Both the position numbers and the translations under genes were made by a program. Below are positions 1 through 64,000 of a DNA stretch of 64,000 nucleotides, piece by piece; position 1 is the first letter of the stretch; every line of letters starts with the position of its first letter. The notes under the pieces were generated by a model, which was given only the letters and a program-made list of their open reading frames with translations, was not told the origin of the DNA and made no database searches. The DNA comes from Cytophagales bacterium (GTDB taxonomy: Bacteria; Bacteroidota; Bacteroidia; Cytophagales; Cyclobacteriaceae): contig JAFLBR010000009.1 in assembly GCA_017303795.1 (NCBI GenBank), positions 124,001 through 188,000 of the forward strand, in the 5' to 3' direction.

Positions 1-347
1 CGTTGATTGGTTGCCTCGGTTTATTTGGATTGATGACCTTCATCACTTCCAGAAAGACTAAGGAAGTGGGCATTCGAAAAATTCTGGGCGCATCGGCAGC
101 AGAAATCATTCTCTTTTTTTCAAAAGAGTTTATGTTACTAATCTTAATCGCATTTGTGATAGCTACTCCCGTAGCTTTTGTACTCATGCGTTTATGGCTT
201 GAAGGGTTTACGTATAAAATAGAGCTTGCAGCCTGGATGTTTTTCAGTGGCGGTATCATTACGCTGGTTGTTGCTTTGATAACTTCTGGTTTTCAAACTG
301 TAAAAGCTGCAGGGGCTAATCCGGTGAACAGCCTTCGCTCAGAATGA
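1..347 (+). CDS. FtsX/MacB-type ABC transporter permease, C-terminal fragment (cut by window start)
   Basis: Only the last ~114 residues are in the window. They hold the end of an FtsX domain: a membrane segment, the cytoplasmic signature SRKTKEVGIRKILGAS that follows TM helix 2 of the second FtsX domain, then two more membrane segments, ending in NPVNSLRSE. The same C-terminal LRSE ending closes the three permeases at 1641-9495, and the last ~27 bases are almost identical to those of the gene ending at 9495. It is therefore probably another member of the same prefix-domain permease array. The protein should lie in the inner membrane and work with a separate ATPase. None is visible in the window. 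The true start lies upstream. Confidence 0.9.
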   Translation, partial: LIGCLGLFGLMTFITSRKTKEVGIRKILGASAAEIILFFSKEFMLLILIAFVIATPVAFVLMRLWLEGFTYKIELAAWMFFSGGIITLVVALITSGFQTVKAAGANPVNSLRSE

Positions 348-383
348 GCTTCGGCAGTTTAAGTTCGGAGTAACTCTTTGTCC

Positions 384-590
384 TCATACCAAATCTGTTT
401 CTTCCAATTGAAAAATACTTTCCACGGATGCTCCAAATTCTTTGGCCATCCTCAGAGCCAACACCGTTGACGGAACAAACTTGCTGGCTTCAATCGAGTT
501 GATGGCTTGACGCGATACTCCAATTTTCTCCGCGAGTTCGGCTTGCGTCCAGTTTTTCTTGGCACGCTCTACCTTAATCGTGTTCTTCAT
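384..590 (-). CDS. XRE-family helix-turn-helix regulator
   Basis: A 68-residue protein that is essentially one Cro/C1-type HTH domain: WTQAELAEKIGVSRQAINSIE is the helix-turn-helix at residues ~14-34, followed by the typical VPSTVLALRMAKEFGASVESIF helices. Small regulators of this kind (YozG-like) are commonly paired with a small membrane protein. Here the start overlaps the end of the upstream membrane-protein gene by 17 bases, so the two are translationally coupled. The inverted repeats at 1033-1078, upstream of that gene, are the natural candidate for an autoregulatory operator. Target genes cannot be read from the sequence. Confidence 0.9.
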   Translation of the reverse strand: MKNTIKVERAKKNWTQAELAEKIGVSRQAINSIEASKFVPSTVLALRMAKEFGASVESIFQLEETDLV

Positions 591-987
591 GGTCGATGTT
601 GTATTTCCGTTTTGAGATTACTAAACCGATTAGATAGTAAGCCATGAACATGGGTGCTAAAAATCGAAAGTTCCAGTCTTCTCCGTTTAACTTAAAAGCA
701 ATATCAACCAGTCCCAAGGTCATGACTGTAACCAAAGCAAGCGAAAAAGCAACGACAGCGGCTTCCATGCGAATTTTAATTTGCACTTCGTCCATCAAGT
801 GCACATAGCGGTAGAACGTATACAGAAAAAGCGCAAATGCCAACGCTGGTACAATGGTCAGAATAACTTCAAATTCTTCAGGTAAGGACAGCATTTTCAA
901 TGCGCCTAAACTTCCAACGTAGCTTAACACCCAAATGAGTGCGTACAATGGCAAACGGTCGGATAAAGGTTTTTTTGATTTTTCCAT
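574..987 (-). CDS. Small four-helix membrane protein paired with XRE regulator
   Basis: A 137-residue protein with about four predicted membrane helices (roughly residues 15-35, 42-66, 77-103 and 110-130) and charged ends. It has no recognised enzymatic motif. It has the usual form of the DUF2178-like or hypothetical membrane proteins that precede YozG-type XRE regulators. I chose the ATG at 987 (MEKSKKPLSD), because an ATG at 1038 would start within a run of codons rich in Ile/Leu/Trp and overlap the inverted repeats taken here as operator. The gene overlaps the regulator start by 17 bases. The function is unknown, but sensing membrane state or modulating the regulator is possible. Confidence 0.75.
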   Translation of the reverse strand: MEKSKKPLSDRLPLYALIWVLSYVGSLGALKMLSLPEEFEVILTIVPALAFALFLYTFYRYVHLMDEVQIKIRMEAAVVAFSLALVTVMTLGLVDIAFKLNGEDWNFRFLAPMFMAYYLIGLVISKRKYNIDHEEHD

Positions 988-1032
988 AGCTCTGATTTGT
1001 TTGAGCCAAATGTACATCAAAAGTTTACAAAT

Positions 1033-1078
1033 TATCAATTATACTTGACAATTTGACTATTATAATGGCAAATTGATA
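1033..1078. promoter_or_regulatory. Nested inverted repeats, candidate operator of the membrane protein/XRE pair
   Basis: TATCAATT (1033-1040) pairs with AATTGATA (1071-1078), and inside it CAATTTG (1049-1055) pairs with CAAATTG (1069-1075). The site is AT-rich and lies about 46 bases upstream of the chosen leftward start at 987. Nested dyads beside a gene pair that encodes an XRE repressor suggest autoregulation. This is inference; no binding data are implied. The rest of the 988-1288 gap shows nothing else except the dyad next to padR. Confidence 0.4.
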
Positions 1079-1253
1079 GTGAAAAAGAGGTTTTAGGGAG
1101 CAAAAAGAATTATCATTACTACGCTTTGCTAGGAACAACTCAAGCAAAATCAATCCATACCGCTTTCAGACAAACTTGTGCGCATTCGAACACACCCTTC
1201 GAGTGACTACCCCTATTCAACTGTAAAAACAAAGATTCGAAGAGTGGCATAAT

Positions 1254-1280
1254 TATTATTCCTACAATTAGAGAATAATA
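1254..1280. promoter_or_regulatory. Inverted repeat just upstream of the PadR gene
   Basis: TATTATTC (1254-1261) and GAATAATA (1273-1280) form 8-base arms separated by 11 bases, ending 8 bases before the PadR ATG at 1289. PadR proteins usually bind a dyad in their own promoter, so this is a plausible autoregulatory operator. It is very AT-rich, and the dyad could be fortuitous. Confidence 0.35.
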
Positions 1281-1288
1281 TCCTTCAG

Positions 1289-1636
1289 ATGAAAAATTAT
1301 CAACTAGGTGAGTTTGAAGAGATCGTGCTACTCACCGTAGGCATTTTAAACAACGAAGCGTACAGCGTAGCCATTAAAGATGAAATCGAATCGCGCTTAA
1401 CGCGCACCGTAAGTATGGGTGCGTTGCATACTGCCTTGCTCCGGTTAGAAGAGAAAGGCTATCTCAAATCATTTTCAGGCGAAAGTACTGAAGACCGTGC
1501 TGGTCGGCCCAGACGATATTTTGAAATCACTGCACTCGGCAAAAAAGCCATGCTTTACGCGAAAGAAACGCGTGAGCAATTGTGGAAAGCTATACCGAAG
1601 GCGGTGCTGGAGTATCAGTTGACAATAGGCAATTAG
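1289..1636 (+). CDS. PadR-family transcriptional regulator
   Basis: A 115-residue winged-helix regulator of the PadR family. The N-terminal segment MKNYQLGEFEEIVLLTVGIL, the recognition helix region SRLTRTVSMGALHTALLRLEEKGYL and the wing AGRPRRYFEITALGKKAM are diagnostic. It is followed after 4 bases by a prefix-domain permease and then two more (1641-9495). This PadR-permease arrangement is common in Cytophagales. PadR proteins sense small molecules or stress and repress transporter genes. The regulator probably controls the whole permease operon and itself, perhaps through the dyad at 1254-1280. Confidence 0.93.
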   Translation: MKNYQLGEFEEIVLLTVGILNNEAYSVAIKDEIESRLTRTVSMGALHTALLRLEEKGYLKSFSGESTEDRAGRPRRYFEITALGKKAMLYAKETREQLWKAIPKAVLEYQLTIGN

Positions 1637-1640
1637 AAAA

Positions 1641-4229
1641 GTGAAATCCAAAAAACAACATCCACCCCAACTCCCCCTCCGCTTCTTCCGCTGGTATTGC
1701 AATCCGCGCTTGCAAGATTATATAGAAGGAGATTTAACGGAGGTGTATGAGAAACGATTGAAAAAATCTGGGAAGAGAATTGCTGACGTGAGATTTATAA
1801 TTGATGTACTTCTTCTGTTCAGACCGGGAATTATGAAATCAACACACAAGAGACCATACTTTAACAATTGGAGCATGTATAAAAATTATCTTTTGATTGG
1901 CTGGCGAAACCTCGTTCGCAGCAAGACTCATTCATTTTTCAATATTAGCGGGCTTGCCCTTGGTATCGCCAGTTGCTTACTGATTAGTTTATACATAGCT
2001 GATGAGTTGAGTTACGACACATACCATAAACATGCTGAAAAAATTCAACGTGTGGTAGCAAGTGATTGGGCGAAGATGCCTCCGGCTTTGGCTCCACAAA
2101 TAGAAGAAGCATATCCTCATTTGGTAGAACAAAGCGTTAGGTTCTGGCCACTATTCTCACCAGCTAAAATTCGTCATAACGAAAAAGTATTTGTTGAAAG
2201 CGGTGTTGTGTTTACCGACCCTGGTGTGTTCTCGGTTTTCACCTGGCCTTTAGTTGCCGGTAATCCGGCAAAAGCCTTAATGGATAAAAACTCCATCGTG
2301 CTTACTGAATCTATGGCCAACAAATATTTTGGTGATGAAGACCCGATGGGTAAGCAATTAAAATTTTGGGGTAATGACTTAACGGTTACTGGTGTAATGA
2401 AAGAAGTGCCCGCCAACTCACACCTATCTTTTGATTTTCTGATTTCATTTTCTACGCTGCACATGGTTATGGGTAGCGAGCTGGATAACAACTGGGGTAT
2501 GCCCACGTTTTATACTTACCTGCTTCCTGCTGATGGTGTTTCATCATCCGACTTACAGACCGCAGCCCAACAACTATTCAAAACTAATTTCTCCGATCCA
2601 TCTGTAGCCATATCGTTACAACAACTTACAAGCATTCACTTAGAATCAAATCTTCAGGCTGAATTTAAACCTGGTGGTAACAAATCATACTTATATATAT
2701 TAGGAAGCGCGGCTTTGTTTATTCTCGTACTCGCGGCAATAAACTTTACTAATCTTAACATCGCGCGCGTCTCAACTCGCGTAAAAGAAGTTGGCATGCG
2801 AAAAAGCCTGGGAGCATTAAGATTGCAATTGATTCACCAGTTTTTTGGTGAGGCTCTTGTTACCACTGTATTTGCTTTATTGCTAGGCCTTGTACTGGTA
2901 GGCATTACCACGCCTGCTTTCAATCAGTTTTTCGGAAAGGCAATAAAACTTGATTCCCTGCTGACAGTACCATTTTTTGGTGGCATTGTAGTCGTTATTT
3001 TGTTAGTCAGTTTTTGCGCGGGCGCATATCCGGCACTTTTCCTCGCAAGACTGAAGCCCGTAACATCTTTGAAAGGAATAGGTGTACGCACTGGCAATTT
3101 TTCAGTTCGCAAAAGTTTAATTGTCTTTCAATTTGCTGTGTCCACATTCTTTCTGGCGGCTATGCTTGTGGTGCTTCAGCAATTAAACTTTCTGCAAAAC
3201 AAAGACATGGGGTTTGATAAGGATCAGGTCTTTGTTTTAGATGGCGATGGCTTTCCACAACTAAGAACTGAATTCAAAAAAATTGCAGGAGTTGAAGAAG
3301 TAACCGGAGTGCCTCAATTAATTCCCGGACTTTTGCCTCGAAGTGCCTACAAAACACAAGATGTAACTACTGACTCAACAAGTCAAATGAGCTACTTCGG
3401 AGTAGCAGGCCCTTTTGTTGAAACTATGGGAATTAAATTATTGGCCGGTAGAAATTTTGTTGAGTCCTCGAAGAAAGATGAACAAGAAGCGTTCATCTTA
3501 AACGAATCGGCTGTTCGGGAGCTTGGTTGGGAAAATATTTCTGATGCTATTGGCAAATCCTTTTCTATGTTCGTTCCACCATTAGAGGGTGGCGCTGAAG
3601 TTTGGCGGCACGGTACAATCATCGGGGTTGTACAGGATTTTCATTTCAAATCGCTTTATAGCCGGATAGAGCCGCTCGTGTTGTACCCAAGCTATGATTT
3701 AAACCTTACGTTAGTGCGAGCACAGAATAACGCTACCACTATTCTCGCAATGGAAAAAGTGTGGAAACAGATTAATCCTGATGCGCCTTTTACTTGTTTC
3801 TATCTAAACGACAGGATTCAGGAACAATACACCACTGAGTTTAAACTTGGAAGCTTGATTGCCACAGCCACAGGTTTAACAATGATTATTGCTTGTATGG
3901 GCTTACTTGGTTTGGTTGCGCTCTCCGCCAATCAAAGAACAAAAGAAATAGGCATCCGCAAAGTAATGGGCGCTTCCAGTGTTCAGGTGATTACACTGCT
4001 AACAAAAGATTTTATTTTATTGGTTGGCATTTCGACCGTTGTAGCATTACCGCTATCGTTCTACGCGCTTAACAATTGGATTAGTCATTTTGCCTATCAC
4101 ATTGACTTGTCAATAGGTACGTTTGTCCTCACAACACTGGTTACAATCGTCATCGCTACATTAACGGTAGTGGCGCAGTCATTAAAAATTTCAACATCAC
4201 CTGTAACTGAATCTTTGCGCTCTGAGTAA
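1641..4229 (+). CDS. ABC transporter permease with N-terminal permease prefix domain (copy 1)
   Basis: An 862-residue inner-membrane protein. Residues ~8-60 form the soluble prefix (PPQLPLRFFRWYCNP, then DYIEGDLTEVYEKR) found on Bacteroidota MacB-like permeases. From ~75 follow a MacB periplasmic core and two FtsX domains. FtsX signatures are VKEVGMRKSLGA near residue 380 and TKEIGIRKVMGAS near 770; the protein ends SLRSE. The start is GTG, 4 bases after the PadR stop. No ATPase gene is adjacent, so it must use one encoded elsewhere or act without one. Substrates of this family (peptides, antibiotics, lipids) are not known. Its first 90 bases of prefix coding sequence (1661-1750) match copy 2 with only three differences. 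Confidence 0.93.
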   Translation: MKSKKQHPPQLPLRFFRWYCNPRLQDYIEGDLTEVYEKRLKKSGKRIADVRFIIDVLLLFRPGIMKSTHKRPYFNNWSMYKNYLLIGWRNLVRSKTHSFFNISGLALGIASCLLISLYIADELSYDTYHKHAEKIQRVVASDWAKMPPALAPQIEEAYPHLVEQSVRFWPLFSPAKIRHNEKVFVESGVVFTDPGVFSVFTWPLVAGNPAKALMDKNSIVLTESMANKYFGDEDPMGKQLKFWGNDLTVTGVMKEVPANSHLSFDFLISFSTLHMVMGSELDNNWGMPTFYTYLLPADGVSSSDLQTAAQQLFKTNFSDPSVAISLQQLTSIHLESNLQAEFKPGGNKSYLYILGSAALFILVLAAINFTNLNIARVSTRVKEVGMRKSLGALRLQLIHQFFGEALVTTVFALLLGLVLVGITTPAFNQFFGKAIKLDSLLTVPFFGGIVVVILLVSFCAGAYPALFLARLKPVTSLKGIGVRTGNFSVRKSLIVFQFAVSTFFLAAMLVVLQQLNFLQNKDMGFDKDQVFVLDGDGFPQLRTEFKKIAGVEEVTGVPQLIPGLLPRSAYKTQDVTTDSTSQMSYFGVAGPFVETMGIKLLAGRNFVESSKKDEQEAFILNESAVRELGWENISDAIGKSFSMFVPPLEGGAEVWRHGTIIGVVQDFHFKSLYSRIEPLVLYPSYDLNLTLVRAQNNATTILAMEKVWKQINPDAPFTCFYLNDRIQEQYTTEFKLGSLIATATGLTMIIACMGLLGLVALSANQRTKEIGIRKVMGASSVQVITLLTKDFILLVGISTVVALPLSFYALNNWISHFAYHIDLSIGTFVLTTLVTIVIATLTVVAQSLKISTSPVTESLRSE

Positions 4230-4249
4230 TGTGATAACAATCAAACACA

Positions 4250-6868
4250 TTGAAAAACCAAAAACCATATCCACCCCAACTCCCCCTCCGCTTCTTCCGC
4301 TGGTACTGCAACCCGCGCTTGCAGGATTATATAGAAGGAGATTTAACGGAGGTGTATGAACGAAGAGCCAAAAACGGAAAGCTTAAAGCGGATGTTCTCT
4401 TTAGTATAGATGTATTGTTGCTGTGTCGTCCAGGTATAATCGGGCGCAGAAAAAATAATTATTCAACTAATTCTATCGATATGTTCAGAAACAATTTCAA
4501 AATCGCGCTGCGCAACCTGTGGAAGAATAAACCTTCTACGGTTATAAATGTACTCGGACTTACTACTGGCATTACAGCTTGTTTACTCATTGCCTTGTTT
4601 ATTCAGCACGAACTAAGCTTCGATAAGTTTCAATCGAACAGAAAGCGCATTGCCCGTGTGGTAATGGAATATGGCTTTGAAGGAAGCACCGAAACCCACA
4701 AAGGAACTTTTACCAGCACTAAAGTTGCGCCCGTTTTGTCGCGCACATTTCCGGAAGTTGAGAAAGGTGTTCGCATGACCGATGCCGATGCTATTCTGTA
4801 CCTCAATAACGAACCGGTTACTGAACCCAACTTCATGTATGCCGATTCTTCGTTCTTCAACACGTTCGATTACGAAATGTTGCAAGGCAATGCCTCGGTA
4901 GCACTAAACGGACCGAAAAAAATCGTGTTAACCGAATCGATGGCGGCTAAATACTTTGGCAGTGAAAATGTAATTGGTAAAACTTTAGAAGTAGGCACAA
5001 ACAAAACTCCATTTGAAGTTACGGGCGTAATAAAGGATTATCCGAAAAACTCACAACTTCAGTTCGACTTCCTGGCCTCGTTTAGTTCTATGGGGCAGAA
5101 TCAGGAGAAGACATACTTCAACGCCAACTACACAACCTATTTATTATTGAGTGACGAACTCGCGTTTGCGCCTCTGCTCGAAAAACTCGATCCCTTTATG
5201 GAAAAAGAAATGGCTGGCACGGGTGCCACCATTCGTTTTCATCTTGAAAAATTTAATGAGGTACACTTGTATTCACCTTACACAGCCTTTGCATCCAACA
5301 CCAGTATTACCTACTTGTTGTTATTGGGCGGAGTGGCCTTGCTCATCATTATTATTGTGTGCTCTACCTATGTAAATTTAAGTACGGCCAAATCAATTGA
5401 ACGCGCAAAAGAAGTGGGCGTACGCAAAGTATCAGGGGCGGCACGTAATCAATTGTTCTGGCAATTTATAGGCGAAGCGTTTGTAGTGTGTTGCCTTTCG
5501 GTGTTGGTAAGCTTTTGCGCGGCCGCGTTGTTGCTACCGCAGTTTAACAGCTTTGTTAGTCGCAATTTCTTAGTAACCGATTTGTTATCGCCTTCGTTTT
5601 TACTGATTACGTTTTGCATCACCATCTTGATTAGTCTTGCCGCAGGTAGTTACCCGGCTTTGATTTTATCAGGTATGCAACCTGCGCGCATTTTAAAAGG
5701 GCTATTCAAAAACAGTTCTTCGGCCCGCAGACTTCAACAGTCTTTGGTTGTTTTTCAATTCTCCATTACCGTGTTTCTGATTGTTTGCACCGTAATCATA
5801 CGCAACCAATTAAACTACATTCAAAACAGAAATCTGGGTTACGATCGCACACACGTGCTCACCATGTTTATTGGTTGGGGTACCGATTCTAAACAGGTAG
5901 AAACTTTTAAATCGGAGTTAAAAAAGCATACTCAAATCAAAGAGGTCTCGCGCTGCGCAAGCACACCGGTAAGCATAAATGGTGGCTACAGCATGCGACT
6001 GCCCTCCATGCCCGAAACAGAAGTGATAGGAGTTTTTGCCAATCCGGTTGATGAGGGTTTTGTTGCCGCCAGCGGACTTCAACTTATAGCGGGCGAAGAT
6101 TTTTCTGAAGCCGACATGCGCGGTGCGGAAATACAAGATGAAAAGCTACGCAGGTATCAATACATCCTCAACGAAAGTGCTGCCCGCCAATTAGGTTTTA
6201 TGCCTGAAGAAGCCATTGGCCGCGAATTAATTTTGAATAGCGGGGGTACAATAAAAGGTGTAGTCCAGGATTTTAATTTTCAATCGGTACACAATGCTAT
6301 AAAACCCATTGTATTGTTTACAGCACCCTGGGGTGGAAGAATGATTATAAAAATCTCAGGCGATGATATTCCGGGTACAATAGCTTACGCAGAACAGCAA
6401 TGGAAAAAATTCATACCTAACCGTCCGTTTGAATACAGTTTCTTAGACGAGACGTATGCACGCATGTATAAAACAGAAAATCAGTTGGGCAAAGTAATGA
6501 GTTTATTTGCTGCAACAGCCATCCTGTTAGCCTGCATGGGGTTGTTCGGTTTATCTTCTTACATGATGCAGCAACGCATGAAGGAGATAGGCATCCGCAA
6601 AGTATTGGGCGCTTCCTTTATGAATCTGATTAGCATACTCTCAGGCAATTTTATCAAGCTGGTAATTATTGCCATTGTAATCGCATGCCCGCTGGCTTAC
6701 CTTATTATGCAGAGTTGGTTGAGTGATTTTGCCTACCATACCGATATGCACTGGTGGATTTTTATGATTGCCGGATTGGTGATTGTGAGTATTACTCTAT
6801 TAACCATAAGCATTCATGGGTTAAGAGCAATGGCGGAGAATCCGGTAAAGAGTCTTCGCTCTGAATAA
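4250..6868 (+). CDS. ABC transporter permease with N-terminal permease prefix domain (copy 2)
   Basis: An 872-residue paralogue of the preceding gene, starting at TTG 20 bases downstream of it. It has the same order: prefix (residues ~8-60), TM1 near residue 95, MacB periplasmic core with the conserved block VLTESMAAKYFG, a first FtsX domain (AKEVGVRKVSGA), a second periplasmic region, and a second FtsX domain (MKEIGIRKVLGAS near residue 780). It ends NPVKSLRSE. The 5' DNA of the prefix is nearly identical to copy 1, whereas the rest has diverged strongly, which is odd for simple duplication. It is probably in one transcript with padR and copies 1 and 3. Substrate unknown. Confidence 0.93.
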   Translation: MKNQKPYPPQLPLRFFRWYCNPRLQDYIEGDLTEVYERRAKNGKLKADVLFSIDVLLLCRPGIIGRRKNNYSTNSIDMFRNNFKIALRNLWKNKPSTVINVLGLTTGITACLLIALFIQHELSFDKFQSNRKRIARVVMEYGFEGSTETHKGTFTSTKVAPVLSRTFPEVEKGVRMTDADAILYLNNEPVTEPNFMYADSSFFNTFDYEMLQGNASVALNGPKKIVLTESMAAKYFGSENVIGKTLEVGTNKTPFEVTGVIKDYPKNSQLQFDFLASFSSMGQNQEKTYFNANYTTYLLLSDELAFAPLLEKLDPFMEKEMAGTGATIRFHLEKFNEVHLYSPYTAFASNTSITYLLLLGGVALLIIIIVCSTYVNLSTAKSIERAKEVGVRKVSGAARNQLFWQFIGEAFVVCCLSVLVSFCAAALLLPQFNSFVSRNFLVTDLLSPSFLLITFCITILISLAAGSYPALILSGMQPARILKGLFKNSSSARRLQQSLVVFQFSITVFLIVCTVIIRNQLNYIQNRNLGYDRTHVLTMFIGWGTDSKQVETFKSELKKHTQIKEVSRCASTPVSINGGYSMRLPSMPETEVIGVFANPVDEGFVAASGLQLIAGEDFSEADMRGAEIQDEKLRRYQYILNESAARQLGFMPEEAIGRELILNSGGTIKGVVQDFNFQSVHNAIKPIVLFTAPWGGRMIIKISGDDIPGTIAYAEQQWKKFIPNRPFEYSFLDETYARMYKTENQLGKVMSLFAATAILLACMGLFGLSSYMMQQRMKEIGIRKVLGASFMNLISILSGNFIKLVIIAIVIACPLAYLIMQSWLSDFAYHTDMHWWIFMIAGLVIVSITLLTISIHGLRAMAENPVKSLRSE

Positions 6869-6873
6869 AGAAT

Positions 6874-9495
6874 TTGAAAACAGAAAAACCATATCCACCC
6901 AAACTCGCGCTTCGCTTCTTCCGCTGGTATTGCAGTCCGAAGTTGCAGGATTATATAGAGGGCGATTTGATGGAAGTGTATGAGAGACGAAAAGCTAAAG
7001 GCGGAAAGTTTAAAGCGGATATTCGATTTGCAATTGATGTGTTTTTGCTCTTTAGGCCGCGCATTATAAGGCCAGTGGAAGGTTATCAAAATTTAAACGC
7101 GTACGGTATGTATAAAAGCTATTTTAAAATCGGGTGGCGCAATTTGTTGCGCAACAAGGGCTATTCCACTATCAATATTGGCGGACTGGCTGTAGGTATG
7201 GCAATCGCCATCTTAATTGGTCTTTGGGTTTGGGATGAGTTTAATTATAACAATTACCACAAAAATTATAATCGGCTTGCACAAGTTATGCAGCACCAAA
7301 CGGTGGATGGCAAAGTAATGACCGGCCACGCCATACCACGGCCATTAGAAAGTGCCATGCGCAATACGTATGCAGATGATTTTGAGCGCCTCTCGATGGC
7401 TACCTGGCCAGCCGATCACATTTTAAGCGTTGGTGAACATAGTATCTCACAGTCTGGAAATTTTGTTCAGGTTGATTTTCCTGAAATGATTTCGTTAGAG
7501 ATGATTTCGGGTTCGCCAACAGGATTGAAAGACCCCGCCTCTATTATGCTTTCGGCCTCTGTGGCTGTTGCTTTGTTTGGTACAACCGATGTAATGAATA
7601 AATCACTCCGGATTGGAAACCAGCACGATGTTAAAGTAACGGGTATCTACCACGATATTCCCGCTAACTCTACTTTTAGTAATCTGAAATTTTTATCCAG
7701 TTGGGAATTAATTGCTGCTTCGGAAGATTGGATTCGGTATGCAGAAAATAAATGGGACTTCAATTCATTTCAACTCATAGCACAACTTGCTCCACAAGCC
7801 GACATGAACCATGTTTCTGAAAAGATTAACCAGGTGCGGGCCATTCACTCCAAAAACAATTATTTCAAGCCTGAAATTTTTCTTCATCCTATGGCCGATT
7901 GGCACCTGCGCTCACATTGGGAAAACGGGATTAAAACTGGCGGACAGATTGAAATGGTTTTGATGTTTGGAATCATAGGAATCTTTGTACTGCTGCTGGC
8001 TTGCATCAATTTTATGAATCTAACTACAGCCCGCGCTGAAAAGCGTGCCAAAGAGGTGGGTATTCGTATGACTATAGGTTCGGCACGTGGCCAATTGATT
8101 AACCAGTTTTTAAGTGAAACTTTTCTTATGGTGTTGTTCGCTTTTGTTTTTGCAGTGGCCATTGTTGTAGCTGCTATGCCGTGGTTTAATCAACTCGCTT
8201 CTAAACAAATTGAGATTGAATGGACCAATCCATTGTTTTGGATTATTGGTTCTGGGTTTGTGTTAATTACCAGCTTTGCATCTGGGTTTTATCCGGCATT
8301 CATGCTCTCTTCTTTCAAGCCGGTTAAAATATTGAAAGGTGTATTTAAGGCTGATGGAAAAGCTTCACTTCCACGAAAGGTACTGGTAGTTGTTCAATTC
8401 ACGGTTTCCATTACACTCGTAATTGGCACGCTTGTTATATATAATCAGATTCAATATTCTAAGAACCGACCCATTGGATACGATCGCGATGGACTGATTA
8501 GTTTTTTTGTGAAGTCACCAGATTTTATAGGAAAGTATGAAGCCTTACGCCTGGCACTAAAAAATACCGGAGCCGTAGTTGAGATAGGCACTTCAACCAC
8601 ACCGCTAACCCAAATCTGGAACAATAGTGGTGGATATAGCTGGCCGGGCAAAGATCCTACACTGCAGTCCACTGACTTTGGTATAATTGATATCAATCAT
8701 GAATTTGGAAAAACCTTGAATTGGAAAATACTGGAGGGGCGCGATTTCTCACATGATTTTCCCTCGGACTCACTGGCCGTTATCTTAAATGAAGCCTCTG
8801 TTAAATTTATGAACGTTGAAAATCCTGTTGGATTAGAGATAACAAACGGGGAGACAAAGTATCATGTAATAGGTGTTGTAGAAGATATGATTATGGAATC
8901 TCCATACCTTCCGGTTCGGCATAATATGTATTTTCTTGATGGTCATTATCGCTACGTAAACTGGATTAACATGAAGCTTAATCCCGACAGAAGCACCTCC
9001 GAATCATTGGCTGCTATTGAATCTGTATTTAAATCATTTGCCCCATCGCTTCCTTTTGATTATAAATTTGTGGATACCGAGTATGCCCGAAAATTTTCAA
9101 ATGAGGAATTGGTTGGAAAGTTAGCGTATGTGTTTTCCGGTTTGGCTACATTAATAAGTTGTCTCGGATTGATTGGGCTGGCTTCATTTGTGGCTGAGCA
9201 ACACACTAAAGAAATTGCCATCCGAAAAGTATTAGGTGCATCGCTTTTGCAACTGTGGAGTTTACTCTCTTCAAGCTTTGTTGGATTGATTTTACTTTCC
9301 GGATTGGTGGCGGCTCCACTCGCATATTATCTCATGTCGCAATGGTTAGCCAATTACCAATATCATGAAGAAATCTCCTGGTTGTCCATTTTATGGGTAA
9401 TAGTAGGAGCGTTGATTCTTACCATTTTTACCGTAAGCTACCAGGCTATTCGCGCTGCGGTGATGAACCCGGTGAACAGCCTTCGCTCTGAATGA
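6874..9495 (+). CDS. ABC transporter permease with N-terminal permease prefix domain (copy 3)
   Basis: An 873-residue third copy, starting at TTG only 5 bases after copy 2. The prefix (PPKLALRFFRWYCSPKLQDY) is followed by MacB core and FtsX modules with the signatures AKEVGIRMTIGSA and TKEIAIRKVLGAS, and the ending NPVNSLRSE. Its last ~27 bases are almost the same as those of the fragment at 1-347. All three array members use non-ATG starts, so low translation of each membrane protein may be favoured. The array ends here; about 100 bases without clear features separate it from the next gene. Confidence 0.92.
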   Translation: MKTEKPYPPKLALRFFRWYCSPKLQDYIEGDLMEVYERRKAKGGKFKADIRFAIDVFLLFRPRIIRPVEGYQNLNAYGMYKSYFKIGWRNLLRNKGYSTINIGGLAVGMAIAILIGLWVWDEFNYNNYHKNYNRLAQVMQHQTVDGKVMTGHAIPRPLESAMRNTYADDFERLSMATWPADHILSVGEHSISQSGNFVQVDFPEMISLEMISGSPTGLKDPASIMLSASVAVALFGTTDVMNKSLRIGNQHDVKVTGIYHDIPANSTFSNLKFLSSWELIAASEDWIRYAENKWDFNSFQLIAQLAPQADMNHVSEKINQVRAIHSKNNYFKPEIFLHPMADWHLRSHWENGIKTGGQIEMVLMFGIIGIFVLLLACINFMNLTTARAEKRAKEVGIRMTIGSARGQLINQFLSETFLMVLFAFVFAVAIVVAAMPWFNQLASKQIEIEWTNPLFWIIGSGFVLITSFASGFYPAFMLSSFKPVKILKGVFKADGKASLPRKVLVVVQFTVSITLVIGTLVIYNQIQYSKNRPIGYDRDGLISFFVKSPDFIGKYEALRLALKNTGAVVEIGTSTTPLTQIWNNSGGYSWPGKDPTLQSTDFGIIDINHEFGKTLNWKILEGRDFSHDFPSDSLAVILNEASVKFMNVENPVGLEITNGETKYHVIGVVEDMIMESPYLPVRHNMYFLDGHYRYVNWINMKLNPDRSTSESLAAIESVFKSFAPSLPFDYKFVDTEYARKFSNEELVGKLAYVFSGLATLISCLGLIGLASFVAEQHTKEIAIRKVLGASLLQLWSLLSSSFVGLILLSGLVAAPLAYYLMSQWLANYQYHEEISWLSILWVIVGALILTIFTVSYQAIRAAVMNPVNSLRSE

Positions 9496-9596
9496 GCTTT
9501 GATGTCAGGAAAAGTTCGATAAGCGAATAAAAAGAAATCGCGTGTTAAACAATTTGGTGGGAATGCTCGTACAAGAGGGCATTACCCCCATAAATC

Positions 9597-10259
9597 ATGA
9601 GCAAAATTGTACAGTTTGGCGAGCATGTAGATGGCTACCAGGTGCCCGTATTAAATGAACGCGAAATCCGGGCTGCGGCTGGCATCATGTTCTTTTTTGC
9701 ATTCCTCTCGCTCCTGCTAATTCTATTTAAGAATGAATTCTTATTAGCTAAAACGGTTATCTATCTTTTCTTTTTCGATTTTCTGATCCGCTTGTTAATC
9801 AACCCCCGGTTTGCACCATCGCTTATTATCGGAAGAATTATAGTTGGAAATCAAAAGCCCGAGTATGTAGGCGCACCACAAAAAAAATTTTCTTGGTTTA
9901 TAGGACTAGCACTTTCCGGCACCATGTTCGTGCTAATGGTGGTTTACAATACGTGGAGCATATTTACCGGGCTGTCGTGCCTTATGTGCTTGATCTTTTT
10001 ATTCTTTGAAGCTTCATTCGGAATTTGTCTGGGCTGCCTTGTGTATAATCTCATCTTTAAAGAGAAAGCCAAACTTTGCCCTGGCAATGTTTGCGAGCCT
10101 AACCAGCGCGAAGCGATTCAAAAAATTTCGGGCACACAATGGCTAATCGCCATTGGATTTATATTGTTTGTAATTGGCTCTGTTTTTCTTTTGAAAGATA
10201 ATTTCAACAACAAGCCAATGAACTTGTTTGAGAAACTAGAGATGTCGAAAGGAGGTTAG
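9597..10259 (+). CDS. DUF4395-family membrane protein
   Basis: A 220-residue integral membrane protein. Residues ~8-150 match the DUF4395 pattern: a short N-terminal strand-like segment (VPVLNEREIRAAAGIMFF), several hydrophobic helices, the central FAPSLIIGRIIVG block, and the cysteine-containing GICLGCLVYN near residue 145. A second cysteine pair (KLCPGNVCEP) follows at ~160, then one more helix. DUF4395 proteins are often found near thioredoxin-like or rhodanese genes and are suspected of a redox role, but no activity is established. The conserved cysteines seen here fit that idea. It converges on the DUF5916 gene with a 13-base gap. Confidence 0.83.
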   Translation: MSKIVQFGEHVDGYQVPVLNEREIRAAAGIMFFFAFLSLLLILFKNEFLLAKTVIYLFFFDFLIRLLINPRFAPSLIIGRIIVGNQKPEYVGAPQKKFSWFIGLALSGTMFVLMVVYNTWSIFTGLSCLMCLIFLFFEASFGICLGCLVYNLIFKEKAKLCPGNVCEPNQREAIQKISGTQWLIAIGFILFVIGSVFLLKDNFNNKPMNLFEKLEMSKGG

Positions 10260-10272
10260 AGCTTCTCAATCC

Positions 10273-12891
10273 CTACGCCCTAAACCGATACGTAAACTTC
10301 ATCAGAAAAATATTATGTCCTTTCTGATTGAAATCGAACGAATATGATTTATGATCCGGATGCGAATCGTAAAACGCTCCGTTGCGTTCGCGGGTCCATA
10401 CCAGGAAAAACGTAGAGCCGGGAATGTATTCCCACCGCATTACCATGTTAGAGCGAAACTGCCCGAAATTAAAATCGGGTTTGCCAAAGGAATAATCAGT
10501 AGCATTATCTCCGTTTTCATCAATTGCATACATGTTGTTTACAGTGGTTAGCATGTTTGCCAGTGTTATAAACCTACCGGCATATTCCGAGGCATAAGGA
10601 TTGGTAATAGATTTAAAACTTGAATACATACCCGCAGTTCCAAACGGTTGCCCATAATATTGAACGGATAAATTAGGCGTAAGCATATAGGTAGCCCGGA
10701 TTACCATACGCACGGTGTTCTGATCTATTCTTCCAACAATATATTTTGGTTCTCCGCTTGCATCGGCTGTAGCCACATATTGCATTTCGTTTTGGTTGCG
10801 GCTGTAACTGGGTGCCAACGAAAGATTCAACGCATTGGTTGGCCGCCATGTAAGGCGCAACTCCATAAACATACTGCGCGAATAATGCTTCTGCCCAAAA
10901 CCAAACTCGGGCGTAAGCATAGCATAGAATTTTTTTCTGTGATCGGTGTTTACATAACCCCAATAGTAAAACATGCTGGGATAGCGCAATGTGGGCCCAC
11001 CGCGCAAATCGTTATTAGAAGCAGAACGCACCCGATACGTTACACCACCACCGGCTTGCCAGAAGTTTTTAAACTCAGCATGTGCATTTACATTATACCC
11101 TTCGTTCAGGTTGCGCCCACCAAAATCATACTCGCGCCACTCATTAATATTAAAACGTTGCGATCGGGTTATTTTTCTCGGTTTTAAAATGCGGTATTGC
11201 ATCCAAAACCACTGTGAGATTATATCTGTCTGTGGTAAGAAGCCAACATCGTTTAGTTCCAGTTCGGGGCTTTGCCAGGTTACGCCCAAATCGGTAACAA
11301 GGTTTCCGCTCTTCTTACCAATTACAAGCTGGCCACCGGTTCCGGTTAACGATTTACGATTCGCATCATACTTCGTATGTCGGTTATCGGGGCGCTGAAA
11401 AAAACGTTCTGATGAAAGTTGTGTAGCACTGATTGCTTCCGTACTTCCATTTACACGACTCAACATTCCCTTGGCACTTATATAATACATCCGCTCTTTC
11501 CAATGATGCAAAAAATCCAGACCACCAGTATAAGCCGACTTGTGAAGCCAATTTAAATTCGGGTTATCTAACTGGCGATTGGTTGCCGTAAACATGCCCC
11601 CCACTACGGTGTTGGCTCCATTAAAATCCTGCTGGGCGCGCATTACAAAATAATTGGTAAGCGGCTCTACTTCTTCTTTGCGCTTATGCCCCAACGAATC
11701 TATCTCGGCATACTCGCGTGCTGTTACGCTCTCCATCAGCGCCCACGAAAATCCTTTTTTATTTTTACCCGAAAGTTTTGCTGCTCCTAAAATTTTAGTG
11801 CGGTTAACCGGCTTCACATATTCATTCACACCATCATCACCACTTCTATCCGTATCTACCCAGCCTTGTGGTTGGCGGCCCACGCGCCTGCTATAAAAAA
11901 GATTGTTCTCATTTTGTGCTACCGGAAAGTTTAATGTGTTGGCGCCTTCCGTAAAGAATGGTCGTTGTTCACGAAAGTAAAGTTCGAACGCTGTAAGGTT
12001 TACCTGCGATGGATCGGCTTCTACTTGCCCGAAGTCGGGGTTCACAGTTAAGTCAAGTGTAATATCGCTGGTAATTCCAATCTTGGCATCAAGCCCAAAA
12101 TCGGCAGTAGTAGCTTTACCGGTAGCGTAAGGATTGCCTTCTTCTTTCTGAAACGTTTCCGCTTTGGTTACAACATACGGCTGTATCTCCAATTGCTTCT
12201 GCGGCTTTATTCCTTTAATGCCATTCATCTCGCCCATTAAATGCACATAGCCCGCGGCATCGGGTGCAATGTATTGCCACCTCGAATTTTCCTGATTGCG
12301 AAAAAATCTGCGCTGCACATTTAATCCCCACACCAATTCTTCTTTGTTGGTAAACCGAAGTTGACTTAATGGAATTCGCATTTCCGCAATCCAACCTTCT
12401 TTGTCGATACTGGTTTTCATATACCAGATCGGATCCCAACTTGCATCCCAATCATCGCCATTGTTCGACACATATTCATCGCTCTTCACTCCCGATACGG
12501 AAGAGGTAAAAGAGAATGCTGTGCGCTTATCGTAATAACTGTCGATGTGAATTTCAACCCAGTCGCCATCAAAGCTATCTCTGCGCGACATACGCTTTAC
12601 AATTTTTTCGGGTTCGGGATCGTAACAACGAAAGATGACGTACAGATTTTTGTCATCGTATAAAATCTTAAACTTGGTTTGCACCGAAGCGGGTTTACCC
12701 TTATCGGGATTCACTTGCCGGAAATCGCCACCGGCCCACTCCACCTGTTCCCAGGCTTCATCGTTTAGCAGACCATCAATCACGGGTGGAGTTCCTTTTA
12801 CCCAGGCGGTTGTGTAGCGCTTGGTGGAATCGGTTTGAGCTTGACTAATAGCAACAATGCCAAAAGCCAAAAGCAACAGGGTAAACTTCAT
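10273..12891 (-). CDS. DUF5916 protein with CBM9-like domain, secreted/outer membrane
   Basis: An 872-residue protein with a Sec signal peptide (residues 1-18, MKFTLLLLAFGIVAISQAQ). Residues ~30-200 form a CBM9-like carbohydrate-binding fold (PPVIDGLLNDEAWEQ, DDKNLYVIFRCYDPEPEKI, GWIAEMRIPLSQLRF). The rest is the DUF5916 region, rich in alternating Tyr/Trp strands and ending in an aromatic FTYRFRA, which suggests an outer-membrane beta-barrel. The block NPDFGQVEADPSQVNLTAFE is a hallmark of the family. The family is common in Bacteroidota; a role in binding or passage of glycans is inferred from the domain only. No partner gene adjoins it. Confidence 0.88.
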   Translation of the reverse strand: MKFTLLLLAFGIVAISQAQTDSTKRYTTAWVKGTPPVIDGLLNDEAWEQVEWAGGDFRQVNPDKGKPASVQTKFKILYDDKNLYVIFRCYDPEPEKIVKRMSRRDSFDGDWVEIHIDSYYDKRTAFSFTSSVSGVKSDEYVSNNGDDWDASWDPIWYMKTSIDKEGWIAEMRIPLSQLRFTNKEELVWGLNVQRRFFRNQENSRWQYIAPDAAGYVHLMGEMNGIKGIKPQKQLEIQPYVVTKAETFQKEEGNPYATGKATTADFGLDAKIGITSDITLDLTVNPDFGQVEADPSQVNLTAFELYFREQRPFFTEGANTLNFPVAQNENNLFYSRRVGRQPQGWVDTDRSGDDGVNEYVKPVNRTKILGAAKLSGKNKKGFSWALMESVTAREYAEIDSLGHKRKEEVEPLTNYFVMRAQQDFNGANTVVGGMFTATNRQLDNPNLNWLHKSAYTGGLDFLHHWKERMYYISAKGMLSRVNGSTEAISATQLSSERFFQRPDNRHTKYDANRKSLTGTGGQLVIGKKSGNLVTDLGVTWQSPELELNDVGFLPQTDIISQWFWMQYRILKPRKITRSQRFNINEWREYDFGGRNLNEGYNVNAHAEFKNFWQAGGGVTYRVRSASNNDLRGGPTLRYPSMFYYWGYVNTDHRKKFYAMLTPEFGFGQKHYSRSMFMELRLTWRPTNALNLSLAPSYSRNQNEMQYVATADASGEPKYIVGRIDQNTVRMVIRATYMLTPNLSVQYYGQPFGTAGMYSSFKSITNPYASEYAGRFITLANMLTTVNNMYAIDENGDNATDYSFGKPDFNFGQFRSNMVMRWEYIPGSTFFLVWTRERNGAFYDSHPDHKSYSFDFNQKGHNIFLMKFTYRFRA

Positions 12892-13193
12892 TGGGGTTGT
12901 GGGGATTTTTGAAGAATACTACGGTACTACTAATTGGTTACGGGAAATTCAACAAAGGATTTTTACGGGAATGAAACGCAATTAGTTAGCCGGAATTGTT
13001 GAACGGTGAGAAATTCTACACGAAATGCAGTTTGGGTGTAGTGAATTAACATTGCATTAAGAAAACCAGTTTTACCATCTGTTCGGTACTGAAATAAATA
13101 ATCCCACAACCGGACAAGATCTGATCGCATTCCCTTAATCAGCCCTAAATTCGATGGCATTTATGGCTTCCAATTTGCAAACAGCTAAAACAC
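12892..13193. other. Intergenic region between divergent genes
   Basis: About 300 bases between the leftward DUF5916 gene and the rightward permease gene. It should carry both promoters. A leftward reading frame at 12963-13160 has no recognisable features and unlikely composition, so I do not call it. No repeat or hairpin of note was seen. Confidence 0.5.
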
Positions 13194-15422
13194 ATGACCC
13201 ATTTTTTACTGTTCTTAAGAATCGCGGCAAAGAACCGTGAGGTTTACTTCTTAAAGATTATCACCCTCGCCATAGCCCTTGCCAGCGCAACCCTTATCGT
13301 GTTATTCTCCCTGCACGAGTTTAGTTACGATCAATCGCATACCCAACACAAATCAATCTTCAGAATACTTGAACGCAATCAGCACGAAGCATTTGATGGC
13401 AACCGGTTGTCGGCAAAAATTCCCAATGATGTTTATACGCAGCTTTCAACCTTAACCGAAGATTCTATTACGCTTTCGCGGATAAAAATTATGCAAGGCA
13501 TTAGCATGTCTGCAAACGGCAAACTTTATCACGAACGCAAAGTGCATGCAGTTGATGTCGCGCTCCTTTCAATTTTCGATTTCAAACCGGTTAATGGTTC
13601 CGTTGATTCGTTTAACGATGGTATGCTAGTTTCAGAAAATTTCTCGCACGAGATTTTTGGCACCACAGAAAGCACTGGCCGAACAATTAAACTCTATACT
13701 TTCAAAGACACCTTAACTTATACTATTACCGGTGTATTCCGGAATTTTCCAACCAACACGCATGAAGATTTCAACATCTTCATTCCTTATCAGCAAAATG
13801 CGATTGAGCGTTTAAAATTTAGTGCCGCTGCCAGTGGCGTGTATGGTAAATTTAATCATGGTTCAATTACAGACTATACCCATCATTTGAAAAACATTTC
13901 AAGTGAACACCTTACTTATTCTTTGCAGCCGCTTTCTGAAATTTATTTTGGGCCGCGCGTAATGGGCGAAGAAGCCCGCCATGGCGATGCATACAGTATT
14001 TTAATTTTAATCAGCATTGTTGCGTTAATTTTGTTTCTGGCTCTTGCCAGTTTTGTTAATCTAACCACACTTACTTTACCCCATCGCGCCAAGGAGCTTG
14101 CGGTTAAAAAACTGGCCGGTACTAATCACAAGTCGTTGCTGGCCATGTTTGCTTCCGAGTCCTTCAGCCTGGTTGGCTTTGCGTTTGTGTTGGGCTTGCT
14201 TGTACTACTTGGTCTTAATTCTTTTATACAGCCGGTGCTTGCCGTAAACATTCTCGATTTACTTTTTCATAACTACACTGCATTTGCTGCCATTACATTT
14301 TTTATACTAACCATTGCCGGAGTTGCTCCACTTCTGTTGGCTTACCGCTTTACACGGGCAACGCCAACCCGTTTGCTCAGCACCGATGCTATTACTTTTC
14401 CACGCTTCAAAAGAGTAATCACTTTTTTGCAATTAGGCATCAGTATTTTCCTGATTGTAGCTTCGCTTGTTATTGGCAGGCAGGTAAATTATTCGCTTGT
14501 TAAAGAGCCGGGCCGCAATCATTATCAGGTGGTGTATATGCCCTATCCGGCAGGCCTTACCAACGTTGCTCAACTGCGGGCCGACTGGAAAAAAAATAAT
14601 CCTAACATTGTGGATGTAATTGCCACTTCTCAACTACCCCATCAGGTACAAAGCAAAGAGCTTAACTCCGATTTTTATTTTATAGCCGTTGAGCGTGGCT
14701 ATCGCGATTTCTTTAATCTGCAATTGAATAGCGGCCGATGGTTTCAGCCCAACGATGAAAATCCGTTAACGGTAATAAATAAAGCCGGAGTTAATCTGGC
14801 AGATACTGATAACATTATTGGTGTGGTTGAAAATATGGATGAACAATTTAATCGCCCGCAAAAGCCTTTGAAGTATCAACTTGAATCTCATACCCGGTAT
14901 CAATATTTGTGTGTGCGCATTCTGGAAGTTAACGTTCGCACAACGTTGCATGTGCTGGCGCATGCTTTTGATAACCGTTTTCCCGCAAAGGTTTCGTTTG
15001 TTAACAAACACTTTGAAGACTGGCTGCATTACCAGGATCGGCTAAACACATTATCTAAATTACTGGTTGTAGTTTCTGGAATACTTTCTTGCTTTGCCAT
15101 TTATGGTTTAAGCATTAGTCTGGTTCGCGATAAGCTAAAGCAGATTGCTGTACACAAACTTTATGGAGCCGGCACGCTGCGCATAACCCGATTGCTTGCG
15201 CGCGAGTTCGTGCAACAAATGGGTATTGCCATTCTGGTGTTTACTCCTGTTACTTTTATTTTTCTGAAAGAGTTTTTGCGGAGTTTTGTGTACACTACTC
15301 CGTTTCTGTGGACTGACCCTGCTTATCCTTTAGCCTATTGCGTTGGAGTTATTATCATGCTGTGTTCCATTCAGGCGTTAAGCCTCAATCGCACCAACCT
15401 TACCAACGTACTTAAAGGATAA
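13194..15422 (+). CDS. Divergent FtsX-type permease without prefix domain
   Basis: A 742-residue membrane protein with the MacB/FtsX layout but poorly conserved signatures. TM1 is at residues ~20-40, followed by FSYDQSHTQHKSIFRILERN as in MacB cores. The first FtsX module has AKELAVKKLAGTNH near residue 305, and the second has LKQIAVHKLYGAGTLR near 650; both have lost the usual GIRKxLGA form. It lacks the N-terminal prefix of the array at 1641-9495 and ends NVLKG. It stands alone without ATPase or regulator. It may be a specialised or decaying member of the family. The stop codon abuts that of the convergent desaturase gene with no gap. Confidence 0.85.
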   Translation: MTHFLLFLRIAAKNREVYFLKIITLAIALASATLIVLFSLHEFSYDQSHTQHKSIFRILERNQHEAFDGNRLSAKIPNDVYTQLSTLTEDSITLSRIKIMQGISMSANGKLYHERKVHAVDVALLSIFDFKPVNGSVDSFNDGMLVSENFSHEIFGTTESTGRTIKLYTFKDTLTYTITGVFRNFPTNTHEDFNIFIPYQQNAIERLKFSAAASGVYGKFNHGSITDYTHHLKNISSEHLTYSLQPLSEIYFGPRVMGEEARHGDAYSILILISIVALILFLALASFVNLTTLTLPHRAKELAVKKLAGTNHKSLLAMFASESFSLVGFAFVLGLLVLLGLNSFIQPVLAVNILDLLFHNYTAFAAITFFILTIAGVAPLLLAYRFTRATPTRLLSTDAITFPRFKRVITFLQLGISIFLIVASLVIGRQVNYSLVKEPGRNHYQVVYMPYPAGLTNVAQLRADWKKNNPNIVDVIATSQLPHQVQSKELNSDFYFIAVERGYRDFFNLQLNSGRWFQPNDENPLTVINKAGVNLADTDNIIGVVENMDEQFNRPQKPLKYQLESHTRYQYLCVRILEVNVRTTLHVLAHAFDNRFPAKVSFVNKHFEDWLHYQDRLNTLSKLLVVVSGILSCFAIYGLSISLVRDKLKQIAVHKLYGAGTLRITRLLAREFVQQMGIAILVFTPVTFIFLKEFLRSFVYTTPFLWTDPAYPLAYCVGVIIMLCSIQALSLNRTNLTNVLKG

Positions 15423-16409
15423 CTACTTTGTTGAAACCTGTTCTGCTTCCTGCTTTGCCTTTTCGGTTTTGGAAACCGGTGGCCGCATCTCTTGCGCTTC
15501 GTACTTTTTCTTTAGCTCTGCAGCTTCTCTTTTATTTTTTGAATGCAGTACATGTTTGGGGACCTCTTTCAAATCCCAGATTAAACCAACTGCTGCAAGG
15601 CCCCGAAGTATATAATAGGTAATGTCAATCTCCCACCAGAAAAATCCCTGGCGCGAAGCCACTTCATAATAATGGTGATTGTTATGCCAGCCTTCGCCCA
15701 TCGTAATAATGGCCAACCACAAACTATTACGCGATTCATCGTTAGATTCATAGCGCTGCGTGCCAACTTTATGCATAATCGAATTGATCGAAAACGTAGC
15801 ATGATATAAAACAATCGTGCTTAAAAAGAATCCAACAAACAAAGTGCTTAAGCCAGCCGTGCTGAAGATGGCCATTATGCTACCACCATTTACCCAACCA
15901 CCAATAGCAGTTACCAGAACAGCTAATATAGTTGGCGGCACGAGGTAATGTTTATTCAACCAAACCAGTTCCGGATACTTGGCATAATCGCCAATTACTT
16001 TATAATCGGTCTCTTTAAAATCGGGCCCTACAATCCAGCCAATGTGCGAATACCAGAAGCCATAAATTTTCATGGAGTGCGGATCGGCTGGTGTATCGCT
16101 GTGGCGATGATGATGCCGGTGATGCGCAGCCCACCACAGGGCACCTTTCTGCGCAGTGGTTTGCGACATAAATGCAATTACAAATTGAAACCAACGCGAA
16201 GTACTGTATGACCGATGTGCAAAGTACCGATGATAGCCGCCCGTTACCCAAAACATACGGAACACGTAAAGGAAAATGCAAACCATCCAATCGAAGAAGG
16301 TTGCGCCTGTCCACAATGCGCCTAATGGCATTAAGTGAATTAATGCAAAGGCAATCTCTTGTTTTAGTACTGGCTTTCGTCTAACCTCGGGAACAACTAC
16401 TTGTGCCAT
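15423..16409 (-). CDS. Acyl-CoA/fatty acid delta-9-type desaturase
   Basis: A 328-residue integral membrane di-iron desaturase. The three histidine boxes are complete: HRYFAH near residue 62, HRHHHRH near 97 and HNNHH near 242, with membrane helices between them. It introduces a cis double bond in saturated acyl chains to adjust membrane fluidity and needs an electron donor that is not encoded nearby. The C-terminal ~50 residues are charged (many Lys/Glu). A TATCTTTG promoter box lies on the same strand 26 bases upstream. Cold or membrane-state regulation is typical of the family but not visible here. Confidence 0.94.
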   Translation of the reverse strand: MAQVVVPEVRRKPVLKQEIAFALIHLMPLGALWTGATFFDWMVCIFLYVFRMFWVTGGYHRYFAHRSYSTSRWFQFVIAFMSQTTAQKGALWWAAHHRHHHRHSDTPADPHSMKIYGFWYSHIGWIVGPDFKETDYKVIGDYAKYPELVWLNKHYLVPPTILAVLVTAIGGWVNGGSIMAIFSTAGLSTLFVGFFLSTIVLYHATFSINSIMHKVGTQRYESNDESRNSLWLAIITMGEGWHNNHHYYEVASRQGFFWWEIDITYYILRGLAAVGLIWDLKEVPKHVLHSKNKREAAELKKKYEAQEMRPPVSKTEKAKQEAEQVSTK

Positions 16410-16435
16410 TATTTCTTAAGTGTAAAAGTGAATTG

Positions 16436-16443
16436 CAAAGATA
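16436..16443 (-). promoter_or_regulatory. Bacteroidota -7 promoter box of the desaturase gene
   Basis: TATCTTTG on the minus strand fits the phylum-specific TAnnTTTG box and lies 26 bases before the desaturase ATG. No clear upstream TTG box at the usual 19-21 base distance was found. Confidence 0.5.
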
Positions 16444-16546
16444 ACGCGAATTGCAGGGAATAATTCCATTCGGTTTACACAATCGGCAAAATGTTTACCG
16501 AACGAACGTTAAAAACAATGATTTATAGCAGAAATGAAAAACAAAA

Positions 16547-17536
16547 TCAATCTACCGCATAGCAGATTCCCGCCTTGGCCCGAATTACATCTAACGTTTG
16601 CATCAGCAGCAACGTAAACTCATGCGTAAGTATGGGGCTCGCTTTCAGATTGTTTTGCAAACATTCATTTACATGACGAATCTCATATTCGTAACCGTTG
16701 CCCTTTGCTTGTTCGGTTGCAATCAGTTGGCGAGTTTCAACTGCCCCAGTATAATATTCAAGCTGCGTAGTTGGCCCATGCATGCGATGCGTAAACCGGA
16801 TGCGACCTTCTGTTCCACCAATATCGCCACCCGATGCCAGATTAGAAGCAAGCGTACAAAACAAGTTGGCGATTGCACCATTCTTATATTGAAACCGAAT
16901 AACACATTGTTCATCAATACCAGTATGTGCGGGTGTCATAGCCGCATCAATCACATCGGGCTTACCCAATAAATCAAGCGCCATAAAAACCGGATACACG
17001 CCAATGTCTAACAACGCACCGCCACCCAATGCGGGATCGTATAATCTGGGCGCTACGGGTTCAGCCGGTTTAAAACCAAATTCACCATAGAAGTATTTAA
17101 TCGCACCTACTTTACCATCGGCAATAAGTTGTTTTGCTTTTTCATAGTGCGGTAGAAAGCGCGTCCAGAATGCTTCCATTAAAAATGTCTGTTGTGCTTT
17201 CGCGAGATGAATCATTTCGCTGGCTTGCTTGTAATTAATCGCAAAAGCTTTTTCGCAAAGCACAGCTTTTTTATGGTGCAGGCATAACAGCACGTGTTCG
17301 TGATGCATGGCGTGCGGTGTAGCCACATAAATAACATCTACCTCTGGATTGCTTACCAAAGCCTGATAACTGCCATGCACATGTTTAGCCGGAAATTCTT
17401 TTGCAAATGTTTGTGCTGTTGTTAACTCACGCGCACCTACAGCAATTAATTCTGCATCGTTAACCCATTTAAGATCGGAAGCAAACTTGCGGGCAATACG
17501 ACCACAACCTAAAATACCCCACCGGATTTTTTTCAT
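16547..17536 (-). CDS. Gfo/Idh/MocA-family NAD(P)-dependent oxidoreductase
   Basis: A 329-residue soluble enzyme. The Rossmann domain starts at once (IRWGILGCGRIARKFASDL, GxGxxA-type dinucleotide motif). It continues with DVIYVATPHAMHHEHVLLCLHHKKAVLCEKAFAINYKQA, where EKAF stands for the EKP motif with the catalytic Lys. The C-terminal alpha/beta substrate domain (GGGALLDIGVYPVFMALDLLG) carries the conserved GGG and Asp residues. Such enzymes oxidise or reduce sugars, inositols or dihydrodiols; it is closest in form to trans-1,2-dihydrodiol/D-xylose dehydrogenase-like members. The ATG at 17536 is preferred to the GTG one codon upstream. A copy of its first ~35 bases is repeated at 18087-18120. 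Confidence 0.92.
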   Translation of the reverse strand: MKKIRWGILGCGRIARKFASDLKWVNDAELIAVGARELTTAQTFAKEFPAKHVHGSYQALVSNPEVDVIYVATPHAMHHEHVLLCLHHKKAVLCEKAFAINYKQASEMIHLAKAQQTFLMEAFWTRFLPHYEKAKQLIADGKVGAIKYFYGEFGFKPAEPVAPRLYDPALGGGALLDIGVYPVFMALDLLGKPDVIDAAMTPAHTGIDEQCVIRFQYKNGAIANLFCTLASNLASGGDIGGTEGRIRFTHRMHGPTTQLEYYTGAVETRQLIATEQAKGNGYEYEIRHVNECLQNNLKASPILTHEFTLLLMQTLDVIRAKAGICYAVD

Positions 17537-17547
17537 CACGAAAGTTC

Positions 17548-18012
17548 TTAGAATAATAAGTACAAATCAACAATAGCAACTGGAATAGCTCGTAACAGAA
17601 TAGGCACAATAAATTTCAGATGCTTGGTTCCTGAAATAAATGCTACTCCGATAATTAAAAGTCCTGAAATAATACCCAAAGCTCCTGACATTAGGCCCCG
17701 TTCGTGACCCGAATGCCCAAGTTGGAGCAGGTAAATAAAAAATCCAAACAAAGAAACAGCCGAACCAATCCATAAGACCTTTGGCGCGATAGTAAAAGCA
17801 AGTAGATCTAAAAAACCGAACTGCTCATCTTCTTTTCTGGGAATATCAATAATCTTAAATGCTGATAAAAAAAATATTATGGCAAGTGCCAAAACAGACA
17901 ATTGAAGGAGCTGCGTGTTCACTTCAAAATAAATTAAGATTGCTCCGGCAACAAGAAAAATCAGAAATACCCGCTCTGCCCACGGCAAATACTTTATTAT
18001 TTTATTAATCAT
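17548..18012 (-). CDS. Uncharacterised five-helix membrane protein
   Basis: A 154-residue hydrophobic protein with about five predicted membrane helices, starting at an ATG. I do not recognise the family. It ends 11 bases before the Gfo/Idh start and lies between that gene and a duplicated fragment of the Gfo/Idh 5' end (18087-18120). This suggests that this gene entered between the oxidoreductase and its original upstream region. It is presumably cotranscribed with the oxidoreductase. Nothing in the sequence indicates its substrate or role. Confidence 0.7.
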   Translation of the reverse strand: MINKIIKYLPWAERVFLIFLVAGAILIYFEVNTQLLQLSVLALAIIFFLSAFKIIDIPRKEDEQFGFLDLLAFTIAPKVLWIGSAVSLFGFFIYLLQLGHSGHERGLMSGALGIISGLLIIGVAFISGTKHLKFIVPILLRAIPVAIVDLYLLF

Positions 18013-18079
18013 AGTTAAAATATTTAGAAAGCAAAGACTATAAATAAATCCGAAACTTCATTTTATAACTTGTGTAATG

Positions 18080-18120
18080 TACGAAACACAATCTAAAATA
18101 CCCCACCGGATTTTTTCATC
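18080..18120 (-). repeat. Duplicated remnant of the Gfo/Idh gene start
   Basis: On the minus strand, 18087-18120 reproduces the first ~35 bases of the oxidoreductase gene (17503-17537), including the ATG and the codons for KIRWGIL. It differs by one base change and one missing A in the poly-A run, which puts it out of frame. A weaker match extends a few bases further. It is a pseudogene-like scar rather than a coding sequence. Confidence 0.75.
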
Positions 18121-18162
18121 CATAAATATTCAAAATATAAGAGTCAAAATTCAAGTCTTAAA

Positions 18163-19005
18163 TCAATAAACAACTCGCTTATTGTCCTTTGAGATTTTCT
18201 CCACCCGCACCGCATTCGTATCCGAACATTCCAGAATCCATAATTCACCAGATGGCGATACCAGCCCTCCGGTGGGTGTCCACGGTACAGGGGTGCGAAA
18301 GACAATTTCTTCTTTACCGGTTTGATCAAATTTCTTAACTACGCGGTTACTGGCCACAGCGGTATAAATATTTCCGGCTGCATCATCCCACACACCAAAC
18401 ACTGCGTTTTGATTTTCTACTGTTGATTTAGTCCATTGTTTATTCGCAATCTGTCGGGCAACTTTTTTCACGCCATCGCGATCAATCTTAACAATGTCCT
18501 GAAAATCGGCAAACAACAATTCGCCTTTAGAGCTCGCATACATCCAGCGAATATTTTCAAAACAATCATCGCTTACTTTCTTTTTATTCTTTAGCGCATC
18601 CATTTGAATAACCTGCTGACAATCTTTATCGCGATTGGCCCAAAACATATTTCCCAAATGATCGCGCACATAACTGTAATCCTCCCTAAAGCCTTCCGTA
18701 TTCGGTTTTATTTTTTCAAACCGGCCATTGGCTGAATATCGCCATAGATAATGACCCCACTTATTATTTGCCCCTTCGTACCATAAATGTTCCCCAAACA
18801 GATTGTCGTTGGCATCCAGAAATAATTCGTGTGTATGCACATTGGGTATTACAACAGACTTGCGACCACTCGCATCAATTTTAAGTACGCGCTCTGTATC
18901 GGTATAAAACACATTGCTTTTGCTATCCATTACAATCCCCACACCTGGATGAGCCGATAAAATTGAAGCCAAGCTGGAGAAGAGTATTATTAACAGCGTC
19001 TTCAT
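18163..19005 (-). CDS. Exported NHL/SMP-30-like beta-propeller protein
   Basis: A 280-residue protein with a short signal peptide (residues 1-18). The remainder has repeated strands with NVFYTDTERVLKIDASG, GNMFWANRDKD, GELLFADFQDIVKIDRDG, GNIYTAVASNRVVKKFDQTG and PSGELWILECSD. These are blades of a six-bladed propeller of the SMP-30/NHL type. The family includes lactonases and scaffold proteins; the metal ligands of true gluconolactonases cannot be assigned by eye, so catalysis is uncertain. It starts 4 bases after the YceI stop, so the two form an operon. Both are predicted periplasmic. Confidence 0.8.
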   Translation of the reverse strand: MKTLLIILFSSLASILSAHPGVGIVMDSKSNVFYTDTERVLKIDASGRKSVVIPNVHTHELFLDANDNLFGEHLWYEGANNKWGHYLWRYSANGRFEKIKPNTEGFREDYSYVRDHLGNMFWANRDKDCQQVIQMDALKNKKKVSDDCFENIRWMYASSKGELLFADFQDIVKIDRDGVKKVARQIANKQWTKSTVENQNAVFGVWDDAAGNIYTAVASNRVVKKFDQTGKEEIVFRTPVPWTPTGGLVSPSGELWILECSDTNAVRVEKISKDNKRVVY

Positions 19006-19009
19006 GCTA

Positions 19010-19582
19010 TCATTTTGCTTTTAATACAATGTTCAGTCGTACAATGTCGTGCACAAGTTCATCTTTTAACCCCTTATACGCTACACCAAACTGTTGCCTA
19101 TCGAATCGCAAATCAGCTTGTGCGATAAAAAGTTTGTCCGTTTGTGTGGTAGGCTCTACTTCAATCTTCCAGCGTTTGGTAATTCCCTTAATGGTAAGAT
19201 TTCCGAGCACCAATATTTTTGCCGGATTATCAGGATGCGTGCGCACTTCATCTATCTCAAACTTTGCTGTCGGGTGTTTTGCTACATCAAAAAAGTCTTC
19301 GCCTTTCAAATGGCTTTCTAATTTCTTCTTTGGGATTGGATCGCTATCCGGAATATCGGTACACGTAATGGTTGTCATGTCGATAATAAAATGTCCACCA
19401 ACCAGTTTCTGATCTTTCATCTTTACTTTTCCGGACTTGATTTTTACAATGCCCTGATGCAAACCAATCACCTTGGTGCCCGTCCATTGTACTTTTGAGT
19501 CGCTTGTAACTACGGTTAGTTCAGTTTGAGAATAGCAATTGATAGTTGTGATAAGAAGTATAATTTGAATTAATTTTTTCAT
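19010..19582 (-). CDS. YceI-family periplasmic lipocalin-like protein
   Basis: A 190-residue protein with a signal peptide (residues 1-18, ending NCYS). The mature part has the YceI hallmarks: VVTSDSKVQWTGTKVIGLHQGIVKIKSGKVKMKDQKLVGGHFIIDMTTI in the first half and GNLTIKGITKRWKIEV with RFDRQQFGVAYKG in the second. YceI proteins form a beta-barrel that holds long isoprenoids and is linked to electron carriers or stress tolerance. It is the first gene of an operon with the propeller protein. A palindromic repeat lies upstream, between it and the dioxygenase-like gene. Confidence 0.92.
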   Translation of the reverse strand: MKKLIQIILLITTINCYSQTELTVVTSDSKVQWTGTKVIGLHQGIVKIKSGKVKMKDQKLVGGHFIIDMTTITCTDIPDSDPIPKKKLESHLKGEDFFDVAKHPTAKFEIDEVRTHPDNPAKILVLGNLTIKGITKRWKIEVEPTTQTDKLFIAQADLRFDRQQFGVAYKGLKDELVHDIVRLNIVLKAK

Positions 19583-19600
19583 AATGATTTGGTTTTTGCC

Positions 19601-19655
19601 TCACCCGCCTCGTTCCTCGGCACCCTCTCCCGCGGGAGAGGGTTGGGGTGAGGGA
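19601..19655. repeat. Dispersed palindromic repeat (CCCTCTCC/GGAGAGGG family)
   Basis: A perfect 20-base palindrome (19625-19644, CCCTCTCCC centred on GCG) lies between CCTCACCC (19601-19608) and its inverted counterpart GGGGTGAGG (19647-19655). The same family recurs at 56404-56445 and 56521-56573. It would fold into a strong hairpin in RNA and may end or attenuate transcription of the dioxygenase-like gene. Confidence 0.8.
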
Positions 19656-20273
19656 TTAATAATTACGCACGTTTAATCCCAGTATAATATCGCGCTTACC
19701 TTGCCAGATACCGTTCTCTTTCGTGAGTTTGATTATTCCTGACCCACCACGATCAGAAACATGTTGTCTTGCAGCAGATGTTAGCAGGGGATCATCCTCG
19801 AACTGATATTCATCAATCCAGTAATACCCTTTATCCGGTTCGCAGATGATAGGGTGGATATGTTGTGGATTGTTGCTGTTAGGATACGATGCCGGGCGAA
19901 TGGTTCTAATTTCATACTCACCTTTAGTGTTTGATTTTACCCAACCACGGATGTGCCCATGCCGCACAGCAAGGGTTTGATTCTTGCCACGCGAATAAAG
20001 ACCGGCATGGTCTGTTTGATACACATATAAAATCACATTGGGGGCGGGCGTTTTTCCGTCTTGCTGATAGATGGTGCCGCGAATAATTAAAGGCTCACCT
20101 GGCTCGTTCGCATTAACAAGATTTGTAGTTGATTCGATTGTAGTTGGTATTCCATCAAACATCATCTGGCAATCTTCGCATGGCCCACCAATTGGTTTTT
20201 TATTGTACGACTGGCTTTGGGCACATCCGCTTAACGCGATTGTTAATCCGATAAAAGCATAGATAAATTTCAT
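19656..20273 (-). CDS. Intradiol ring-cleavage dioxygenase-like lipoprotein
   Basis: A 205-residue protein with a lipoprotein signal (lipobox LSGC, Cys17), so it should be anchored to a membrane face outside the cytoplasm. The mature domain matches the beta subunit fold of protocatechuate 3,4-dioxygenases: GEPLIIRGTIYQQDGKTPAPN, then HAGLYSRG, HIRGWVKSNTKGEYEIRTIRPASYP and PQHIHPII. The four Fe(III) ligands of the family (Tyr in LYS, Tyr in ASYP, and the two His of HIH) all appear present. Export as a lipoprotein is unusual for an aromatic catabolic enzyme but common for this subgroup in Bacteroidota, whose substrate is unknown. No ring-hydroxylating or muconate genes adjoin it. Confidence 0.82.
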   Translation of the reverse strand: MKFIYAFIGLTIALSGCAQSQSYNKKPIGGPCEDCQMMFDGIPTTIESTTNLVNANEPGEPLIIRGTIYQQDGKTPAPNVILYVYQTDHAGLYSRGKNQTLAVRHGHIRGWVKSNTKGEYEIRTIRPASYPNSNNPQHIHPIICEPDKGYYWIDEYQFEDDPLLTSAARQHVSDRGGSGIIKLTKENGIWQGKRDIILGLNVRNY

Positions 20274-20395
20274 AGCGATTTCGTTTTTTAATTGAATGTA
20301 CGCGTAACGCGCAAGCCTGTTTAATTAACCTGACGATCCGCACCGGATTCTTGACGAACAGTTGCTATCGGTATTAGTGGAATTAATAAAACCCG

Positions 20396-20403
20396 TACTT
20401 TTG
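20396..20403 (+). promoter_or_regulatory. -7 promoter box of the LytS/LytTR operon
   Basis: TACTTTTG fits TAnnTTTG and ends 3 bases before the ATG at 20407. A TTA lies 19 bases upstream of it. Transcription would begin at or in the start codon, predicting a leaderless mRNA. Confidence 0.5.
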
Positions 20404-20406
20404 AAT

Positions 20407-21423
20407 ATGTCGCGTTTCTTTTCCTATCGATTAGATCACATCATTTTCTGGACGCTCACGGTGTTCTTTCATGGCTACACGCGATTGCCGTGGATCAACA
20501 AAGCCGGGTTGAATCAATTTGTACTAGAATTGATTATTCGAAACGGGCTGCTTGCCTGCGCCATTTATCTAACCATTCTGGTTGCTGTTCCAAAACTCAC
20601 TTCGGGTAAACAACCTGCAGGTATTCTGGGCATACTGGCGGCACTAGTTATTTATGTGTTGGGTAAAAACGCGCACGATGTTTATTTCTATGGTTACGTA
20701 GTGGGCGACCCGGAGCGGCAACATTTCCTTTACAACACATTTTATAATCTTTCTATTGTTACTTTTTATCTCGCTTTTGCCATTACGTTACACCTGAGCA
20801 AACTGTGGTACTTGCAACGTGAAAAAATGCGGCAGGTTGAAATGGAGAGACTGAATACCGAATTAGAATACCTGCGTGCCCAGATCAATCCACACTTTCT
20901 GTTTAATTCCATTAATACCATTTACTTTCAAATCGACAAACAAAATACAGCTGCACGCGAAACGCTGGAGAAATTTTCTGAAATGTTGCGCTACCAGCTT
21001 TACGAATGTACAAGCGAAACCATCGTTATCGAAAAAGAAATTCAATACTTGCAAAATTATGTTGCGCTACAAAAATTGCGTTTAAGCAGCCGGCACCTCG
21101 TAGAATTTAAAGCTGATGAAACTCTAAAAGAATTATTCATTCCCCCGCTGGTGTTAATTCCATTTGTTGAAAATGCATTTAAACATGTTTCGCACTTTAC
21201 AGACAAACCAAATGAAATCAGCATACGGTTAATAAAATTGAATAACGCGCTTGAATTCTCTGCTATCAACACCACAGAAGTTACAGTGAAAAATGAACCC
21301 GGTGGTATTGGCTTAAAAAATGTTACCCGCAGACTTGATTTACTGTATGGTGATCGGTACAAACTGGAGATTAAACCTGTGGCTGAAGTTTTTCATGTTA
21401 CACTTCAAATTCCATTTCTATGA
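20407..21423 (+). CDS. LytS-type sensor histidine kinase
   Basis: A 338-residue inner-membrane kinase. Four hydrophobic segments occupy residues ~10-135, followed by a coiled linker (REKMRQVEMERLNTELEYLRAQINP). The His_kinase domain has the phosphoacceptor motif NPHFLFNSIN near residue 163, and the ATPase region has VENAFKH and GIGLKNVTRRL. I chose the ATG at 20407 over a TTG at 20362, because the promoter box TACTTTTG ends 3 bases before it and the extra codons carry no conserved sequence. It overlaps its response-regulator gene by four bases (ATGA). The signal sensed is unknown. Confidence 0.93.
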   Translation: MSRFFSYRLDHIIFWTLTVFFHGYTRLPWINKAGLNQFVLELIIRNGLLACAIYLTILVAVPKLTSGKQPAGILGILAALVIYVLGKNAHDVYFYGYVVGDPERQHFLYNTFYNLSIVTFYLAFAITLHLSKLWYLQREKMRQVEMERLNTELEYLRAQINPHFLFNSINTIYFQIDKQNTAARETLEKFSEMLRYQLYECTSETIVIEKEIQYLQNYVALQKLRLSSRHLVEFKADETLKELFIPPLVLIPFVENAFKHVSHFTDKPNEISIRLIKLNNALEFSAINTTEVTVKNEPGGIGLKNVTRRLDLLYGDRYKLEIKPVAEVFHVTLQIPFL

Positions 21424-22124
21424 ACCTGCGTTGCATGGTGATAGATGATGAGCCCATCGCCCGAAAGGGTCTGGAAGAGTACATTGCTGAAATTCCATAT
21501 TTAAAACATGTGGGTAGTTTTGAAAGTGCTACCACTGCTGCTCAATTTCTTTCAGTCAACTCTGTTGATTTAATGTTGCTCGACATTCGTATGCCACGAC
21601 TTTCGGGTATTGATTTTCTGAAAACGCTTAGCAAACCTCCGCTGGTAATTTTCACTACGGCCTTTCCGCAATATGCGTTAGAAAGTTACGAACTGAATGT
21701 GTTGGATTATCTGGTTAAACCTATTTCGGTAGAACGATTTAAAAAAGCTACGCAAAAAGCGTTCGATTATTTTTCATTAAAACGTCCACAAACGCTGCCG
21801 GATTACTTTTTTATTAAGTGCAATCAGCAATTGGAGAAAATTCTTTTTAACGAAGTGCTATTTGTAGAGGCGATGCAAAACTATTGCATTATTCACACGG
21901 CCTCGCGCAAGCTGATTTGTTATGTTACGCTTACCGCGATGGTAGAGAAACTTCCGAGCGACAGGTTTATGAAAGTTCATAAGTCTTTTATTGTGGCACT
22001 GGATAAGGTAACAGGTATTGAAGGCAACTTACTTAAAATAGGAAGTTCAGTTGTTCCGGTGAGCCGAAGTTTACGCCAGCAAGTAACAGAAAAAATTACC
22101 GGTGGAAGTTTATCAAAGCGGTGA
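21420..22124 (+). CDS. LytTR-family response regulator
   Basis: A 234-residue protein with a receiver domain (residues ~4-120; acidic pair DDEP near residue 10, phospho-acceptor Asp in LMLLDIRMPRLSG near 56, Lys in YLVKPIS). It is followed by a LytTR DNA-binding domain (residues ~135-230; VEAMQNYCIIHT, FMKVHKSFIVAL, VPVSRSLRQQV). It is translationally coupled to the kinase gene. Such pairs in Bacteroidota control small regulons of membrane or secreted proteins, which cannot be read here. Its stop is one base from that of the convergent ATPase gene. Confidence 0.95.
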   Translation: MNLRCMVIDDEPIARKGLEEYIAEIPYLKHVGSFESATTAAQFLSVNSVDLMLLDIRMPRLSGIDFLKTLSKPPLVIFTTAFPQYALESYELNVLDYLVKPISVERFKKATQKAFDYFSLKRPQTLPDYFFIKCNQQLEKILFNEVLFVEAMQNYCIIHTASRKLICYVTLTAMVEKLPSDRFMKVHKSFIVALDKVTGIEGNLLKIGSSVVPVSRSLRQQVTEKITGGSLSKR

Positions 22125-22125
22125 T

Positions 22126-23256
22126 TCAAGTTGCTTCAATAAAATTCTGTTTAAACCACCATTTAAATGCCGGATCAACCAGCATCACCTCTTTACCCAT
22201 TGTATCAATTACATCTTTTTGCAGCAAAGCTTGTATAGAACGTTGAACGGTAGCAGTTGTGCCCAACGCATATTGTTTTATCGATTCTTTTGATGAGACA
22301 TTCTTCACCTCTGCACAAATTGCTTTCAGGTAATTAAGTTGATAGGTAGTTAGTCCTTCTACAGTTTTCTGAAACTGTAACTCGTTTTGCTGCGCCAACT
22401 GTTGAAGGGCAGCCTGCACATCTGAAATTTTTATCTTATTACCCGATATATACCACAAAATCTGAAAAGCTTGTTGCACGTAATACGAATGCAACTCCAT
22501 GGCCTCGCACAATATGGTAATTTGAGTAGGTGAAATTGTTTTGCCGCTCTTTTTAAATTTGTTTTCGACAAAAGGTATCCATTCCTGCAACTCAATTTTC
22601 TTCAGGTAATGAACAGCTCCAAATTTATAGAAAGGCAAATCACTCGACTCAAATAACTGCACCATTAAATGCCGTTTACTACCATACAAACAGTAATGCA
22701 CCCCACCATGCTTTTGCCAGTACCCTCTTAACTTTCGTTGAAATTCTATTGGGTATGGAAAATGTTGAATGTTTTGAAATTCATCCAGACAAACAATTAT
22801 TCTCAACCCTTTCTTTTCGGCTAACAGTTGCGGCAAGTTTAATATTTCAGATTCTTTTACAGTTTTAGTGAGATTAAACTTGATATTAAACTCACTTTGT
22901 TGATCGGGCTGAAACGATAAATTAGGCACCAGACTTTTCAACCATTGAGTAGCAAACTGAAAAGCTTCTTCAAGCTTTGAGTTGGTTGCCTTTAAACAGG
23001 CTTGCACATATGCTTCGTAAAATTCTTCGGGGGTTCGGCATTTGAATAAATCCAGAAAAATAAACCGAACATTTTTTTTAGCATATCTCTTGGCCGCTTC
23101 TTCTACTAACGAAGACTTACCCCAGCGCCTGGGTGATATCAGGATGGTGTTACTGTTGGTATCAAACTGGTTATGCAAAAAACTAATATCCGTTTTACGA
23201 TTGCAGAAATCACTTTCATTTACAGTTTTGCCAAAAACAAACGGGTTAGTAAGCAT
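22126..23256 (-). CDS. AAA ATPase of the archaeal-type ATPase family
   Basis: A 376-residue ATPase. The Walker A motif is SPRRWGKSSLV (residues ~40-50), Walker B is LRIIVCLDEFQNI near residue 155, and a sensor-like FKGSKRHLM equivalent (LYGSKRHLM) lies near 195. The C-terminal third is predicted to be a winged-helix domain (LTTYQLNYLKAICAE, STKESIKQYALGTTATVQRSIQALLQKDVIDT). This family (ATPase_2/DUF234 class) is widespread in archaea and Bacteroidota with no established function; links to mobile or defence genes are often suspected. Only 15 bases before the ATG is an array of three 15-base palindromic units (23271-23315), probably its operator. Confidence 0.85.
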   Translation of the reverse strand: MLTNPFVFGKTVNESDFCNRKTDISFLHNQFDTNSNTILISPRRWGKSSLVEEAAKRYAKKNVRFIFLDLFKCRTPEEFYEAYVQACLKATNSKLEEAFQFATQWLKSLVPNLSFQPDQQSEFNIKFNLTKTVKESEILNLPQLLAEKKGLRIIVCLDEFQNIQHFPYPIEFQRKLRGYWQKHGGVHYCLYGSKRHLMVQLFESSDLPFYKFGAVHYLKKIELQEWIPFVENKFKKSGKTISPTQITILCEAMELHSYYVQQAFQILWYISGNKIKISDVQAALQQLAQQNELQFQKTVEGLTTYQLNYLKAICAEVKNVSSKESIKQYALGTTATVQRSIQALLQKDVIDTMGKEVMLVDPAFKWWFKQNFIEAT

Positions 23257-23270
23257 GTCTCTTTTAAAAA

Positions 23271-23316
23271 GTTACATAAATGTAAGTTACAAAAATGTAA
23301 CTTACAAAGTTGTAAC
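23271..23316. repeat. Three tandem 15-bp palindromic units upstream of the AAA ATPase gene
   Basis: Units begin at 23271, 23286 and 23301: GTTACATAAATGTAA, GTTACAAAAATGTAA and CTTACAAAGTTGTAA. Each contains TTACA and TGTAA arms, so each is a dyad, and adjoining units also pair with each other (AAGTTACA with TGTAACTT at 23284-23303). The array ends 15 bases before the ATPase start and lies within its expected promoter. Cooperative binding of a dimeric regulator on successive units is the simplest reading. Confidence 0.75.
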
Positions 23317-23351
23317 TTCAATATGCGTTTTCAGGCTAAAAATCAGGCTTT

Positions 23352-25955
23352 TCACTTCTTCAGCACGCCCAAAATCTCATTCAGCTTCAGCAACGCCTCC
23401 ACCGGGCTGATGGTATTGATGTCGATTTTCTCTAACATCTCGTGAACAGCTTTTGATTTGGGATCCATTTCAAACAAACTCATTTGAGCAGTGGGCTTGG
23501 GCAATTCGTCAAACTTCTTCTTCGAATCGTTCTTGTGTTTGTCTTTCTCCAGAAAATGCAAAATCTCGTTGGCACGCAACACCACCTTGTTGGGCATACC
23601 GGCCAACTGCGCTACGTGAATTCCAAAGCTGTGTTCGCTACCACCTTCTTTCAGCTTGCGCATGAAAATGATTTTATCGCCCACTTCTTTTACACTCACA
23701 TTAAAGTTTTTTACGCGCGGCAAATCTTCGGTAAGTTGATTCAACTCGTGGTAATGTGTAGCAAATAATGTTTTTGCTTTAAAATCTTTGTGGTTGTGTA
23801 AGTATTCAACTATCGACCACGCAATGGAAACACCATCATAGGTAGATGTACCGCGACCAATTTCATCCATCAAAATCAAACTGCGGTCGCTCAGGTTATT
23901 CAGAATACTGGCTGTCTCCGTCATCTCTACCATAAACGTAGATTCGCCCCGCGATAAATTATCGCTCGCGCCCACTCGCGTAAATACTTTGTCTATCAAA
24001 CCCACAGTGGCCGCTTCCGCAGGAATGTAACTTCCCATCTGAGCCATCAATACGATCAATGCCGTTTGCCGGAGCAAAGCCGATTTACCCGCCATGTTCG
24101 GACCGGTGATTACTAAGATTTGTTGTGTTTCGTTGTCGAGGTAAATGTCGTTGGGCACATAACTTTCGCCCACAGGCAATTGCTTTTCAATAACCGGATG
24201 GCGACCCGCTTTAATCGCCAGCCGTTTGCTTTCACTTATCTCAGGTTTGTTGTATTGATTGGCGCGTGCTATTTCAGCAAAGGCAACCAAACAATCTAAT
24301 GCCGCAATTACGCGTGCGTTCTGCTGAATCTGCGCAATAAAATCGGCCGCATGGCGTACCAGTTCGGCAAATAATCGTTGTTCAATTACCTGTAACTTTT
24401 CTTCGGCATGAAGAATTTTTTCTTCATACACTTTTAGTTCTTCGGTAATGTAGCGCTCGGCATTTACCAGTGTTTGCTTGCGAATCCAATCGGTGGGTAC
24501 TTTATCTTTATTGGCATTGCTTACTTCTAAGTAATACCCAAACACTTTGTTGTACGAAATCTTGAGCGAATTAATACCCGTGCGTTCTACTTCGCGCTTT
24601 TGTATCTGCAACAGATAATCTTTTCCTGAAAAGGCAATGGCCCGCAGTTCGTCTAACTCGGCATCTACACCATCTTTAATAATACCGCCCTGGTGAATGA
24701 GCATGGGCGCATCGTCTTTCAGTTCGCGCTCAATCTTATCCAGTAGAAACTCACACTTGTTAAGTTGGTCGCCTGACTTTTTTAATTCTATGGAAGAAGA
24801 CTTTTCCAACTCATCTTTAATGGGCACAATCGCCTTGAGCGAACGTTTCAGTTGCAACAACTCGCGCGGATTAATCCGGCCCACCGCCACTTTCGAAATC
24901 AATCTTTCCAGATCGGTAATCTGGCCAAGTTGTTCCAGAATTTTTTCTGCTAATTCGCGATCGTTATAAAACTGTTCTACAATGTGCAGTCGTTCATCAA
25001 TTACTTGTTTTTCCTTTAGCGGAAGAATGAGCCACTTGCGCAAGTTGCGCGAACCCATTGGTGTTACCGTTCTATCCAACACCTCAAGCAGCGATACACC
25101 ACCTTCGTTGGAAGAACTTACCAACTCTAAATTGCGAATGGTAAATTTATCCAGCCACACATATTTATCTTCATCAATGCGGGCAATGGCTGCAATGTGT
25201 TGCGTGTCCTTGTGTTCGGTTACTTCTAAATAATGAAGTATTGATCCGGCAGCAATAATGGCTTCGTTCATGCCATCAATTCCAAAACCTTTTAATGTGC
25301 TGGTTTTAAATTGCTGAATCAGTTTTTCGTTACCAAAATCAAAGGCATAAATCCAATCGTCTAAAGCAAAGGTGGCGTACTCTTCACCAAATTGCGTTTC
25401 AAATTTTTCGCGGTTTGATTTACTGTAAATGATTTCGGCTGGCGCAAAACTTTGTATAAGCTTTGAGATATAAGCATCGGGCCCTTGTGCGGCATAAAAC
25501 TCACCCGTACTAATATCCAGAAAGGCAACACCTAAAAATGTTTTACCCACCTGCACCGAAGCCAGAAAGTTATTTTGCTTTCGCTCCAACACATTATCGT
25601 TAAACGATACTCCGGGTGTAACCAATTCTGTTACTCCGCGCTTTACAATACCTTTTACAGAACGCGGGTCTTCCAACTGATCGCAAATGGCCACGCGGTT
25701 TCCGGCTCGTACCAGCTTGGGCAAATATGTATCCAGTGCATGATGCGGAAAGCCAGCCAATTCTATTTCGGATGCAGAGCCATTGCCACGTTTGGTGAGT
25801 GTAATGTCCAGCACTTTAGCCGCCTTAATCGCATCTTCGCCAAAGGTTTCATAAAAATCGCCCACGCGAAAAAGTAAAAGCGCACCCGGATACTTGGCTT
25901 TGATAGCACTGTACTGTTTCATTAATGGGGTGTCCATTGCGGCTGCTCCTGCCAT
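23352..25955 (-). CDS. mutS: DNA mismatch repair protein MutS
   Basis: An 867-residue full-length MutS. The N-terminal mismatch-recognition domain carries the GDFYETF motif (Phe-X-Glu wedge) near residue 33. The connector, lever and clamp domains follow to ~residue 560. The ATPase domain has Walker A GPNMAGKSALLRQ near 620, LSRGESTFMVEM, Walker B LILMDEIGRGTSTYDG near 700 and the FATHYHEL motif. It binds base mismatches and small loops and recruits MutL. The C-terminal extension after the ATPase is present. The gene stands alone; the AAA ATPase downstream is on the same strand but separated by the palindromic array. Confidence 0.98.
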   Translation of the reverse strand: MAGAAAMDTPLMKQYSAIKAKYPGALLLFRVGDFYETFGEDAIKAAKVLDITLTKRGNGSASEIELAGFPHHALDTYLPKLVRAGNRVAICDQLEDPRSVKGIVKRGVTELVTPGVSFNDNVLERKQNNFLASVQVGKTFLGVAFLDISTGEFYAAQGPDAYISKLIQSFAPAEIIYSKSNREKFETQFGEEYATFALDDWIYAFDFGNEKLIQQFKTSTLKGFGIDGMNEAIIAAGSILHYLEVTEHKDTQHIAAIARIDEDKYVWLDKFTIRNLELVSSSNEGGVSLLEVLDRTVTPMGSRNLRKWLILPLKEKQVIDERLHIVEQFYNDRELAEKILEQLGQITDLERLISKVAVGRINPRELLQLKRSLKAIVPIKDELEKSSSIELKKSGDQLNKCEFLLDKIERELKDDAPMLIHQGGIIKDGVDAELDELRAIAFSGKDYLLQIQKREVERTGINSLKISYNKVFGYYLEVSNANKDKVPTDWIRKQTLVNAERYITEELKVYEEKILHAEEKLQVIEQRLFAELVRHAADFIAQIQQNARVIAALDCLVAFAEIARANQYNKPEISESKRLAIKAGRHPVIEKQLPVGESYVPNDIYLDNETQQILVITGPNMAGKSALLRQTALIVLMAQMGSYIPAEAATVGLIDKVFTRVGASDNLSRGESTFMVEMTETASILNNLSDRSLILMDEIGRGTSTYDGVSIAWSIVEYLHNHKDFKAKTLFATHYHELNQLTEDLPRVKNFNVSVKEVGDKIIFMRKLKEGGSEHSFGIHVAQLAGMPNKVVLRANEILHFLEKDKHKNDSKKKFDELPKPTAQMSLFEMDPKSKAVHEMLEKIDINTISPVEALLKLNEILGVLKK

Positions 25956-26112
25956 TCTACTTCGCGTATTTAATTGTTGAACTACTTACCTGCGTTTGGT
26001 ACGTCTTGTAGCACTAAGTAATCGGCAAAATAAAGAAAAGTCTGCATTAGGATTAACAACTTATTGGCAATCGTTTAGGAAACGGTTAACAACACGCTTA
26101 CGGTAAGCATAA

Positions 26113-26120
26113 TAGTTTTG
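26113..26120 (+). promoter_or_regulatory. -7 promoter box of the thioredoxin-TPR gene
   Basis: TAGTTTTG fits TAnnTTTG and lies 15 bases before the ATG at 26136. No matching upstream TTG was found at the expected spacing. Confidence 0.35.
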
Positions 26121-26135
26121 ATAAAAATTAAACTG

Positions 26136-26999
26136 ATGAAAAAAATCCTCACCCTTGCATTTGTCTTTACGCTTTCGCACCTGTGGGCGCAGCAACCCGC
26201 CAAGCCATTGGTTGGTATTTGTTCTCTGGCCGATCTTGCACAGCAACCCTTTGCCGAATGGTATAGCCCAGGGTATGAACAGTATCAGCCCAACGCTGCA
26301 GTTGTTGATCAACTCAAAAAATTAAAACCCGAAAAGACAACTATCAAGATTGTATTTGGCACGTGGTGTGGCGATAGCAAGCGCGAGTTGCCCCGTATGT
26401 TAAAGACACTGCATGCAGCTGGGTTTTCAGACAAAAACATTCAACTGATTGGCGTGTATAGCGATTCTGAAAAGTATAAGCAGGCACCCAACCGCGAAGA
26501 GAAAGAGTTGAATGTATATCGGGTGCCAACTTTTATTGTGCATCAGAATAACAAAGAAGTGGGTCGCATTAATGAGTACCCGGTTGAATCGCTTGAGCGT
26601 GATCTTCAAAAAATTCTGAGTGGCCAACCGTATAGCCCAAGCTATAAAAGTTTTGCACAAATTAAGGAGTGGCTTGCTACAGGTTTGCTTGCCGATGAAA
26701 ATGCCAGTCCGCGCGGTTTGGCTGATCAGGTGCGTAAAGCTGTAAGTTCAGAATCGGAATTGAACTCGTGCGGCTATGTATTGATGGCCCGCGGTAATTT
26801 AAAAGAAGCTATTGCTGTGCTGCGCACCAATGTTTACTTATATCCCGAATCATCCAATTGTTTTGATAGCCTGGGCGAAGCTTACGCGAAAGCGGGACTA
26901 AACGATAATGCATTATTTTATTACGAGCGTGCAGTAGAACTTGATCCGAAAAACGAAAACGCCATTGCTCAAGTTGCTAAGCTGAAGGAGGGGAAGTGA
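26136..26999 (+). CDS. Exported thioredoxin-like protein with C-terminal TPR repeats
   Basis: A 287-residue protein. The ATG at 26136 gives a clean signal peptide (MKKILTLAFVFTLSHLWAQ); a TTG six codons upstream is less likely. Residues ~65-165 form a thioredoxin fold with the active-site region GTWCGDSKREL (Trp77, Cys78), in which the second cysteine of CxxC is Ser. The cis-Pro region is VYRVPTFIVH. Residues ~215-285 contain two TPR units (SNCFDSLGEAYAKAGL, ALFYYERAVELDPKNENAI). With one active-site Cys it could act as a mixed-disulfide or binding protein rather than a classic oxidoreductase. No partner gene is adjacent. Confidence 0.82.
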   Translation: MKKILTLAFVFTLSHLWAQQPAKPLVGICSLADLAQQPFAEWYSPGYEQYQPNAAVVDQLKKLKPEKTTIKIVFGTWCGDSKRELPRMLKTLHAAGFSDKNIQLIGVYSDSEKYKQAPNREEKELNVYRVPTFIVHQNNKEVGRINEYPVESLERDLQKILSGQPYSPSYKSFAQIKEWLATGLLADENASPRGLADQVRKAVSSESELNSCGYVLMARGNLKEAIAVLRTNVYLYPESSNCFDSLGEAYAKAGLNDNALFYYERAVELDPKNENAIAQVAKLKEGK

Positions 27000-27144
27000 A
27001 AATACCTTTAATACTCAACCATTAGTAAATCCGGCCAGAGCTATGTCACTGAATCGGACCAAAGCCCCTGTTGCGTAATACCACGAACTACTACTTTTCT
27101 TTTATAGGGAAGTATTCTGACCAAAGGAACCCGCCAAACATATT

Positions 27145-27180
27145 TTACCTGAATGTTACGTGCTTAACATTCAGGTAACA
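27145..27180. promoter_or_regulatory. 14-bp inverted repeat with Pho-box-like direct repeats upstream of the porin
   Basis: Perfect 14-base arms (27145-27158 and 27165-27178) are separated by six bases. Overlapping the right arm are TTAACA (27164-27169) and GTAACA (27175-27180), five bases apart, which resembles the direct-repeat PhoP boxes of other bacteria. It lies ~40 bases before the start of a phosphate-selective-type porin. Regulation by phosphate is inference; the repeat could also be a transcription terminator without a T run. Confidence 0.45.
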
Positions 27181-27216
27181 TTAAATTAATAATATTGCGC
27201 CATTCCTTTTAAAATC

Positions 27217-28410
27217 ATGAAATTTTCAGGTTTTCTGTTGGCTGGTTTACTTACCCTAAGTGTTCAACTGGCCCCCGCCCAAACCATTACCCCCTCGCCT
27301 TACTTTACTTTTGGAAAAGGATTGGGCATTATTTCACCCGATAGTTTATACCTGCTCAACATCCGGTTTCGGATGCAAAACCGGGCCGCCTTCCGCACGG
27401 TAAGTGCCGATGATTTTTCTATCGACCAGGTTGAAGCGCGGGTAAGAAGATTGCGTTTACGTTTTGATGGCTATATCTATAATCCAAAATTTTATTACCT
27501 CATTCAATTATCATTCTCAAGATCGGATATGGATTTTGATGATACCGGTTTCCCGAATGTGATTCGCGATGCCATGATTATCTATTCCGTGAATAAACAT
27601 TTTTCGATTGGACTTGGGCAAACCAAACTTCCGGGCAACCGCCAGCGTGTTAACTCTTCGGGCGATTTACAATTTGCCGATCGGTCTATTGTAAACTCAA
27701 CTTTTAATGTTGATCGCGACTTTGGTATGCAGCTTTACTACAACAATAATCTGGGTAAACTAGCGTATGTACTTCGCGGAGCTATCTCTTCGGGCGAAGG
27801 GCGTAACATTACTGCCTCCGACAGAGGATTAAGTTACACCGGAAGACTTGAACTTTTACCCTTCGGTACGTTTACCAATGGTGGCGATTATTTTGAAGGT
27901 GACATCTTACGCGAAGTAAAACCCAAAATTTCTATCGGCCTTTCAGCATCGCAGAATAATCATACTACCCGTACGGGTGGGCAGCTTGGTAAGTTCTTAT
28001 ACGACACCCGCGACATGACCACCTTAATGGCTGATTTTCTTTTCAAGTATAAAGGCTGGGCAGTTGCCTGCGAATGGTTAGAGCGCGATTCGCCTAACCC
28101 CGTTACTGTAAATACCGATGGCGATGTGCGGTTTATCTATGCCGGCTTCGGACAAAATTATCAGGGCAGCTATTACTTTAAGAATGGATACGAAATGGTG
28201 AGTCGGTATTCGCGGGTAACGCCATTTAATTCCATTCAACTATTAGATGATCAAACCGAACAGTTTACAGTTGGTCTTAACAAATACATTCGTGGGCACC
28301 GGGTAAAACTACAAGGCGACATTACCTACGAACAAAACAAGTGGTTGCAACAAACCAATCCTAGCACTAACAACTGGCAAGTGCGCTTTCAGATTGAAGC
28401 CGGGATTTAG
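27217..28410 (+). CDS. Outer-membrane porin of the phosphate-selective OprO/OprP type
   Basis: A 397-residue beta-barrel protein with a signal peptide (residues 1-22, ending APAQ). The core shows alternating aromatic strands and the family block DDFSIDQVEARVRRLRLRFDGYIYNPKFYYLIQLSFS near residue 65, plus SIGLGQTKLPGNRQRVNSSG. It ends in an inward/outward alternating strand, VRFQIEAGI. OprP-like proteins are trimeric anion channels; in Bacteroidota they are often tied to phosphate or pyrophosphate uptake. The dyad with Pho-box-like repeats directly upstream fits this, but no pst or pho genes lie in the window. Confidence 0.87.
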   Translation: MKFSGFLLAGLLTLSVQLAPAQTITPSPYFTFGKGLGIISPDSLYLLNIRFRMQNRAAFRTVSADDFSIDQVEARVRRLRLRFDGYIYNPKFYYLIQLSFSRSDMDFDDTGFPNVIRDAMIIYSVNKHFSIGLGQTKLPGNRQRVNSSGDLQFADRSIVNSTFNVDRDFGMQLYYNNNLGKLAYVLRGAISSGEGRNITASDRGLSYTGRLELLPFGTFTNGGDYFEGDILREVKPKISIGLSASQNNHTTRTGGQLGKFLYDTRDMTTLMADFLFKYKGWAVACEWLERDSPNPVTVNTDGDVRFIYAGFGQNYQGSYYFKNGYEMVSRYSRVTPFNSIQLLDDQTEQFTVGLNKYIRGHRVKLQGDITYEQNKWLQQTNPSTNNWQVRFQIEAGI

Positions 28411-28565
28411 TTTATCCAACTTACAGCCAACCCTTGATTCCTTCCTGAATAGAAAAATACCTTATCGGGTTTAATTCAGCTTTAAACATATACTTTGCTT
28501 ACGCAGGCGGTACAGCAGAAACTACTCCTTACCGTTACCTTAGACTTTCCATTAACAAACCGTAT

Positions 28566-31500
28566 ATGAAAGTCGCTCATTTGTTTTTAATTCTTTTGTT
28601 GGCTGGCACCAGTGTCTTTTCGCAAGGCACTATGCTGATGCGCCAACCCACTATCAGCAATGATAATATTGTATTTGTTTATGCCAATGATTTATGGATT
28701 GTAAACAAAGAAGGTGGCGATGCCCGCAGGCTTACCAGCAACGAAGGTGCTGAAAGCAATCCGCATTTTTCTCCCGATGGAAAATGGATTGCCTTTACCG
28801 CACAGTACGATGGGAACACAGATGTGTATTTAATTCCAACCGAGGGCGGACAACCACAACGTTTAACGTGGCATCCCGGTGCCGATCAGGTTACGGGCTG
28901 GACACCCGATGGCGAATCCATTCTTTTTGCAACCAGTCGCGAAGGTGTTTTACCTACGCGCGAATCAAAGATTTATACCATCAATAAAAAAGGTGGTGCC
29001 GAAGAAGCGCTTCCTATACCGCGCGCGGTAGCGGGAGAAATATCGGAAGACGGAAAATATATTGCTTACCAACAAATCGGTTTCTGGGATCCGGAATGGC
29101 GTAACCACCGCGGTGGCCAGGCAAAACCGATCTGGATTGTTGATCTGAAAAACTTCTCATTGAAGATGACGCCACAACCCGACAACGAACGGCATACCGA
29201 TCCGGTGTGGTTAAATAATGTTGTGTACTTTTTATCGGAGCGCGATTATGCCAACAACGTGTGGTCGTTTAATCCCACTAATAATGAATTGAAGCAACTT
29301 ACTTTTCATAGCGACTTTGATGCAAAGAGTATTGATGCCGGTGGCGGACAACTTGTATACGAACAAGGTGGGTATCTGCATACGCTCAATCCCGCCAACG
29401 GACAAACCAAAAAACTTGTTATTAATGTGCGGGGCGATTTTCATTGGGCCCGCGCCCGTTGGGAAGATGTTAGGTCTACTTCACTACAAAATGCTTCGCT
29501 ATCGCCAACCGGCCAACGCGCCTTGTTTGAATACCGTGGAGAAATTTTTACTGTACCAAAAGAAAAAGGCGATTGGCGCAATATCACTAATACTTCCGGA
29601 GCTGCCGATCGCTACCCGGTTTGGTCGCCCGATGGAAAACGAATTGCTTACTTTAGCGATGCCAGCGGTGAATATCAATTGTTAATAGCCGATCAGGAAG
29701 GACTTGAAAAACCAAAGGCGATTACCATTCCCAATCCAACTTTTTTCTTCCGGCCACAATGGTCGCCCGATGGTAAGTACATTGCCTTTACAGATACTGA
29801 TTATAATTTGCTCTACACTGACGTAACCACCGGAACAACAAAAAAAGTTGATGCCGAGCGGTATGCACACCCTAACCGTACACTTAACCCTGTTTGGTCG
29901 CCCGATAGCAAATGGATAGCGTATGCACGACTTAACGATAGTCAGTTTAAAGTTATCAAGGTGTATAATGTTGAAACCAATCAAACGCTGCAACTTACCG
30001 ATGGCATGGCCGATGCCATTACACCTGCGTGGGATGCTTCCGGAAAGTATTTATATTTTCTCGCCAGCACCAACTATGCACTAAACATAGGTTGGCTGGA
30101 TATGACTTCGTACGATAGGCCTGTAACTCGCGCCTTGTACCTGATTGTATTGAATAAAGATGATGCATCGCCTCTGCTTCCGCGCAGCGATGATGAAAAG
30201 GAAAAACCAAAAGAGGAAAAGAAAGAAGGAACACCGGTTGTAAAAATCGATGCTGATGGTATTGCCCAACGCATACTTGCAGTAGATGTTCCGCTGCGAA
30301 ACTATACCGAACTACAACCCGGCCCAGATGGATATGTCTTTTTTGCAGAAGCTATTCCAAACCAACAAGGAGCAACGTTGCATCGATATAATTTCAAAGA
30401 CAGAAAAGCTGAAGTGTACCTGACAGGTATAAACAACGCCTCGGTATCAAACGATCGCAAGTCGCTGCTCTATCGCAGCAATGCAACGTGGGGCATTCTC
30501 GGCACATCGGATAACAATAAAAAAGTGGGCGATGGTAAATTAGATGCTCTTACTTCATTAAAATTAAAAATTGAACCCCGCGAAGAGTGGAAACAAATCT
30601 TTAAAGAAGGTTGGCGCTATCAACGAGATTTCCTCTATGTAAACAATACCCACGGTGCCCCCTGGAACGATGTATTGAAATGGTACAGTCCGTGGATTGA
30701 GCATGTGCAACACCGGACTGATTTATTGAACGTGGTTGATATTATGGGTGGTGAAATTGCTGTTGGCCATAGCTACACCCGTGGTGGCGACTTTCCCGAT
30801 GTAAAAGAAGTGAACATCGGGTTGCTCGGTGCCGATTATGAAACCGACAGCAAATTGTATCGCATTAAAAAAATCTATACCGGTGAAAGCTGGAACCCTG
30901 GGTTAAATGCTCCGTTACGCGGTCCTGGTATCGGTGTTAAAGAAGGTGATTACATTCTGGAAGTAAATGGCGTTACGGTATCCGCTTCAGAAAATCTGTA
31001 TAAATATTTTGAAGGCACTGCCAACCGGCAAACCAAACTACGCGTAAACAGCAAGCCTTCTTTGGAAGGATCAAAACTGATTACCGTTGTTCCGGTTGAA
31101 AATGAAAATCAGTTGCGCATGATACACTGGGTTGAAAGCAATCGCAAAAAAGTAGATGAGCTTTCGAAAGGGCAACTGGCTTATGTATATGTGCCCAATA
31201 CCGGTCAGCCGGGATACACCAGTTTCAACAGATATTATTTTTCACAACAAGACCGCAAAGGAGCCATCATTGACGAACGTAACAATGGCGGTGGCTCGGC
31301 AGCCGATTACATGGTAGATGTTATGTCGCGGCAACTGCATGGCTACTTCAACAGTAAAGTGGGCGATCACAAACCATTCCTTACTCCGAATGCCGGTATC
31401 TTTGGGCCAAAAGTAATGTTGATTAACGAACGTGCCGGTTCAGGTGGCGACTTACTTCCCTACATGTTTAACAAAATGAAGATCGGGCCATTGGTAGGTA

Positions 31501-31799
31501 CCAAAACATGGGGCGGCCTGGTAGGCACATGGGATACTCCTCCGTTTGTAGATGGCGGAACTATGATTGCACCGCGCGGTGGTTTTTATGATACCGATGG
31601 CAAGTGGGCTGTAGAAGGTGTGGGCATTTCACCTGACATTGCAATAGAACAAACTCCAGCCGATGTAATAAAAGGCCGCGATCCGCAATTGGAACGTGCA
31701 GTAGAAGAAGCGTTGAAGTTAGTGAAGACCCAAGCGCTTGAAATTAAACCAGAGCCTGCACCACCGATTAAGTATAAGCGGCCTGCAAAGAAAAATTAA
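28566..31799 (+). CDS. Tricorn protease homologue (S41 family peptidase)
   Basis: A 1077-residue exported protein (signal peptide residues 1-19). Residues ~25-320 and ~325-650 carry repeated TolB/PD40 propeller blades (SPDGKWIAFTA, SPDGKRIAYFSD, SPDGKYIAFTD, SPDSKWIAYARL). A Lys/Glu-rich linker follows near 540-560, then the tricorn C1 domain, a PDZ domain near 770-850 (GPGIGVKEGDYILEVNGV) and the S41 core. The nucleophilic Ser lies in NERAGSGGDLLPYMF near residue 965. Tricorn proteases degrade peptides passed through the propeller channel; bacterial forms are periplasmic. It is single, with a strong terminator immediately downstream. Confidence 0.95.
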   Translation: MKVAHLFLILLLAGTSVFSQGTMLMRQPTISNDNIVFVYANDLWIVNKEGGDARRLTSNEGAESNPHFSPDGKWIAFTAQYDGNTDVYLIPTEGGQPQRLTWHPGADQVTGWTPDGESILFATSREGVLPTRESKIYTINKKGGAEEALPIPRAVAGEISEDGKYIAYQQIGFWDPEWRNHRGGQAKPIWIVDLKNFSLKMTPQPDNERHTDPVWLNNVVYFLSERDYANNVWSFNPTNNELKQLTFHSDFDAKSIDAGGGQLVYEQGGYLHTLNPANGQTKKLVINVRGDFHWARARWEDVRSTSLQNASLSPTGQRALFEYRGEIFTVPKEKGDWRNITNTSGAADRYPVWSPDGKRIAYFSDASGEYQLLIADQEGLEKPKAITIPNPTFFFRPQWSPDGKYIAFTDTDYNLLYTDVTTGTTKKVDAERYAHPNRTLNPVWSPDSKWIAYARLNDSQFKVIKVYNVETNQTLQLTDGMADAITPAWDASGKYLYFLASTNYALNIGWLDMTSYDRPVTRALYLIVLNKDDASPLLPRSDDEKEKPKEEKKEGTPVVKIDADGIAQRILAVDVPLRNYTELQPGPDGYVFFAEAIPNQQGATLHRYNFKDRKAEVYLTGINNASVSNDRKSLLYRSNATWGILGTSDNNKKVGDGKLDALTSLKLKIEPREEWKQIFKEGWRYQRDFLYVNNTHGAPWNDVLKWYSPWIEHVQHRTDLLNVVDIMGGEIAVGHSYTRGGDFPDVKEVNIGLLGADYETDSKLYRIKKIYTGESWNPGLNAPLRGPGIGVKEGDYILEVNGVTVSASENLYKYFEGTANRQTKLRVNSKPSLEGSKLITVVPVENENQLRMIHWVESNRKKVDELSKGQLAYVYVPNTGQPGYTSFNRYYFSQQDRKGAIIDERNNGGGSAADYMVDVMSRQLHGYFNSKVGDHKPFLTPNAGIFGPKVMLINERAGSGGDLLPYMFNKMKIGPLVGTKTWGGLVGTWDTPPFVDGGTMIAPRGGFYDTDGKWAVEGVGISPDIAIEQTPADVIKGRDPQLERAVEEALKLVKTQALEIKPEPAPPIKYKRPAKKN

Positions 31800-31808
31800 A
31801 CCAATGAT

Positions 31809-31861
31809 CCACATAGGCACATAGAAAACTTTACGATGTGCCTATGTGGTTTTTAATTTTT
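31809..31861. terminator. Bidirectional rho-independent terminator
   Basis: Perfect 14-base arms (31809-31822 and 31836-31849) with a 13-base loop are followed on the plus strand by TTTTTAATTTTT and preceded by an A/T-rich stretch for the other direction. It sits between the convergent tricorn gene and the small exported-protein gene ending at 31860. Its stem (CCACATAGGCACAT) also resembles a dispersed hairpin repeat common in Bacteroidota. Confidence 0.88.
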
Positions 31862-32528
31862 ACAAAGCCACGCCCACCGCAATTCCAAACTTGGGCACTA
31901 TACCCTGAAAGCCCGGTGATGCTATACCGCTGTGGGATGAGTTATAATACTCTCTTGTTGTATTCGGATTTAATTTCCTTTCGATCTCAGATAGTTGAAC
32001 CCCACCCCCGAGGTAGGCATCAAAAAATAAAACCTTCCAAAATGTTCTGTGATAACCAACGGTAAATCCGGTGCCTACGTTTAGTATTTCGTCATCAACA
32101 TAATAAGAAGTACTTGTAATCTGACCGGTGTTAAAATCCCTGTAGGTAGTCGTAAATTCTCTTTTATCAAAATAAGCCCCACCGGTTATATATCCGGCTA
32201 TATAAACACCATGGATAAATTCTTTATCGCGTCTGCTTTTCCTAACTGAAAAACCATTCAGATACTTGCGATACTGAAACTCCGCACCAAGGCCTCGATA
32301 AAAATAAGCCAGAGCACCATTATTGCCATCTAATTTACCATTTAAATACAAGCTATAACTTTTTGTCCACGACTCATTAAAAACTTCCACCCCAACCTTA
32401 AGGGTGTTAACCAGAAAACTCTGCGGTGTTGTTTTGAAAAGTGCCCTTGGCGCAGTTAAAACTTCCTCATCCTGGCAGAAGGCAGCAATCGATACTATGA
32501 AAAGCAATAAGAAAAGTGGGGTTTTCAT
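31860..32528 (-). CDS. Exported protein, tandem paralogue B (probable small outer-membrane barrel)
   Basis: A 222-residue protein with a signal peptide (residues 1-19). I do not recognise the family. The mature part begins EEVLTAPRALFKTTPQSFLVNTLKVGVEVFN and then alternates charged and aromatic residues (YSLYLNG, AEFQYRKYLNGFS, NVGTGFTVGYHRTFWKVLFFDAYLGGGVQLS), ending in FGIAVGVAL. That pattern suits a small beta-barrel, perhaps DUF3575-like. It is clearly paralogous to the gene at 32610-33290, which lies just upstream on the same strand with an 81-base gap, so the pair arose by tandem duplication. Confidence 0.75.
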   Translation of the reverse strand: MKTPLFLLLFIVSIAAFCQDEEVLTAPRALFKTTPQSFLVNTLKVGVEVFNESWTKSYSLYLNGKLDGNNGALAYFYRGLGAEFQYRKYLNGFSVRKSRRDKEFIHGVYIAGYITGGAYFDKREFTTTYRDFNTGQITSTSYYVDDEILNVGTGFTVGYHRTFWKVLFFDAYLGGGVQLSEIERKLNPNTTREYYNSSHSGIASPGFQGIVPKFGIAVGVAL

Positions 32529-32609
32529 AAAGGTTGATGTTTTAAGTAAATGCTTATAGATAAGTATTTGTTGTTCCCCAGAGCAAAGCGTGAACAGTTT
32601 ACTTATTTT

Positions 32610-33290
32610 TTACAGGGCCACTCCCAAAGCGATTCCAATTTTAGGCATTATCCCCCGATAGTGCGGGGCGTTTATGCCATTGTAATATTGAGTGTAATAT
32701 TCATCTGGTACGGTGGTACCGAAGTTTCTATCCACAGTAGAAAGTTGAACTCCACCGCCTAAATAGGCATCAAAGAATAGCACCTTCCAGAAGGTTCTGT
32801 GATATCCTATCGTAAACCCCGTTCCTACATTAAGGATGTATTCTTCTCTGTATACCGAGCTTCGTATGACTTGACCCGTGTTATTATCATAATTAGAAAT
32901 CCAGAATTCGCCTTTGTTACTAAACGTACCCCCATTTAAATACCCACCAAAATAAACACCTTGTAAAAAATCATTTCCCCGTCTACTTTTCTTACTCGTA
33001 AAACCATTCAAATACTTGCGATACTGAAACTCTGCTCCAAAGCCTTGATAAAAATCGTCATAATAATAAGCCTGCGCTCCATTATCGCTATCTAACCGGC
33101 CGTTTAAATACAGGCTATAACTTTTTGTGCGCGATTTATTGAAAACCTCCACACCAATCTTAAGGGTATTAACCAGAAAATTCTGGGGTGTTGTTTTGAA
33201 AAGCACATTTGGCGCAGTTAAAACTTCCTCGTCTTGGCATAAGGCAGGAATCGAGATCATGCAAACCAAAATGAGAAGTGGGGTCTTCAT
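32610..33290 (-). CDS. Exported protein, tandem paralogue A (probable small outer-membrane barrel)
   Basis: A 226-residue paralogue of the following gene with the same architecture: signal peptide, APNVLFKTTPQNFLVNTLKIGVEVFN, the barrel-like strands, and the closing GIMPKIGIALGVAL. The main differences are a four-residue insertion (DDFY near residue 77) and a diverged loop near 130-150 between YFGGYLNGG and YILNVGTGF. Variation in loops with conserved strands is typical of surface-exposed barrel proteins. Function unknown. No regulatory site was recognised upstream. Confidence 0.75.
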   Translation of the reverse strand: MKTPLLILVCMISIPALCQDEEVLTAPNVLFKTTPQNFLVNTLKIGVEVFNKSRTKSYSLYLNGRLDSDNGAQAYYYDDFYQGFGAEFQYRKYLNGFTSKKSRRGNDFLQGVYFGGYLNGGTFSNKGEFWISNYDNNTGQVIRSSVYREEYILNVGTGFTIGYHRTFWKVLFFDAYLGGGVQLSTVDRNFGTTVPDEYYTQYYNGINAPHYRGIMPKIGIALGVAL

Positions 33291-33376
33291 AGTGGATAGT
33301 GTTTAGTACATGCACAACGTGCCTGACTGAATCTTAGTATTTACGGCTGAAAATTTACTTTGTGAAATCCTGGAGG

Positions 33377-33433
33377 CTTTGTGCCTTCGTGGCTTAAATC
33401 TTGTTAATTTTTTATCGCCACAAAGACACTAAG
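33377..33433. repeat. Dispersed imperfect hairpin repeat (CTTTGTGCCTTCGTGG family)
   Basis: GGCTTTGTGCCTTCGTGGC (33376-33393) pairs imperfectly with GCCACAAAGACACTAAG (33417-33433) around an AT-rich loop. It belongs with the hairpins at 45911, 46725, 48444 and 60507. It lies between two leftward genes and could act as a terminator. Confidence 0.7.
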
Positions 33434-33477
33434 TCATTACGAAGTGCGTAAAATTATCAGTTACACGCTATTCACAA

Positions 33478-35511
33478 TCAATTTCCAATCGCCTGCAACG
33501 CGGCCTCAGCCGCATACCGCACTTCACTATTACGCGTAATCGTTAAAATGCGTTGAATAGATTTTTCGGCTGGGGCTGCATCTTTACCAATTTTACCGAG
33601 CAACGTAATCAACTGATGCTGCAAGCCCCCCTCCTGATCGGTAGTTTTATCTAATCGTGTGGTTAATGCTTTCACTGCCGGCTTGCCGATTTTTACCAAT
33701 GCTTCTTTCGCTGCTTCCGTATCGTTACCATAATGTGGCAACACGGCAATCATATACTCAATCGCTTTGGGGCTTACGGTTTTTAAATTTCCCAACACAC
33801 TTATCGCCAATGTCTGGATGTTGTTCATAGTGGTTTTATCTTCCAGACTTTTTTTATTGAGCAGATTCACCAACGTGTTTTCCAACTTAGCCGGTGGTGT
33901 ATCCATTAATGCCAGCAACTTTATTACGCGCAGTTGCTCAGTTAGATTGTTGCCTTTCAAAATGGCATCGGCTTCTTCCAGCGTGGGGATTACACCCGGT
34001 ATCGGCACATTATACTTCACACAAAAATTTATGCGATCATCTTTCTGACTGGGATAAGGCGTAAGCAACGCATACGTAGCAAACTTATCGCGGCAACGCT
34101 GCGCCAGAATTTTTAAATCAGCCTCCGGAAAGTTTCTGCGGATTTCTGCATTGGTTGCTTCACTATAGGTCATCTTAAAATTCCACGCGAAGTCGTAAAG
34201 TTGCTCGTGTGCTTTGGGGTACTCGTTGTTGTTTACAAGCGTGGCCAGCCAGGTTATCAATTCTGTTTTACGCTGCACATTCGTTTCTTCTTTATACATC
34301 GAACTCAGTTCGCTAAACAAAGTGCCTTTCAGTTTATCATCGGGCGCAAGTCGCTGCGAATACGTTTCATATACATATTGCCTCAACGGTTGATTTTTGG
34401 AAAGACCTTCCATCATTTCCACATAAGCAAACTCGAACGATATAGCCCGCGGCAAACCCATTTTGTTTTGTGCGGCCAGATCAAAGTATTGTTTAATTCT
34501 ATCTTTCTGTTCCGCTTCGGGGGCATCGGTTTTGCCAATTAGTTGTGTTACGTAATTCGACAAATAATAATTTCCCACTTTACTCATCGCAGCAAAACCC
34601 ACTTTCCATTCGCGGGCATCTACATGATTATCCGTAGTCAGGTAGCGCACCATTTCATAGGCGCGGTCATCGCCCGCAGGGTAAGCAATGGTATCCAACG
34701 TGTTTAGCAAAAAGTTTTTATACAGCTCGGGGTCAAGTTTAAATCGGGTAAAGGCATACATCACATCGTAATGTAATTTGCCACACACCTTATCAAACGG
34801 AGTTTTAACAGCCTCATTCACTACCGAAGAAATTTTTTCGGGTGTTGATAAATCATTCAGGTGTGGCCGAAAGGCCTCGGCTTTCTCTTTGCAGATTTCG
34901 GCCTGGGTTTTAGTAGGCGCAGTAGTGCCCCCATTAAAAGTAATCTGCACGTTGTTACTGTTGTTTTTACTTTTGTCGGCAGGCTCCACAGCATCAGTTT
35001 GTGTAAACAGCGTGGCCATGTTCTTATTCATTTTTATGCGGCCCACATAACTCATGGTAATCTCGCCACTGGTTACATCAATAATACGCGCACTCACTTC
35101 TATGTACGATTTCAGTTTGGTATAAGTACCCGATAAGATGCCATCAATGGGTGCCAGTTGCCCGATCTTTAACGCTGCGGCCGGCTTCATTAAATCGGTA
35201 AGAATAAATTCATGTTCTTTTAAGATCGCATCCATGCGCGTGCGCTCAAACAATTTTAGTTTGTCGGGGTGGCCCGAGATGGACCCAATAATAGTTTCCG
35301 TTAAGTATTCGCCAAACGCTTTGCTTTGCTGCGAAGAAGGTGTGGCCGTAAACGGAACCACCGCCAGACTTTGCGGTAGCTTAGGTGCCGGGGCCGCAAT
35401 AATTTTTGCCGCCAGTTCTTGCGTTACCGCAGGGTAGCTTTTTGGTTTTTGCGCGTGTGCCTGAAGGGCGAGTGCAGTAATGGTAAGTGCTGCCAGTAAA
35501 CTTCGTGTCAT
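33478..35511 (-). CDS. Exported protein with CsgG/FlgO-like domain and C-terminal HEAT repeats
   Basis: A 677-residue protein with a signal peptide (residues 1-20). Residues ~45-175 resemble CsgG/FlgO-type domains: SLAVVPFTATPSSQQSKAFGEYLTETIIGSISG, KLFERTRMDAILKEHEF and ISGTYTKLKSYIEVSARIIDVTSGEI-like text. The middle is helical with no recognised domain. The last ~150 residues are HEAT-like repeats (LENTLVNLLNKKSLEDKTT, SPKAIEYMIAVLPHYGNDTEAAKEALVKIGKPAVKALTTRL, LITLLGKIGKDAAPAEKSIQRIL). The CsgG-like part suggests an envelope role, and HEAT repeats bind proteins. The combination is uncommon to my knowledge. No partner is adjacent. Confidence 0.78.
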   Translation of the reverse strand: MTRSLLAALTITALALQAHAQKPKSYPAVTQELAAKIIAAPAPKLPQSLAVVPFTATPSSQQSKAFGEYLTETIIGSISGHPDKLKLFERTRMDAILKEHEFILTDLMKPAAALKIGQLAPIDGILSGTYTKLKSYIEVSARIIDVTSGEITMSYVGRIKMNKNMATLFTQTDAVEPADKSKNNSNNVQITFNGGTTAPTKTQAEICKEKAEAFRPHLNDLSTPEKISSVVNEAVKTPFDKVCGKLHYDVMYAFTRFKLDPELYKNFLLNTLDTIAYPAGDDRAYEMVRYLTTDNHVDAREWKVGFAAMSKVGNYYLSNYVTQLIGKTDAPEAEQKDRIKQYFDLAAQNKMGLPRAISFEFAYVEMMEGLSKNQPLRQYVYETYSQRLAPDDKLKGTLFSELSSMYKEETNVQRKTELITWLATLVNNNEYPKAHEQLYDFAWNFKMTYSEATNAEIRRNFPEADLKILAQRCRDKFATYALLTPYPSQKDDRINFCVKYNVPIPGVIPTLEEADAILKGNNLTEQLRVIKLLALMDTPPAKLENTLVNLLNKKSLEDKTTMNNIQTLAISVLGNLKTVSPKAIEYMIAVLPHYGNDTEAAKEALVKIGKPAVKALTTRLDKTTDQEGGLQHQLITLLGKIGKDAAPAEKSIQRILTITRNSEVRYAAEAALQAIGN

Positions 35512-35632
35512 ACCTTAAAATTAGGGATAAAATCTGAAGCCATGCCATGCTGAATGGCTCTGCAACGCTTCATCTCAATTATGTTTCTTTCCTCAACCGG
35601 AGAGTTGAATCTCACATTTTCACTTTTGAAAT

Positions 35633-35737
35633 TAATTGGGCGTGTCCCCGCTTGCGCTCAATCCTTCGCAGGGCCGGGCTTTACACTTCAATCCACGCGA
35701 GGCGCGTGGGATTTTCGTTGCAATCCCTCACGCGGAG
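35633..35737 (+). repeat. Long structured repeat, left copy flanking the HNH cassette
   Basis: It starts with ATTAATTGGGCGTG and ends with ATCCCTCACGCGGAG. GCGTG near the left end can pair with CACGC near the right end, and an inner arm AATCCACGCG/CGCGTGGGATT forms a second stem; GGCCGGGCT lies between them. Shared end and core motifs make it the counterpart of 37446-37538, which runs the opposite way. The sequence type resembles a repeat widely dispersed in Bacteroidota genomes. It is GC-richer than the genes it borders. The rest of the 35512-35754 gap shows no other feature. Confidence 0.65.
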
Positions 35738-35754
35738 AAGTGACTTAAAAGCAA

Positions 35755-35970
35755 ATGTGGCGTAATTCCATTTTGGCAAATTGCCTTGTGCCTATTGATT
35801 TTGACAAATGGTTTTTACCTTCTGAACAGCCCTTCACGTGTCCTTACTGCGGAGCAAGAACCATTATTCAATTTGAAACCCATTTCCTTCCGTTCAATAT
35901 CCAAATACATTTATGTCCATCGTGTTCTAAACAATTTATAGTAGATTGTGATGCGGATGATGATTTTTAA
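35755..35970 (+). CDS. Small zinc-ribbon protein
   Basis: A 71-residue protein with two CxxC pairs, CPYCGARTIIQFETHF at residues ~29-32 and CPSCSKQFIVDCD at ~54-57, which together form a classic zinc ribbon. The acidic tail DADDDF closes it. It starts 17 bases after the left repeat and ends 12 bases before the HNH endonuclease gene, on the same strand. It is likely to be cotranscribed with and to act with that nuclease, for instance in DNA binding. Its base composition is AT-richer than the flanks. It is too short for a confident family assignment. Confidence 0.65.
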   Translation: MWRNSILANCLVPIDFDKWFLPSEQPFTCPYCGARTIIQFETHFLPFNIQIHLCPSCSKQFIVDCDADDDF

Positions 35971-35982
35971 AGAACAGATAAA

Positions 35983-36753
35983 ATGAAAGAAGGACAAAAA
36001 CTTTGGACACGAGACGAGTTGATACTTGCTATTAATCTCTATTGCAAAACTCCTTTTGGAAAAATTCATCGCAACAATCCAAAAGTAATTGAGCTTGCCA
36101 CCCTAATTGGAAGAACTCCAAATTCCGTTTCCTTTAAGCTTGTGAACTTTGCCAGCTTTGATCCAAGCTTAAAGGCAAGAGGCATTAAAGGCGCATCAAA
36201 TGCAAGCAAGCTTGACCTTGAGATTTGGAATGAGTTTTATAATGATTGGGATCGCTTACCATTTGAAAGTGAAAAGTTGCTGGCCAAATATGCAAATAGC
36301 AGTGTTGAACAAGTGAGTGAGATTGAAATTGATGATCTCCCCAAGGAAGGAAAAGTAAGAACTCAATTGGTTAAGATTAGAGTCAATCAAAATTTCTTTC
36401 GGGCGATGGTAATAGCATCATACAATAACAAATGTTGTATAACTGGTATCTCAAACAAAGAATTACTTGTGGCTGGACACATTAGACCTTGGGGTGTTGA
36501 TGAGAAAAATCGAATGAACCCACAAAACGGTCTTGCTATAAATGCGCTTCACGATAAGGCTTTTGAAACAGGGTTGATAACCATCCTGCCTAATTATAAA
36601 ATTAAGGTCGCTTCCTTTTTAAAGAAATCGAAAGATGAAACTATAAAGGAGTACTTTATTAAGTATGACAATCAATCTATCATTCTACCAAAAAGATTTT
36701 ATCCCGCAAAGGAATTTCTAGAGTATCATAACGATGAAAGATTTAGGAAGTAA
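35983..36753 (+). CDS. HNH endonuclease (HNH_2-type restriction-like nuclease)
   Basis: A 256-residue protein. The N-terminal ~110 residues are a helical domain (WTRDELILAINLYCKTPFGKIHRNNPKVIELATLIGRTPNSVSFKLVNFAS) with an HTH-like pattern that precedes many such nucleases. The HNH core is near residues 150-200: CCITG, then AGHIRPWGVDEKNRMNPQNGLAINALHDKAFETG, where His, Asn and His of the metal-binding fold are present. Such proteins are annotated as restriction or defence endonucleases, but no methyltransferase is adjacent. It lies with the zinc-ribbon gene between two inverted structured repeats. Its AT-rich codon use suggests transfer. Confidence 0.88.
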   Translation: MKEGQKLWTRDELILAINLYCKTPFGKIHRNNPKVIELATLIGRTPNSVSFKLVNFASFDPSLKARGIKGASNASKLDLEIWNEFYNDWDRLPFESEKLLAKYANSSVEQVSEIEIDDLPKEGKVRTQLVKIRVNQNFFRAMVIASYNNKCCITGISNKELLVAGHIRPWGVDEKNRMNPQNGLAINALHDKAFETGLITILPNYKIKVASFLKKSKDETIKEYFIKYDNQSIILPKRFYPAKEFLEYHNDERFRK

Positions 36754-36755
36754 TG

Positions 36756-37409
36756 CTAAATTCGATTGTTATCATCCTTTATCGTCTTTCCAATCATTAT
36801 CCATTCGGAGTAATCCATAGTTTGGATTATCTCATTAAGCTCTCTATCAGCTTCAACATCATTAATCTGTTGGGCGTAAAGAGTGTCGGTGGAAACATAT
36901 GTGTTGTACACAATTATATTTGTATTCTTGTCAAGGAAGCCTAGAGCCAGACCACCAATAGCCAAAGGTAATTGTACCTTATAAACTCCCTCAGTAACTT
37001 TTTCGGTCAATCGCGTAATGGTAGGTTTGAATTCTTTGTAGAACTCTCTTGCGGCCTCTAAAACATTAACGGACTTTTTCAAGTATCTTTCTGCATAACG
37101 GTCAAAAAAATGATCAGTATAAAATACAACATCGTCAAGTTGACCACTTGTTACCCAACACAAGCCTTTTTCTGAACGAAACCAAAGTCCAGCAGCATAG
37201 TCAATACCTTTATCATCTATTCCATAAATGTAAATTGTGAATAATGTATTAAAACCGACATTCTGTTGGTATGTGTGAAACTTCATTTTTGCTTTTCGCA
37301 TCTTCTTTGCTACCAAAGTAACTTTGGTTTTTATCCGCCTTTCATTACTACGAACTTCAGAAAGCAAGTGCAAAGCAATCTCCCTTCTGGTCATTGATGG
37401 TACAATCAT
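36756..37409 (-). CDS. Uncharacterised protein convergent with the HNH endonuclease
   Basis: A 217-residue protein of unknown family. The N-terminal ~50 residues are basic and helical (MTRREIALHLLSEVRSNERRIKTKVTLVAKKMRKAKMKF). A central segment FYTDHFFDRYAERYLKK near residue 105 recalls phage- and toxin-type HxxxR-E motifs, and the last part is acidic. No signal peptide or clear membrane segment is seen, although one stretch (LPLAIGGLALGFLDK) is hydrophobic. It ends two bases from the nuclease stop and lies inside the region bounded by the two inverted repeats. Its role in the cassette, for example as an antagonist or regulator, is only a guess. Confidence 0.6.
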   Translation of the reverse strand: MIVPSMTRREIALHLLSEVRSNERRIKTKVTLVAKKMRKAKMKFHTYQQNVGFNTLFTIYIYGIDDKGIDYAAGLWFRSEKGLCWVTSGQLDDVVFYTDHFFDRYAERYLKKSVNVLEAAREFYKEFKPTITRLTEKVTEGVYKVQLPLAIGGLALGFLDKNTNIIVYNTYVSTDTLYAQQINDVEADRELNEIIQTMDYSEWIMIGKTIKDDNNRI

Positions 37410-37445
37410 TTATTAAAATTATAATATAATGTAGAGTTTTCTCTA

Positions 37446-37538
37446 CTCCGCGGCAGGGATGGAACGGCATGTCTGAGCCCGAAATGGCAGGCGCGTTGGG
37501 TGGCGAGTAGTGACAGCCCGTTAAGCCGCCCAATCAAT
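37446..37538 (-). repeat. Long structured repeat, right copy flanking the HNH cassette (inverted)
   Basis: Read on the minus strand it begins ATTGATTGGGCGGC and ends ATCCCTGCCGCGGAG, with ACGGGCTGTC and TTCGGGCTCAG in the middle. These ends match the left copy at 35633-35737 closely (12 of 14 and 12 of 15 bases by eye), while the interior differs in length and sequence. Both copies point their CGCGGAG ends at the enclosed genes. Confidence 0.65.
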
Positions 37539-37601
37539 TCTCTGTCTTTGCCCCATGCTCTCCAATTCTTGGGTCATTATTAAAAGAAAAGAACATACGC
37601 A

Positions 37602-38828
37602 TTACATATTATCAACCCCTGCATCATTCAAATACTGATACAACAAAACCAACTGCTCCAATTCTTTAATAATGGTTGGCGCGATGAGCTCCGTGCTGAG
37701 TTGTGCATCGCCCGGTGAATAATTTTTCCCGATACGGAACGTGTAATGCATCCAGTTATCAGCTTTGGTAAACTCCCACAGTGTGTCTTCAGTTTGAAAT
37801 GCCTCCACGGATTTTTTATCGCCCGCAATTTCTATCCAATAGCCCGCACCTAAACCCGTAAGCAGGGTAAAGAATTGCTTTCGGTAGGCTTCGTTCATCT
37901 CGCGCTGAAAATATTCGCGGGCAACCTTGCCGGTGTTGGGCTTGCCGGTTAACCAAATACCCATTTCCTTTTGCTGCAGTACAATTTGCACGGTGAAAAA
38001 CTCGGCTTCGTTACGGCCATAGGTAAACCACAGCTGTTGCAGCTTTTTATCGGGATGATTGTTGGGATCGAGGCTGCTCACTATTTTGCTTACATCAGCG
38101 TCTGCCGGTAGTTTCAGGCGGGCCACATCTTTTTTAATCAACTCATGCAGTTGAATCAGTTTGGTTTGCGCATTCACTCGCTCCGCGTGAACTTCGGGCG
38201 TAGTCAGTCGTGCCTTGCTGCTGCTTAACGCAAGAAAATCTTCTTTCTTAAAAAACTGATTCTTAAACTTAATCTGATCCCAATTAAAACCGGTTGCGGT
38301 TAGCTCAATGAATTGTTTCTTTTCCTGGCGCGAGGCTATGTCGCGTTGCTTAAGCGTAGGATACAGGTATTCGTATTCCTGAATTAATTCTTCTGAAAGC
38401 GGTTGCGAAAATTCGTAATAGCCAACGAACCACGATTTCAGATTTTCAATTTCTTTTACATCGGTAATTTTGTAGAAGAGTTCTTCGCTGTCTTTCATTC
38501 CTTCCAGCGTTAGCGCCCCCGAACCTACAAACGCTACTGACTTGCGAAAGGGCAAATCAAAAATATATACGTTGGCATGAAAGAGGTTTTTTGTGTAGAT
38601 ATTAAGTGTAATCCGGCCCTGGTAGTTTCGCCAGATTCTTCTCAGCACCTCAGGTGCGGTTGGCACATCCAGACCGGTAACTATTTCCATTTTACTTTTG
38701 GTAGGAATGCGGCTTCGGATAAAATCAAAACCAGCTTCGGAGATGGCCGCGGTGGCGATGTAACAATGTTCTACTTGTTGCAGCAGTTTATCGTTGATAA
38801 AAGGAACGGCTAGTTTTTTGATGATCAT
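37602..38828 (-). CDS. PLD-like (phospholipase D/NgoFVII-type) protein with altered catalytic motif
   Basis: A 408-residue protein. Residues ~1-150 have the single-copy PLD-nuclease layout: IATAAISEAGFDFI, EIVTGLDVPTAPEVLRRI, then HANVYIFD near residue 85 followed by VAFVGSGALTLEGM and SEELF. The HxKxxxxD signature is HANVYIFD, so the catalytic Lys is Asn; the GSxN block reads GSGA, so its Asn is also lost. The C-terminal ~200 residues are an unrecognised domain, WFTYGRNEAEFFTVQIVLQQKEMGIWLTGKPN, found on some restriction-like proteins. If the assignment holds, it may be a catalytically inactive or changed nuclease. It lies next to the HNH cassette. Confidence 0.7.
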   Translation of the reverse strand: MIIKKLAVPFINDKLLQQVEHCYIATAAISEAGFDFIRSRIPTKSKMEIVTGLDVPTAPEVLRRIWRNYQGRITLNIYTKNLFHANVYIFDLPFRKSVAFVGSGALTLEGMKDSEELFYKITDVKEIENLKSWFVGYYEFSQPLSEELIQEYEYLYPTLKQRDIASRQEKKQFIELTATGFNWDQIKFKNQFFKKEDFLALSSSKARLTTPEVHAERVNAQTKLIQLHELIKKDVARLKLPADADVSKIVSSLDPNNHPDKKLQQLWFTYGRNEAEFFTVQIVLQQKEMGIWLTGKPNTGKVAREYFQREMNEAYRKQFFTLLTGLGAGYWIEIAGDKKSVEAFQTEDTLWEFTKADNWMHYTFRIGKNYSPGDAQLSTELIAPTIIKELEQLVLLYQYLNDAGVDNM

Positions 38829-39072
38829 GGTGAGTATTGTAAGGCAAGCGATTGGATTGCAAAATACACAACGTTTTATGCGCGACCAATTGTAACGTTT
38901 CGCTTAGGCTTATACGCTTCAGCTAAATATTCGTCATCAATTTGTAATAGTGAATGCCCCTTCTTTTTGGGGATCCTTCGCCCGGTAAGTTTGCATTTTC
39001 ATAGCGTATCACTTATCAACACTTATCTCACTTAGTCAATTTGTTTTACGAGGGCTCAGGATTACTGGCCCT

Positions 39073-39103
39073 TTGAAAAAGGATTTACTCCGGCCTACCT
39101 TTG
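39073..39103 (+). promoter_or_regulatory. Promoter of dinB (TTG-N20-TACCTTTG)
   Basis: TTG at 39073-39075 and TACCTTTG at 39096-39103 are 20 bases apart, as in Bacteroidota housekeeping promoters. The box ends four bases before the GTG start, so transcription should begin at the start codon. The rest of the gap from 38829 holds nothing I recognise. Confidence 0.65.
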
Positions 39104-39107
39104 CAGC

Positions 39108-40208
39108 GTGTCTCCTCCCAGTAACATTCGTAAAATTATCCATATCGATATGGATGCGTTTTATGCTTCGGTAGAGCAACGCGATAATCCTGCGTATCGC
39201 GGCAAGCCTATTGTGGTGGGTGGTTCGCCCGAAGGCCGCGGTGGCGTGGTGGCTGCAGCCAGTTATGAGGCTCGTAAATTTGGAATCCGCTCAGCCATGT
39301 CGTCTAAAAAAGCACAACAACTTTGCAAGCAGGTAATCTTTGTGTTTCCGCGATTTGAAGTGTATAAAGAAGTATCGCAACACATCCGAAGTATTTTTCA
39401 TCGCTATACCGATTTGATTGAACCGCTTTCGCTGGATGAAGCCTTTCTGGATGTTACCGAAGACAAACAACACATTGGCTCGGCTCTGGAAATAGCCAAG
39501 CTCATCCGCAAAGAAATTAAAACCGAACTAAACTTAACCGCCTCGGCCGGAGTGTCGGTAAATAAGTTTGCGGCCAAGGTAGCTTCTGATCTAAACAAAC
39601 CAGATGGATTGACTTTTATCGGGCCTTCCAAACTGGAAGCGTTTATGGAAAAGTTACCGGTAGAAAAATTTTTTGGTGTGGGTAAAGTAACAGCCGAAAA
39701 AATGAAGAAGATGAATTTGCACACGGGTGCCGATTTAAAAAAGCTCTCGCAAAATCAACTCGTAAAACACTTTGGCAAATCGGGTAAGTTCTTTTATAAA
39801 ATTGTTCGGGGTATAGATGATAGGCCGGTGCAGCCCGATCGCGAAGCAAAATCGGTTGGCGCAGAAGACACGTTCTCGTTCGACCTGACCACGCCAGATG
39901 AAATGAATCTGGAACTGGAAAAAATTGCCAGTGTAGTACAAGCCCGCCTCGCGCGCTATCAGCTAAAGGGGCGAACCATTACCCTTAAAATAAAGTATCA
40001 TGATTTTAAACAAATTACCCGAAGTCAGTCTTTTGAAGAAGCCACCGATGAACTTGACCTGATAGAAAACACCGCGAAGCAGTTGTTGCGTGGAACAGAT
40101 TTGCTGGATAAGAAAGTGCGTCTGTTGGGAATTTCGCTTTCCAATTTCAACTACCCTACAATAAAAACGCGAACGGAAGAAGATACCGATCAGCTAAAGT
40201 TATTTTAG
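39108..40208 (+). CDS. dinB: DNA polymerase IV (Y-family)
   Basis: A 366-residue translesion polymerase. The catalytic motif MDMDAFYASVEQRDNP begins near residue 15, the second acidic motif SLDEAFLDVT is near 105, and the helix-hairpin-helix/thumb region (VEKFFGVGKVTAEKMKKMNL) near 180. The little-finger domain runs from ~235 to 345, and a short tail ends DTDQLKLF, which may be the beta-clamp-binding QLxLF motif. It starts at GTG; no nearby ATG would keep the N-terminal strand. It copies past lesions and causes mutations. A promoter lies just upstream; no LexA-like box was recognised. Confidence 0.96.
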   Translation: MSPPSNIRKIIHIDMDAFYASVEQRDNPAYRGKPIVVGGSPEGRGGVVAAASYEARKFGIRSAMSSKKAQQLCKQVIFVFPRFEVYKEVSQHIRSIFHRYTDLIEPLSLDEAFLDVTEDKQHIGSALEIAKLIRKEIKTELNLTASAGVSVNKFAAKVASDLNKPDGLTFIGPSKLEAFMEKLPVEKFFGVGKVTAEKMKKMNLHTGADLKKLSQNQLVKHFGKSGKFFYKIVRGIDDRPVQPDREAKSVGAEDTFSFDLTTPDEMNLELEKIASVVQARLARYQLKGRTITLKIKYHDFKQITRSQSFEEATDELDLIENTAKQLLRGTDLLDKKVRLLGISLSNFNYPTIKTRTEEDTDQLKLF

Positions 40209-40212
40209 GATA

Positions 40213-40343
40213 GAAGCCATTTCAAAAATACTTTGTCATCGCGGACAACGATCCGCGATCTCGAAATCTGTGCAGAAAATATGGGATGCCGGAATGAATC
40301 CGGCATGACAGTCACCCCTTGGAGTATTTTTGCAATGGCTTCT
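40213..40343. mobile_element. MITE-like element with 21-bp terminal inverted repeats
   Basis: The ends are 21-base inverted repeats (40213-40233 and 40323-40343) that match at 20 of 21 positions. Inside are TGTCAT/ATGACA and two more perfect 8-base hairpins (40239-40260 with ATCGCGGA/TCCGCGAT, and 40287-40307 with ATGCCGGA/TCCGGCAT). No coding capacity is present, so mobilisation would depend on an enzyme supplied in trans. It starts five bases after the dinB stop and could also end its transcript. Confidence 0.65.
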
Positions 40344-40369
40344 AACAATGTTTGCTGTATCTTGCAGCC

Positions 40370-40594
40370 ATGAGTACAACTAAGATAACAATCAACAACA
40401 ACGGTTCAGTAAAAATTGATGGCGACTTTGAAATAGTGGATATGCAGGGAACTGCCTATGGCCTACAAGGCCGCACGGTTGTTTCGTTATGTCGCTGTGG
40501 TAAATCAGCCAACAAACCTTTTTGTGATGGCTCGCACAAAGGCCATTTTGAACATGAAGCTATTGCATTCGATTTGCCGCCTAAGAAAGTATAA
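40370..40594 (+). CDS. CDGSH-type iron-sulfur domain protein
   Basis: A 74-residue protein with the full CDGSH signature LCRCGKSANKPFCDGSHKGH near residues 45-64, which supplies the three Cys and one His ligands of a [2Fe-2S] cluster. The N-terminal half is a short beta-rich lead-in (TTKITINNNGSVKIDGDFEIVD). The ATG at 40370 is favoured over an upstream TTG, because it leaves the conserved region intact and follows CTTGCAGCC. Such stand-alone CDGSH proteins act in redox or cluster transfer. It is not linked to any obvious partner; NA37 follows after 29 bases. Confidence 0.92.
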   Translation: MSTTKITINNNGSVKIDGDFEIVDMQGTAYGLQGRTVVSLCRCGKSANKPFCDGSHKGHFEHEAIAFDLPPKKV

Positions 40595-40610
40595 CTGATT
40601 CGGCATCGGT

Positions 40611-40618
40611 TATCTTTG
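40611..40618 (+). promoter_or_regulatory. -7 promoter box of the NA37 gene
   Basis: TATCTTTG fits TAnnTTTG and ends five bases before the ATG at 40624, again predicting a leaderless or near-leaderless transcript. Confidence 0.55.
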
Positions 40619-40623
40619 CGGCT

Positions 40624-41673
40624 ATGGTAAATATACTTCAGGCGCAGCTTAGCCACCTTTCGGCACACACACTCGGTAATAAAACCAATGGCGAAGATTT
40701 AATTGCATCGCGGGCAGAAATTGAATTGCCCGATGAAGAGCTGCGGGCACGATTAACCACTTCGTTTCTGGGGGCGGTTGGTTCGGCTGAGTATTATCAT
40801 TTCACTTCCACCGATGGAGATTTTAGACACAACCCCATGTTTCAATGGGTGCAAGAAATTTTTGAAGGTCAGGATCAGTTTCATGTAAAGTCAGTAAGTA
40901 TAGCCAAGCACTTGTATGAAGTATCGGTACATCCTTTAATTAAAGCGGGCGATTTATTGGTGGTATTTTTTAACAATATTCAAATAACGGGAACACAAAC
41001 GGAGGCACTAGGAATTTTTAAAGCAGAGAGCAAAAGCTCTATTCTAAAACTAACTACCAAAAAAGATGGTCGCGTGGAAGTAAATTATCAGGATGGTATT
41101 AATCCCGATAAACTCGACAAAGGTTGTTTGATCTATAATGTGGATGAAGACAAAGGGTATAGGCTTTCTATTTTGGATCGGTCGGGTAAATCGTCTGATG
41201 CGCAATACTGGAAAGAATTGTTTTTACGGGTGGAGCCTGTGAAAGATGAATTTCAGGCCACGCGCCATGTGTTGGATATAGCCCGCCATTTTGTAATGGA
41301 TCAGATCAGCGATGAATTTGAATTATCGAAAGCCGACCAGATTGATTATTTAAATAAGTCGATCGGTTATTTTAAGAAGAAAGAGGAGTTTAACCAGAAG
41401 GAATTTGAGAAAGAAGTATTTGAAGATCCGGAAGTAATTAAATCCTTTCGAAAGTTTGATAACAGCTTTCGCGAACAATTCAGCATCGACCGCGAGGATG
41501 GTTTTTCCATTTCAGCGGAAGCGGTTAAGAAACAATCGCGGGTTTTTAAAAGTGTGTTAAAGCTGGATAAGAATTTTCACATCTACATTCATGGTGACCG
41601 GGAATTAATTGAGCGCGGAGTGGATGGGGATGGAAGAAAGTATTACAAGATTTATTATAATCAGGAGTTGTAA
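40624..41673 (+). CDS. 37-kDa nucleoid-associated protein (NA37/YejK family)
   Basis: A 349-residue protein matching the NA37 family along its length: SHLSAHTLGNKTNGEDLIASRAEI at the start, a long central region (ISIAKHLYEVSVHPLIKAGDLLVVFFNN-type strands, NYQDGINPDKLDKGCLIYN), and a C-terminal part with FKKKEEFNQKEFEKEVFEDPEVIKSFRKF and FHIYIHGDRELIERGVDGDGRKYYKIYYN. The family binds DNA and is present in many bacteria and some mobile elements; its physiological role is not well defined. It has its own promoter and ends 60 bases before the J-domain/KTSC gene. Length is normal for the family. Confidence 0.9.
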   Translation: MVNILQAQLSHLSAHTLGNKTNGEDLIASRAEIELPDEELRARLTTSFLGAVGSAEYYHFTSTDGDFRHNPMFQWVQEIFEGQDQFHVKSVSIAKHLYEVSVHPLIKAGDLLVVFFNNIQITGTQTEALGIFKAESKSSILKLTTKKDGRVEVNYQDGINPDKLDKGCLIYNVDEDKGYRLSILDRSGKSSDAQYWKELFLRVEPVKDEFQATRHVLDIARHFVMDQISDEFELSKADQIDYLNKSIGYFKKKEEFNQKEFEKEVFEDPEVIKSFRKFDNSFREQFSIDREDGFSISAEAVKKQSRVFKSVLKLDKNFHIYIHGDRELIERGVDGDGRKYYKIYYNQEL

Positions 41674-41718
41674 TTATACGGGGCAGAAATTTTTAAAGAA
41701 GTATCATCGTAAAAAGTA

Positions 41719-41726
41719 TATTTTTG
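41719..41726 (+). promoter_or_regulatory. -7 promoter box of the J-domain/KTSC gene
   Basis: TATTTTTG fits TAnnTTTG and ends seven bases before the ATG at 41734. The upstream TTG equivalent is not clear. Confidence 0.4.
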
Positions 41727-41733
41727 CGGCCGC

Positions 41734-42177
41734 ATGAAAAAAATAATAGAATCCAGAAAGCTTTTGGGAGTTGAGAAAGCTGTAGAACTGAAAGAATTGA
41801 AGTCCATTTACAGGAATTTAATGAAGGATTGGCATCCGGATAAATTTCAGGATGCGCAGGCGAAACTTGAAGCCGAGGAAAAAAGTAAGGCCGTTATAGA
41901 AGCGTATCATTTGCTGGTAAGCGTGGCCCCCGAAACGCATGCACAACAATTGGATCAATACACAGCCGTAATTGCGGCCTCAAAAATTGTTGACTTTAAT
42001 TATAAGTCGCAGACGTTGCAAGTCAGTTTTGTGGATGGGAGCAGCTACGAGTACTTTGGAATTCCACACGCCACGTACAATAAATTTCTTAATAGCGATA
42101 CACCAGATCGTTTTGCCCGCAGGCATATCTATCACTCGTTTATATATAGAAAAGTGAGTAAAGCTGTAGAGGCTTAG
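41734..42177 (+). CDS. J-domain/KTSC-domain fusion protein
   Basis: A 147-residue protein. Residues ~5-65 are a DnaJ-like J domain: LKELKSIYRNLMKDWHPDKFQ holds the essential HPD tripeptide, followed by a helix-III region (KSKAVIEAYHLLVS). Residues ~82-145 are a KTSC domain (IVDFNYKSQTLQVSFVDGSSYEYFGIPHATYNKFLNS...). J domains stimulate Hsp70 ATPases, and KTSC domains are found on nucleic acid-linked proteins such as lysyl-tRNA synthetase-related contexts. The pairing in so small a protein suggests targeting of DnaK to a particular complex. No hsp70 gene is near. Partner unknown. Confidence 0.85.
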   Translation: MKKIIESRKLLGVEKAVELKELKSIYRNLMKDWHPDKFQDAQAKLEAEEKSKAVIEAYHLLVSVAPETHAQQLDQYTAVIAASKIVDFNYKSQTLQVSFVDGSSYEYFGIPHATYNKFLNSDTPDRFARRHIYHSFIYRKVSKAVEA

Positions 42178-42190
42178 GGATTTCATAAGC

Positions 42191-42268
42191 TATTCGGGAT
42201 TTGCACGAATCCAGATTTAGAAGGATTTAAATCCTTTATATCTACCCTTCGCCATTACAAATGGCGAA
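42191..42268. repeat. Cluster of three hairpins (dispersed repeat)
   Basis: Three successive hairpins: an imperfect one around ATTCGGGATTTGCACGAAT (42192-42210), the perfect palindrome AAGGATTTAAATCCTT (42221-42236), and TTCGCCAT/ATGGCGAA (42248-42268). This arrangement is typical of intergenic repeats in this phylum. It may terminate transcription of the J-domain/KTSC gene. Confidence 0.65.
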
Positions 42269-42344
42269 CAGCAACCACAGCAACTGTTCTAAATCAAAAA
42301 TCACAAGTCAATAATCTGTAATCCCAAATCAACTTTAGTTCTTC

Positions 42345-42352
42345 TATCTTTG
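42345..42352 (+). promoter_or_regulatory. -7 promoter box of the 92-residue protein gene
   Basis: TATCTTTG ends four bases before the ATG at 42357 and fits TAnnTTTG. It supports both the reality of the small gene and its start. Confidence 0.55.
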
Positions 42353-42356
42353 CCTT

Positions 42357-42635
42357 ATGCTTACCAAACCCTGGTTCATTATTAAAGACGAGAACACCCG
42401 CACGTTTGAAGTGGTAACACAATCGCTTAGCGAAAATGCCTTCAGCAATAAAGTAGTAGCCATGCAGCGCGAGGGGATTAATGTTACTCCGGTGCTGCTG
42501 CCGGTAAGCAACCGCCACGCCAGCAAAGAACACATTACATTTACCGGTTACACCCGCGAGGATGGTCTCTATAACCGCCTGCTGCAACAACACGCTAAAT
42601 TAATTCAGCAAAAGTTTGGGGATTGGGAGGAGTGA
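42357..42635 (+). CDS. Uncharacterised 92-residue protein
   Basis: A 92-residue soluble protein that I do not recognise. It has no signal peptide or cysteine and an alpha/beta pattern: MLTKPWFIIKDENTRTFEVV, a helix (LSENAFSNKVVAMQ), a strand (INVTPVLLPV) and a helical tail ending FGDWEE. A close-fitting promoter box four bases before its ATG and normal codon use argue that it is real. It stands alone between two repeat-containing gaps, so context says nothing about its function. Confidence 0.6.
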   Translation: MLTKPWFIIKDENTRTFEVVTQSLSENAFSNKVVAMQREGINVTPVLLPVSNRHASKEHITFTGYTREDGLYNRLLQQHAKLIQQKFGDWEE

Positions 42636-43018
42636 AATAGTTGTTAGCAGTTAGTCCTTGGTATTGAGTACTAAGTTCTGAACTAACCTCCGGAATGACA
42701 TTTCAATAGAAGGTTGCGCGAACGCACTACAAGGCTGTCATTGCGGTTGGGCAACTTGCTTTACATAGATGAGTTGAATTCTTCAAGCCCATACCGCAAT
42801 CCTATTGAGAACAGGTGAACCGGGTATGAAATGCTTTTCATAGTAAGCCTGTGCTAACCTAAACGGGATTCCGGAATTCGCCAGAGCGAAAAACAAGACC
42901 CACTAAACTTATCCACTACAAGCTTCAATCAACAACTCGCCTGCTCCTCCGGAATGACATTTTATAGTTGGGGCAAGCCATTTCAAAATTCCCTACCTTG
43001 TTACTTCACTCTTAGCCC
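42636..43018. repeat. Intergenic region with a 17-bp direct repeat
   Basis: CCTCCGGAATGACATTT occurs at 42687-42703 and again at 42946-42962. It shares the GGAATGACA-type core of many Bacteroidota intergenic repeats. Near the left end, 42640-42690 has AGTTAGTCC- and ACTAAGTTC-type words like those at 45505-45627. No gene was found in the interval. Confidence 0.55.
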
Positions 43019-45502
43019 ATGAAAAAAGCTTTACTCCTCTTCTTACTGCTTCCAGCAATTGCCTACTCTCAACATCAATCCAAACTTACCCGCATCGATT
43101 CGGTGCTCACCTACCTGCATCAATACCATATGTTTAATGGTACGGTGCTGATTGGCGAAAAAGGGAAAGTGCTCTATAAAAAAGCTTTCGGCATAGCCCA
43201 TCCACAAACTCAACAGCCACTTACTACCGCATCGGCTTTTAACCTGGCTTCGGTAAGCAAACAGTTTTATACCATGATGGCCATGATTTTGAAAGAGCAA
43301 GGCAAACTGGCTTACGATGATACCGTGCAAAAATACTTACCGGCCTTTCCATACAACAACATCACCATTCGTCAGCTCATGAATCAGACTTCAGGGTTGC
43401 CTGAATACTTCGACATAGCTCAAGGCGATATGAATCCGTTGGACACACTCACCAACGCTTCCATGCTCGAATTACTGGCGCTTAAAAACCCAGCACTGGT
43501 TTTTGAGCCCGGTACACAATGGCAATACTGCAACACCAACTATACTACGCTTGCCTCCATCATTGAAAAAGTTTCGGGGCTTACCTCTCAGCAATTTTTT
43601 GCAAAGCATATTGCGGCCCCGCTTAAACTCAAGAACAGTTTTGTCTATCATCTTAAATTAAAATCGTATCCGCCTGCGCGTGTATTTGGGTTGGAGTATG
43701 ATGGTGTCAACTATAAGCTCAACGATCTGGTTCGTTTTGATGGTATTGTTGGCGATGGTAATGTGTACGCTTCCGCAGAAGATTTATACCTATGGGATCA
43801 GGCCTTGTATACCAAAAAGCTGGTAAAGAAAACTACGTTTAATGAAGCGCTTACAGCAGGCAAACTGAACAATGGGAAACATACGGAGTATGGCTTTGGT
43901 TGGTTTATCCGCGAGCCAGGAAAAATTGTTTCGCACACCGGAGGTTGGGTTGGGTTCGGAACGGAGATCACCCGCTACATCGATAAAAATCAAACCATCA
44001 TTGTGCTGGACAACTCGTCTAACTTTCGCGCCCACGCGCTTGTAAAAAATATTTGGGAAGGCAAGCCTATTGCATTGCCAAAAACGCATTTGATTACAAA
44101 CGTAAAAGTTATAGATGGTACAGGCTTGCCCGCAGTGGCTGGTGGTGTACGAATACTCAACAATCGCATCTGGCATGTGGGCAAGCTCACTCCGTTTGCC
44201 GGTGAAGCTGTTACCGATGGTAATGGAAATGTGCTGGCTCCGGGCTTTATCGATAATCATAGTCACCACGATGGCGGCCTTGAAAAAAATCCATCGGCTG
44301 TAGCCGTTACGAGTCAGGGTATAACTACGATCGTGGTAGGGCAAGATGGTGGTTCGGATACGATGGATTCGATTGAACATGCCTTAAAGAAAATTCCGGT
44401 GAGTGTAAACGTTGCGTCTTATACAGGGCAGGCTTCCTTGCGGGAAAAGGTGATGGGAAAAAATCTATTGCGCAAAGCCACACCGGTTGAGATTGATTCG
44501 ATGAAAGTGCTGTTGGCCCGCGAGATGGAGAAAGGCTCGTTGGGATTAAGCACCGGCCTGGAGTATGAAGCTGCCTTTTACAGTTCGCGCGATGAAGTGG
44601 TAGCTCTGGCAAAAGTAGCTGCTGAAAAAAATGGTCGCTACATCAGTCACATCCGCAGCGAAGATCTGAACATTGAAGAAGCGATTGATGAGATTATTCA
44701 AATCGGCCATGAAGCCAAAATACCCGTACAGGTTACGCACATAAAAATTGCCATGCGCAGCAAGTGGGGCAACTCCGAAAAAATTCTACGACAATTGGAA
44801 ATGGCGCGGCAACAAGGTGTAAACATCACAGCCGATATTTATCCGTACACCATGTGGAACTCTACACCTCGCGTGCTCTTCCCGAAAAAAGATTTTGAAA
44901 ATTTGGCCAGTGCTGAGTTTGCAACCCGCGAGTTGTTTGACCCGGCAGCATCGGTAATGGTGCGGTACACCCCACAACCGGCCTGGCAAGGAAAAACAGT
45001 AAGCGAGATAGCTGCGATCAATAAAGAAACTTCTGCGCAAGCACTTCTTCGTATCATCCGCGAAAGCGCAGCTCCGGAGCAAGGTGCTACTATTGTAGCC
45101 AAGAGCATGAGCGAAACTGACATTAGTAATTTTATGAAGTGGCCGTACACCAGCATTTGTTCGGATGGTACCATGCGTGGGCATCCGCGTGGGCACGGAT
45201 CGTTTACGCGCGTGTTGGGGAAATATGTGCGCGAAGAAAAATTGATGTCGTTGGAAACTGCTATTCAAAAGATGACGAGCCTGGCAGCAGAAAACGTAGG
45301 GATTAAAAACCGCGGCCTGATTGTACCGGGTTATTTTGCCGATCTTGTCTTATTCAATCCGGAAACGGTAATTGATAATGCCACCATCGAAAACCCGACA
45401 GCATTATCTACCGGCATAGAATACGTGTGGGTAAATGGCAAGCTGGTTTATCAAAATCAGAAAGCCGTAGAGAATTATCCTGGCGTATTGTTGAAGAGAT
45501 AG
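43019..45502 (+). CDS. Fusion of serine beta-lactamase-like hydrolase and N-acyl-D-amino-acid deacylase
   Basis: An 827-residue exported protein (signal peptide residues 1-17). Residues ~25-340 are a class C beta-lactamase/DD-peptidase-type domain with SVSK (Ser78-Lys81), YCNTNY (YxN motif) near residue 168 and HTGGW near 306. From ~350 an amidohydrolase domain begins (NVKVIDGTGLPAVAGGVRILNN). It carries the metal motif NHSHHD (413-418), further conserved blocks (VTHIKIAMRSKWG, ICSDGTMRGHPRGHGSF) and the closing GLIVPGYFADLVLFNPETV of the D-aminoacylase family. The two activities suit sequential attack on D-amino-acid-containing peptides, for example cell-wall fragments. That coupling is inference. 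Confidence 0.9.
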   Translation: MKKALLLFLLLPAIAYSQHQSKLTRIDSVLTYLHQYHMFNGTVLIGEKGKVLYKKAFGIAHPQTQQPLTTASAFNLASVSKQFYTMMAMILKEQGKLAYDDTVQKYLPAFPYNNITIRQLMNQTSGLPEYFDIAQGDMNPLDTLTNASMLELLALKNPALVFEPGTQWQYCNTNYTTLASIIEKVSGLTSQQFFAKHIAAPLKLKNSFVYHLKLKSYPPARVFGLEYDGVNYKLNDLVRFDGIVGDGNVYASAEDLYLWDQALYTKKLVKKTTFNEALTAGKLNNGKHTEYGFGWFIREPGKIVSHTGGWVGFGTEITRYIDKNQTIIVLDNSSNFRAHALVKNIWEGKPIALPKTHLITNVKVIDGTGLPAVAGGVRILNNRIWHVGKLTPFAGEAVTDGNGNVLAPGFIDNHSHHDGGLEKNPSAVAVTSQGITTIVVGQDGGSDTMDSIEHALKKIPVSVNVASYTGQASLREKVMGKNLLRKATPVEIDSMKVLLAREMEKGSLGLSTGLEYEAAFYSSRDEVVALAKVAAEKNGRYISHIRSEDLNIEEAIDEIIQIGHEAKIPVQVTHIKIAMRSKWGNSEKILRQLEMARQQGVNITADIYPYTMWNSTPRVLFPKKDFENLASAEFATRELFDPAASVMVRYTPQPAWQGKTVSEIAAINKETSAQALLRIIRESAAPEQGATIVAKSMSETDISNFMKWPYTSICSDGTMRGHPRGHGSFTRVLGKYVREEKLMSLETAIQKMTSLAAENVGIKNRGLIVPGYFADLVLFNPETVIDNATIENPTALSTGIEYVWVNGKLVYQNQKAVENYPGVLLKR

Positions 45503-45504
45503 TT

Positions 45505-45627
45505 GTTAGTCTTGAGTCGTTAGTTCATAGTCCTGAGTAGATAGTCTTTAGTACTTATTAAACTAAGGACTATATACTAAGGACTATATACTAAGGACTA
45601 AGGACTATATACTAAGGCCTAAGGACT
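45505..45627. repeat. Tandem ACTAAGGACTATAT repeat
   Basis: Two perfect copies of the 14-base unit ACTAAGGACTATAT (45562-45575 and 45576-45589) are followed by two degenerate ones to 45627. The upstream half (45505-45555) holds inverse words such as AGTCTTTAGT, so the whole can fold on itself (TAGTCTTTAGT with ACTAAGGACTA). It lies after the fusion-hydrolase stop. Confidence 0.8.
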
Positions 45628-45639
45628 CTGCACTAATTA

Positions 45640-45849
45640 CTACTTAGCCGTAACCTGAAATGCTCGCTCGCCATTCTTTTCCAGCTCACGCAGCGCGCGC
45701 AGTTGTTTCATTTCTTCCAGCATAGGCAGCAGCGCGGCATCGTCTGTTATTTTAAGGTGCGCCTTTAATTCCGAAAGCGATTTGATTTCGTTGGGGGTTT
45801 TGCGGAAATCGGTAATGAAGTTGAGGATGTCGATCTTTTTAATGAACAT
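45640..45849 (-). CDS. Uncharacterised small soluble protein
   Basis: A 69-residue protein, MFIKKIDILNFITDFRKTPNEIKSLSELKAHLKITDD and onward, with a helical, charged character and no recognised domain. An ATG at 45888 is also possible, but it would add 13 residues of no evident structure. It may be a small winged-helix or regulator fragment (ALLPMLEEMKQLRALRELEKNGERAFQV reads like a helix-wing). It is single and sits between repeat elements. The evidence that it is a gene is moderate. Confidence 0.5.
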   Translation of the reverse strand: MFIKKIDILNFITDFRKTPNEIKSLSELKAHLKITDDAALLPMLEEMKQLRALRELEKNGERAFQVTAK

Positions 45850-45910
45850 GAGAAAAACAGTTTGGGGATTGTAACGGGAAATATTCAAAGCAGGATACAG
45901 ATTTTATTTG

Positions 45911-45974
45911 AACCGCAAAGGCGCGGAGTCGCAAAGACAAATCAAACTTTGCGCCTTAGCCGTCTCTACGGTTA
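45911..45974. repeat. Dispersed imperfect hairpin repeat (AACCGCAAAGGCGC family)
   Basis: AACCGCAAAGGCGCGGAGTC and the inverse end CTTTGCGCCTTAGCCGTCTC...GGTT form an imperfect long hairpin. It abuts and overlaps by three bases the stop of the DUF4386 gene. Related copies lie at 46725-46799, 48444-48520 and 60507-60600, with a half copy at 56331-56362. Confidence 0.75.
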
Positions 45975-46634
45975 TGGTTTTGCAGGTCTGATTCCAAAGA
46001 TCAACAAGTAGGCAATCATCCAGAACTCGCCCACGGTGGCTGGGATAACCATCAGGTCAAGCCATACACCTTTTATACCCAGATAGTTTAAGCATGCACT
46101 TAACAGGTACCCTGCCCCGCCAAGTATAAGTACACGACCTAACCAAACCGGCATCCGCTGCGAGCTTACTACCACATAGCCCATGGGTATAAGCCAAAGT
46201 CCGAAGAAGAGACTGCCCACACCCCACGCGCTTTTAATGAACTGATCAAAGATCTGAATCATGATCAATTTATCATCAAGAGAAGAAGTTGAGTTAACAA
46301 CACCCAACGCACCACCCATGGCCATAGCACTGATCATTATGGCGGCCGCATTCATCATACCCCACGCGGCCAACGCCCACGCAGCAACATGATTAATGTC
46401 TTTAAATAATTTAAAGAACCAAACCGCTGCCAACGCCTGCGATACCACAATGGCAAACTCTAACAGTAAGCGGATGCGGGACAGTGTTTCCTGTTCCGTA
46501 AGGTTGCTGAGCGTTTGTGCCGGATCTGCTACATAGATTTTTGAATGCAGTGTGAGAAAGCCCACCATTCCGGAGATGGCTAATAAGAGATACCAGATTC
46601 CGGTTAATCGGGCGGTTGTTATTTCTTCTTTCAT
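45972..46634 (-). CDS. DUF4386-family membrane protein
   Basis: A 220-residue protein with about six predicted membrane helices. It has the family pattern: TARLTGIWYLLLAISGMVGFLTL at residues ~6-28, the polar loop DPAQTLSNLTEQETLSRIRLLLEF, and the later repeats of the YLLSACLNYLG type near residue 180. DUF4386 proteins are widespread in Bacteroidota and other phyla with no known function. The neighbours do not suggest one. The stop codon lies in a hairpin repeat; the gap of 167 bases to the amidase gene holds another one. Confidence 0.85.
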   Translation of the reverse strand: MKEEITTARLTGIWYLLLAISGMVGFLTLHSKIYVADPAQTLSNLTEQETLSRIRLLLEFAIVVSQALAAVWFFKLFKDINHVAAWALAAWGMMNAAAIMISAMAMGGALGVVNSTSSLDDKLIMIQIFDQFIKSAWGVGSLFFGLWLIPMGYVVVSSQRMPVWLGRVLILGGAGYLLSACLNYLGIKGVWLDLMVIPATVGEFWMIAYLLIFGIRPAKP

Positions 46635-46724
46635 GTGCTTAGCGGTTTGAGTTACAACTAAGATATACGAAAGCGATCAAGCAAGGTTAGGCTTGTGGGC
46701 ACGGCCTTGGTTTAGATTCTTTTG

Positions 46725-46799
46725 AACCGCAAAGGGCGCGAGGGCGCTAAGTTGATAAATCAAAACAATAAAACTTTGCGGCTTAGCGTCTCTGCGGTT
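46725..46799. repeat. Dispersed imperfect hairpin repeat (AACCGCAAAGGCGC family)
   Basis: AACCGCAAAGGGCGCGAGG at 46725 and AAACTTTGCGGCTTAGCGTCTCTGCGGTT toward 46799 are imperfect inverse halves around an AT-rich loop. It fills most of the gap before the amidase stop at 46802 and may terminate that gene's transcript. Confidence 0.75.
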
Positions 46800-46801
46800 T
46801 T

Positions 46802-48373
46802 CTATTTTGAAACGATATACTTCGGTGCCTTCCGATGCTTGGTTGCTTGTTCGTAGCCGTAGGCAATCTCAATTAAAGTTGGTTCTTGCCAGGCCGTACT
46901 AAAGAATGATACCCCAACCGGCAACACATCGGCAAAACCCATGGGCACGGTAATGGAAGGATACCCCGATATCGCGGCAAGTGAGGAACTGCCACCCAGA
47001 AAATGATCGCCATCAATCAAATCGGTTTTCCACGCAGGCGCTCCGGTGGGGGCCATTAAGGCATGCAGGTTATTTTCTTTTAAGAGTTTATCAATTCCGT
47101 TTTCGCGGGTAGCCTTTTGCATGTTGGCCAACGCATCTAAATATTCTTTGTCTTGTAGCGTGCCTTTCTCGTGCGCAAGTTTTAATAACTGCTGATCGAA
47201 GTACTTCAGTTCAATGGAATCTTTTTTATTAAACTCCATCAACTCGGCCAGATCGTGCACGCGGGCTTTATCGCCCAGACTTGCAAAGTATTTGGTAAGG
47301 CCATCTTTAAACTCGTACAACAACACCGTAAACGAAGAACCACCGGCACTGCGTTCCATGTTAAAATCAAGTTCGATTACTTCTGCGCCTTGTGCCCGTA
47401 AATCGGCCACCGCTTTTTTCATTAACGTATCTACCGCAGCGTGGTAGCCGCCTGCATTTTTCAACAACCCAATGCGTTTGCCGTTTAACCCATCGGCTTT
47501 CAGGTGCGAGGTGTAATCGGTTTTATAATTACCGGCCGAAGCCAATGACTTTTCATCTGTAGAATCAACACCCACCAATGCACCTAAGGTAATGGCTACA
47601 TCGGTAACGGTGCGGCCCATGGGTCCGGCCGTATCTTGTGTAAACGAAATAGGAATAATACCACTGCGACTTAATAACCCAACGGTAGGTTTTAATCCAA
47701 CCAAACCATTCGCATTAGATGGACAAACAATAGATCCATTCGTTTCGGTACCAATAGCAATAGCGCATAGGTTGGCCGAAGCTGCCACTCCCGAACCAGA
47801 ACTTGATCCGCAAGGATTACGATCGAGCACATACGGATTTTTGGTTTGCCCTAACATCCCGCTCCAGCCACTACTGCTCATATCGCCCCGGAAGTTAGCC
47901 CACTCGCTTAAGTTTGCTTTCGCGATGATGATGGCTCCGGCATCGCGTAACTTCTTTACTAAAAAGCTATCGTCAGGCGGATAGGAATCGCGCAGCACCG
48001 TTGCCCCGGCTGTGGTAGGCATATCGGCCGTGTTCATGTTATCTTTAATAATTACCGGAATACCATGCAACAAGCCACGACTCTTGCCTGCTTGCAGTTC
48101 GGCATCCATCGTTCGGGCAATCTCAAGGGCATTGGGATTTATGTAAATGATCGAGTTTAACGCTGGTCCATTTTTATCCAGATCTTCAATTCGCTGCAAA
48201 TAGTCTTTCACTACTTGCTCAATGGTGAAGGTGCTTTTCTGATAGCCCACTTGTAATTGTGGGATGGTCATCTCTTCCAGGTATTGATGTGTTGGTGCTG
48301 ATTCCTTTTCCTTGGGTTGTTCGCAGGCTAACACAATTAAAACAGCCAGAAACAAAATGCGGGTTGATTTCAT
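46802..48373 (-). CDS. Amidase-signature-family lipoprotein
   Basis: A 523-residue enzyme. A lipoprotein signal with lipobox VLAC (Cys17) predicts membrane anchoring outside the cytoplasm. The amidase signature is complete: catalytic Lys110 in GIPVIIKDNMNT, the cis-Ser in NPCGSSSGSG (~residue 190) and the nucleophile Ser214 in GTETNGSIVCPSNANGLVGLKPTVG. It hydrolyses amides of unknown identity; such exported forms in Bacteroidota may act on peptides or cell-wall amides. The C-terminal part (FLGGSSSLAAISGYPSITVPMGFADVLPVGVSFF) is typical. It is single and flanked by hairpin repeats. Confidence 0.93.
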   Translation of the reverse strand: MKSTRILFLAVLIVLACEQPKEKESAPTHQYLEEMTIPQLQVGYQKSTFTIEQVVKDYLQRIEDLDKNGPALNSIIYINPNALEIARTMDAELQAGKSRGLLHGIPVIIKDNMNTADMPTTAGATVLRDSYPPDDSFLVKKLRDAGAIIIAKANLSEWANFRGDMSSSGWSGMLGQTKNPYVLDRNPCGSSSGSGVAASANLCAIAIGTETNGSIVCPSNANGLVGLKPTVGLLSRSGIIPISFTQDTAGPMGRTVTDVAITLGALVGVDSTDEKSLASAGNYKTDYTSHLKADGLNGKRIGLLKNAGGYHAAVDTLMKKAVADLRAQGAEVIELDFNMERSAGGSSFTVLLYEFKDGLTKYFASLGDKARVHDLAELMEFNKKDSIELKYFDQQLLKLAHEKGTLQDKEYLDALANMQKATRENGIDKLLKENNLHALMAPTGAPAWKTDLIDGDHFLGGSSSLAAISGYPSITVPMGFADVLPVGVSFFSTAWQEPTLIEIAYGYEQATKHRKAPKYIVSK

Positions 48374-48443
48374 GGGATTGATTGATGATGAAAGTTACAA
48401 TAGGAGTTACATCGCACCTAACCGCTTAACAAAATGATTGTTT

Positions 48444-48520
48444 ATCGCAGAGTCGCAAGGGCGCAAAGTAAAAAGCATAAGTTTTAACTCAGGCTTCTCG
48501 GCTCAGCGACCTTGCGGTTA
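48444..48520. repeat. Dispersed imperfect hairpin repeat (GCAAGGGCGC family)
   Basis: CGCAGAGTCGCAAGGGCGCAAAG near 48446 and the inverse CTTCTCGGCTCAGCGACCTTGCGGTTAA toward 48522 form an imperfect hairpin. It lies between the amidase start and the repeat-protein gene. Confidence 0.7.
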
Positions 48521-48525
48521 ACTGA

Positions 48526-49890
48526 CTAATAACACCCATCTAAAAACTTCACGGTCTTTGCCAGGTTATCCCACTTCTGCATATCGTTTTGCATGGGCTT
48601 GGCTAACTCCAGGTATTTATCGCAGCCCATCAGCAACACATCAATCTGATCTTTGTATTGGCTTTTATACACAATGGTTTTTTCGTTGGTGATTTTATTA
48701 AAGATCACCCACTCTATATTTAATATCCCACCAGGTGCAGCCGTTGCTTGCCTGCCTTGAATGGCTAACTCCAATGCGCCCAGGTTTGCTTTCAGGCTTT
48801 CGCTATCCGAATTTTCAATTGCATCCTGTGCTGTTTCGTAGCCACCCAACTGGGCTAACTGATCGCGTAACGCTATTAACTCTTCAGTGGAAGAAACCCG
48901 GATTACACTATCCATATTGGAAACATAGTTGTTCCGCTTCTGATCTTCTTTTACCACTGCAGTAGCCGCGGCAGAAGTACCTACTGCCACAGCCGATTTT
49001 ACCAGCGCGGTGGCTCTTTCATTAATAGTGGTAGGGTTGGGATTACGATATAATTGAAAGGTGTTGCCGTTGAAGCCTTCCGGCACAAAAACATTTTCAA
49101 TTACGGTGTACTTTGTTTCCACACCTTTATTCACGTAAGTAAAACCGGTAATGGTAGCAGGGGTGTACTCTGCCAGTTTATCGCCACCCTTAAAAATAAT
49201 CCGATCGAGATTGCGCACACCCTGTTCGTAAAGCAAGGTTACTTCGCCATTGGTTTTACCTGCCGCTGTTATAATACTTCCCGGAAAGGAACGCTTGTTA
49301 TTTTGTTCACGCGCAAGTTTAGCTTGTACTACTTCGGCCTCGCTTACGGTATAGCCATAGCGGGCTATGTCTTTCGCATCAAACTTTTCTTTTCCTGAAG
49401 CGGTCTTTACTTCAATATCTTCCAAAACTCCATCCTTGCGTCTCAACTTTAGTTCACCTTCATACTTTGTTCCATTTCGGTGAACCACATACCCATTACG
49501 AGGCGTGGTGCTTTCAATTACTTTACTCATCACCGTACCCATATTACGCCACTCATACATACTCTCCGGGCTTTCGTTTACCGGCCCACCACCAACTGTT
49601 GCGCTGGCATTCGGGTTTACATTCGTTAAGCCATACCCTTTAAGCGAGGCCACCGGAAAGGTGAGGTATTTCTGATCGCCCATAAACTCTACCTCCTTTA
49701 CCAACTCGGCAGAACCAATCAGGGAAATTTTTCCATCCATACGCTTACCCGATTTCAATACTACATACCCCGGTTGAAGTTCAGTTTTGCCACGCTTCCA
49801 TTGGTACGCGCCAGCAGGCGATTCATTTGTTTGCGCATAAGCGGATAGGGAAAGCGTAATAATTAAAACTATTACCGGCAATGATTTCAT
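48526..49890 (-). CDS. Exported protein with three internal repeats
   Basis: A 454-residue protein with a signal peptide (residues 1-19). Three blocks of ~50-80 residues share a pattern. The first begins GYVVLKSGKRMDGKISLIG (~residue 42), the second GYVVHRNGTKYEGELKLRR (~138) and the third GSIITAAGKTNGEVTLLYE (~220). Each goes on with (E/L)xxIxFK-type strands and ends in a Gly-Tyr pair such as KGYGL, ARYGY and TGFTY. These look like small beta-rich modules. The C-terminal ~130 residues are helical (VIRVSSTEELIALRDQLAQLGG). The family is not recognised; surface or periplasmic location is likely. Confidence 0.65.
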   Translation of the reverse strand: MKSLPVIVLIITLSLSAYAQTNESPAGAYQWKRGKTELQPGYVVLKSGKRMDGKISLIGSAELVKEVEFMGDQKYLTFPVASLKGYGLTNVNPNASATVGGGPVNESPESMYEWRNMGTVMSKVIESTTPRNGYVVHRNGTKYEGELKLRRKDGVLEDIEVKTASGKEKFDAKDIARYGYTVSEAEVVQAKLAREQNNKRSFPGSIITAAGKTNGEVTLLYEQGVRNLDRIIFKGGDKLAEYTPATITGFTYVNKGVETKYTVIENVFVPEGFNGNTFQLYRNPNPTTINERATALVKSAVAVGTSAAATAVVKEDQKRNNYVSNMDSVIRVSSTEELIALRDQLAQLGGYETAQDAIENSDSESLKANLGALELAIQGRQATAAPGGILNIEWVIFNKITNEKTIVYKSQYKDQIDVLLMGCDKYLELAKPMQNDMQKWDNLAKTVKFLDGCY

Positions 49891-50235
49891 GGGGGATAGG
49901 GATAATGGTTAACCTAAAAGTAAGCATTTAAACCAAACCGAATCATATCAGTAACGCTAGCATTGGGCTAACTACCTTATAGCATCTATGAAGTATGCTT
50001 TCATGTACCTATGGAATTGATGGGTTACTTATAGCCTTACCCGGTAAGTGTGTTGATGCAGTTTATACTGTTAGAACAGTAAAGAAGTAAGTACTTATAC
50101 CTGCTTAGTGTTAGGCTAACCATAGCTTTTAAGAATAAATATTGACAAGTACTTTACTTTAATAATAATATTTATTGAAATTGCGTACGCTATGGCAAAT
50201 AGTAATTTACTGCACCCTCTGCGGTTATCGGGTTT
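49891..50235. other. Intergenic region, divergent promoters
   Basis: About 345 bases between two divergently transcribed genes (leftward exported repeat protein and rightward ATP-grasp operon). Very AT-rich near 50140-50180 with TTTAATAATAATATTTATTGAAATT. No recognisable -7 box or repeat was found, and no gene is proposed. The length leaves room for regulation of the ATP-grasp/SET operon. Confidence 0.5.
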
Positions 50236-51327
50236 ATGACACTACTCAACGATACCACCGCCTATAAAATCTGGATATTTGCTCCTTATCTGGAGACGGA
50301 AGACCCGACTCTAAAATTTTACTACGACTATACTCAAAGCATTGAAGAATACACGCGGGTATTCGCTGAAATCAATTGCGAATGGGAATGGGTAAATGTA
50401 ACGGTACATAACATTGCCGAAGCAATAGAGCGGGTAAAGAGCTACTCCACCAAGCAAAGCATAGTACTAAACCTGTGCGATGGCGATGAAATTAACAACG
50501 TCCCCGGAGTATCGGTTATTCATGCATTAGACGAAAGCGGTATTACCTACACCGGTTCCGATTCTTACTTCTATAATGTAACCACTTCTAAAATCACCAT
50601 GAAGGAAGCTTTTGGTAAAGCCGGGGTGGCCATGCCGGGGTGGCAAAAGCTAAACGGACACATCGATCCGGATCTTTTCAAGAAGGTGGGCAAACCTATT
50701 ATTGTTAAGCCTGCCGTTTCGGCTGGCAGCATGGGCATCAGTGTAAAGAACGTTGTTAACGGCAAGCGCCAGTTAAAGAGTGTACTCAACGAACTACACG
50801 AAGGCTTTAAAGGTTGGGATTTGAATACAGCCGGTTTGTTGGCCGAACAGTTTATAATCGGGCGCGAGTTTACCACACTGTTGGTAGGATCGCACCATAA
50901 ACCCGAACAGATTAAATTCTATCAACCTATAGAACGTGTATTCCATAAAGGCTTACCCGAAAAAGAACAGTTCCTTTCTTTCGAACGCCTGTGGGAAGCA
51001 TACGATGAAGAAGCACCGCCACCGGACAATGGATTTCTGTATGAATACGCCCCGGTTATGGATTTCTGTCTGGCCCAGGAATTAAAAGAGCTAAGCATTG
51101 ATGCCTTTAAAGCCGTGAAAGGCGTAGGTTATGCACGGCTCGATTTCAGGCTGGATAAGAAAACCGGAAAACTATTTGTATTAGAGATTAATGCCCAATG
51201 TGGCTTAAGCGAAGACGAGAACTATACCTCCATAGGCGCTATTCTGCGCGTAAGTAATAAAACCTTCACCAACCTGATTGTAGAAGTGCTGGAAGATGCC
51301 CTGCTTCGCAATACAGCCAACAGCTAA
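50236..51327 (+). CDS. D-Ala-D-Ala ligase-like ATP-grasp enzyme (first of operon)
   Basis: A 363-residue soluble enzyme. The N-terminal domain holds NLCDGD (where canonical ligases have LHGxxGEDG) and IHALDESGITYTGSDSYFY. The ATP-grasp core has KPAVSAGSMGISVKN (the KPxxxGSSxG loop), GLLAEQFIIGREFTTLLVG, and the metal-binding end GYARLDFRLDKKTGKLFVLEINAQCGLS. The canonical NTxPGMT substrate loop is NAQCGLSED here, so it is unlikely to be a true D-Ala-D-Ala ligase. It should join a carboxylate to an amine with ATP use. It lies 32 bases before a second ATP-grasp gene fused to SET. Confidence 0.87.
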   Translation: MTLLNDTTAYKIWIFAPYLETEDPTLKFYYDYTQSIEEYTRVFAEINCEWEWVNVTVHNIAEAIERVKSYSTKQSIVLNLCDGDEINNVPGVSVIHALDESGITYTGSDSYFYNVTTSKITMKEAFGKAGVAMPGWQKLNGHIDPDLFKKVGKPIIVKPAVSAGSMGISVKNVVNGKRQLKSVLNELHEGFKGWDLNTAGLLAEQFIIGREFTTLLVGSHHKPEQIKFYQPIERVFHKGLPEKEQFLSFERLWEAYDEEAPPPDNGFLYEYAPVMDFCLAQELKELSIDAFKAVKGVGYARLDFRLDKKTGKLFVLEINAQCGLSEDENYTSIGAILRVSNKTFTNLIVEVLEDALLRNTANS

Positions 51328-51359
51328 CAAACAAAATCCCTGTAAAAAGAAATCCGGAT

Positions 51360-52805
51360 ATGAAGGTTTGTGTGTTGCAGCCCGATTACAGTACAACCGA
51401 AGTTGATTATAAAAACTACGATCCGCCCCGTAACCTGGCCCCACTGTTACCAAACGATCAGGTAGATCATGTATTCCTGAATAAGCTTACCACGTACAAA
51501 CAACTTAAAGAACTGCGCAAGCAGAAGTACGACATCTTTATAAATCTGTGCGAAGGGTATCTGGATTGGTCTGTCCCTTCCATTGATGTGATCAACGCGA
51601 TGGATTCGCTCAATCTGCCATACACTGGCCCGAATGCTATTCTGTACGATCCGGCCAAGCCGTTAATGAAGTATGTAGCTTATTGTGCGGGTGTTAAAAC
51701 GCCACTCTTTGCCGAAGTTACCAGCACCAAAGACCTTGAAGCGAAAGTAAGCAAGCTAACGTTTCCGTTGTTTGTAAAACCAGCCAAAGCAGGCGATAGT
51801 CTGGGCGTGGATGATGAATCGCTGGCCAAAGACTTTGCACACTTAAAACATAAAGTGGAGAGCCTGATGGAAGAAGGCTACGATGAAATCTTAATTGAAG
51901 AATACATAGCCGGGCAGGAGTTTACCGTGTTGGTAGCGGCCAACGTTCGGCCAACGTTCGGCTCCAAAGCATTTAAACCTGTTGAATACAAATTCCCGAA
52001 AGGGTATGCCTTTAAAACCTATGCATTAAAAACATCTGAGCTGCATACCGATGTAAACAAACCCTGCGAAGATGCTGCCCTGGAAACCCGGTTAAAATCT
52101 GCTGCCGAAAAAATCTTTACCGGATTTTCGGGTGTGGGTTATGCGCGGTTGGATTTTAGAGTAAACGAAAAGCAGGAAATCTATTTTCTGGAAATCAACT
52201 TTACGTGTTCTGTATTTTATCAGGATGGCTACGAAGGTTCTGCCGACTACATTCTTCAGTTTGATCCCATCGGCAAAGCCGGATTTCTAAAACACATTAT
52301 TGCCGAAGGTATTGCCCGCCATCAGGCCAAACAAAAAAAGTATCGCATTAAAGGTAATTCCATTAATGGCTATGGAATTGTTTCGCAGAAGGCGATTCAA
52401 AAAGGTGAAGTGATTTTTAAAATTGAAGAATCGGCCCAGCGCATTGTTACCAAACGGTATGTAGAACAAAACTGGACGCCCGAACAATTGGAAGAGTTTC
52501 GCCATTATGCTTACCCGGTTTCGGATGAAGTATATATTCTGTGGGATCAAAAACCTGAAAACTGGGCTCCGCAAAATCATAGCTGCGCACCCAATACCGT
52601 TTACGATGGTCTTAACCTGATAGCGCTGCAAAACATAGAAGCGGGCGAAGAGCTTACCTTGGATTATGCCGATTTGTTGGATGATAACATTCAATCATTT
52701 GTGTGTACGTGCGGTCATCCTAACTGCAGGAAAGTTGTTTCCGGCCGGGCCGATAATTCGGTAACACACCGCGAGAAGATTAATGTAAATCCTCCGCAGC
52801 GGTAA
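51360..52805 (+). CDS. ATP-grasp ligase fused to a SET-domain methyltransferase
   Basis: A 481-residue protein. Residues ~1-320 are a second D-Ala-D-Ala ligase-like ATP-grasp domain: NLCEGYLDWSVPSIDVINAMDSLNLPYTGPNA, KPAKAGDSLGVDDESL, LIEEYIAGQEFTVLV, and GVGYARLDFRVNEKQEIYFLEINFTCSVF. Residues ~329-460 form a SET domain with RIKGNSINGYGIVSQKAIQKGEVIF, the SAM-binding NHSC at 406-409, GEELTLDYAD with the catalytic Tyr, and a post-SET zinc cluster CTCGHPNC (Cys449, 451, 456). All SET hallmarks are intact, so lysine-type methylation is plausible. The tandem with the first ligase suggests a two-ligation, one-methylation pathway making a modified peptide or amino-acid conjugate. Substrate unknown. 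Confidence 0.85.
   Translation: MKVCVLQPDYSTTEVDYKNYDPPRNLAPLLPNDQVDHVFLNKLTTYKQLKELRKQKYDIFINLCEGYLDWSVPSIDVINAMDSLNLPYTGPNAILYDPAKPLMKYVAYCAGVKTPLFAEVTSTKDLEAKVSKLTFPLFVKPAKAGDSLGVDDESLAKDFAHLKHKVESLMEEGYDEILIEEYIAGQEFTVLVAANVRPTFGSKAFKPVEYKFPKGYAFKTYALKTSELHTDVNKPCEDAALETRLKSAAEKIFTGFSGVGYARLDFRVNEKQEIYFLEINFTCSVFYQDGYEGSADYILQFDPIGKAGFLKHIIAEGIARHQAKQKKYRIKGNSINGYGIVSQKAIQKGEVIFKIEESAQRIVTKRYVEQNWTPEQLEEFRHYAYPVSDEVYILWDQKPENWAPQNHSCAPNTVYDGLNLIALQNIEAGEELTLDYADLLDDNIQSFVCTCGHPNCRKVVSGRADNSVTHREKINVNPPQR
51938..51959 (+). repeat. 11-bp tandem duplication within the ATP-grasp/SET gene
   Basis: GGCCAACGTTC occurs twice without a gap (51938-51948 and 51949-51959) inside codons for AANVRPTFGSK. 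Eleven is not a multiple of three, so loss or gain of a unit would shift the reading frame. The tract is GC-rich and partly palindromic. Confidence 0.6.
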
Positions 52806-52828
52806 TTTGTTTCCAGGCAGATGTGAAA

Positions 52829-53428
52829 CTAAATCACCTTAAAAGACTTAATCAATTTCTTTATCCCCTTTCTATACCCGCGATTAAGAGCATAATCTGA
52901 ACTGGTTGGGTTAATGCTGTAATCCGCGCGACTGCCTCCATAAATAAATGGCGATATTGTTGTCTTAACATCACATTTCCAGATTAGACGCGGCATCTTC
53001 AGGTCGTATAAGGTAAAATACAATCTGGCTTCTTTAAAATCGTAATTTGAGCTGGTCTGTTCGAAATTATCCTTCAGATATCCGATTCTGGTGAGAAGAA
53101 TAAAGTCAAGATTCAATTTCTCAGAAATAATTTTTGCCGTCATTGAATCCACTTCATTCATGCTGGATAAATCAATACCAAATTGTTTAAGCTTAAACTC
53201 GGAATCAGAAAATAGCACCGGTTCAATTCCCGATTTTGATTTTAAGGTTTCATTTGCCAAGGCCGTCAGGTCTTGATAATTGTTGCCCTTATTTCCGGTA
53301 AGGTCACAAACCAGCAGTCGGTCGCCAGTACCTACCCCAATAAATTTAGGAGTAGAATTTATTTTGCTTGATCCACACGATAAAAAAATTACCGGGATTA
53401 GTAATGTTAAAAGTATGCGCATCCTCAT
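52829..53428 (-). CDS. Uncharacterised lipoprotein
   Basis: A 199-residue protein beginning with a lipoprotein signal, MRMRILLTLLIPVIFLSCGSS (lipobox FLSC). Upstream in-frame codons to 53575 look non-coding, so the ATG at 53428 is preferred. The mature part has no recognised domain; RLLVCDLTGNKGNNYQDLTALANETLKSK and FILLTRIGYLKDNF suggest an alpha/beta fold of the kind seen in CsgG-like or nucleotide-stress lipoproteins. It is convergent with the ATP-grasp/SET gene, 23 bases away, and divergent from the cytochrome gene. Function unknown. Confidence 0.7.
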   Translation of the reverse strand: MRMRILLTLLIPVIFLSCGSSKINSTPKFIGVGTGDRLLVCDLTGNKGNNYQDLTALANETLKSKSGIEPVLFSDSEFKLKQFGIDLSSMNEVDSMTAKIISEKLNLDFILLTRIGYLKDNFEQTSSNYDFKEARLYFTLYDLKMPRLIWKCDVKTTISPFIYGGSRADYSINPTSSDYALNRGYRKGIKKLIKSFKVI

Positions 53429-53640
53429 ATGCTTTGAATGTGAAAATATTAAATAAAACCAGATGGCTTTGCACCAAACACAAACCTTGAAAAAGGATTT
53501 GAATCGAGTTAACGAACTTAAATAATTTTTACACCGTACTGGTTTTCCACCTCCGGTATCCGGATTTATAATCAAATCCTGTAACTTTCCTTAACCGGAT
53601 TGCTTTGGCAGCGATGCAACCGCTCACTTCACTTACCACC

Positions 53641-56325
53641 ATGAAGAAAATACTTTACCTGATTACAATAACGGCCATTTCGGTGGTCGCAGTCTGGTAT
53701 TTCCTCCCCAATTCTAAGATTGATTACAACACACAGGTAAAACCCATCCTCAATAAAAAATGTATTGCCTGCCATGGTGGCGTTAAGCGCGAGGCTGAAT
53801 TCAGTTTGTTGTTCCGGCAGGAAGCACTCGCCAAAGCAGAGTCGGGAAAGTATGCCATCGTACCCGGTGATGCCGCACACAGCGAACTGGTAAAACGTAT
53901 TACGGCAACCGATCCGCAAGAGCGCATGCCCTACAAAAAAGACCCGCTTACAAAAGAAGAGATTGACATTCTTACAAAATGGATTGAAGAAGGTGCCGCG
54001 TGGGGCGATCATTGGGCTTACGTGGCCGTGAAAGAACAAACTGTTCCTGAAAAAAATAATTGGACAAAAAACGATGTTGATGCTTTCATTCTTGAAAAGC
54101 TGAACGACCATAATCTGGAACCTTCGGCTGTAGCCGATAAAGCCACGCTGCTCAGAAGAGTTAGTCTCGATCTGATTGGCATTCCCGCTCCCGAACCAAT
54201 TGCCCAACGCTTTTTATCGACCACCGATCCAAACGCCTATGAAATGTTGGTGGATGAACTGCTTGCCTCCAAACAATATGGCGAACGCTGGACCAGCATG
54301 TGGTTAGACCTGGCGCGCTATGCCGATACCAAAGGGTACGAACGGGATGACAGTCGCGCCATCTGGCGTTACCGCGATTGGGTGATCAACGCCTTTAATG
54401 CCGATATGCCCTATAACCAGTTTATCACCGAGCAATTGGCGGGCGATTTACTGGATAGTCCTACCGATGATCAATACATCGCTACAGCCTTTCATCGCAA
54501 CACGATGACGAATGATGAGGGCGGCACCGACAATGAAGAGTTTCGTACGGCTGCGGTGTTGGATCGTGTAAACACCACGTGGGAAGCGTTGATGGGAACT
54601 ACGTTTGCATGTGTGCAATGTCATAGTCACCCGTACGATCCGTTTACACACGATGAATATTACAAGTTCATGGCTTTCTTTAACAACACCCGCGATGAAG
54701 ATACCGAAGCCGAATATCCTTTGCTGCGTCATTTCGAAAAAGAAGATGCTGAAAAACTAAACACACTTACTGCGTGGATTGATCAAAACATCTCAGCCGA
54801 AAAGGCTAAAGAAGTTTATCGCTTTGCGAAAACATTACAACCCAGTATCAACTCTATCCAAGCCGATCAGTTTATCAACAGCGAATTAACCGATACCAAG
54901 TGGCTCATATTTCGTAATAACGCTCAATGCCGGTTGCCGAATGTAACCCTTACCGGAAGCAATAGACTCATCTATCGCTACAGTAGTTGGGTTAACGGTG
55001 GCGTTTGGAAAATTCATTTGGATAAACCCGATGGACCGATTATTAAAACCATTGCGGTTAAGCCCACAAATAACCAATGGCAGATTGTAGATTTTACATT
55101 CGAACCAATTGATGGCGCACACGATTTGTATTTTACCTATACCAGTCCCAACCTCAAAACTGCCGATGACAGCGGAATGATTTTCGATTGGTTTTACTTT
55201 ACAGATGATTGGGACAACAAAAACACTGAGATGAGCAAAACGTTTTGGGAGTTGGTGCGCAAAGAGCCACCCACTACGCCCATCATGTTCGATAATCCTG
55301 AAAAGATGAAGCGGCCCACGCAAATTTTTGAACGGGGCAATTGGTTAGTAAAAGGCGATGTGGTGGAAGCTGCCGTTCCGCATACGCTGAATGCATTTCC
55401 AAAAGATGCTCAGTCAAATCGTTTGGGACTTGCACATTGGATGACAGACCCAACCAATCCCTTAACCGCACGGACTATTGTGAATAGAATCTGGGAACAG
55501 ATTTTTGGAACTGGTCTTGCCGAAACCGTGGAAGACCTCGGTACACAAGGCATCGCGCCCACGCATTCGGAATTGCTCGATCACTTAGCGTGGAAGTTAG
55601 TGCATGATTACAACTGGAGTTTAAAAAAGCTGATGCGCGAAATTGTATTATCGGCTACGTACCGGCAAACATCTGATGTAAATGAAGAACTTCTGGAAAA
55701 AGATCCGCTCAATAAATTATATGCGCGAGCACCGCGTGTGCGGCTCTCTGCCGAGCAATTGCGCGACCAGGCATTGGCTGTAAGCGGATTGTTAAGTACA
55801 AAAATGTATGGCCCGAGTGTAATGCCGTATCAACCGGCTGGTATTTGGAAGTCGCCCTGGAACGGACAAGATTGGAAAATGAGTACGGGAGAAGACCGGC
55901 ATCGCAGATCACTTTATACTTATCTGAAACGCACTGCACCTTACCCTTCCATGCTTACTTTCGATGGTGCTTCACGAGAAGTATGTACCGCCAGGCGTAT
56001 TCGTACCAACACACCTTTGCAGGCATTGGTAACGTTAAATGATTCTGTGTATGTGGAAGCTGCACATCATCTCGCGTTGAAGATGCAAACACAAACTTCC
56101 GTGAAGGAACAAATTGGTATGGCCTATGAAATGGCCACCGGCCAAAAAATTTCCGAACGAAAATTAGCTGCGCTTGAAAAATTATATACAGAAGGCATGA
56201 AAGAATATCAGGGCGGAACGATGGTAAAAGTTCGCAACAAAAACACAGGTGAACCCCAATTGAAAGCATTGAGTCTGGTAGCGGCCGCGATTTTGAATCT
56301 GGATGAAGTGGTAACGAAGAATTGA
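53641..56325 (+). CDS. Planctomycete-type cytochrome c/DUF1549/DUF1553 protein with CBM-like insert
   Basis: An 894-residue protein with an N-terminal membrane anchor (MKKILYLITITAISVVAVWYF). The ATG at 53641 gives this signal directly; a TTG 12 codons upstream is less likely. Residues ~35-115 form a PSCyt1 heme domain (IACH motif CIACHGG, then VKRITATDPQERMPYKK). DUF1549 follows (ERWTSMWLDLARYADTKGYERD, CVQCHSHPYDPFTHDEYY). A CBM6-like insert lies near 430-520 (GGVWKIHLDKPDG, IDGAHDLYFTYTSP). DUF1553 ends the protein (PRVRLSAEQLRDQALAVSGLLS). The family is linked to substrate oxidation at the cell envelope, with the chemistry not known. It heads a long rightward cluster. Confidence 0.92.
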   Translation: MKKILYLITITAISVVAVWYFLPNSKIDYNTQVKPILNKKCIACHGGVKREAEFSLLFRQEALAKAESGKYAIVPGDAAHSELVKRITATDPQERMPYKKDPLTKEEIDILTKWIEEGAAWGDHWAYVAVKEQTVPEKNNWTKNDVDAFILEKLNDHNLEPSAVADKATLLRRVSLDLIGIPAPEPIAQRFLSTTDPNAYEMLVDELLASKQYGERWTSMWLDLARYADTKGYERDDSRAIWRYRDWVINAFNADMPYNQFITEQLAGDLLDSPTDDQYIATAFHRNTMTNDEGGTDNEEFRTAAVLDRVNTTWEALMGTTFACVQCHSHPYDPFTHDEYYKFMAFFNNTRDEDTEAEYPLLRHFEKEDAEKLNTLTAWIDQNISAEKAKEVYRFAKTLQPSINSIQADQFINSELTDTKWLIFRNNAQCRLPNVTLTGSNRLIYRYSSWVNGGVWKIHLDKPDGPIIKTIAVKPTNNQWQIVDFTFEPIDGAHDLYFTYTSPNLKTADDSGMIFDWFYFTDDWDNKNTEMSKTFWELVRKEPPTTPIMFDNPEKMKRPTQIFERGNWLVKGDVVEAAVPHTLNAFPKDAQSNRLGLAHWMTDPTNPLTARTIVNRIWEQIFGTGLAETVEDLGTQGIAPTHSELLDHLAWKLVHDYNWSLKKLMREIVLSATYRQTSDVNEELLEKDPLNKLYARAPRVRLSAEQLRDQALAVSGLLSTKMYGPSVMPYQPAGIWKSPWNGQDWKMSTGEDRHRRSLYTYLKRTAPYPSMLTFDGASREVCTARRIRTNTPLQALVTLNDSVYVEAAHHLALKMQTQTSVKEQIGMAYEMATGQKISERKLAALEKLYTEGMKEYQGGTMVKVRNKNTGEPQLKALSLVAAAILNLDEVVTKN

Positions 56326-56330
56326 TAGAT

Positions 56331-56362
56331 TAAACCGCGGAGGCGCAAAGAGCGCTAAGTAG
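56331..56362 (+). repeat. Half copy of AACCGCAAAGGCGC-type repeat
   Basis: TTAAACCGCGGAGGCGCAAAGAGCGCTAAG at 56331-56360 matches one arm of the hairpins at 45911 and 46725. The inverse arm is missing, so it does not form a hairpin here. Confidence 0.55.
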
Positions 56363-56403
56363 TTTTAAGAGAAATTGATTTGACTGTAATTGAATAATTT
56401 GCT

Positions 56404-56445
56404 CCTAACTCGTTCCTCTCTGCGGAGAGGGATTAAGGGTGAGGC
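56404..56445. repeat. Palindromic repeat (CCTCTC/GAGAGG family), copy in front of DUF1501 gene
   Basis: CCTCTCTGCGGAGAGG (56415-56430) is a near-palindrome, followed by AAGGGTGAGGCCAACAA. It is related to 19601-19655 and to 56521-56573, with which it shares the 15-base tail GGGTGAGGCCAACAA. Confidence 0.7.
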
Positions 56446-56520
56446 CAACAAAGATGGTTTGTGGGGACACAAACCATGGAATAGTGTGAGGAAGACAGAA
56501 ACTTAAACGAAATAAATTAA

Positions 56521-56573
56521 CACGAGTCCAAGCCCCTCTCCTTTGGAGAGGGGTTGGGGTGAGGCCAACAACC
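56521..56573. repeat. Palindromic repeat (CCCCTCTCC/GGAGAGGGG family) abutting DUF1501 start
   Basis: CCCCTCTCC (56533-56541) pairs with GGAGAGGGG (56545-56553) with a three-base loop, followed by TTGGGGTGAGGCCAACAACC. It ends at the base before the ATG of the DUF1501 gene, so the hairpin would occupy the 5' leader and could affect translation. Confidence 0.75.
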
Positions 56574-58064
56574 ATGAACGAAAAATTTATCCACGAACTT
56601 CAGCGTAAGCAACTCGAGGAAACTACGAGGCGACATTTCCTGCGCGAGTGTATCGCAGGCATGGGTGGACTTGCACTGGCATCGGTATTTGGAAGTTGTA
56701 ATCCGTTCGAGAAGCAAGACAAATACGCTGCGTTGTTTTCATCTAACCCGCTTGCACCCAAAGCACCGCAGTTTATTCCCAAAGCAAAATCAGTAATCTA
56801 TCTGCACATGGCCGGTGCGCCTTCGCAGTTAGAGTTGTTCGATTACAAACCTGCACTGCATAAACTCGATGGCCAGGATTGCCCGCAGTCGTTGCTGGAA
56901 GGAAAAAAATTTGCTTTCATTCGGGGTGTACCCAAAATGTTGGGGCCGCAAGCCAGCTTTAAACAGCACGGACAAAGTGGAGCGTGGGTATCGGAAAACC
57001 TGCCACACTTTTCTTCAATTGTAGATGAAGTTACATTTCTCAAAGCCATGCAAACCGATCAGTTCAATCATGGCCCGGCACAATTATTAATGCATACCGG
57101 TAGTGCGCGCCTTGGGCGACCGAGTATGGGCTCGTGGGTAACCTATGGTTTGGGAAGTGAAAATCAGAACTTGCCCGGCTTTGTAGTGCTTACTTCAGGT
57201 GGCACCAATCCGGATGCAGGCAAGAGTGTGTGGGGCAGTGGATTTCTTCCGTCTGTGTATCAAGGCGTGCAATGTCGTAGCGAAGGCGATCCGGTGTTGT
57301 TCATCAAAGATCCGGAACATATAACACGCGATCTGCGCAAAGCTTCTATTGATGCGATTAACGAAGTGAATAAAATTCATTACGAAGAAAAAGGCGATCC
57401 GGAAATTCTATCGCGCATAGCGCAATATGAAATGGCGTATCGCATGCAGATTTCCGTACCGGAAGTAATGAACATTAATGACGAGCCACAATACATTCAC
57501 GAAATGTACGGCACCAAACCTGGCGAAGTAAGTCTGGCCAACAACATTCTGCTTGCGCGAAAGCTGGTAGAGAAAGGTGTGCGCTTTGTTCAGATTTTTG
57601 ATTGGGGTTGGGATAGCCACGGCACAGATTCTAATCTTGCCATTGATGTTGGCTTTGTGAATAAATGCCGCACGGTAGATAAAGCCATGACGGCTTTGAT
57701 ACTTGATTTAAAACAACGCGGATTGTTAGATGAAACATTAGTAGTTTGGGGTGGTGAGTTTGGTCGCACGCCTATGGCCGAAAATCGCGAAGGCAAAAAG
57801 AATCCGTTTAAAGGTCGTGATCATCACACCGAAGCATTTACGGTATGGATGGCTGGTGGCGGAGTGAAGAAAGGATTTACCTATGGCGAAACGGATGAGA
57901 TTGGCTACTCCGCTATCAGCGGCAAAACAACTCCGTTCGATTTGCAGGCTACCATTCTTAATCAACTTGGATTCGATCATGAAAAACTCACATACGAATT
58001 CCAAGGGCGACCATTCCGCTTAACGGATGTACATGGAAAAGTAATTCACGAAATACTGGCTTAG
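56574..58064 (+). CDS. DUF1501-family Tat-exported protein
   Basis: A 496-residue protein. The N-terminus has a twin-arginine signal, TTRRHFLRECIAGMGGLALASVFG, indicating folded export. The body shows the family blocks SVIYLHMAGAPSQLELFDYKPALHKLDG, KHGQSGAWVSENLPHFSSIVDEVTFLKAMQTDQFNHGPAQLLMHTGS, and VVWGGEFGRTPMAENREGKKNPFKGRDHHTEAFTVWMAGGGVKKG. DUF1501 proteins have an alkaline-phosphatase-like fold and are almost always paired with the cytochrome/DUF1549/DUF1553 protein upstream, as here. I chose ATG 56574; a GTG at 56559 would lie inside the palindromic repeat. The substrate is not established. Confidence 0.93.
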   Translation: MNEKFIHELQRKQLEETTRRHFLRECIAGMGGLALASVFGSCNPFEKQDKYAALFSSNPLAPKAPQFIPKAKSVIYLHMAGAPSQLELFDYKPALHKLDGQDCPQSLLEGKKFAFIRGVPKMLGPQASFKQHGQSGAWVSENLPHFSSIVDEVTFLKAMQTDQFNHGPAQLLMHTGSARLGRPSMGSWVTYGLGSENQNLPGFVVLTSGGTNPDAGKSVWGSGFLPSVYQGVQCRSEGDPVLFIKDPEHITRDLRKASIDAINEVNKIHYEEKGDPEILSRIAQYEMAYRMQISVPEVMNINDEPQYIHEMYGTKPGEVSLANNILLARKLVEKGVRFVQIFDWGWDSHGTDSNLAIDVGFVNKCRTVDKAMTALILDLKQRGLLDETLVVWGGEFGRTPMAENREGKKNPFKGRDHHTEAFTVWMAGGGVKKGFTYGETDEIGYSAISGKTTPFDLQATILNQLGFDHEKLTYEFQGRPFRLTDVHGKVIHEILA

Positions 58065-58121
58065 CTAAATCATTATCGACTGAAAGTCGATAGGTTTGAC
58101 AAATGAAATCAAATAAAATAA

Positions 58122-58183
58122 GCCACTGATTGCACTGATTTTCACAGATAAAAATATCTGTGCTCATTTGTGAAATCTGTGGC
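58122..58183. repeat. Dispersed hairpin repeat (GCCAC...TCACAGAT family)
   Basis: The element begins GCCACTGATTGCACTGATT and ends AATCTGTGGC, with an inner perfect hairpin CACAGATA-aaaa-TATCTGTG (58143-58162). Such elements are common in Bacteroidota intergenic DNA. It lies 20 bases before the epimerase start. Confidence 0.8.
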
Positions 58184-58204
58184 AACAGAAAACTTAGACA
58201 ACCC

Positions 58205-59122
58205 ATGAAAATCAACCGCAGAAGTTTTATCACCACATCCGCAATGGCCGGATCAGGTCTAATGCTTGGCTCGTTAGAAAGTTTTGCCAAGCCACTTGCT
58301 CAACAAACAAAAGCCGGATATTCGTTATTGATCTTCGCTACCAACTGGGGCTTTAATGGATCGTATGATGAATTCTGCGCTAAAGCCAAAGCAGCAGGTT
58401 ACGATGGTTGCGAAATCTGGTGGCCGGGCGATGCAACTGATCGAAAGAAATTGTTTGATGCTTTAACCAAACACAATCTGAAAATCGGATTTCTATACGG
58501 CAGTGGCGAAAAAGATTTCGCAAAACACGAAAATCAATTCAACCAATTTCTTACGGAGGCAGCAGCAACCAAACCGGTTTTTATAAACTGCCACAGTGGT
58601 AAAGATTATTTTACGGCCGATCAGAAAGAAAAATTAATCAAACATTCCATAACCGTTTCTGCCCAAAGCGGAATTCCCATCTATCATGAAACGCATCGTG
58701 GCCGGGCTTTATACTCCGCACCGGTTACAGAAGAATTGATCAAACGCGTTCCGGGTTTACGGTTAACGCTCGACATCTCGCATTGGTGTAACGTACACGA
58801 ATCGTATCTGGACGATCAGGCTGAAACTATTAACCTTGCGTTAAGTCGCACCGATCACATTCATGCGCGTATTGGTCACCCCGAAGGACCGCAGGTAAAT
58901 GATCCGCGCGCACCGGAATGGGATTATGCTGTTAAAACTCATTTTGCCTGGTGGGATAAAATTGTTGAATCAAAAAAACAAGCGGGTAAGCAGATGACAT
59001 TCTTAACAGAGTTTGGTCCGGTAGATTACATGCCGGCTTTGCCCTACACGCGCCAGCCGGTTGCCGATCAATGGGCTATTAATGTGTACATGCTGGAGAT
59101 TCTGCGCAAGCGTTATTCATAA
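58205..59122 (+). CDS. Tat-exported sugar phosphate isomerase/epimerase-like TIM-barrel protein
   Basis: A 305-residue protein with a twin-arginine signal (NRRSFITTSAMAGSGLMLGSLESFA), so it folds in the cytoplasm and acts outside. The rest is a xylose-isomerase-like TIM barrel: AAGYDGCEIWWPGD, FINCHSGKDYF, IYHETHRGRALYS, LRLTLDISHWCN and HIHARIGHPEGPQVNDPRAPEW hold the expected metal-binding Glu, Asp and His residues. Such exported members may isomerise or cleave 3-keto sugars. It follows the DUF1501 gene and precedes the membrane cytochrome by six bases, so it belongs to the cluster. Confidence 0.88.
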   Translation: MKINRRSFITTSAMAGSGLMLGSLESFAKPLAQQTKAGYSLLIFATNWGFNGSYDEFCAKAKAAGYDGCEIWWPGDATDRKKLFDALTKHNLKIGFLYGSGEKDFAKHENQFNQFLTEAAATKPVFINCHSGKDYFTADQKEKLIKHSITVSAQSGIPIYHETHRGRALYSAPVTEELIKRVPGLRLTLDISHWCNVHESYLDDQAETINLALSRTDHIHARIGHPEGPQVNDPRAPEWDYAVKTHFAWWDKIVESKKQAGKQMTFLTEFGPVDYMPALPYTRQPVADQWAINVYMLEILRKRYS

Positions 59123-59128
59123 TTTAGA

Positions 59129-60469
59129 ATGGAATTTATCGGTCGCCTACATCCATTACTGGTTCACTTGCCCATCGGCATATTATTACTCGCTGTGCTA
59201 TTCGAGTGGTTGCCATTTCGCAAACCGTACAAATCACTCAGGCGATCTATCCGAATTATTTTGTGGTTAGGATTTTTTGCTGCACTGTCATCTGTAGTGA
59301 GTGGTTTGTTATTAAAAGAAAGTGGTTATGATTTGCAGTCGGTTAAGTTGCATCAGTTTGCTGGTATTGCGCTTACGCTGATTACCGGAGTGTATGCATG
59401 GGCGCGTGGCCAAAAACAATTCAAGCGCATGTATAAATTTTTATCGGTGCTTGTGTTGTTGTTGTTATTGACTACCGGGCATCTGGGCGGAACACTTACA
59501 CACGGTGAAAATTTTTTGTTTGCTTCCGCGAGTACTGAAACCGAATTGACGCAGGTTAATTTACAACAAGCACATTTTTATAACGATCTGGTTAAACCGA
59601 TCCTCGATTCCAAATGTTATGCCTGCCACGCATCAGGCAAACAAAAAGGCAAACTCAGATTAGATGCACCCGAATACATTTTAAAAGGCGGCAAAGGCGG
59701 AGTAATCCTTGTGGCTGGTAAAACAGATGAAAGTGAATTAATCCACAGAATTGTATTACCGCTTGATGATGACGATCACATGCCGCCCAAAGAGAAAAAT
59801 CAACTCACGCAAAGTGAGGTGGAAATTTTGAAATTGTGGATTGCCTCGGGCGCTGATTTTGAAAAATCTGTAGTTGAAAGTAATCAGCTTGGAGCGCTGC
59901 AAAAAATTCTCACCACTAAAAAACCAGAACCGGCTGCAGAAATTCCAGAAGGCAATCCTGATGCAGCCAATCCAACAGTTATTAATGAGTTAATGCAATT
60001 AGGCGCAGTGGTGCTACCAGTGGCCAATGGCAGCCATTACCTTTCGGTGAATCTGGTAAATGTGGTGGCCGTTGATTCGGCTCTTGATTTATTGGTAAAA
60101 GTAAAACAACAAACAGTTTGGCTGAAGGCGGGTGACTTATCGATTAATGATTCGCATCTTGCCAAACTCGCACAACTCAATCAGCTTATTAAACTGAACG
60201 TAGAACGCACAGTTGTTACCGATACCGGGTTATCACAACTCAATGCGTTAACACAACTGCAATACCTCAACCTGAACCAAACCACCATCTCGGCAACCGG
60301 AATAAAACAACTTACCAGTTTAAAAAATCTGCGTTCATTATTCGTCTTCGACACAAAGGTTACTGCCGATGATGTACCTGAATTACAAAACATTTTCCCC
60401 AACGCAAAAATTGAAATCGGAAATTATATAGTACCAACCCTTGAAACAGATACTATTATCTTAAAGTAA
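59129..60469 (+). CDS. Membrane cytochrome c (DUF2231-like) with C-terminal leucine-rich repeats
   Basis: A 446-residue protein. Residues ~1-130 are a DUF2231-like membrane domain of four helices with conserved histidines (LHPLLVHLPIG, LHQFAGIAL, GHLGGTLTHG). A PSCyt1 heme domain follows at ~150-250 with CYACHASGKQKGKLRL, the Met-containing DHMPPKEKNQLT and LKLWIASGADFE. From ~300 the sequence turns into leucine-rich repeats (HLAKLAQLNQLIKLNVERT, GLSQLNALTQLQYLNLNQT, GIKQLTSLKNLRSLFVFDT). It probably passes electrons from the periplasmic enzymes to the membrane. It is the last gene before a gap with a repeat. Confidence 0.88.
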   Translation: MEFIGRLHPLLVHLPIGILLLAVLFEWLPFRKPYKSLRRSIRIILWLGFFAALSSVVSGLLLKESGYDLQSVKLHQFAGIALTLITGVYAWARGQKQFKRMYKFLSVLVLLLLLTTGHLGGTLTHGENFLFASASTETELTQVNLQQAHFYNDLVKPILDSKCYACHASGKQKGKLRLDAPEYILKGGKGGVILVAGKTDESELIHRIVLPLDDDDHMPPKEKNQLTQSEVEILKLWIASGADFEKSVVESNQLGALQKILTTKKPEPAAEIPEGNPDAANPTVINELMQLGAVVLPVANGSHYLSVNLVNVVAVDSALDLLVKVKQQTVWLKAGDLSINDSHLAKLAQLNQLIKLNVERTVVTDTGLSQLNALTQLQYLNLNQTTISATGIKQLTSLKNLRSLFVFDTKVTADDVPELQNIFPNAKIEIGNYIVPTLETDTIILK

Positions 60470-60506
60470 CCTTGAATTTTATATCTTTCGATTGTAAACC
60501 TTAACA

Positions 60507-60600
60507 ATCTTCGTGCTTCTTAGTGGCTTGGTGACTTTGTGGTTCCAGTATTCAATCTTAAACCACTAAGGCGCGAAGTCTCTAAGTTTCACAAAGACAA
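60507..60600. repeat. Dispersed imperfect hairpin repeat (CTTAGTGGCTTGGTG family)
   Basis: CTTCGTGCTTCTTAGTGGCTTGGTGACTTTGTGGTT near 60510 pairs imperfectly with AACCACTAAGGCGCGAAGTCTCTAAG near 60560-60586. It separates the cytochrome gene from the SDR-to-MetE group and may mark the end of the first transcript. Confidence 0.7.
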
Positions 60601-60645
60601 AGATGATCTTTCACAAAATGTTGAATTGACTAGTAGGCATGTAAC

Positions 60646-61431
60646 ATGAAAATGCTTCAAAATAAATCAATCGTTATCATTGGCGGAACAACCGGCCTCG
60701 GACTTTCTGCTGCAAAAGCTTTTGTGCGCGAAGGTGCGCGCGTAGTAGTGGTTGGTCGCAATGATGACAGTGTACACGAAGCCGCAAAAACATTAGGCAC
60801 ATCAGCCGTTGCACTGGCTGGCGATGCTACTGTCCCCGGAACTGCGCAGCACGCCATCACAACTTGCCTCGAAAAATTCAAAGGCTTTGATGGTTTGTAT
60901 CATGTAGCCGGAGGCAGCGGTCGCAAGTTTGGCGATGGTCCCTTACACGAGTTATCTTTAGAAGGCTGGAATAAAACATTTGAATTGAATCTTACTTCGC
61001 TTATGCTTTCCAATCAGGCGGCCGTTCAAACTTTCTTAAAACAAAAAACAAGCGGAACTATTTTAAATGTCGGTTCGGTGTTGGGTCACTCGCCTTCGCC
61101 CAAACATTTTGTTACCCATGCTTATGCCGCTGCGAAAGCCGCTGTGATTGGTTTCAGCAAATCCGCTGCTGCCTATTATGCAAAAGATAACATTCGCATT
61201 AATGTGCTGGCCCCGGCTTTGGTAGAAACACCCATGGCACAACGCGCAGCAAACGATGAAACCATTTTATCATTCATCAAAACAAAACAACCGCTTGATG
61301 GCGGGCGCATCGGCAAACCGGAAGACTTAGATGGTGCCGCTGTTTATTTTATGTCCGATCAATCTAAGTTTACCACGGGACAAGTATTAGCAATTGATGG
61401 TGGTTGGGATTTAAGCGAAGGCCAATATTGA
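60646..61431 (+). CDS. Short-chain dehydrogenase/reductase
   Basis: A 261-residue classical SDR. The cofactor motif is IVIIGGTTGLGLSAAKAF (residues ~9-26), the NAD-binding strand VVVVGRNDD follows, and the active site has Ser in ILNVGSVLGHS near residue 143 and YAAAK near 159-163. IAPALVETPM-type text (VLAPALVETPM) and the end GQVLAIDGGWDLSEG complete the family pattern. It oxidises a sugar or polyol alcohol group, by context. It starts a tightly spaced set with ROK, SIS and MetE-like genes (one, three and three bases apart). Confidence 0.94.
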   Translation: MKMLQNKSIVIIGGTTGLGLSAAKAFVREGARVVVVGRNDDSVHEAAKTLGTSAVALAGDATVPGTAQHAITTCLEKFKGFDGLYHVAGGSGRKFGDGPLHELSLEGWNKTFELNLTSLMLSNQAAVQTFLKQKTSGTILNVGSVLGHSPSPKHFVTHAYAAAKAAVIGFSKSAAAYYAKDNIRINVLAPALVETPMAQRAANDETILSFIKTKQPLDGGRIGKPEDLDGAAVYFMSDQSKFTTGQVLAIDGGWDLSEGQY

Positions 61432-61432
61432 T

Positions 61433-62320
61433 ATGGAACACGCAATAGGAATCGATCTGGGATGCACACACATCAAAGCCATTCTGGTAAAGGCCGATGG
61501 TACAATCGTAAAAGAGATCCGACAGGATACGGACGAGCAAAACGATACACACTGGAAACAATCTGTAAAACAGATCATCACCCAACTCAAAAAAGAAACT
61601 TCACACATCAATGCCATTGGTCTATCGGCACCTGGACTTGCCAATGCAACCAACACCTGTATTGAGTTTATGCCTGGCCGGTTACCCGGATTGGAAAATT
61701 TTAACTGGAGTGATTTTACCGGTGAGCGCATTTATGTATTGAATGATGCACACGCAGCCTTAATGGCCGAAGCCCAATTTGGCGTAGCTAAAAATAAAAA
61801 ATATGCAGTAATGCTCACACTCGGCACGGGTGTGGGCGGTGGAATTTTAATTGATGGAAAATTATATCAGGGCATTGGCCAGATGGCGGGACACTTGGGC
61901 CACACTACGGTGGATGCAATGGATAACAACAAAGATGTTACCAATATGCCCGGTAGTCTGGAAGATGCCATCGGTAATCTTTCTATTGAAACCAGAACAA
62001 ACGGAAAATTTAAAACTACGTGGGACTTAGTGCAGGCTTACCAAAATGGTGATGCCTTTGCAACAGAAGTGTGGCTTACATCGGTGCGTAAGCTTGCAGC
62101 CGCAGTAGCATCGTTCATCAACATTCTTTCGCCTGAGGTGGTGATTATTGGTGGCGGTATTTCGAAAGCAGAAGAAACCTTAATGAAACCCTTGCATCAG
62201 TTTGTAAATGAATTTGAATGGCAGCCAGGAGGTAAAAAAACAAATATTCAACTGGCACACTTTTCCGATCTTGCCGGAGCATTGGGCGCAGCCGGGTTTG
62301 CACTTTCAAGAATTAAATAA
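61433..62320 (+). CDS. ROK-family sugar kinase-like protein lacking the zinc cysteines
   Basis: A 295-residue ASKHA-fold protein. The N-terminal phosphate loop is IGIDLGCTHIKAILVKADG, and the core has NDAHAALMAEAQFGV, LTLGTGVGGGILIDGKLYQG and GGGISKAEE. In ROK kinases the motif HxxxxxxxxxCGCGxxGCxE binds zinc. Here the His is kept (GHLGHTTVD), but the region continues with AMDNNKDVTNMPGSLEDAIG and has no cysteine, so zinc is probably lost. It may still phosphorylate a sugar; the family includes glucokinases and N-acetylglucosamine kinases. One base separates it from the SDR gene. Confidence 0.9.
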   Translation: MEHAIGIDLGCTHIKAILVKADGTIVKEIRQDTDEQNDTHWKQSVKQIITQLKKETSHINAIGLSAPGLANATNTCIEFMPGRLPGLENFNWSDFTGERIYVLNDAHAALMAEAQFGVAKNKKYAVMLTLGTGVGGGILIDGKLYQGIGQMAGHLGHTTVDAMDNNKDVTNMPGSLEDAIGNLSIETRTNGKFKTTWDLVQAYQNGDAFATEVWLTSVRKLAAAVASFINILSPEVVIIGGGISKAEETLMKPLHQFVNEFEWQPGGKKTNIQLAHFSDLAGALGAAGFALSRIK

Positions 62321-62323
62321 GTT

Positions 62324-63109
62324 ATGAGCGTAATTCAGGAATATATTTCTCTCAGTAAAAAAATTGCCGATACAGTTTCTGCGCAGGAAACCAACATTAA
62401 ACAAGCCGCCCAATGGTTTGCACAAACTATTCTGCAAGGTCGCATGGTGCATGTGTTTGGCTCCGGTCACAGTCGCATTATGGTTGAAGAGATGTGGCCA
62501 CGCTATGGTTCCTTTCCGGGATTCAATCCGATTGTGGAATTATCGCTTACGTTTCACAACCTGGTAGTTGGTGCAAACGGTCAGCGACAAGCTATGTTTT
62601 TAGAAAATGTCTCCGGACTTGCCGATCGTATTCTCCGTAACTTCGATATTTCATCTATTGATTCTGCGTTAATCATTTCATCCAGCGGCACCAACATTGT
62701 TCCTGTTGAAATGGCTGAACTGTTTCAGCAGAAAAAAGTAAAAGTAGTTTCTATCATCACACAACAACATTCGGCTAAAAGCCAAAGCAAACGCAGCGAT
62801 GGAAAAAAGCTCAGCGATTTTTCTGATCTGACATTAGATACCGGTGCGCCTGTGGGCGATTCGATGATTTACATTAAAGGTCTTGAAACACCGGTGGCAC
62901 CGGGTTCCACCGTGGGAGGCGCTATGTTAATCAATTGCATCAAAGCCGAAGTAGCACGCTTGCTTACAGAGGCAGGTCAGCCACCCAAAGTATTAACCGC
63001 CACCAATGTGGTGAGCAAAGAACGCGCAACACAACTTTTTGAAAGCGCGTACGATGAACACGCACACCGGTTGGCAAAATTGTATGAACACGTAGGCACT
63101 AAAAAATAA
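62324..63109 (+). CDS. SIS-domain protein, UPF0309-like
   Basis: A 261-residue protein with one SIS (phosphosugar-binding) domain. HVFGSGHSRIMVEEMWPRYGSFPGFNPIVE near residue 44 is the first binding loop and resembles the UPF0309 proteins. LIISSSGTNIVPVEMAELFQQKKVKVVSIIT near residue 125 is the second. GAPVGDSMIYIKGLETPVAPGSTVGGAML and the helical C-terminus complete it. It should bind or isomerise a phosphosugar or amino-sugar phosphate made by the upstream ROK kinase. It is three bases from its neighbours on each side, so cotranscription is almost certain. Confidence 0.88.
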   Translation: MSVIQEYISLSKKIADTVSAQETNIKQAAQWFAQTILQGRMVHVFGSGHSRIMVEEMWPRYGSFPGFNPIVELSLTFHNLVVGANGQRQAMFLENVSGLADRILRNFDISSIDSALIISSSGTNIVPVEMAELFQQKKVKVVSIITQQHSAKSQSKRSDGKKLSDFSDLTLDTGAPVGDSMIYIKGLETPVAPGSTVGGAMLINCIKAEVARLLTEAGQPPKVLTATNVVSKERATQLFESAYDEHAHRLAKLYEHVGTKK

Positions 63110-63112
63110 ATT

Positions 63113-64000
63113 ATGCAACCTCTACCTATTCGCACCACGGTTGTGGGCAGCTATCCGTTTCCGGGATGGCTTGAGTTTTCTGTTAAACATCTCAACGAGT
63201 TTGGCAATGCCGACAAAGAAGAACTGATTGAAGACGCGGTGATTGCCGCCATTCACGATCAGGTAACGGCCGGATTAGATGTAATTACCGATGGCGAACA
63301 AACACGATTGGATTTTAATCTTTCATTTTACGGATTTGTAAAAGGCATAAAAGAAAACACCGATGAGTTGCGCAAGTTCGGGCCACCAGCACACGACCAA
63401 CGCGGAAAAAATTCTATTGTGGATACGTTAACCGCTCCCAATGGACTGGGCGCAGTAAAAGAGTTTAAGCGTTTACAAAAACTTGCCCCCAAAGGCCCCG
63501 TGCTAAAAACAAGTGTGCCCGGTCCTTATACCTTAAGTGGTCGCTTATTGCCTAATGAAAAATATAAAGACCGTTTTGCCATTACCGAAGCGTTGTTGCC
63601 CTTCATTAAAAAAGAACTGGAAGATTTAGTCGAGGCTGGTTGCACGGAGATTACCGTAGATGAACCGTCCATGAGTTGTTATGCCTACAAAGAAGACACA
63701 CAACGTTTTGTGGATATTTTCAATCGCACAGTTGCCGGTGTGGTGGGCAAATGCCGACTCTCCACACATTTATGTTTTGGAAATTTTAAAGGTCGCCCGG
63801 TGGGGTATAGAAGTCTGAAGCCCATGCTACCCGATTTCTTAAACCTTACGGTGAATGAAGTACACATTGAAATGGCTAACCGCGAGTTTGCCGAAATAGA
63901 ATTACTGGCCACATTTGCCGAGAAGATGGATGTAGCTGTCGGCATTATTGATGTAAAAAACTATTACATCGAAACAGAAGAAGACGTAGTGGAGCGCATT
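63113..64000 (+). CDS. Cobalamin-independent methionine synthase (MetE C-terminal)-like protein, cut by window end
   Basis: The first 296 residues of a gene that runs past the window; the ATG lies three bases after the SIS stop. The start RTTVVGSYPFPGWL, the catalytic-barrel block VITDGEQTRLDFNLSFYGF, VKTSVPGPYTLSGRL-type text (LKTSVPGPYTLSGRLLP), ITVDEPSMSCYAYK and the zinc-ligand region LSTHLCFGNFKGRP match the short, single-barrel MetE-like proteins. These may transfer methyl groups or have other zinc chemistry. Its place in a sugar-type operon rather than with methionine genes suggests a substrate other than homocysteine. The C-terminal Cys ligand is not in the window. Confidence 0.88.
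   Translation, partial: MQPLPIRTTVVGSYPFPGWLEFSVKHLNEFGNADKEELIEDAVIAAIHDQVTAGLDVITDGEQTRLDFNLSFYGFVKGIKENTDELRKFGPPAHDQRGKNSIVDTLTAPNGLGAVKEFKRLQKLAPKGPVLKTSVPGPYTLSGRLLPNEKYKDRFAITEALLPFIKKELEDLVEAGCTEITVDEPSMSCYAYKEDTQRFVDIFNRTVAGVVGKCRLSTHLCFGNFKGRPVGYRSLKPMLPDFLNLTVNEVHIEMANREFAEIELLATFAEKMDVAVGIIDVKNYYIETEEDVVERI

Follow-up and report, generated by a model that had tools for sequence, protein, structure and literature searches.

The window analyzed, a stretch of 64,000 nucleotides from the genome of a Cytophagales bacterium, harbors two adjacent genes, ORF1 and ORF2, which are separated by a spacer of 32 bases (Table 1). Both translated products contain a Dala_Dala_lig_C domain (PF07478; e-values: 1.2e-13 for ORF1 and 3.2e-19 for ORF2), while in ORF2 the ligase is followed within the same chain by a SET domain (Pfam SET; residues 337-436; e-value: 1.8e-12; score: 48.0 bits; cut-off: 22.4 bits). 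Coordinates and domain assignments agree with an earlier note on this DNA, which described two ATP-grasp genes 32 bases apart, the second continuing into a SET domain. Promoter-like matches in the region do not exceed chance (seven, against a shuffle mean of 6.7).

Table 1. Features of the ORF1-ORF2 pair and the c2 gene of the same genome. Positions refer to the window unless a contig is named.
Feature	Position	Strand	Description	Evidence
ORF1	50236..51327	+	363 aa; Ddl-fold ATP-grasp ligase	PF07478, Foldseek, AlphaFold, 42-member alignment, comparison with the genome's own Ddl
ORF2	51360..52805	+	481 aa; second Ddl-fold ATP-grasp ligase fused to SET domain	
ORF2 N-terminal ATP-grasp domain	51360..52334	+	residues ~1-325	PF07478, Foldseek, 48-protein alignment
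ORF2 C-terminal SET domain and post-SET cysteines	52368..52751	+	residues 337-436, then to ~464	
Promoter-like match TTGACA-16-AATAAT	50142..50169	+	upstream of ORF1; weak candidate	
c2 of the window's genome	contig C1, 632146-632616		far from ORF2	

The best Foldseek match of the ORF1 AlphaFold model (pLDDT 89.5) is the D-Ala-D-Ala ligase (Ddl) 3r5x (e-value: 2.5e-19; TMt: 0.81), while that of ORF2 is the Ddl 7u9k (e-value: 6.6e-18). The 50 matches listed for ORF2 are Ddl-type throughout and its SET half thus has no independent fold match; model confidence over this half is uneven, in blocks of 64-92 across residues 331-460. The ATP/Mg residues are retained in both ORF1 (K158, E204, E211, R301, D303, E317, N319) and ORF2 (K140, E180, E187, R263, D265, E278, N280), which together with the fold places both proteins in the ATP-grasp superfamily. 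The K, E, E, R, D and N residues are identical in 42/42 proteins of the ORF1 alignment and 48/48 of the ORF2 alignment, which comprises ORF2 and its relatives from 47 of the 54 loci described below, and position 278 of the latter is E in 45 proteins and D in three.

Ddl enzymes are typified by an N-terminal GGxSxE motif and a C-terminal NTxPG loop, neither of which occurs in ORF1 or ORF2. The D-Ala motif is replaced by NLCDG (79-83) and the loop by NAQCGLS (319-325) in ORF1, with NLCEG (62-66) and NFTCSVF (280-286) as the ORF2 counterparts, the two altered loops being located where the earlier note had placed them. The cysteine of the NLC motif, C81 in ORF1 and C64 in ORF2, is near-invariant (42/42 in the ORF1 set, 47/48 in the ORF2 set) and that of NxxC, C322 and C283, is found in 42/42 and 48/48 proteins, respectively. 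A canonical Ddl, encoded elsewhere in the genome, reaches 332 bits against the curated NCBIfam Ddl model TIGR01205 (cut-off: 245.65 bits) and carries GGRSVE, the omega-loop KY and NTIPG, whereas ORF1 and ORF2 score 69.3 and 77.9 bits and, when aligned with it, lack all three motifs. Given this separate Ddl, scores far below the cut-off and the absent substrate motifs, neither protein is a wall-precursor ligase, as had been supposed from the loops, and an identity as wall or resistance ligase was rejected.

The SET domain of ORF2 displays the features of a SET methyltransferase, with GxG glycines (residues 337 and 339), NHSC (406-409), Tyr436 within LTLDYAD and the post-SET residues Cys449, Cys451 and Cys456. 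Residues G337, G339, N406, H407, C409, Y436, C449, C451 and C456 are identical in all 48 aligned proteins, whereas the position of Ser408 holds S in 43 proteins and is a cysteine in the other five. The intact motifs claimed previously are borne out, and from them SAM binding may be expected. Among solved structures, its best relative is BurB (9l4t; e-value: 1.8e-10), followed by KMT2A (e-value: 3.6e-7). BurB is described as a SET-domain methionine S-methyltransferase of 172 amino acids (PMC12542666), acting on the sulfur of free methionine (PMC12542666; PMC7496086). Judged from its sequence, the ORF2 SET domain need not act on lysine. The earlier proposal of lysine amine methylation fits as far as methylation is concerned, but lysine is not specifically indicated, as BurB ranks ahead of the histone lysine enzymes.

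Relatives of ORF2 are encoded at 54 loci identified by a search of genome contigs and are mostly full-length, showing that the fusion is no chance reading frame. ORF1 adjoins ORF2 in 48 of these loci, three of the six exceptions being cut by a contig end, and consecutive genes may share a few bases or be almost contiguous (e.g. L046 and L053). The neighborhood of the pair is thus conserved. Of the conditions named in the earlier note as refuting its proposal, two were examined, namely an absence of the neighborhood from related genomes and an ordinary Ddl identity of the ligases, and neither was borne out. An ORF1 ortholog is lacking in 11 of the 17 ORF2-bearing Bacteroidota genomes. Compared with near relatives, dN/dS ranges over 0.040-0.076 in the ligase part and 0.035-0.074 in the SET part, being estimable in 7/15 and 4/15 pairs, respectively, with dS saturated in the others. 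Going by record titles, the set is distributed over Bacteroidota, two records of Rhodocyclaceae type and a MAG titled Fibrobacteres. Its carriers include the isolates Propionivibrio dicarboxylicus DSM 5885 (L081), with the ligase pair, the stand-alone SET protein c2 and an ABC transporter, and Ferruginibacter paludis CECT 8366 (L067), with the ligase pair and a TM-only protein, where c2 was not found at 1e-12. With the pair present in isolates such as these, the system is open to testing. A plasmid-borne element was rejected, since no match to ORF2 was obtained by tblastn at 1e-20 among 72,556 plasmid records, as was an anti-phage defense system, PADLOC-DB yielding no families at E 0.01 for ORF1, ORF2, c2 or the TM-only part.

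A further component, c2, is a stand-alone SET protein of ~165 amino acids whose closest solved relative is likewise BurB (e-value of the c2 profile: 1.5e-18; best histone enzyme: 1.2e-8). Scanning of every frame of at least 50 codons located c2 in 29 of the 54 ORF2 loci, while 18 of the 25 remaining genomes carry it outside the DNA examined around ORF2; it was not found at 1e-12 in 7/54 named genomes. Among 395 Bacteroidota genomes, ORF2 is present in 17, c2 (>100 bits) in 16 and both in 15 (Fisher p = 4e-24, genomes not being independent), where the 100-bit line was set after viewing the list, in the gap between 104.9 and 77.5. The two genomes of this set with ORF2 and no c2 are G340 and G211. 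The parts may also be dispersed: c2 is distant from ORF2 in some genomes, including that of the window, ORF2 has no other part adjoining it in several, and in G212 the four parts occupy three contigs (ORF2 on C31, ORF1 and c2 on C18, the membrane part on C120). For the divergent ORF2 proteins, a partner was sought in the FGase-like, QEGLA/MATCAP-like and glutathione-synthetase-like genes that follow ORF2 in G211. This was dropped, as none was seen beside ORF2 in G340, G606, G643 and G631 when contexts were compared, using blastp against the G211 and G340 loci together with visual inspection. Deriving the substrate from other neighbors was likewise abandoned, the examined neighbors varying by lineage (mostly by eye). 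In another genome, a SET domain is fused to an AdoMet decarboxylase and a spermidine synthase, and next to this fusion lies a SET protein whose tail is ATP-grasp-like, providing a second hint of SET domains in small-molecule chemistry.

A membrane part is present in 20 of the 54 loci and was not found in the remaining 34. It comprises a TM-only ABC-type protein without an ATPase domain (18/54 loci) or a full ABC transporter within the gene set (L080, L081, L097-L101). The TM-only form was not found in the genome of the window.

We consider it rather likely that ORF1 and ORF2 supply the central ligases of an accessory pathway acting on small molecules, in which SET enzymes methylate the units or the product. 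The best reading is a patchily distributed pathway combining Ddl-fold ligases with BurB-type SET enzymes. Its observed basis is gene order, protein families, intact catalytic residues, conservation and co-occurrence, from which we infer small-molecule substrates, both activities, the order of steps and export. Each ATP-grasp domain would convert a carboxylate into an acyl-phosphate with ATP and join it to an amine, as Ddl does, with substrates other than D-Ala. The ORF2 SET domain and c2 would use SAM to methylate either the amino-acid building blocks or the compound obtained by joining them. The pathway is likely to yield a short, peptide-like compound that bears a methylated sulfonium or a methylated amine. 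Export is probable in lineages with an adjoining ABC transporter or TM-only ABC-type protein. The earlier note envisaged a two-gene system that ligates two building blocks and then methylates an amine. Ligation and methylation fit this scheme, but ligation need not precede methylation; similarly, the pair is conserved, but more parts, namely c2 and the membrane or ABC component, belong to the system. To our knowledge, the SET fold is known almost only from protein methylation. It is quite possible, if not quite probable, that the system represents a new non-ribosomal, non-NRPS class of pathway in which SET enzymes tailor peptides made by Ddl-fold ligases, with ORF2 as a fused 'ligate-and-methylate' protein. 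The NLC/NxxC cysteine pair, placed in the substrate pocket by analogy with Ddl, would then mark a shared unusual substrate, such as a sulfonium or methyl-ammonium amino acid.

The main rival explanation is protein modification, whereby a cellular protein would receive amino acids from the ATP-grasp enzymes and methyl groups on its lysines from the SET domains. RimK and the tubulin ligases add amino acids to proteins, while SET enzymes have been studied as histone and protein lysine methyltransferases, protein lysines being the target of most of those characterized. The canonical NHSC-type motif retained in c2 and ORF2 and the occurrence of ORF2 without other parts adjoining in several genomes point in the same direction, as does human TTLL12, which is reported to unite SET-like and ATP-grasp-like domains (PMC3520985). 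However, both ligases have the Ddl fold, and the Ddl family to which their top matches belong uses free amino acids as substrates. The SET parts are most similar to BurB, an enzyme of free methionine, and 20 of the 54 named sets are found together with an ABC transporter or a TM-only ABC protein. Furthermore, no cluster resembling a protein target was seen among the neighbors inspected by eye, an inspection that was non-exhaustive, and we regard protein modification as unlikely.

Graspetide-like RiPP maturation, with ATP-grasp enzymes crosslinking and SET enzymes methylating a ribosomal precursor peptide, would account for the resemblance to the usual RiPP set of an ATP-grasp enzyme, a methyltransferase and an ABC transporter. 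No conserved precursor peptide was, however, found beside the ATP-grasp genes among 685 short ORFs from 68 loci (25-120 aa, within 2 kb, not half inside an ORF of at least 160 aa; linked frames of at least 25 aa). The widest families reach five loci, the four of this size being a leader frame, an SSB-like protein, its antisense frame and a third small SET protein. No RiPP maturase occurs among the best 25 NCBIfam rows of 43 and 41 for the two ligases. With no widely shared short ORF near the genes, the RiPP reading was rejected as quite improbable. Still harder to credit is that ORF1 and ORF2 are ordinary or resistance-type D-Ala-D-X ligases with an irrelevant C-terminal domain: their fold and Pfam family are indeed those of Ddl, but the TIGR01205 scores and lost motifs described above speak against it, as does a SET domain that is under purifying selection with invariant motifs.

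The small-molecule reading remains preferred, and the pair probably belongs to an undescribed pathway making a small methylated peptide-like molecule. No published account of the ORF1-ORF2 pair was found among the matches listed in the literature searched, the survey of ATP-grasp amidoligases by Iyer et al. (2009) lying outside this coverage; the earlier note, likewise, knew of no characterized system of such form. The gene set points to an unknown metabolite. A conserved set of two to three SET proteins beside ATP-grasp ligases would widen small-molecule SET chemistry past one pathway; before BurB, natural-product methyltransferases were known from classes I and III only, according to PMC7496086.

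In comparison with known systems, the pair resembles Ddl in its fold and ATP/Mg residues and differs in the replaced substrate motifs, with near-invariant cysteines at two such sites in both proteins, and in the SET fusion of ORF2. A similar arrangement is found at loci L102-L106 of other Bacteroidota, where two Ddl-like ATP-grasp genes also lie in tandem. Their partners are, however, a lysine 2,3-aminomutase-like LAM_C radical-SAM protein and a GNAT acetyltransferase (Pfam on L103; other loci by shared clusters), with no SET gene among the clusters seen. The NLC motif occurs in two of the nine proteins compared, while all nine have NPNPD or NPLPG as their loop and none has NxxC.

BurB, the only member of the BurB/MSMT class of DMSP synthesis with which comparison was made, is nearer to the two SET parts than any other solved sequence and, as c2, a small stand-alone protein. 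Gln75, His81, Pro85, His93, Tyr124, Glu128, Phe135, the cysteines and the GA-x-x-L tail are common to BurB and all 19 c2 proteins aligned. Of its contact positions, H93 and Y124 are kept in all 19, T73 is T in 16 and S in three, S88 is L in all 19, V130 and M132 are retained in none, Arg133 is R in three and His138 is H in four. As BurB is described as gripping methionine via main chains (PMC12542666), such side-chain conservation constitutes weak evidence, and what c2 acts on cannot be read off from its kinship to BurB. BurB carries LHSC, whereas c2 and ORF2 carry NHSC, as in lysine methyltransferases. Its context is DMSP synthesis, its product SMM passing to a decarboxylase, a transaminase and a dehydrogenase (PMC12542666), while c2 occurs beside ATP-grasp ligases and the ORF2 SET domain is fused to one. 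TTLL12 likewise combines SET-type and ATP-grasp-type domains in one chain, but in the opposite order and with a TTL-type rather than Ddl-type ligase, and it is reported to be without critical residues and inactive in vitro (PMC3520985), whereas the motifs of ORF2 are intact. The two fusions are likely of independent origin.

The earlier note placed two adjoining ligase genes in this region, and the coordinates and motifs it gave proved correct on re-check. ORF1, a 363 amino acid ATP-grasp ligase of the D-Ala-D-Ala ligase (Ddl) fold, and ORF2, a 481 amino acid ligase of the same fold fused to a C-terminal SET domain, share a strand, lie 32 bases apart and are enclosed by ORFs on the opposite strand, thus forming a two-gene unit. 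The SET domain scores far above the Pfam cut-off. The AlphaFold models of ORF1 (pLDDT: 89.5; 42 sequences) and ORF2 (pLDDT: 84.6; 48 sequences) both have Ddl structures as their best fold matches; as all 50 matches listed for ORF2 are Ddl-type, its SET half is supported by Pfam, phmmer and motifs. Two large ORFs (906 and 501 amino acids; neighbour clusters c6 and c12) at 53605-58064 of the window also adjoin the pair in several near-relative loci, which looks like local synteny rather than a pathway component.

The ligase gene pair and its flanking ORFs in the window
Feature	Position	Strand	Basis
Flanking ORF, upstream of pair	48526-49890	-	ORF call
ORF1	50236-51327	+	D-Ala-D-Ala ligase C-terminal ATP-grasp domain (Pfam)
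ORF2	51360-52805	+	D-Ala-D-Ala ligase C-terminal ATP-grasp domain, then SET domain (Pfam)
Flanking ORF, downstream of pair	52829-53575	-	ORF call

The pair had been thought unlikely to represent wall-precursor ligases, and this view is upheld. ORF1 and ORF2 score 69 and 78 bits against the Ddl model (cut-off: 245.65), far under the 332 bits of the canonical Ddl encoded on contig C1 of the same genome, and an ordinary Ddl identity was therefore rejected. Alignment to this Ddl shows that both retain the ATP and magnesium residues, while its GGRSVE start, omega-loop KY and NTIPG loop are absent from both. The substrate motifs are replaced by an NLC[D/E]G-type motif, with its cysteine in 42/42 ORF1 (Cys81) and 47/48 ORF2 proteins (Cys64), and by NxxC, present in all 42 and all 48, respectively. 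Nine tandem ligases linked to KamA were aligned alongside these proteins; NLC occurs in two of the nine and NxxC in none. A tandem Ddl-like ATP-grasp pair followed by GNAT and lysine 2,3-aminomutase-like radical SAM proteins (loci L102-L106; e.g. L103 5196-8833) is conserved in several Bacteroidota genomes, possibly for a β-lysine-containing peptide or osmolyte.

The GxG, NHxC, Tyr and post-SET cysteines of the ORF2 SET domain are identical in 48/48 aligned relatives. In the ligase part, dN/dS ranges from 0.040 to 0.076 (7/15 pairs); in the SET part, it ranges from 0.035 to 0.074 (4/15 pairs), dS being saturated in the other pairs. The nearest solved structure to this domain is BurB (1.8e-10), with KMT2A behind (3.6e-7), and the profile of c2, a stand-alone SET protein of ~165 amino acids, likewise matches BurB (1.5e-18; runner-up: 1.2e-8). 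BurB acts on free methionine, yielding S-methylmethionine (PMC12542666; PMC7496086). Two adjoining small SET-like proteins of 167 (judged by eye) and 136 amino acids are encoded on contig C5 (L110 6440-7357), and the window's genome thus seems to carry several SET proteins.

Neighbour clustering and a profile scan of all frames of at least 50 codons were applied to 54 loci, which are no census, since the pattern scan that found them favours near relatives. ORF1 adjoins ORF2 in 48 of these, confirming the pair as neighbours in other genomes; the six exceptions are L078, L079 and L082, together with L045, L048 and L086, which are cut by a contig end. The genome of L078 (G212) appears to hold ORF1 on a different contig. 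c2 occurs within 29/54 loci and a full ABC transporter in 2/54. A putative transporter, an ABC-type transmembrane protein of ~300 amino acids (PF13748, ABC_membrane_3), is kept with the ligases in 18/54 loci (e.g. L046 3119-3979; on the opposite strand in L079), although it lacks an ATP-binding domain. The order c2, ABC transporter, ORF1, ORF2 is observed in a Rhodocyclaceae MAG (L080), where ORF1 is present in two copies, and in Propionivibrio dicarboxylicus (L081). Five loci of genome family f18 (L097-L101) comprise c2, ORF2, an ABC transporter and a third small SET protein, with no ORF1, and in L095 of this family the contig edge is reached after ORF2. No widely shared precursor peptide was found among the short ORFs near the ligase/SET genes of 68 loci.

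Among 395 Bacteroidota genomes, the full-length ligase-SET fusion (at least 36% identity) is present in 17 and c2 in 16 (a fragment at a contig end in G342), at a 100-bit line set after the list was seen, in the gap between 104.9 (G259) and 77.5 (third SET protein of f18). Both occur together in 15 genomes (Fisher p = 4e-24, uncorrected for relatedness); G340 and G211 carry ORF2 without c2, and G259 the reverse. c2 lies on a different contig from ORF2 in the window's genome and G212, and 1.7 Mb distant in G292. Eighteen of the 25 named genomes without c2 in the ORF2 locus carry it elsewhere, giving 47/54 (apparently split in two pieces in G414), and a genome-wide search at 1e-12 did not find it in seven. 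The two genome sets overlap at L069/G091 and L078/G212. ORF1 orthologs (>490 bits) are present in 6/17 ORF2 carriers and missing from 11, three additional ~140-bit rows being ORF2 itself. The three strong transmembrane protein matches (>440 bits) all fall in ORF2 carriers (G033, G115 and G212), none of the 17 weaker ones (118-248 bits) does, and no match was found at 1e-20 in 14/17 carriers.

ORF2 is found in 2/148 genomes of the window's family and 1/101 relatives of G417, namely G417 itself. A divergent form is found in 5/195 genomes of the class of G211, one matching solely query residues 1-322; G211 and G340 are already among the 17 carriers. No ORF2 was detected in 72,556 plasmid records (tblastn, 1e-20). 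So patchy a spread is typical of accessory traits that are either moved or often lost. Downstream of the divergent gene in G211 lie FGase-like, QEGLA/MATCAP-like and glutathione-synthetase-like genes (L096 1741-7492, reverse strand), which were not seen beside it in four other genomes.

Given their families and intact residues, the ATP-grasp domains would ligate substrates and the SET domains would methylate, in agreement with those parts of the proposed ligate-then-methylate pathway. The substrates are probably small molecules, an inference drawn from the fold shared with Ddl, the kinship to BurB, the links to transporters in 20/54 loci and the failure to find a precursor peptide common to many loci. 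The methylated group need not be an amine: BurB kinship favours a sulfonium (methionine) target, and an amine (lysine or polyamine) is also plausible in view of the NHSC motif and of a fusion in G203. This 617 amino acid SET-AdoMet decarboxylase-spermidine synthase triple fusion (L140 4989-8318, reverse strand) adjoins a 483 amino acid protein with an N-terminal SET domain, its sole Pfam match, and an ATP-grasp-like tail (by eye; weak match to the ORF2 profile), suggesting N-methylated polyamine chemistry. In carriers lacking both ORF1 and c2, ORF2 alone would presumably yield a simpler product.

The earlier note knew of no characterised system of this form, and literal term matching, mainly in open-licence literature, likewise found no published description of the ligase pair or SET set. 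Both domain types are named together in two open-licence papers, one on TTLL12 and the other on drug side effects. We consider the folds and chemistry already known and their combination undescribed. BurB lacks the NHSC motif, unlike the SET domain found here. The nearest two-domain parallel to ORF2 is TTLL12, which joins SET-like and ATP-grasp-like domains in one chain, but in reversed order and with critical residues missing (PMC3520985).
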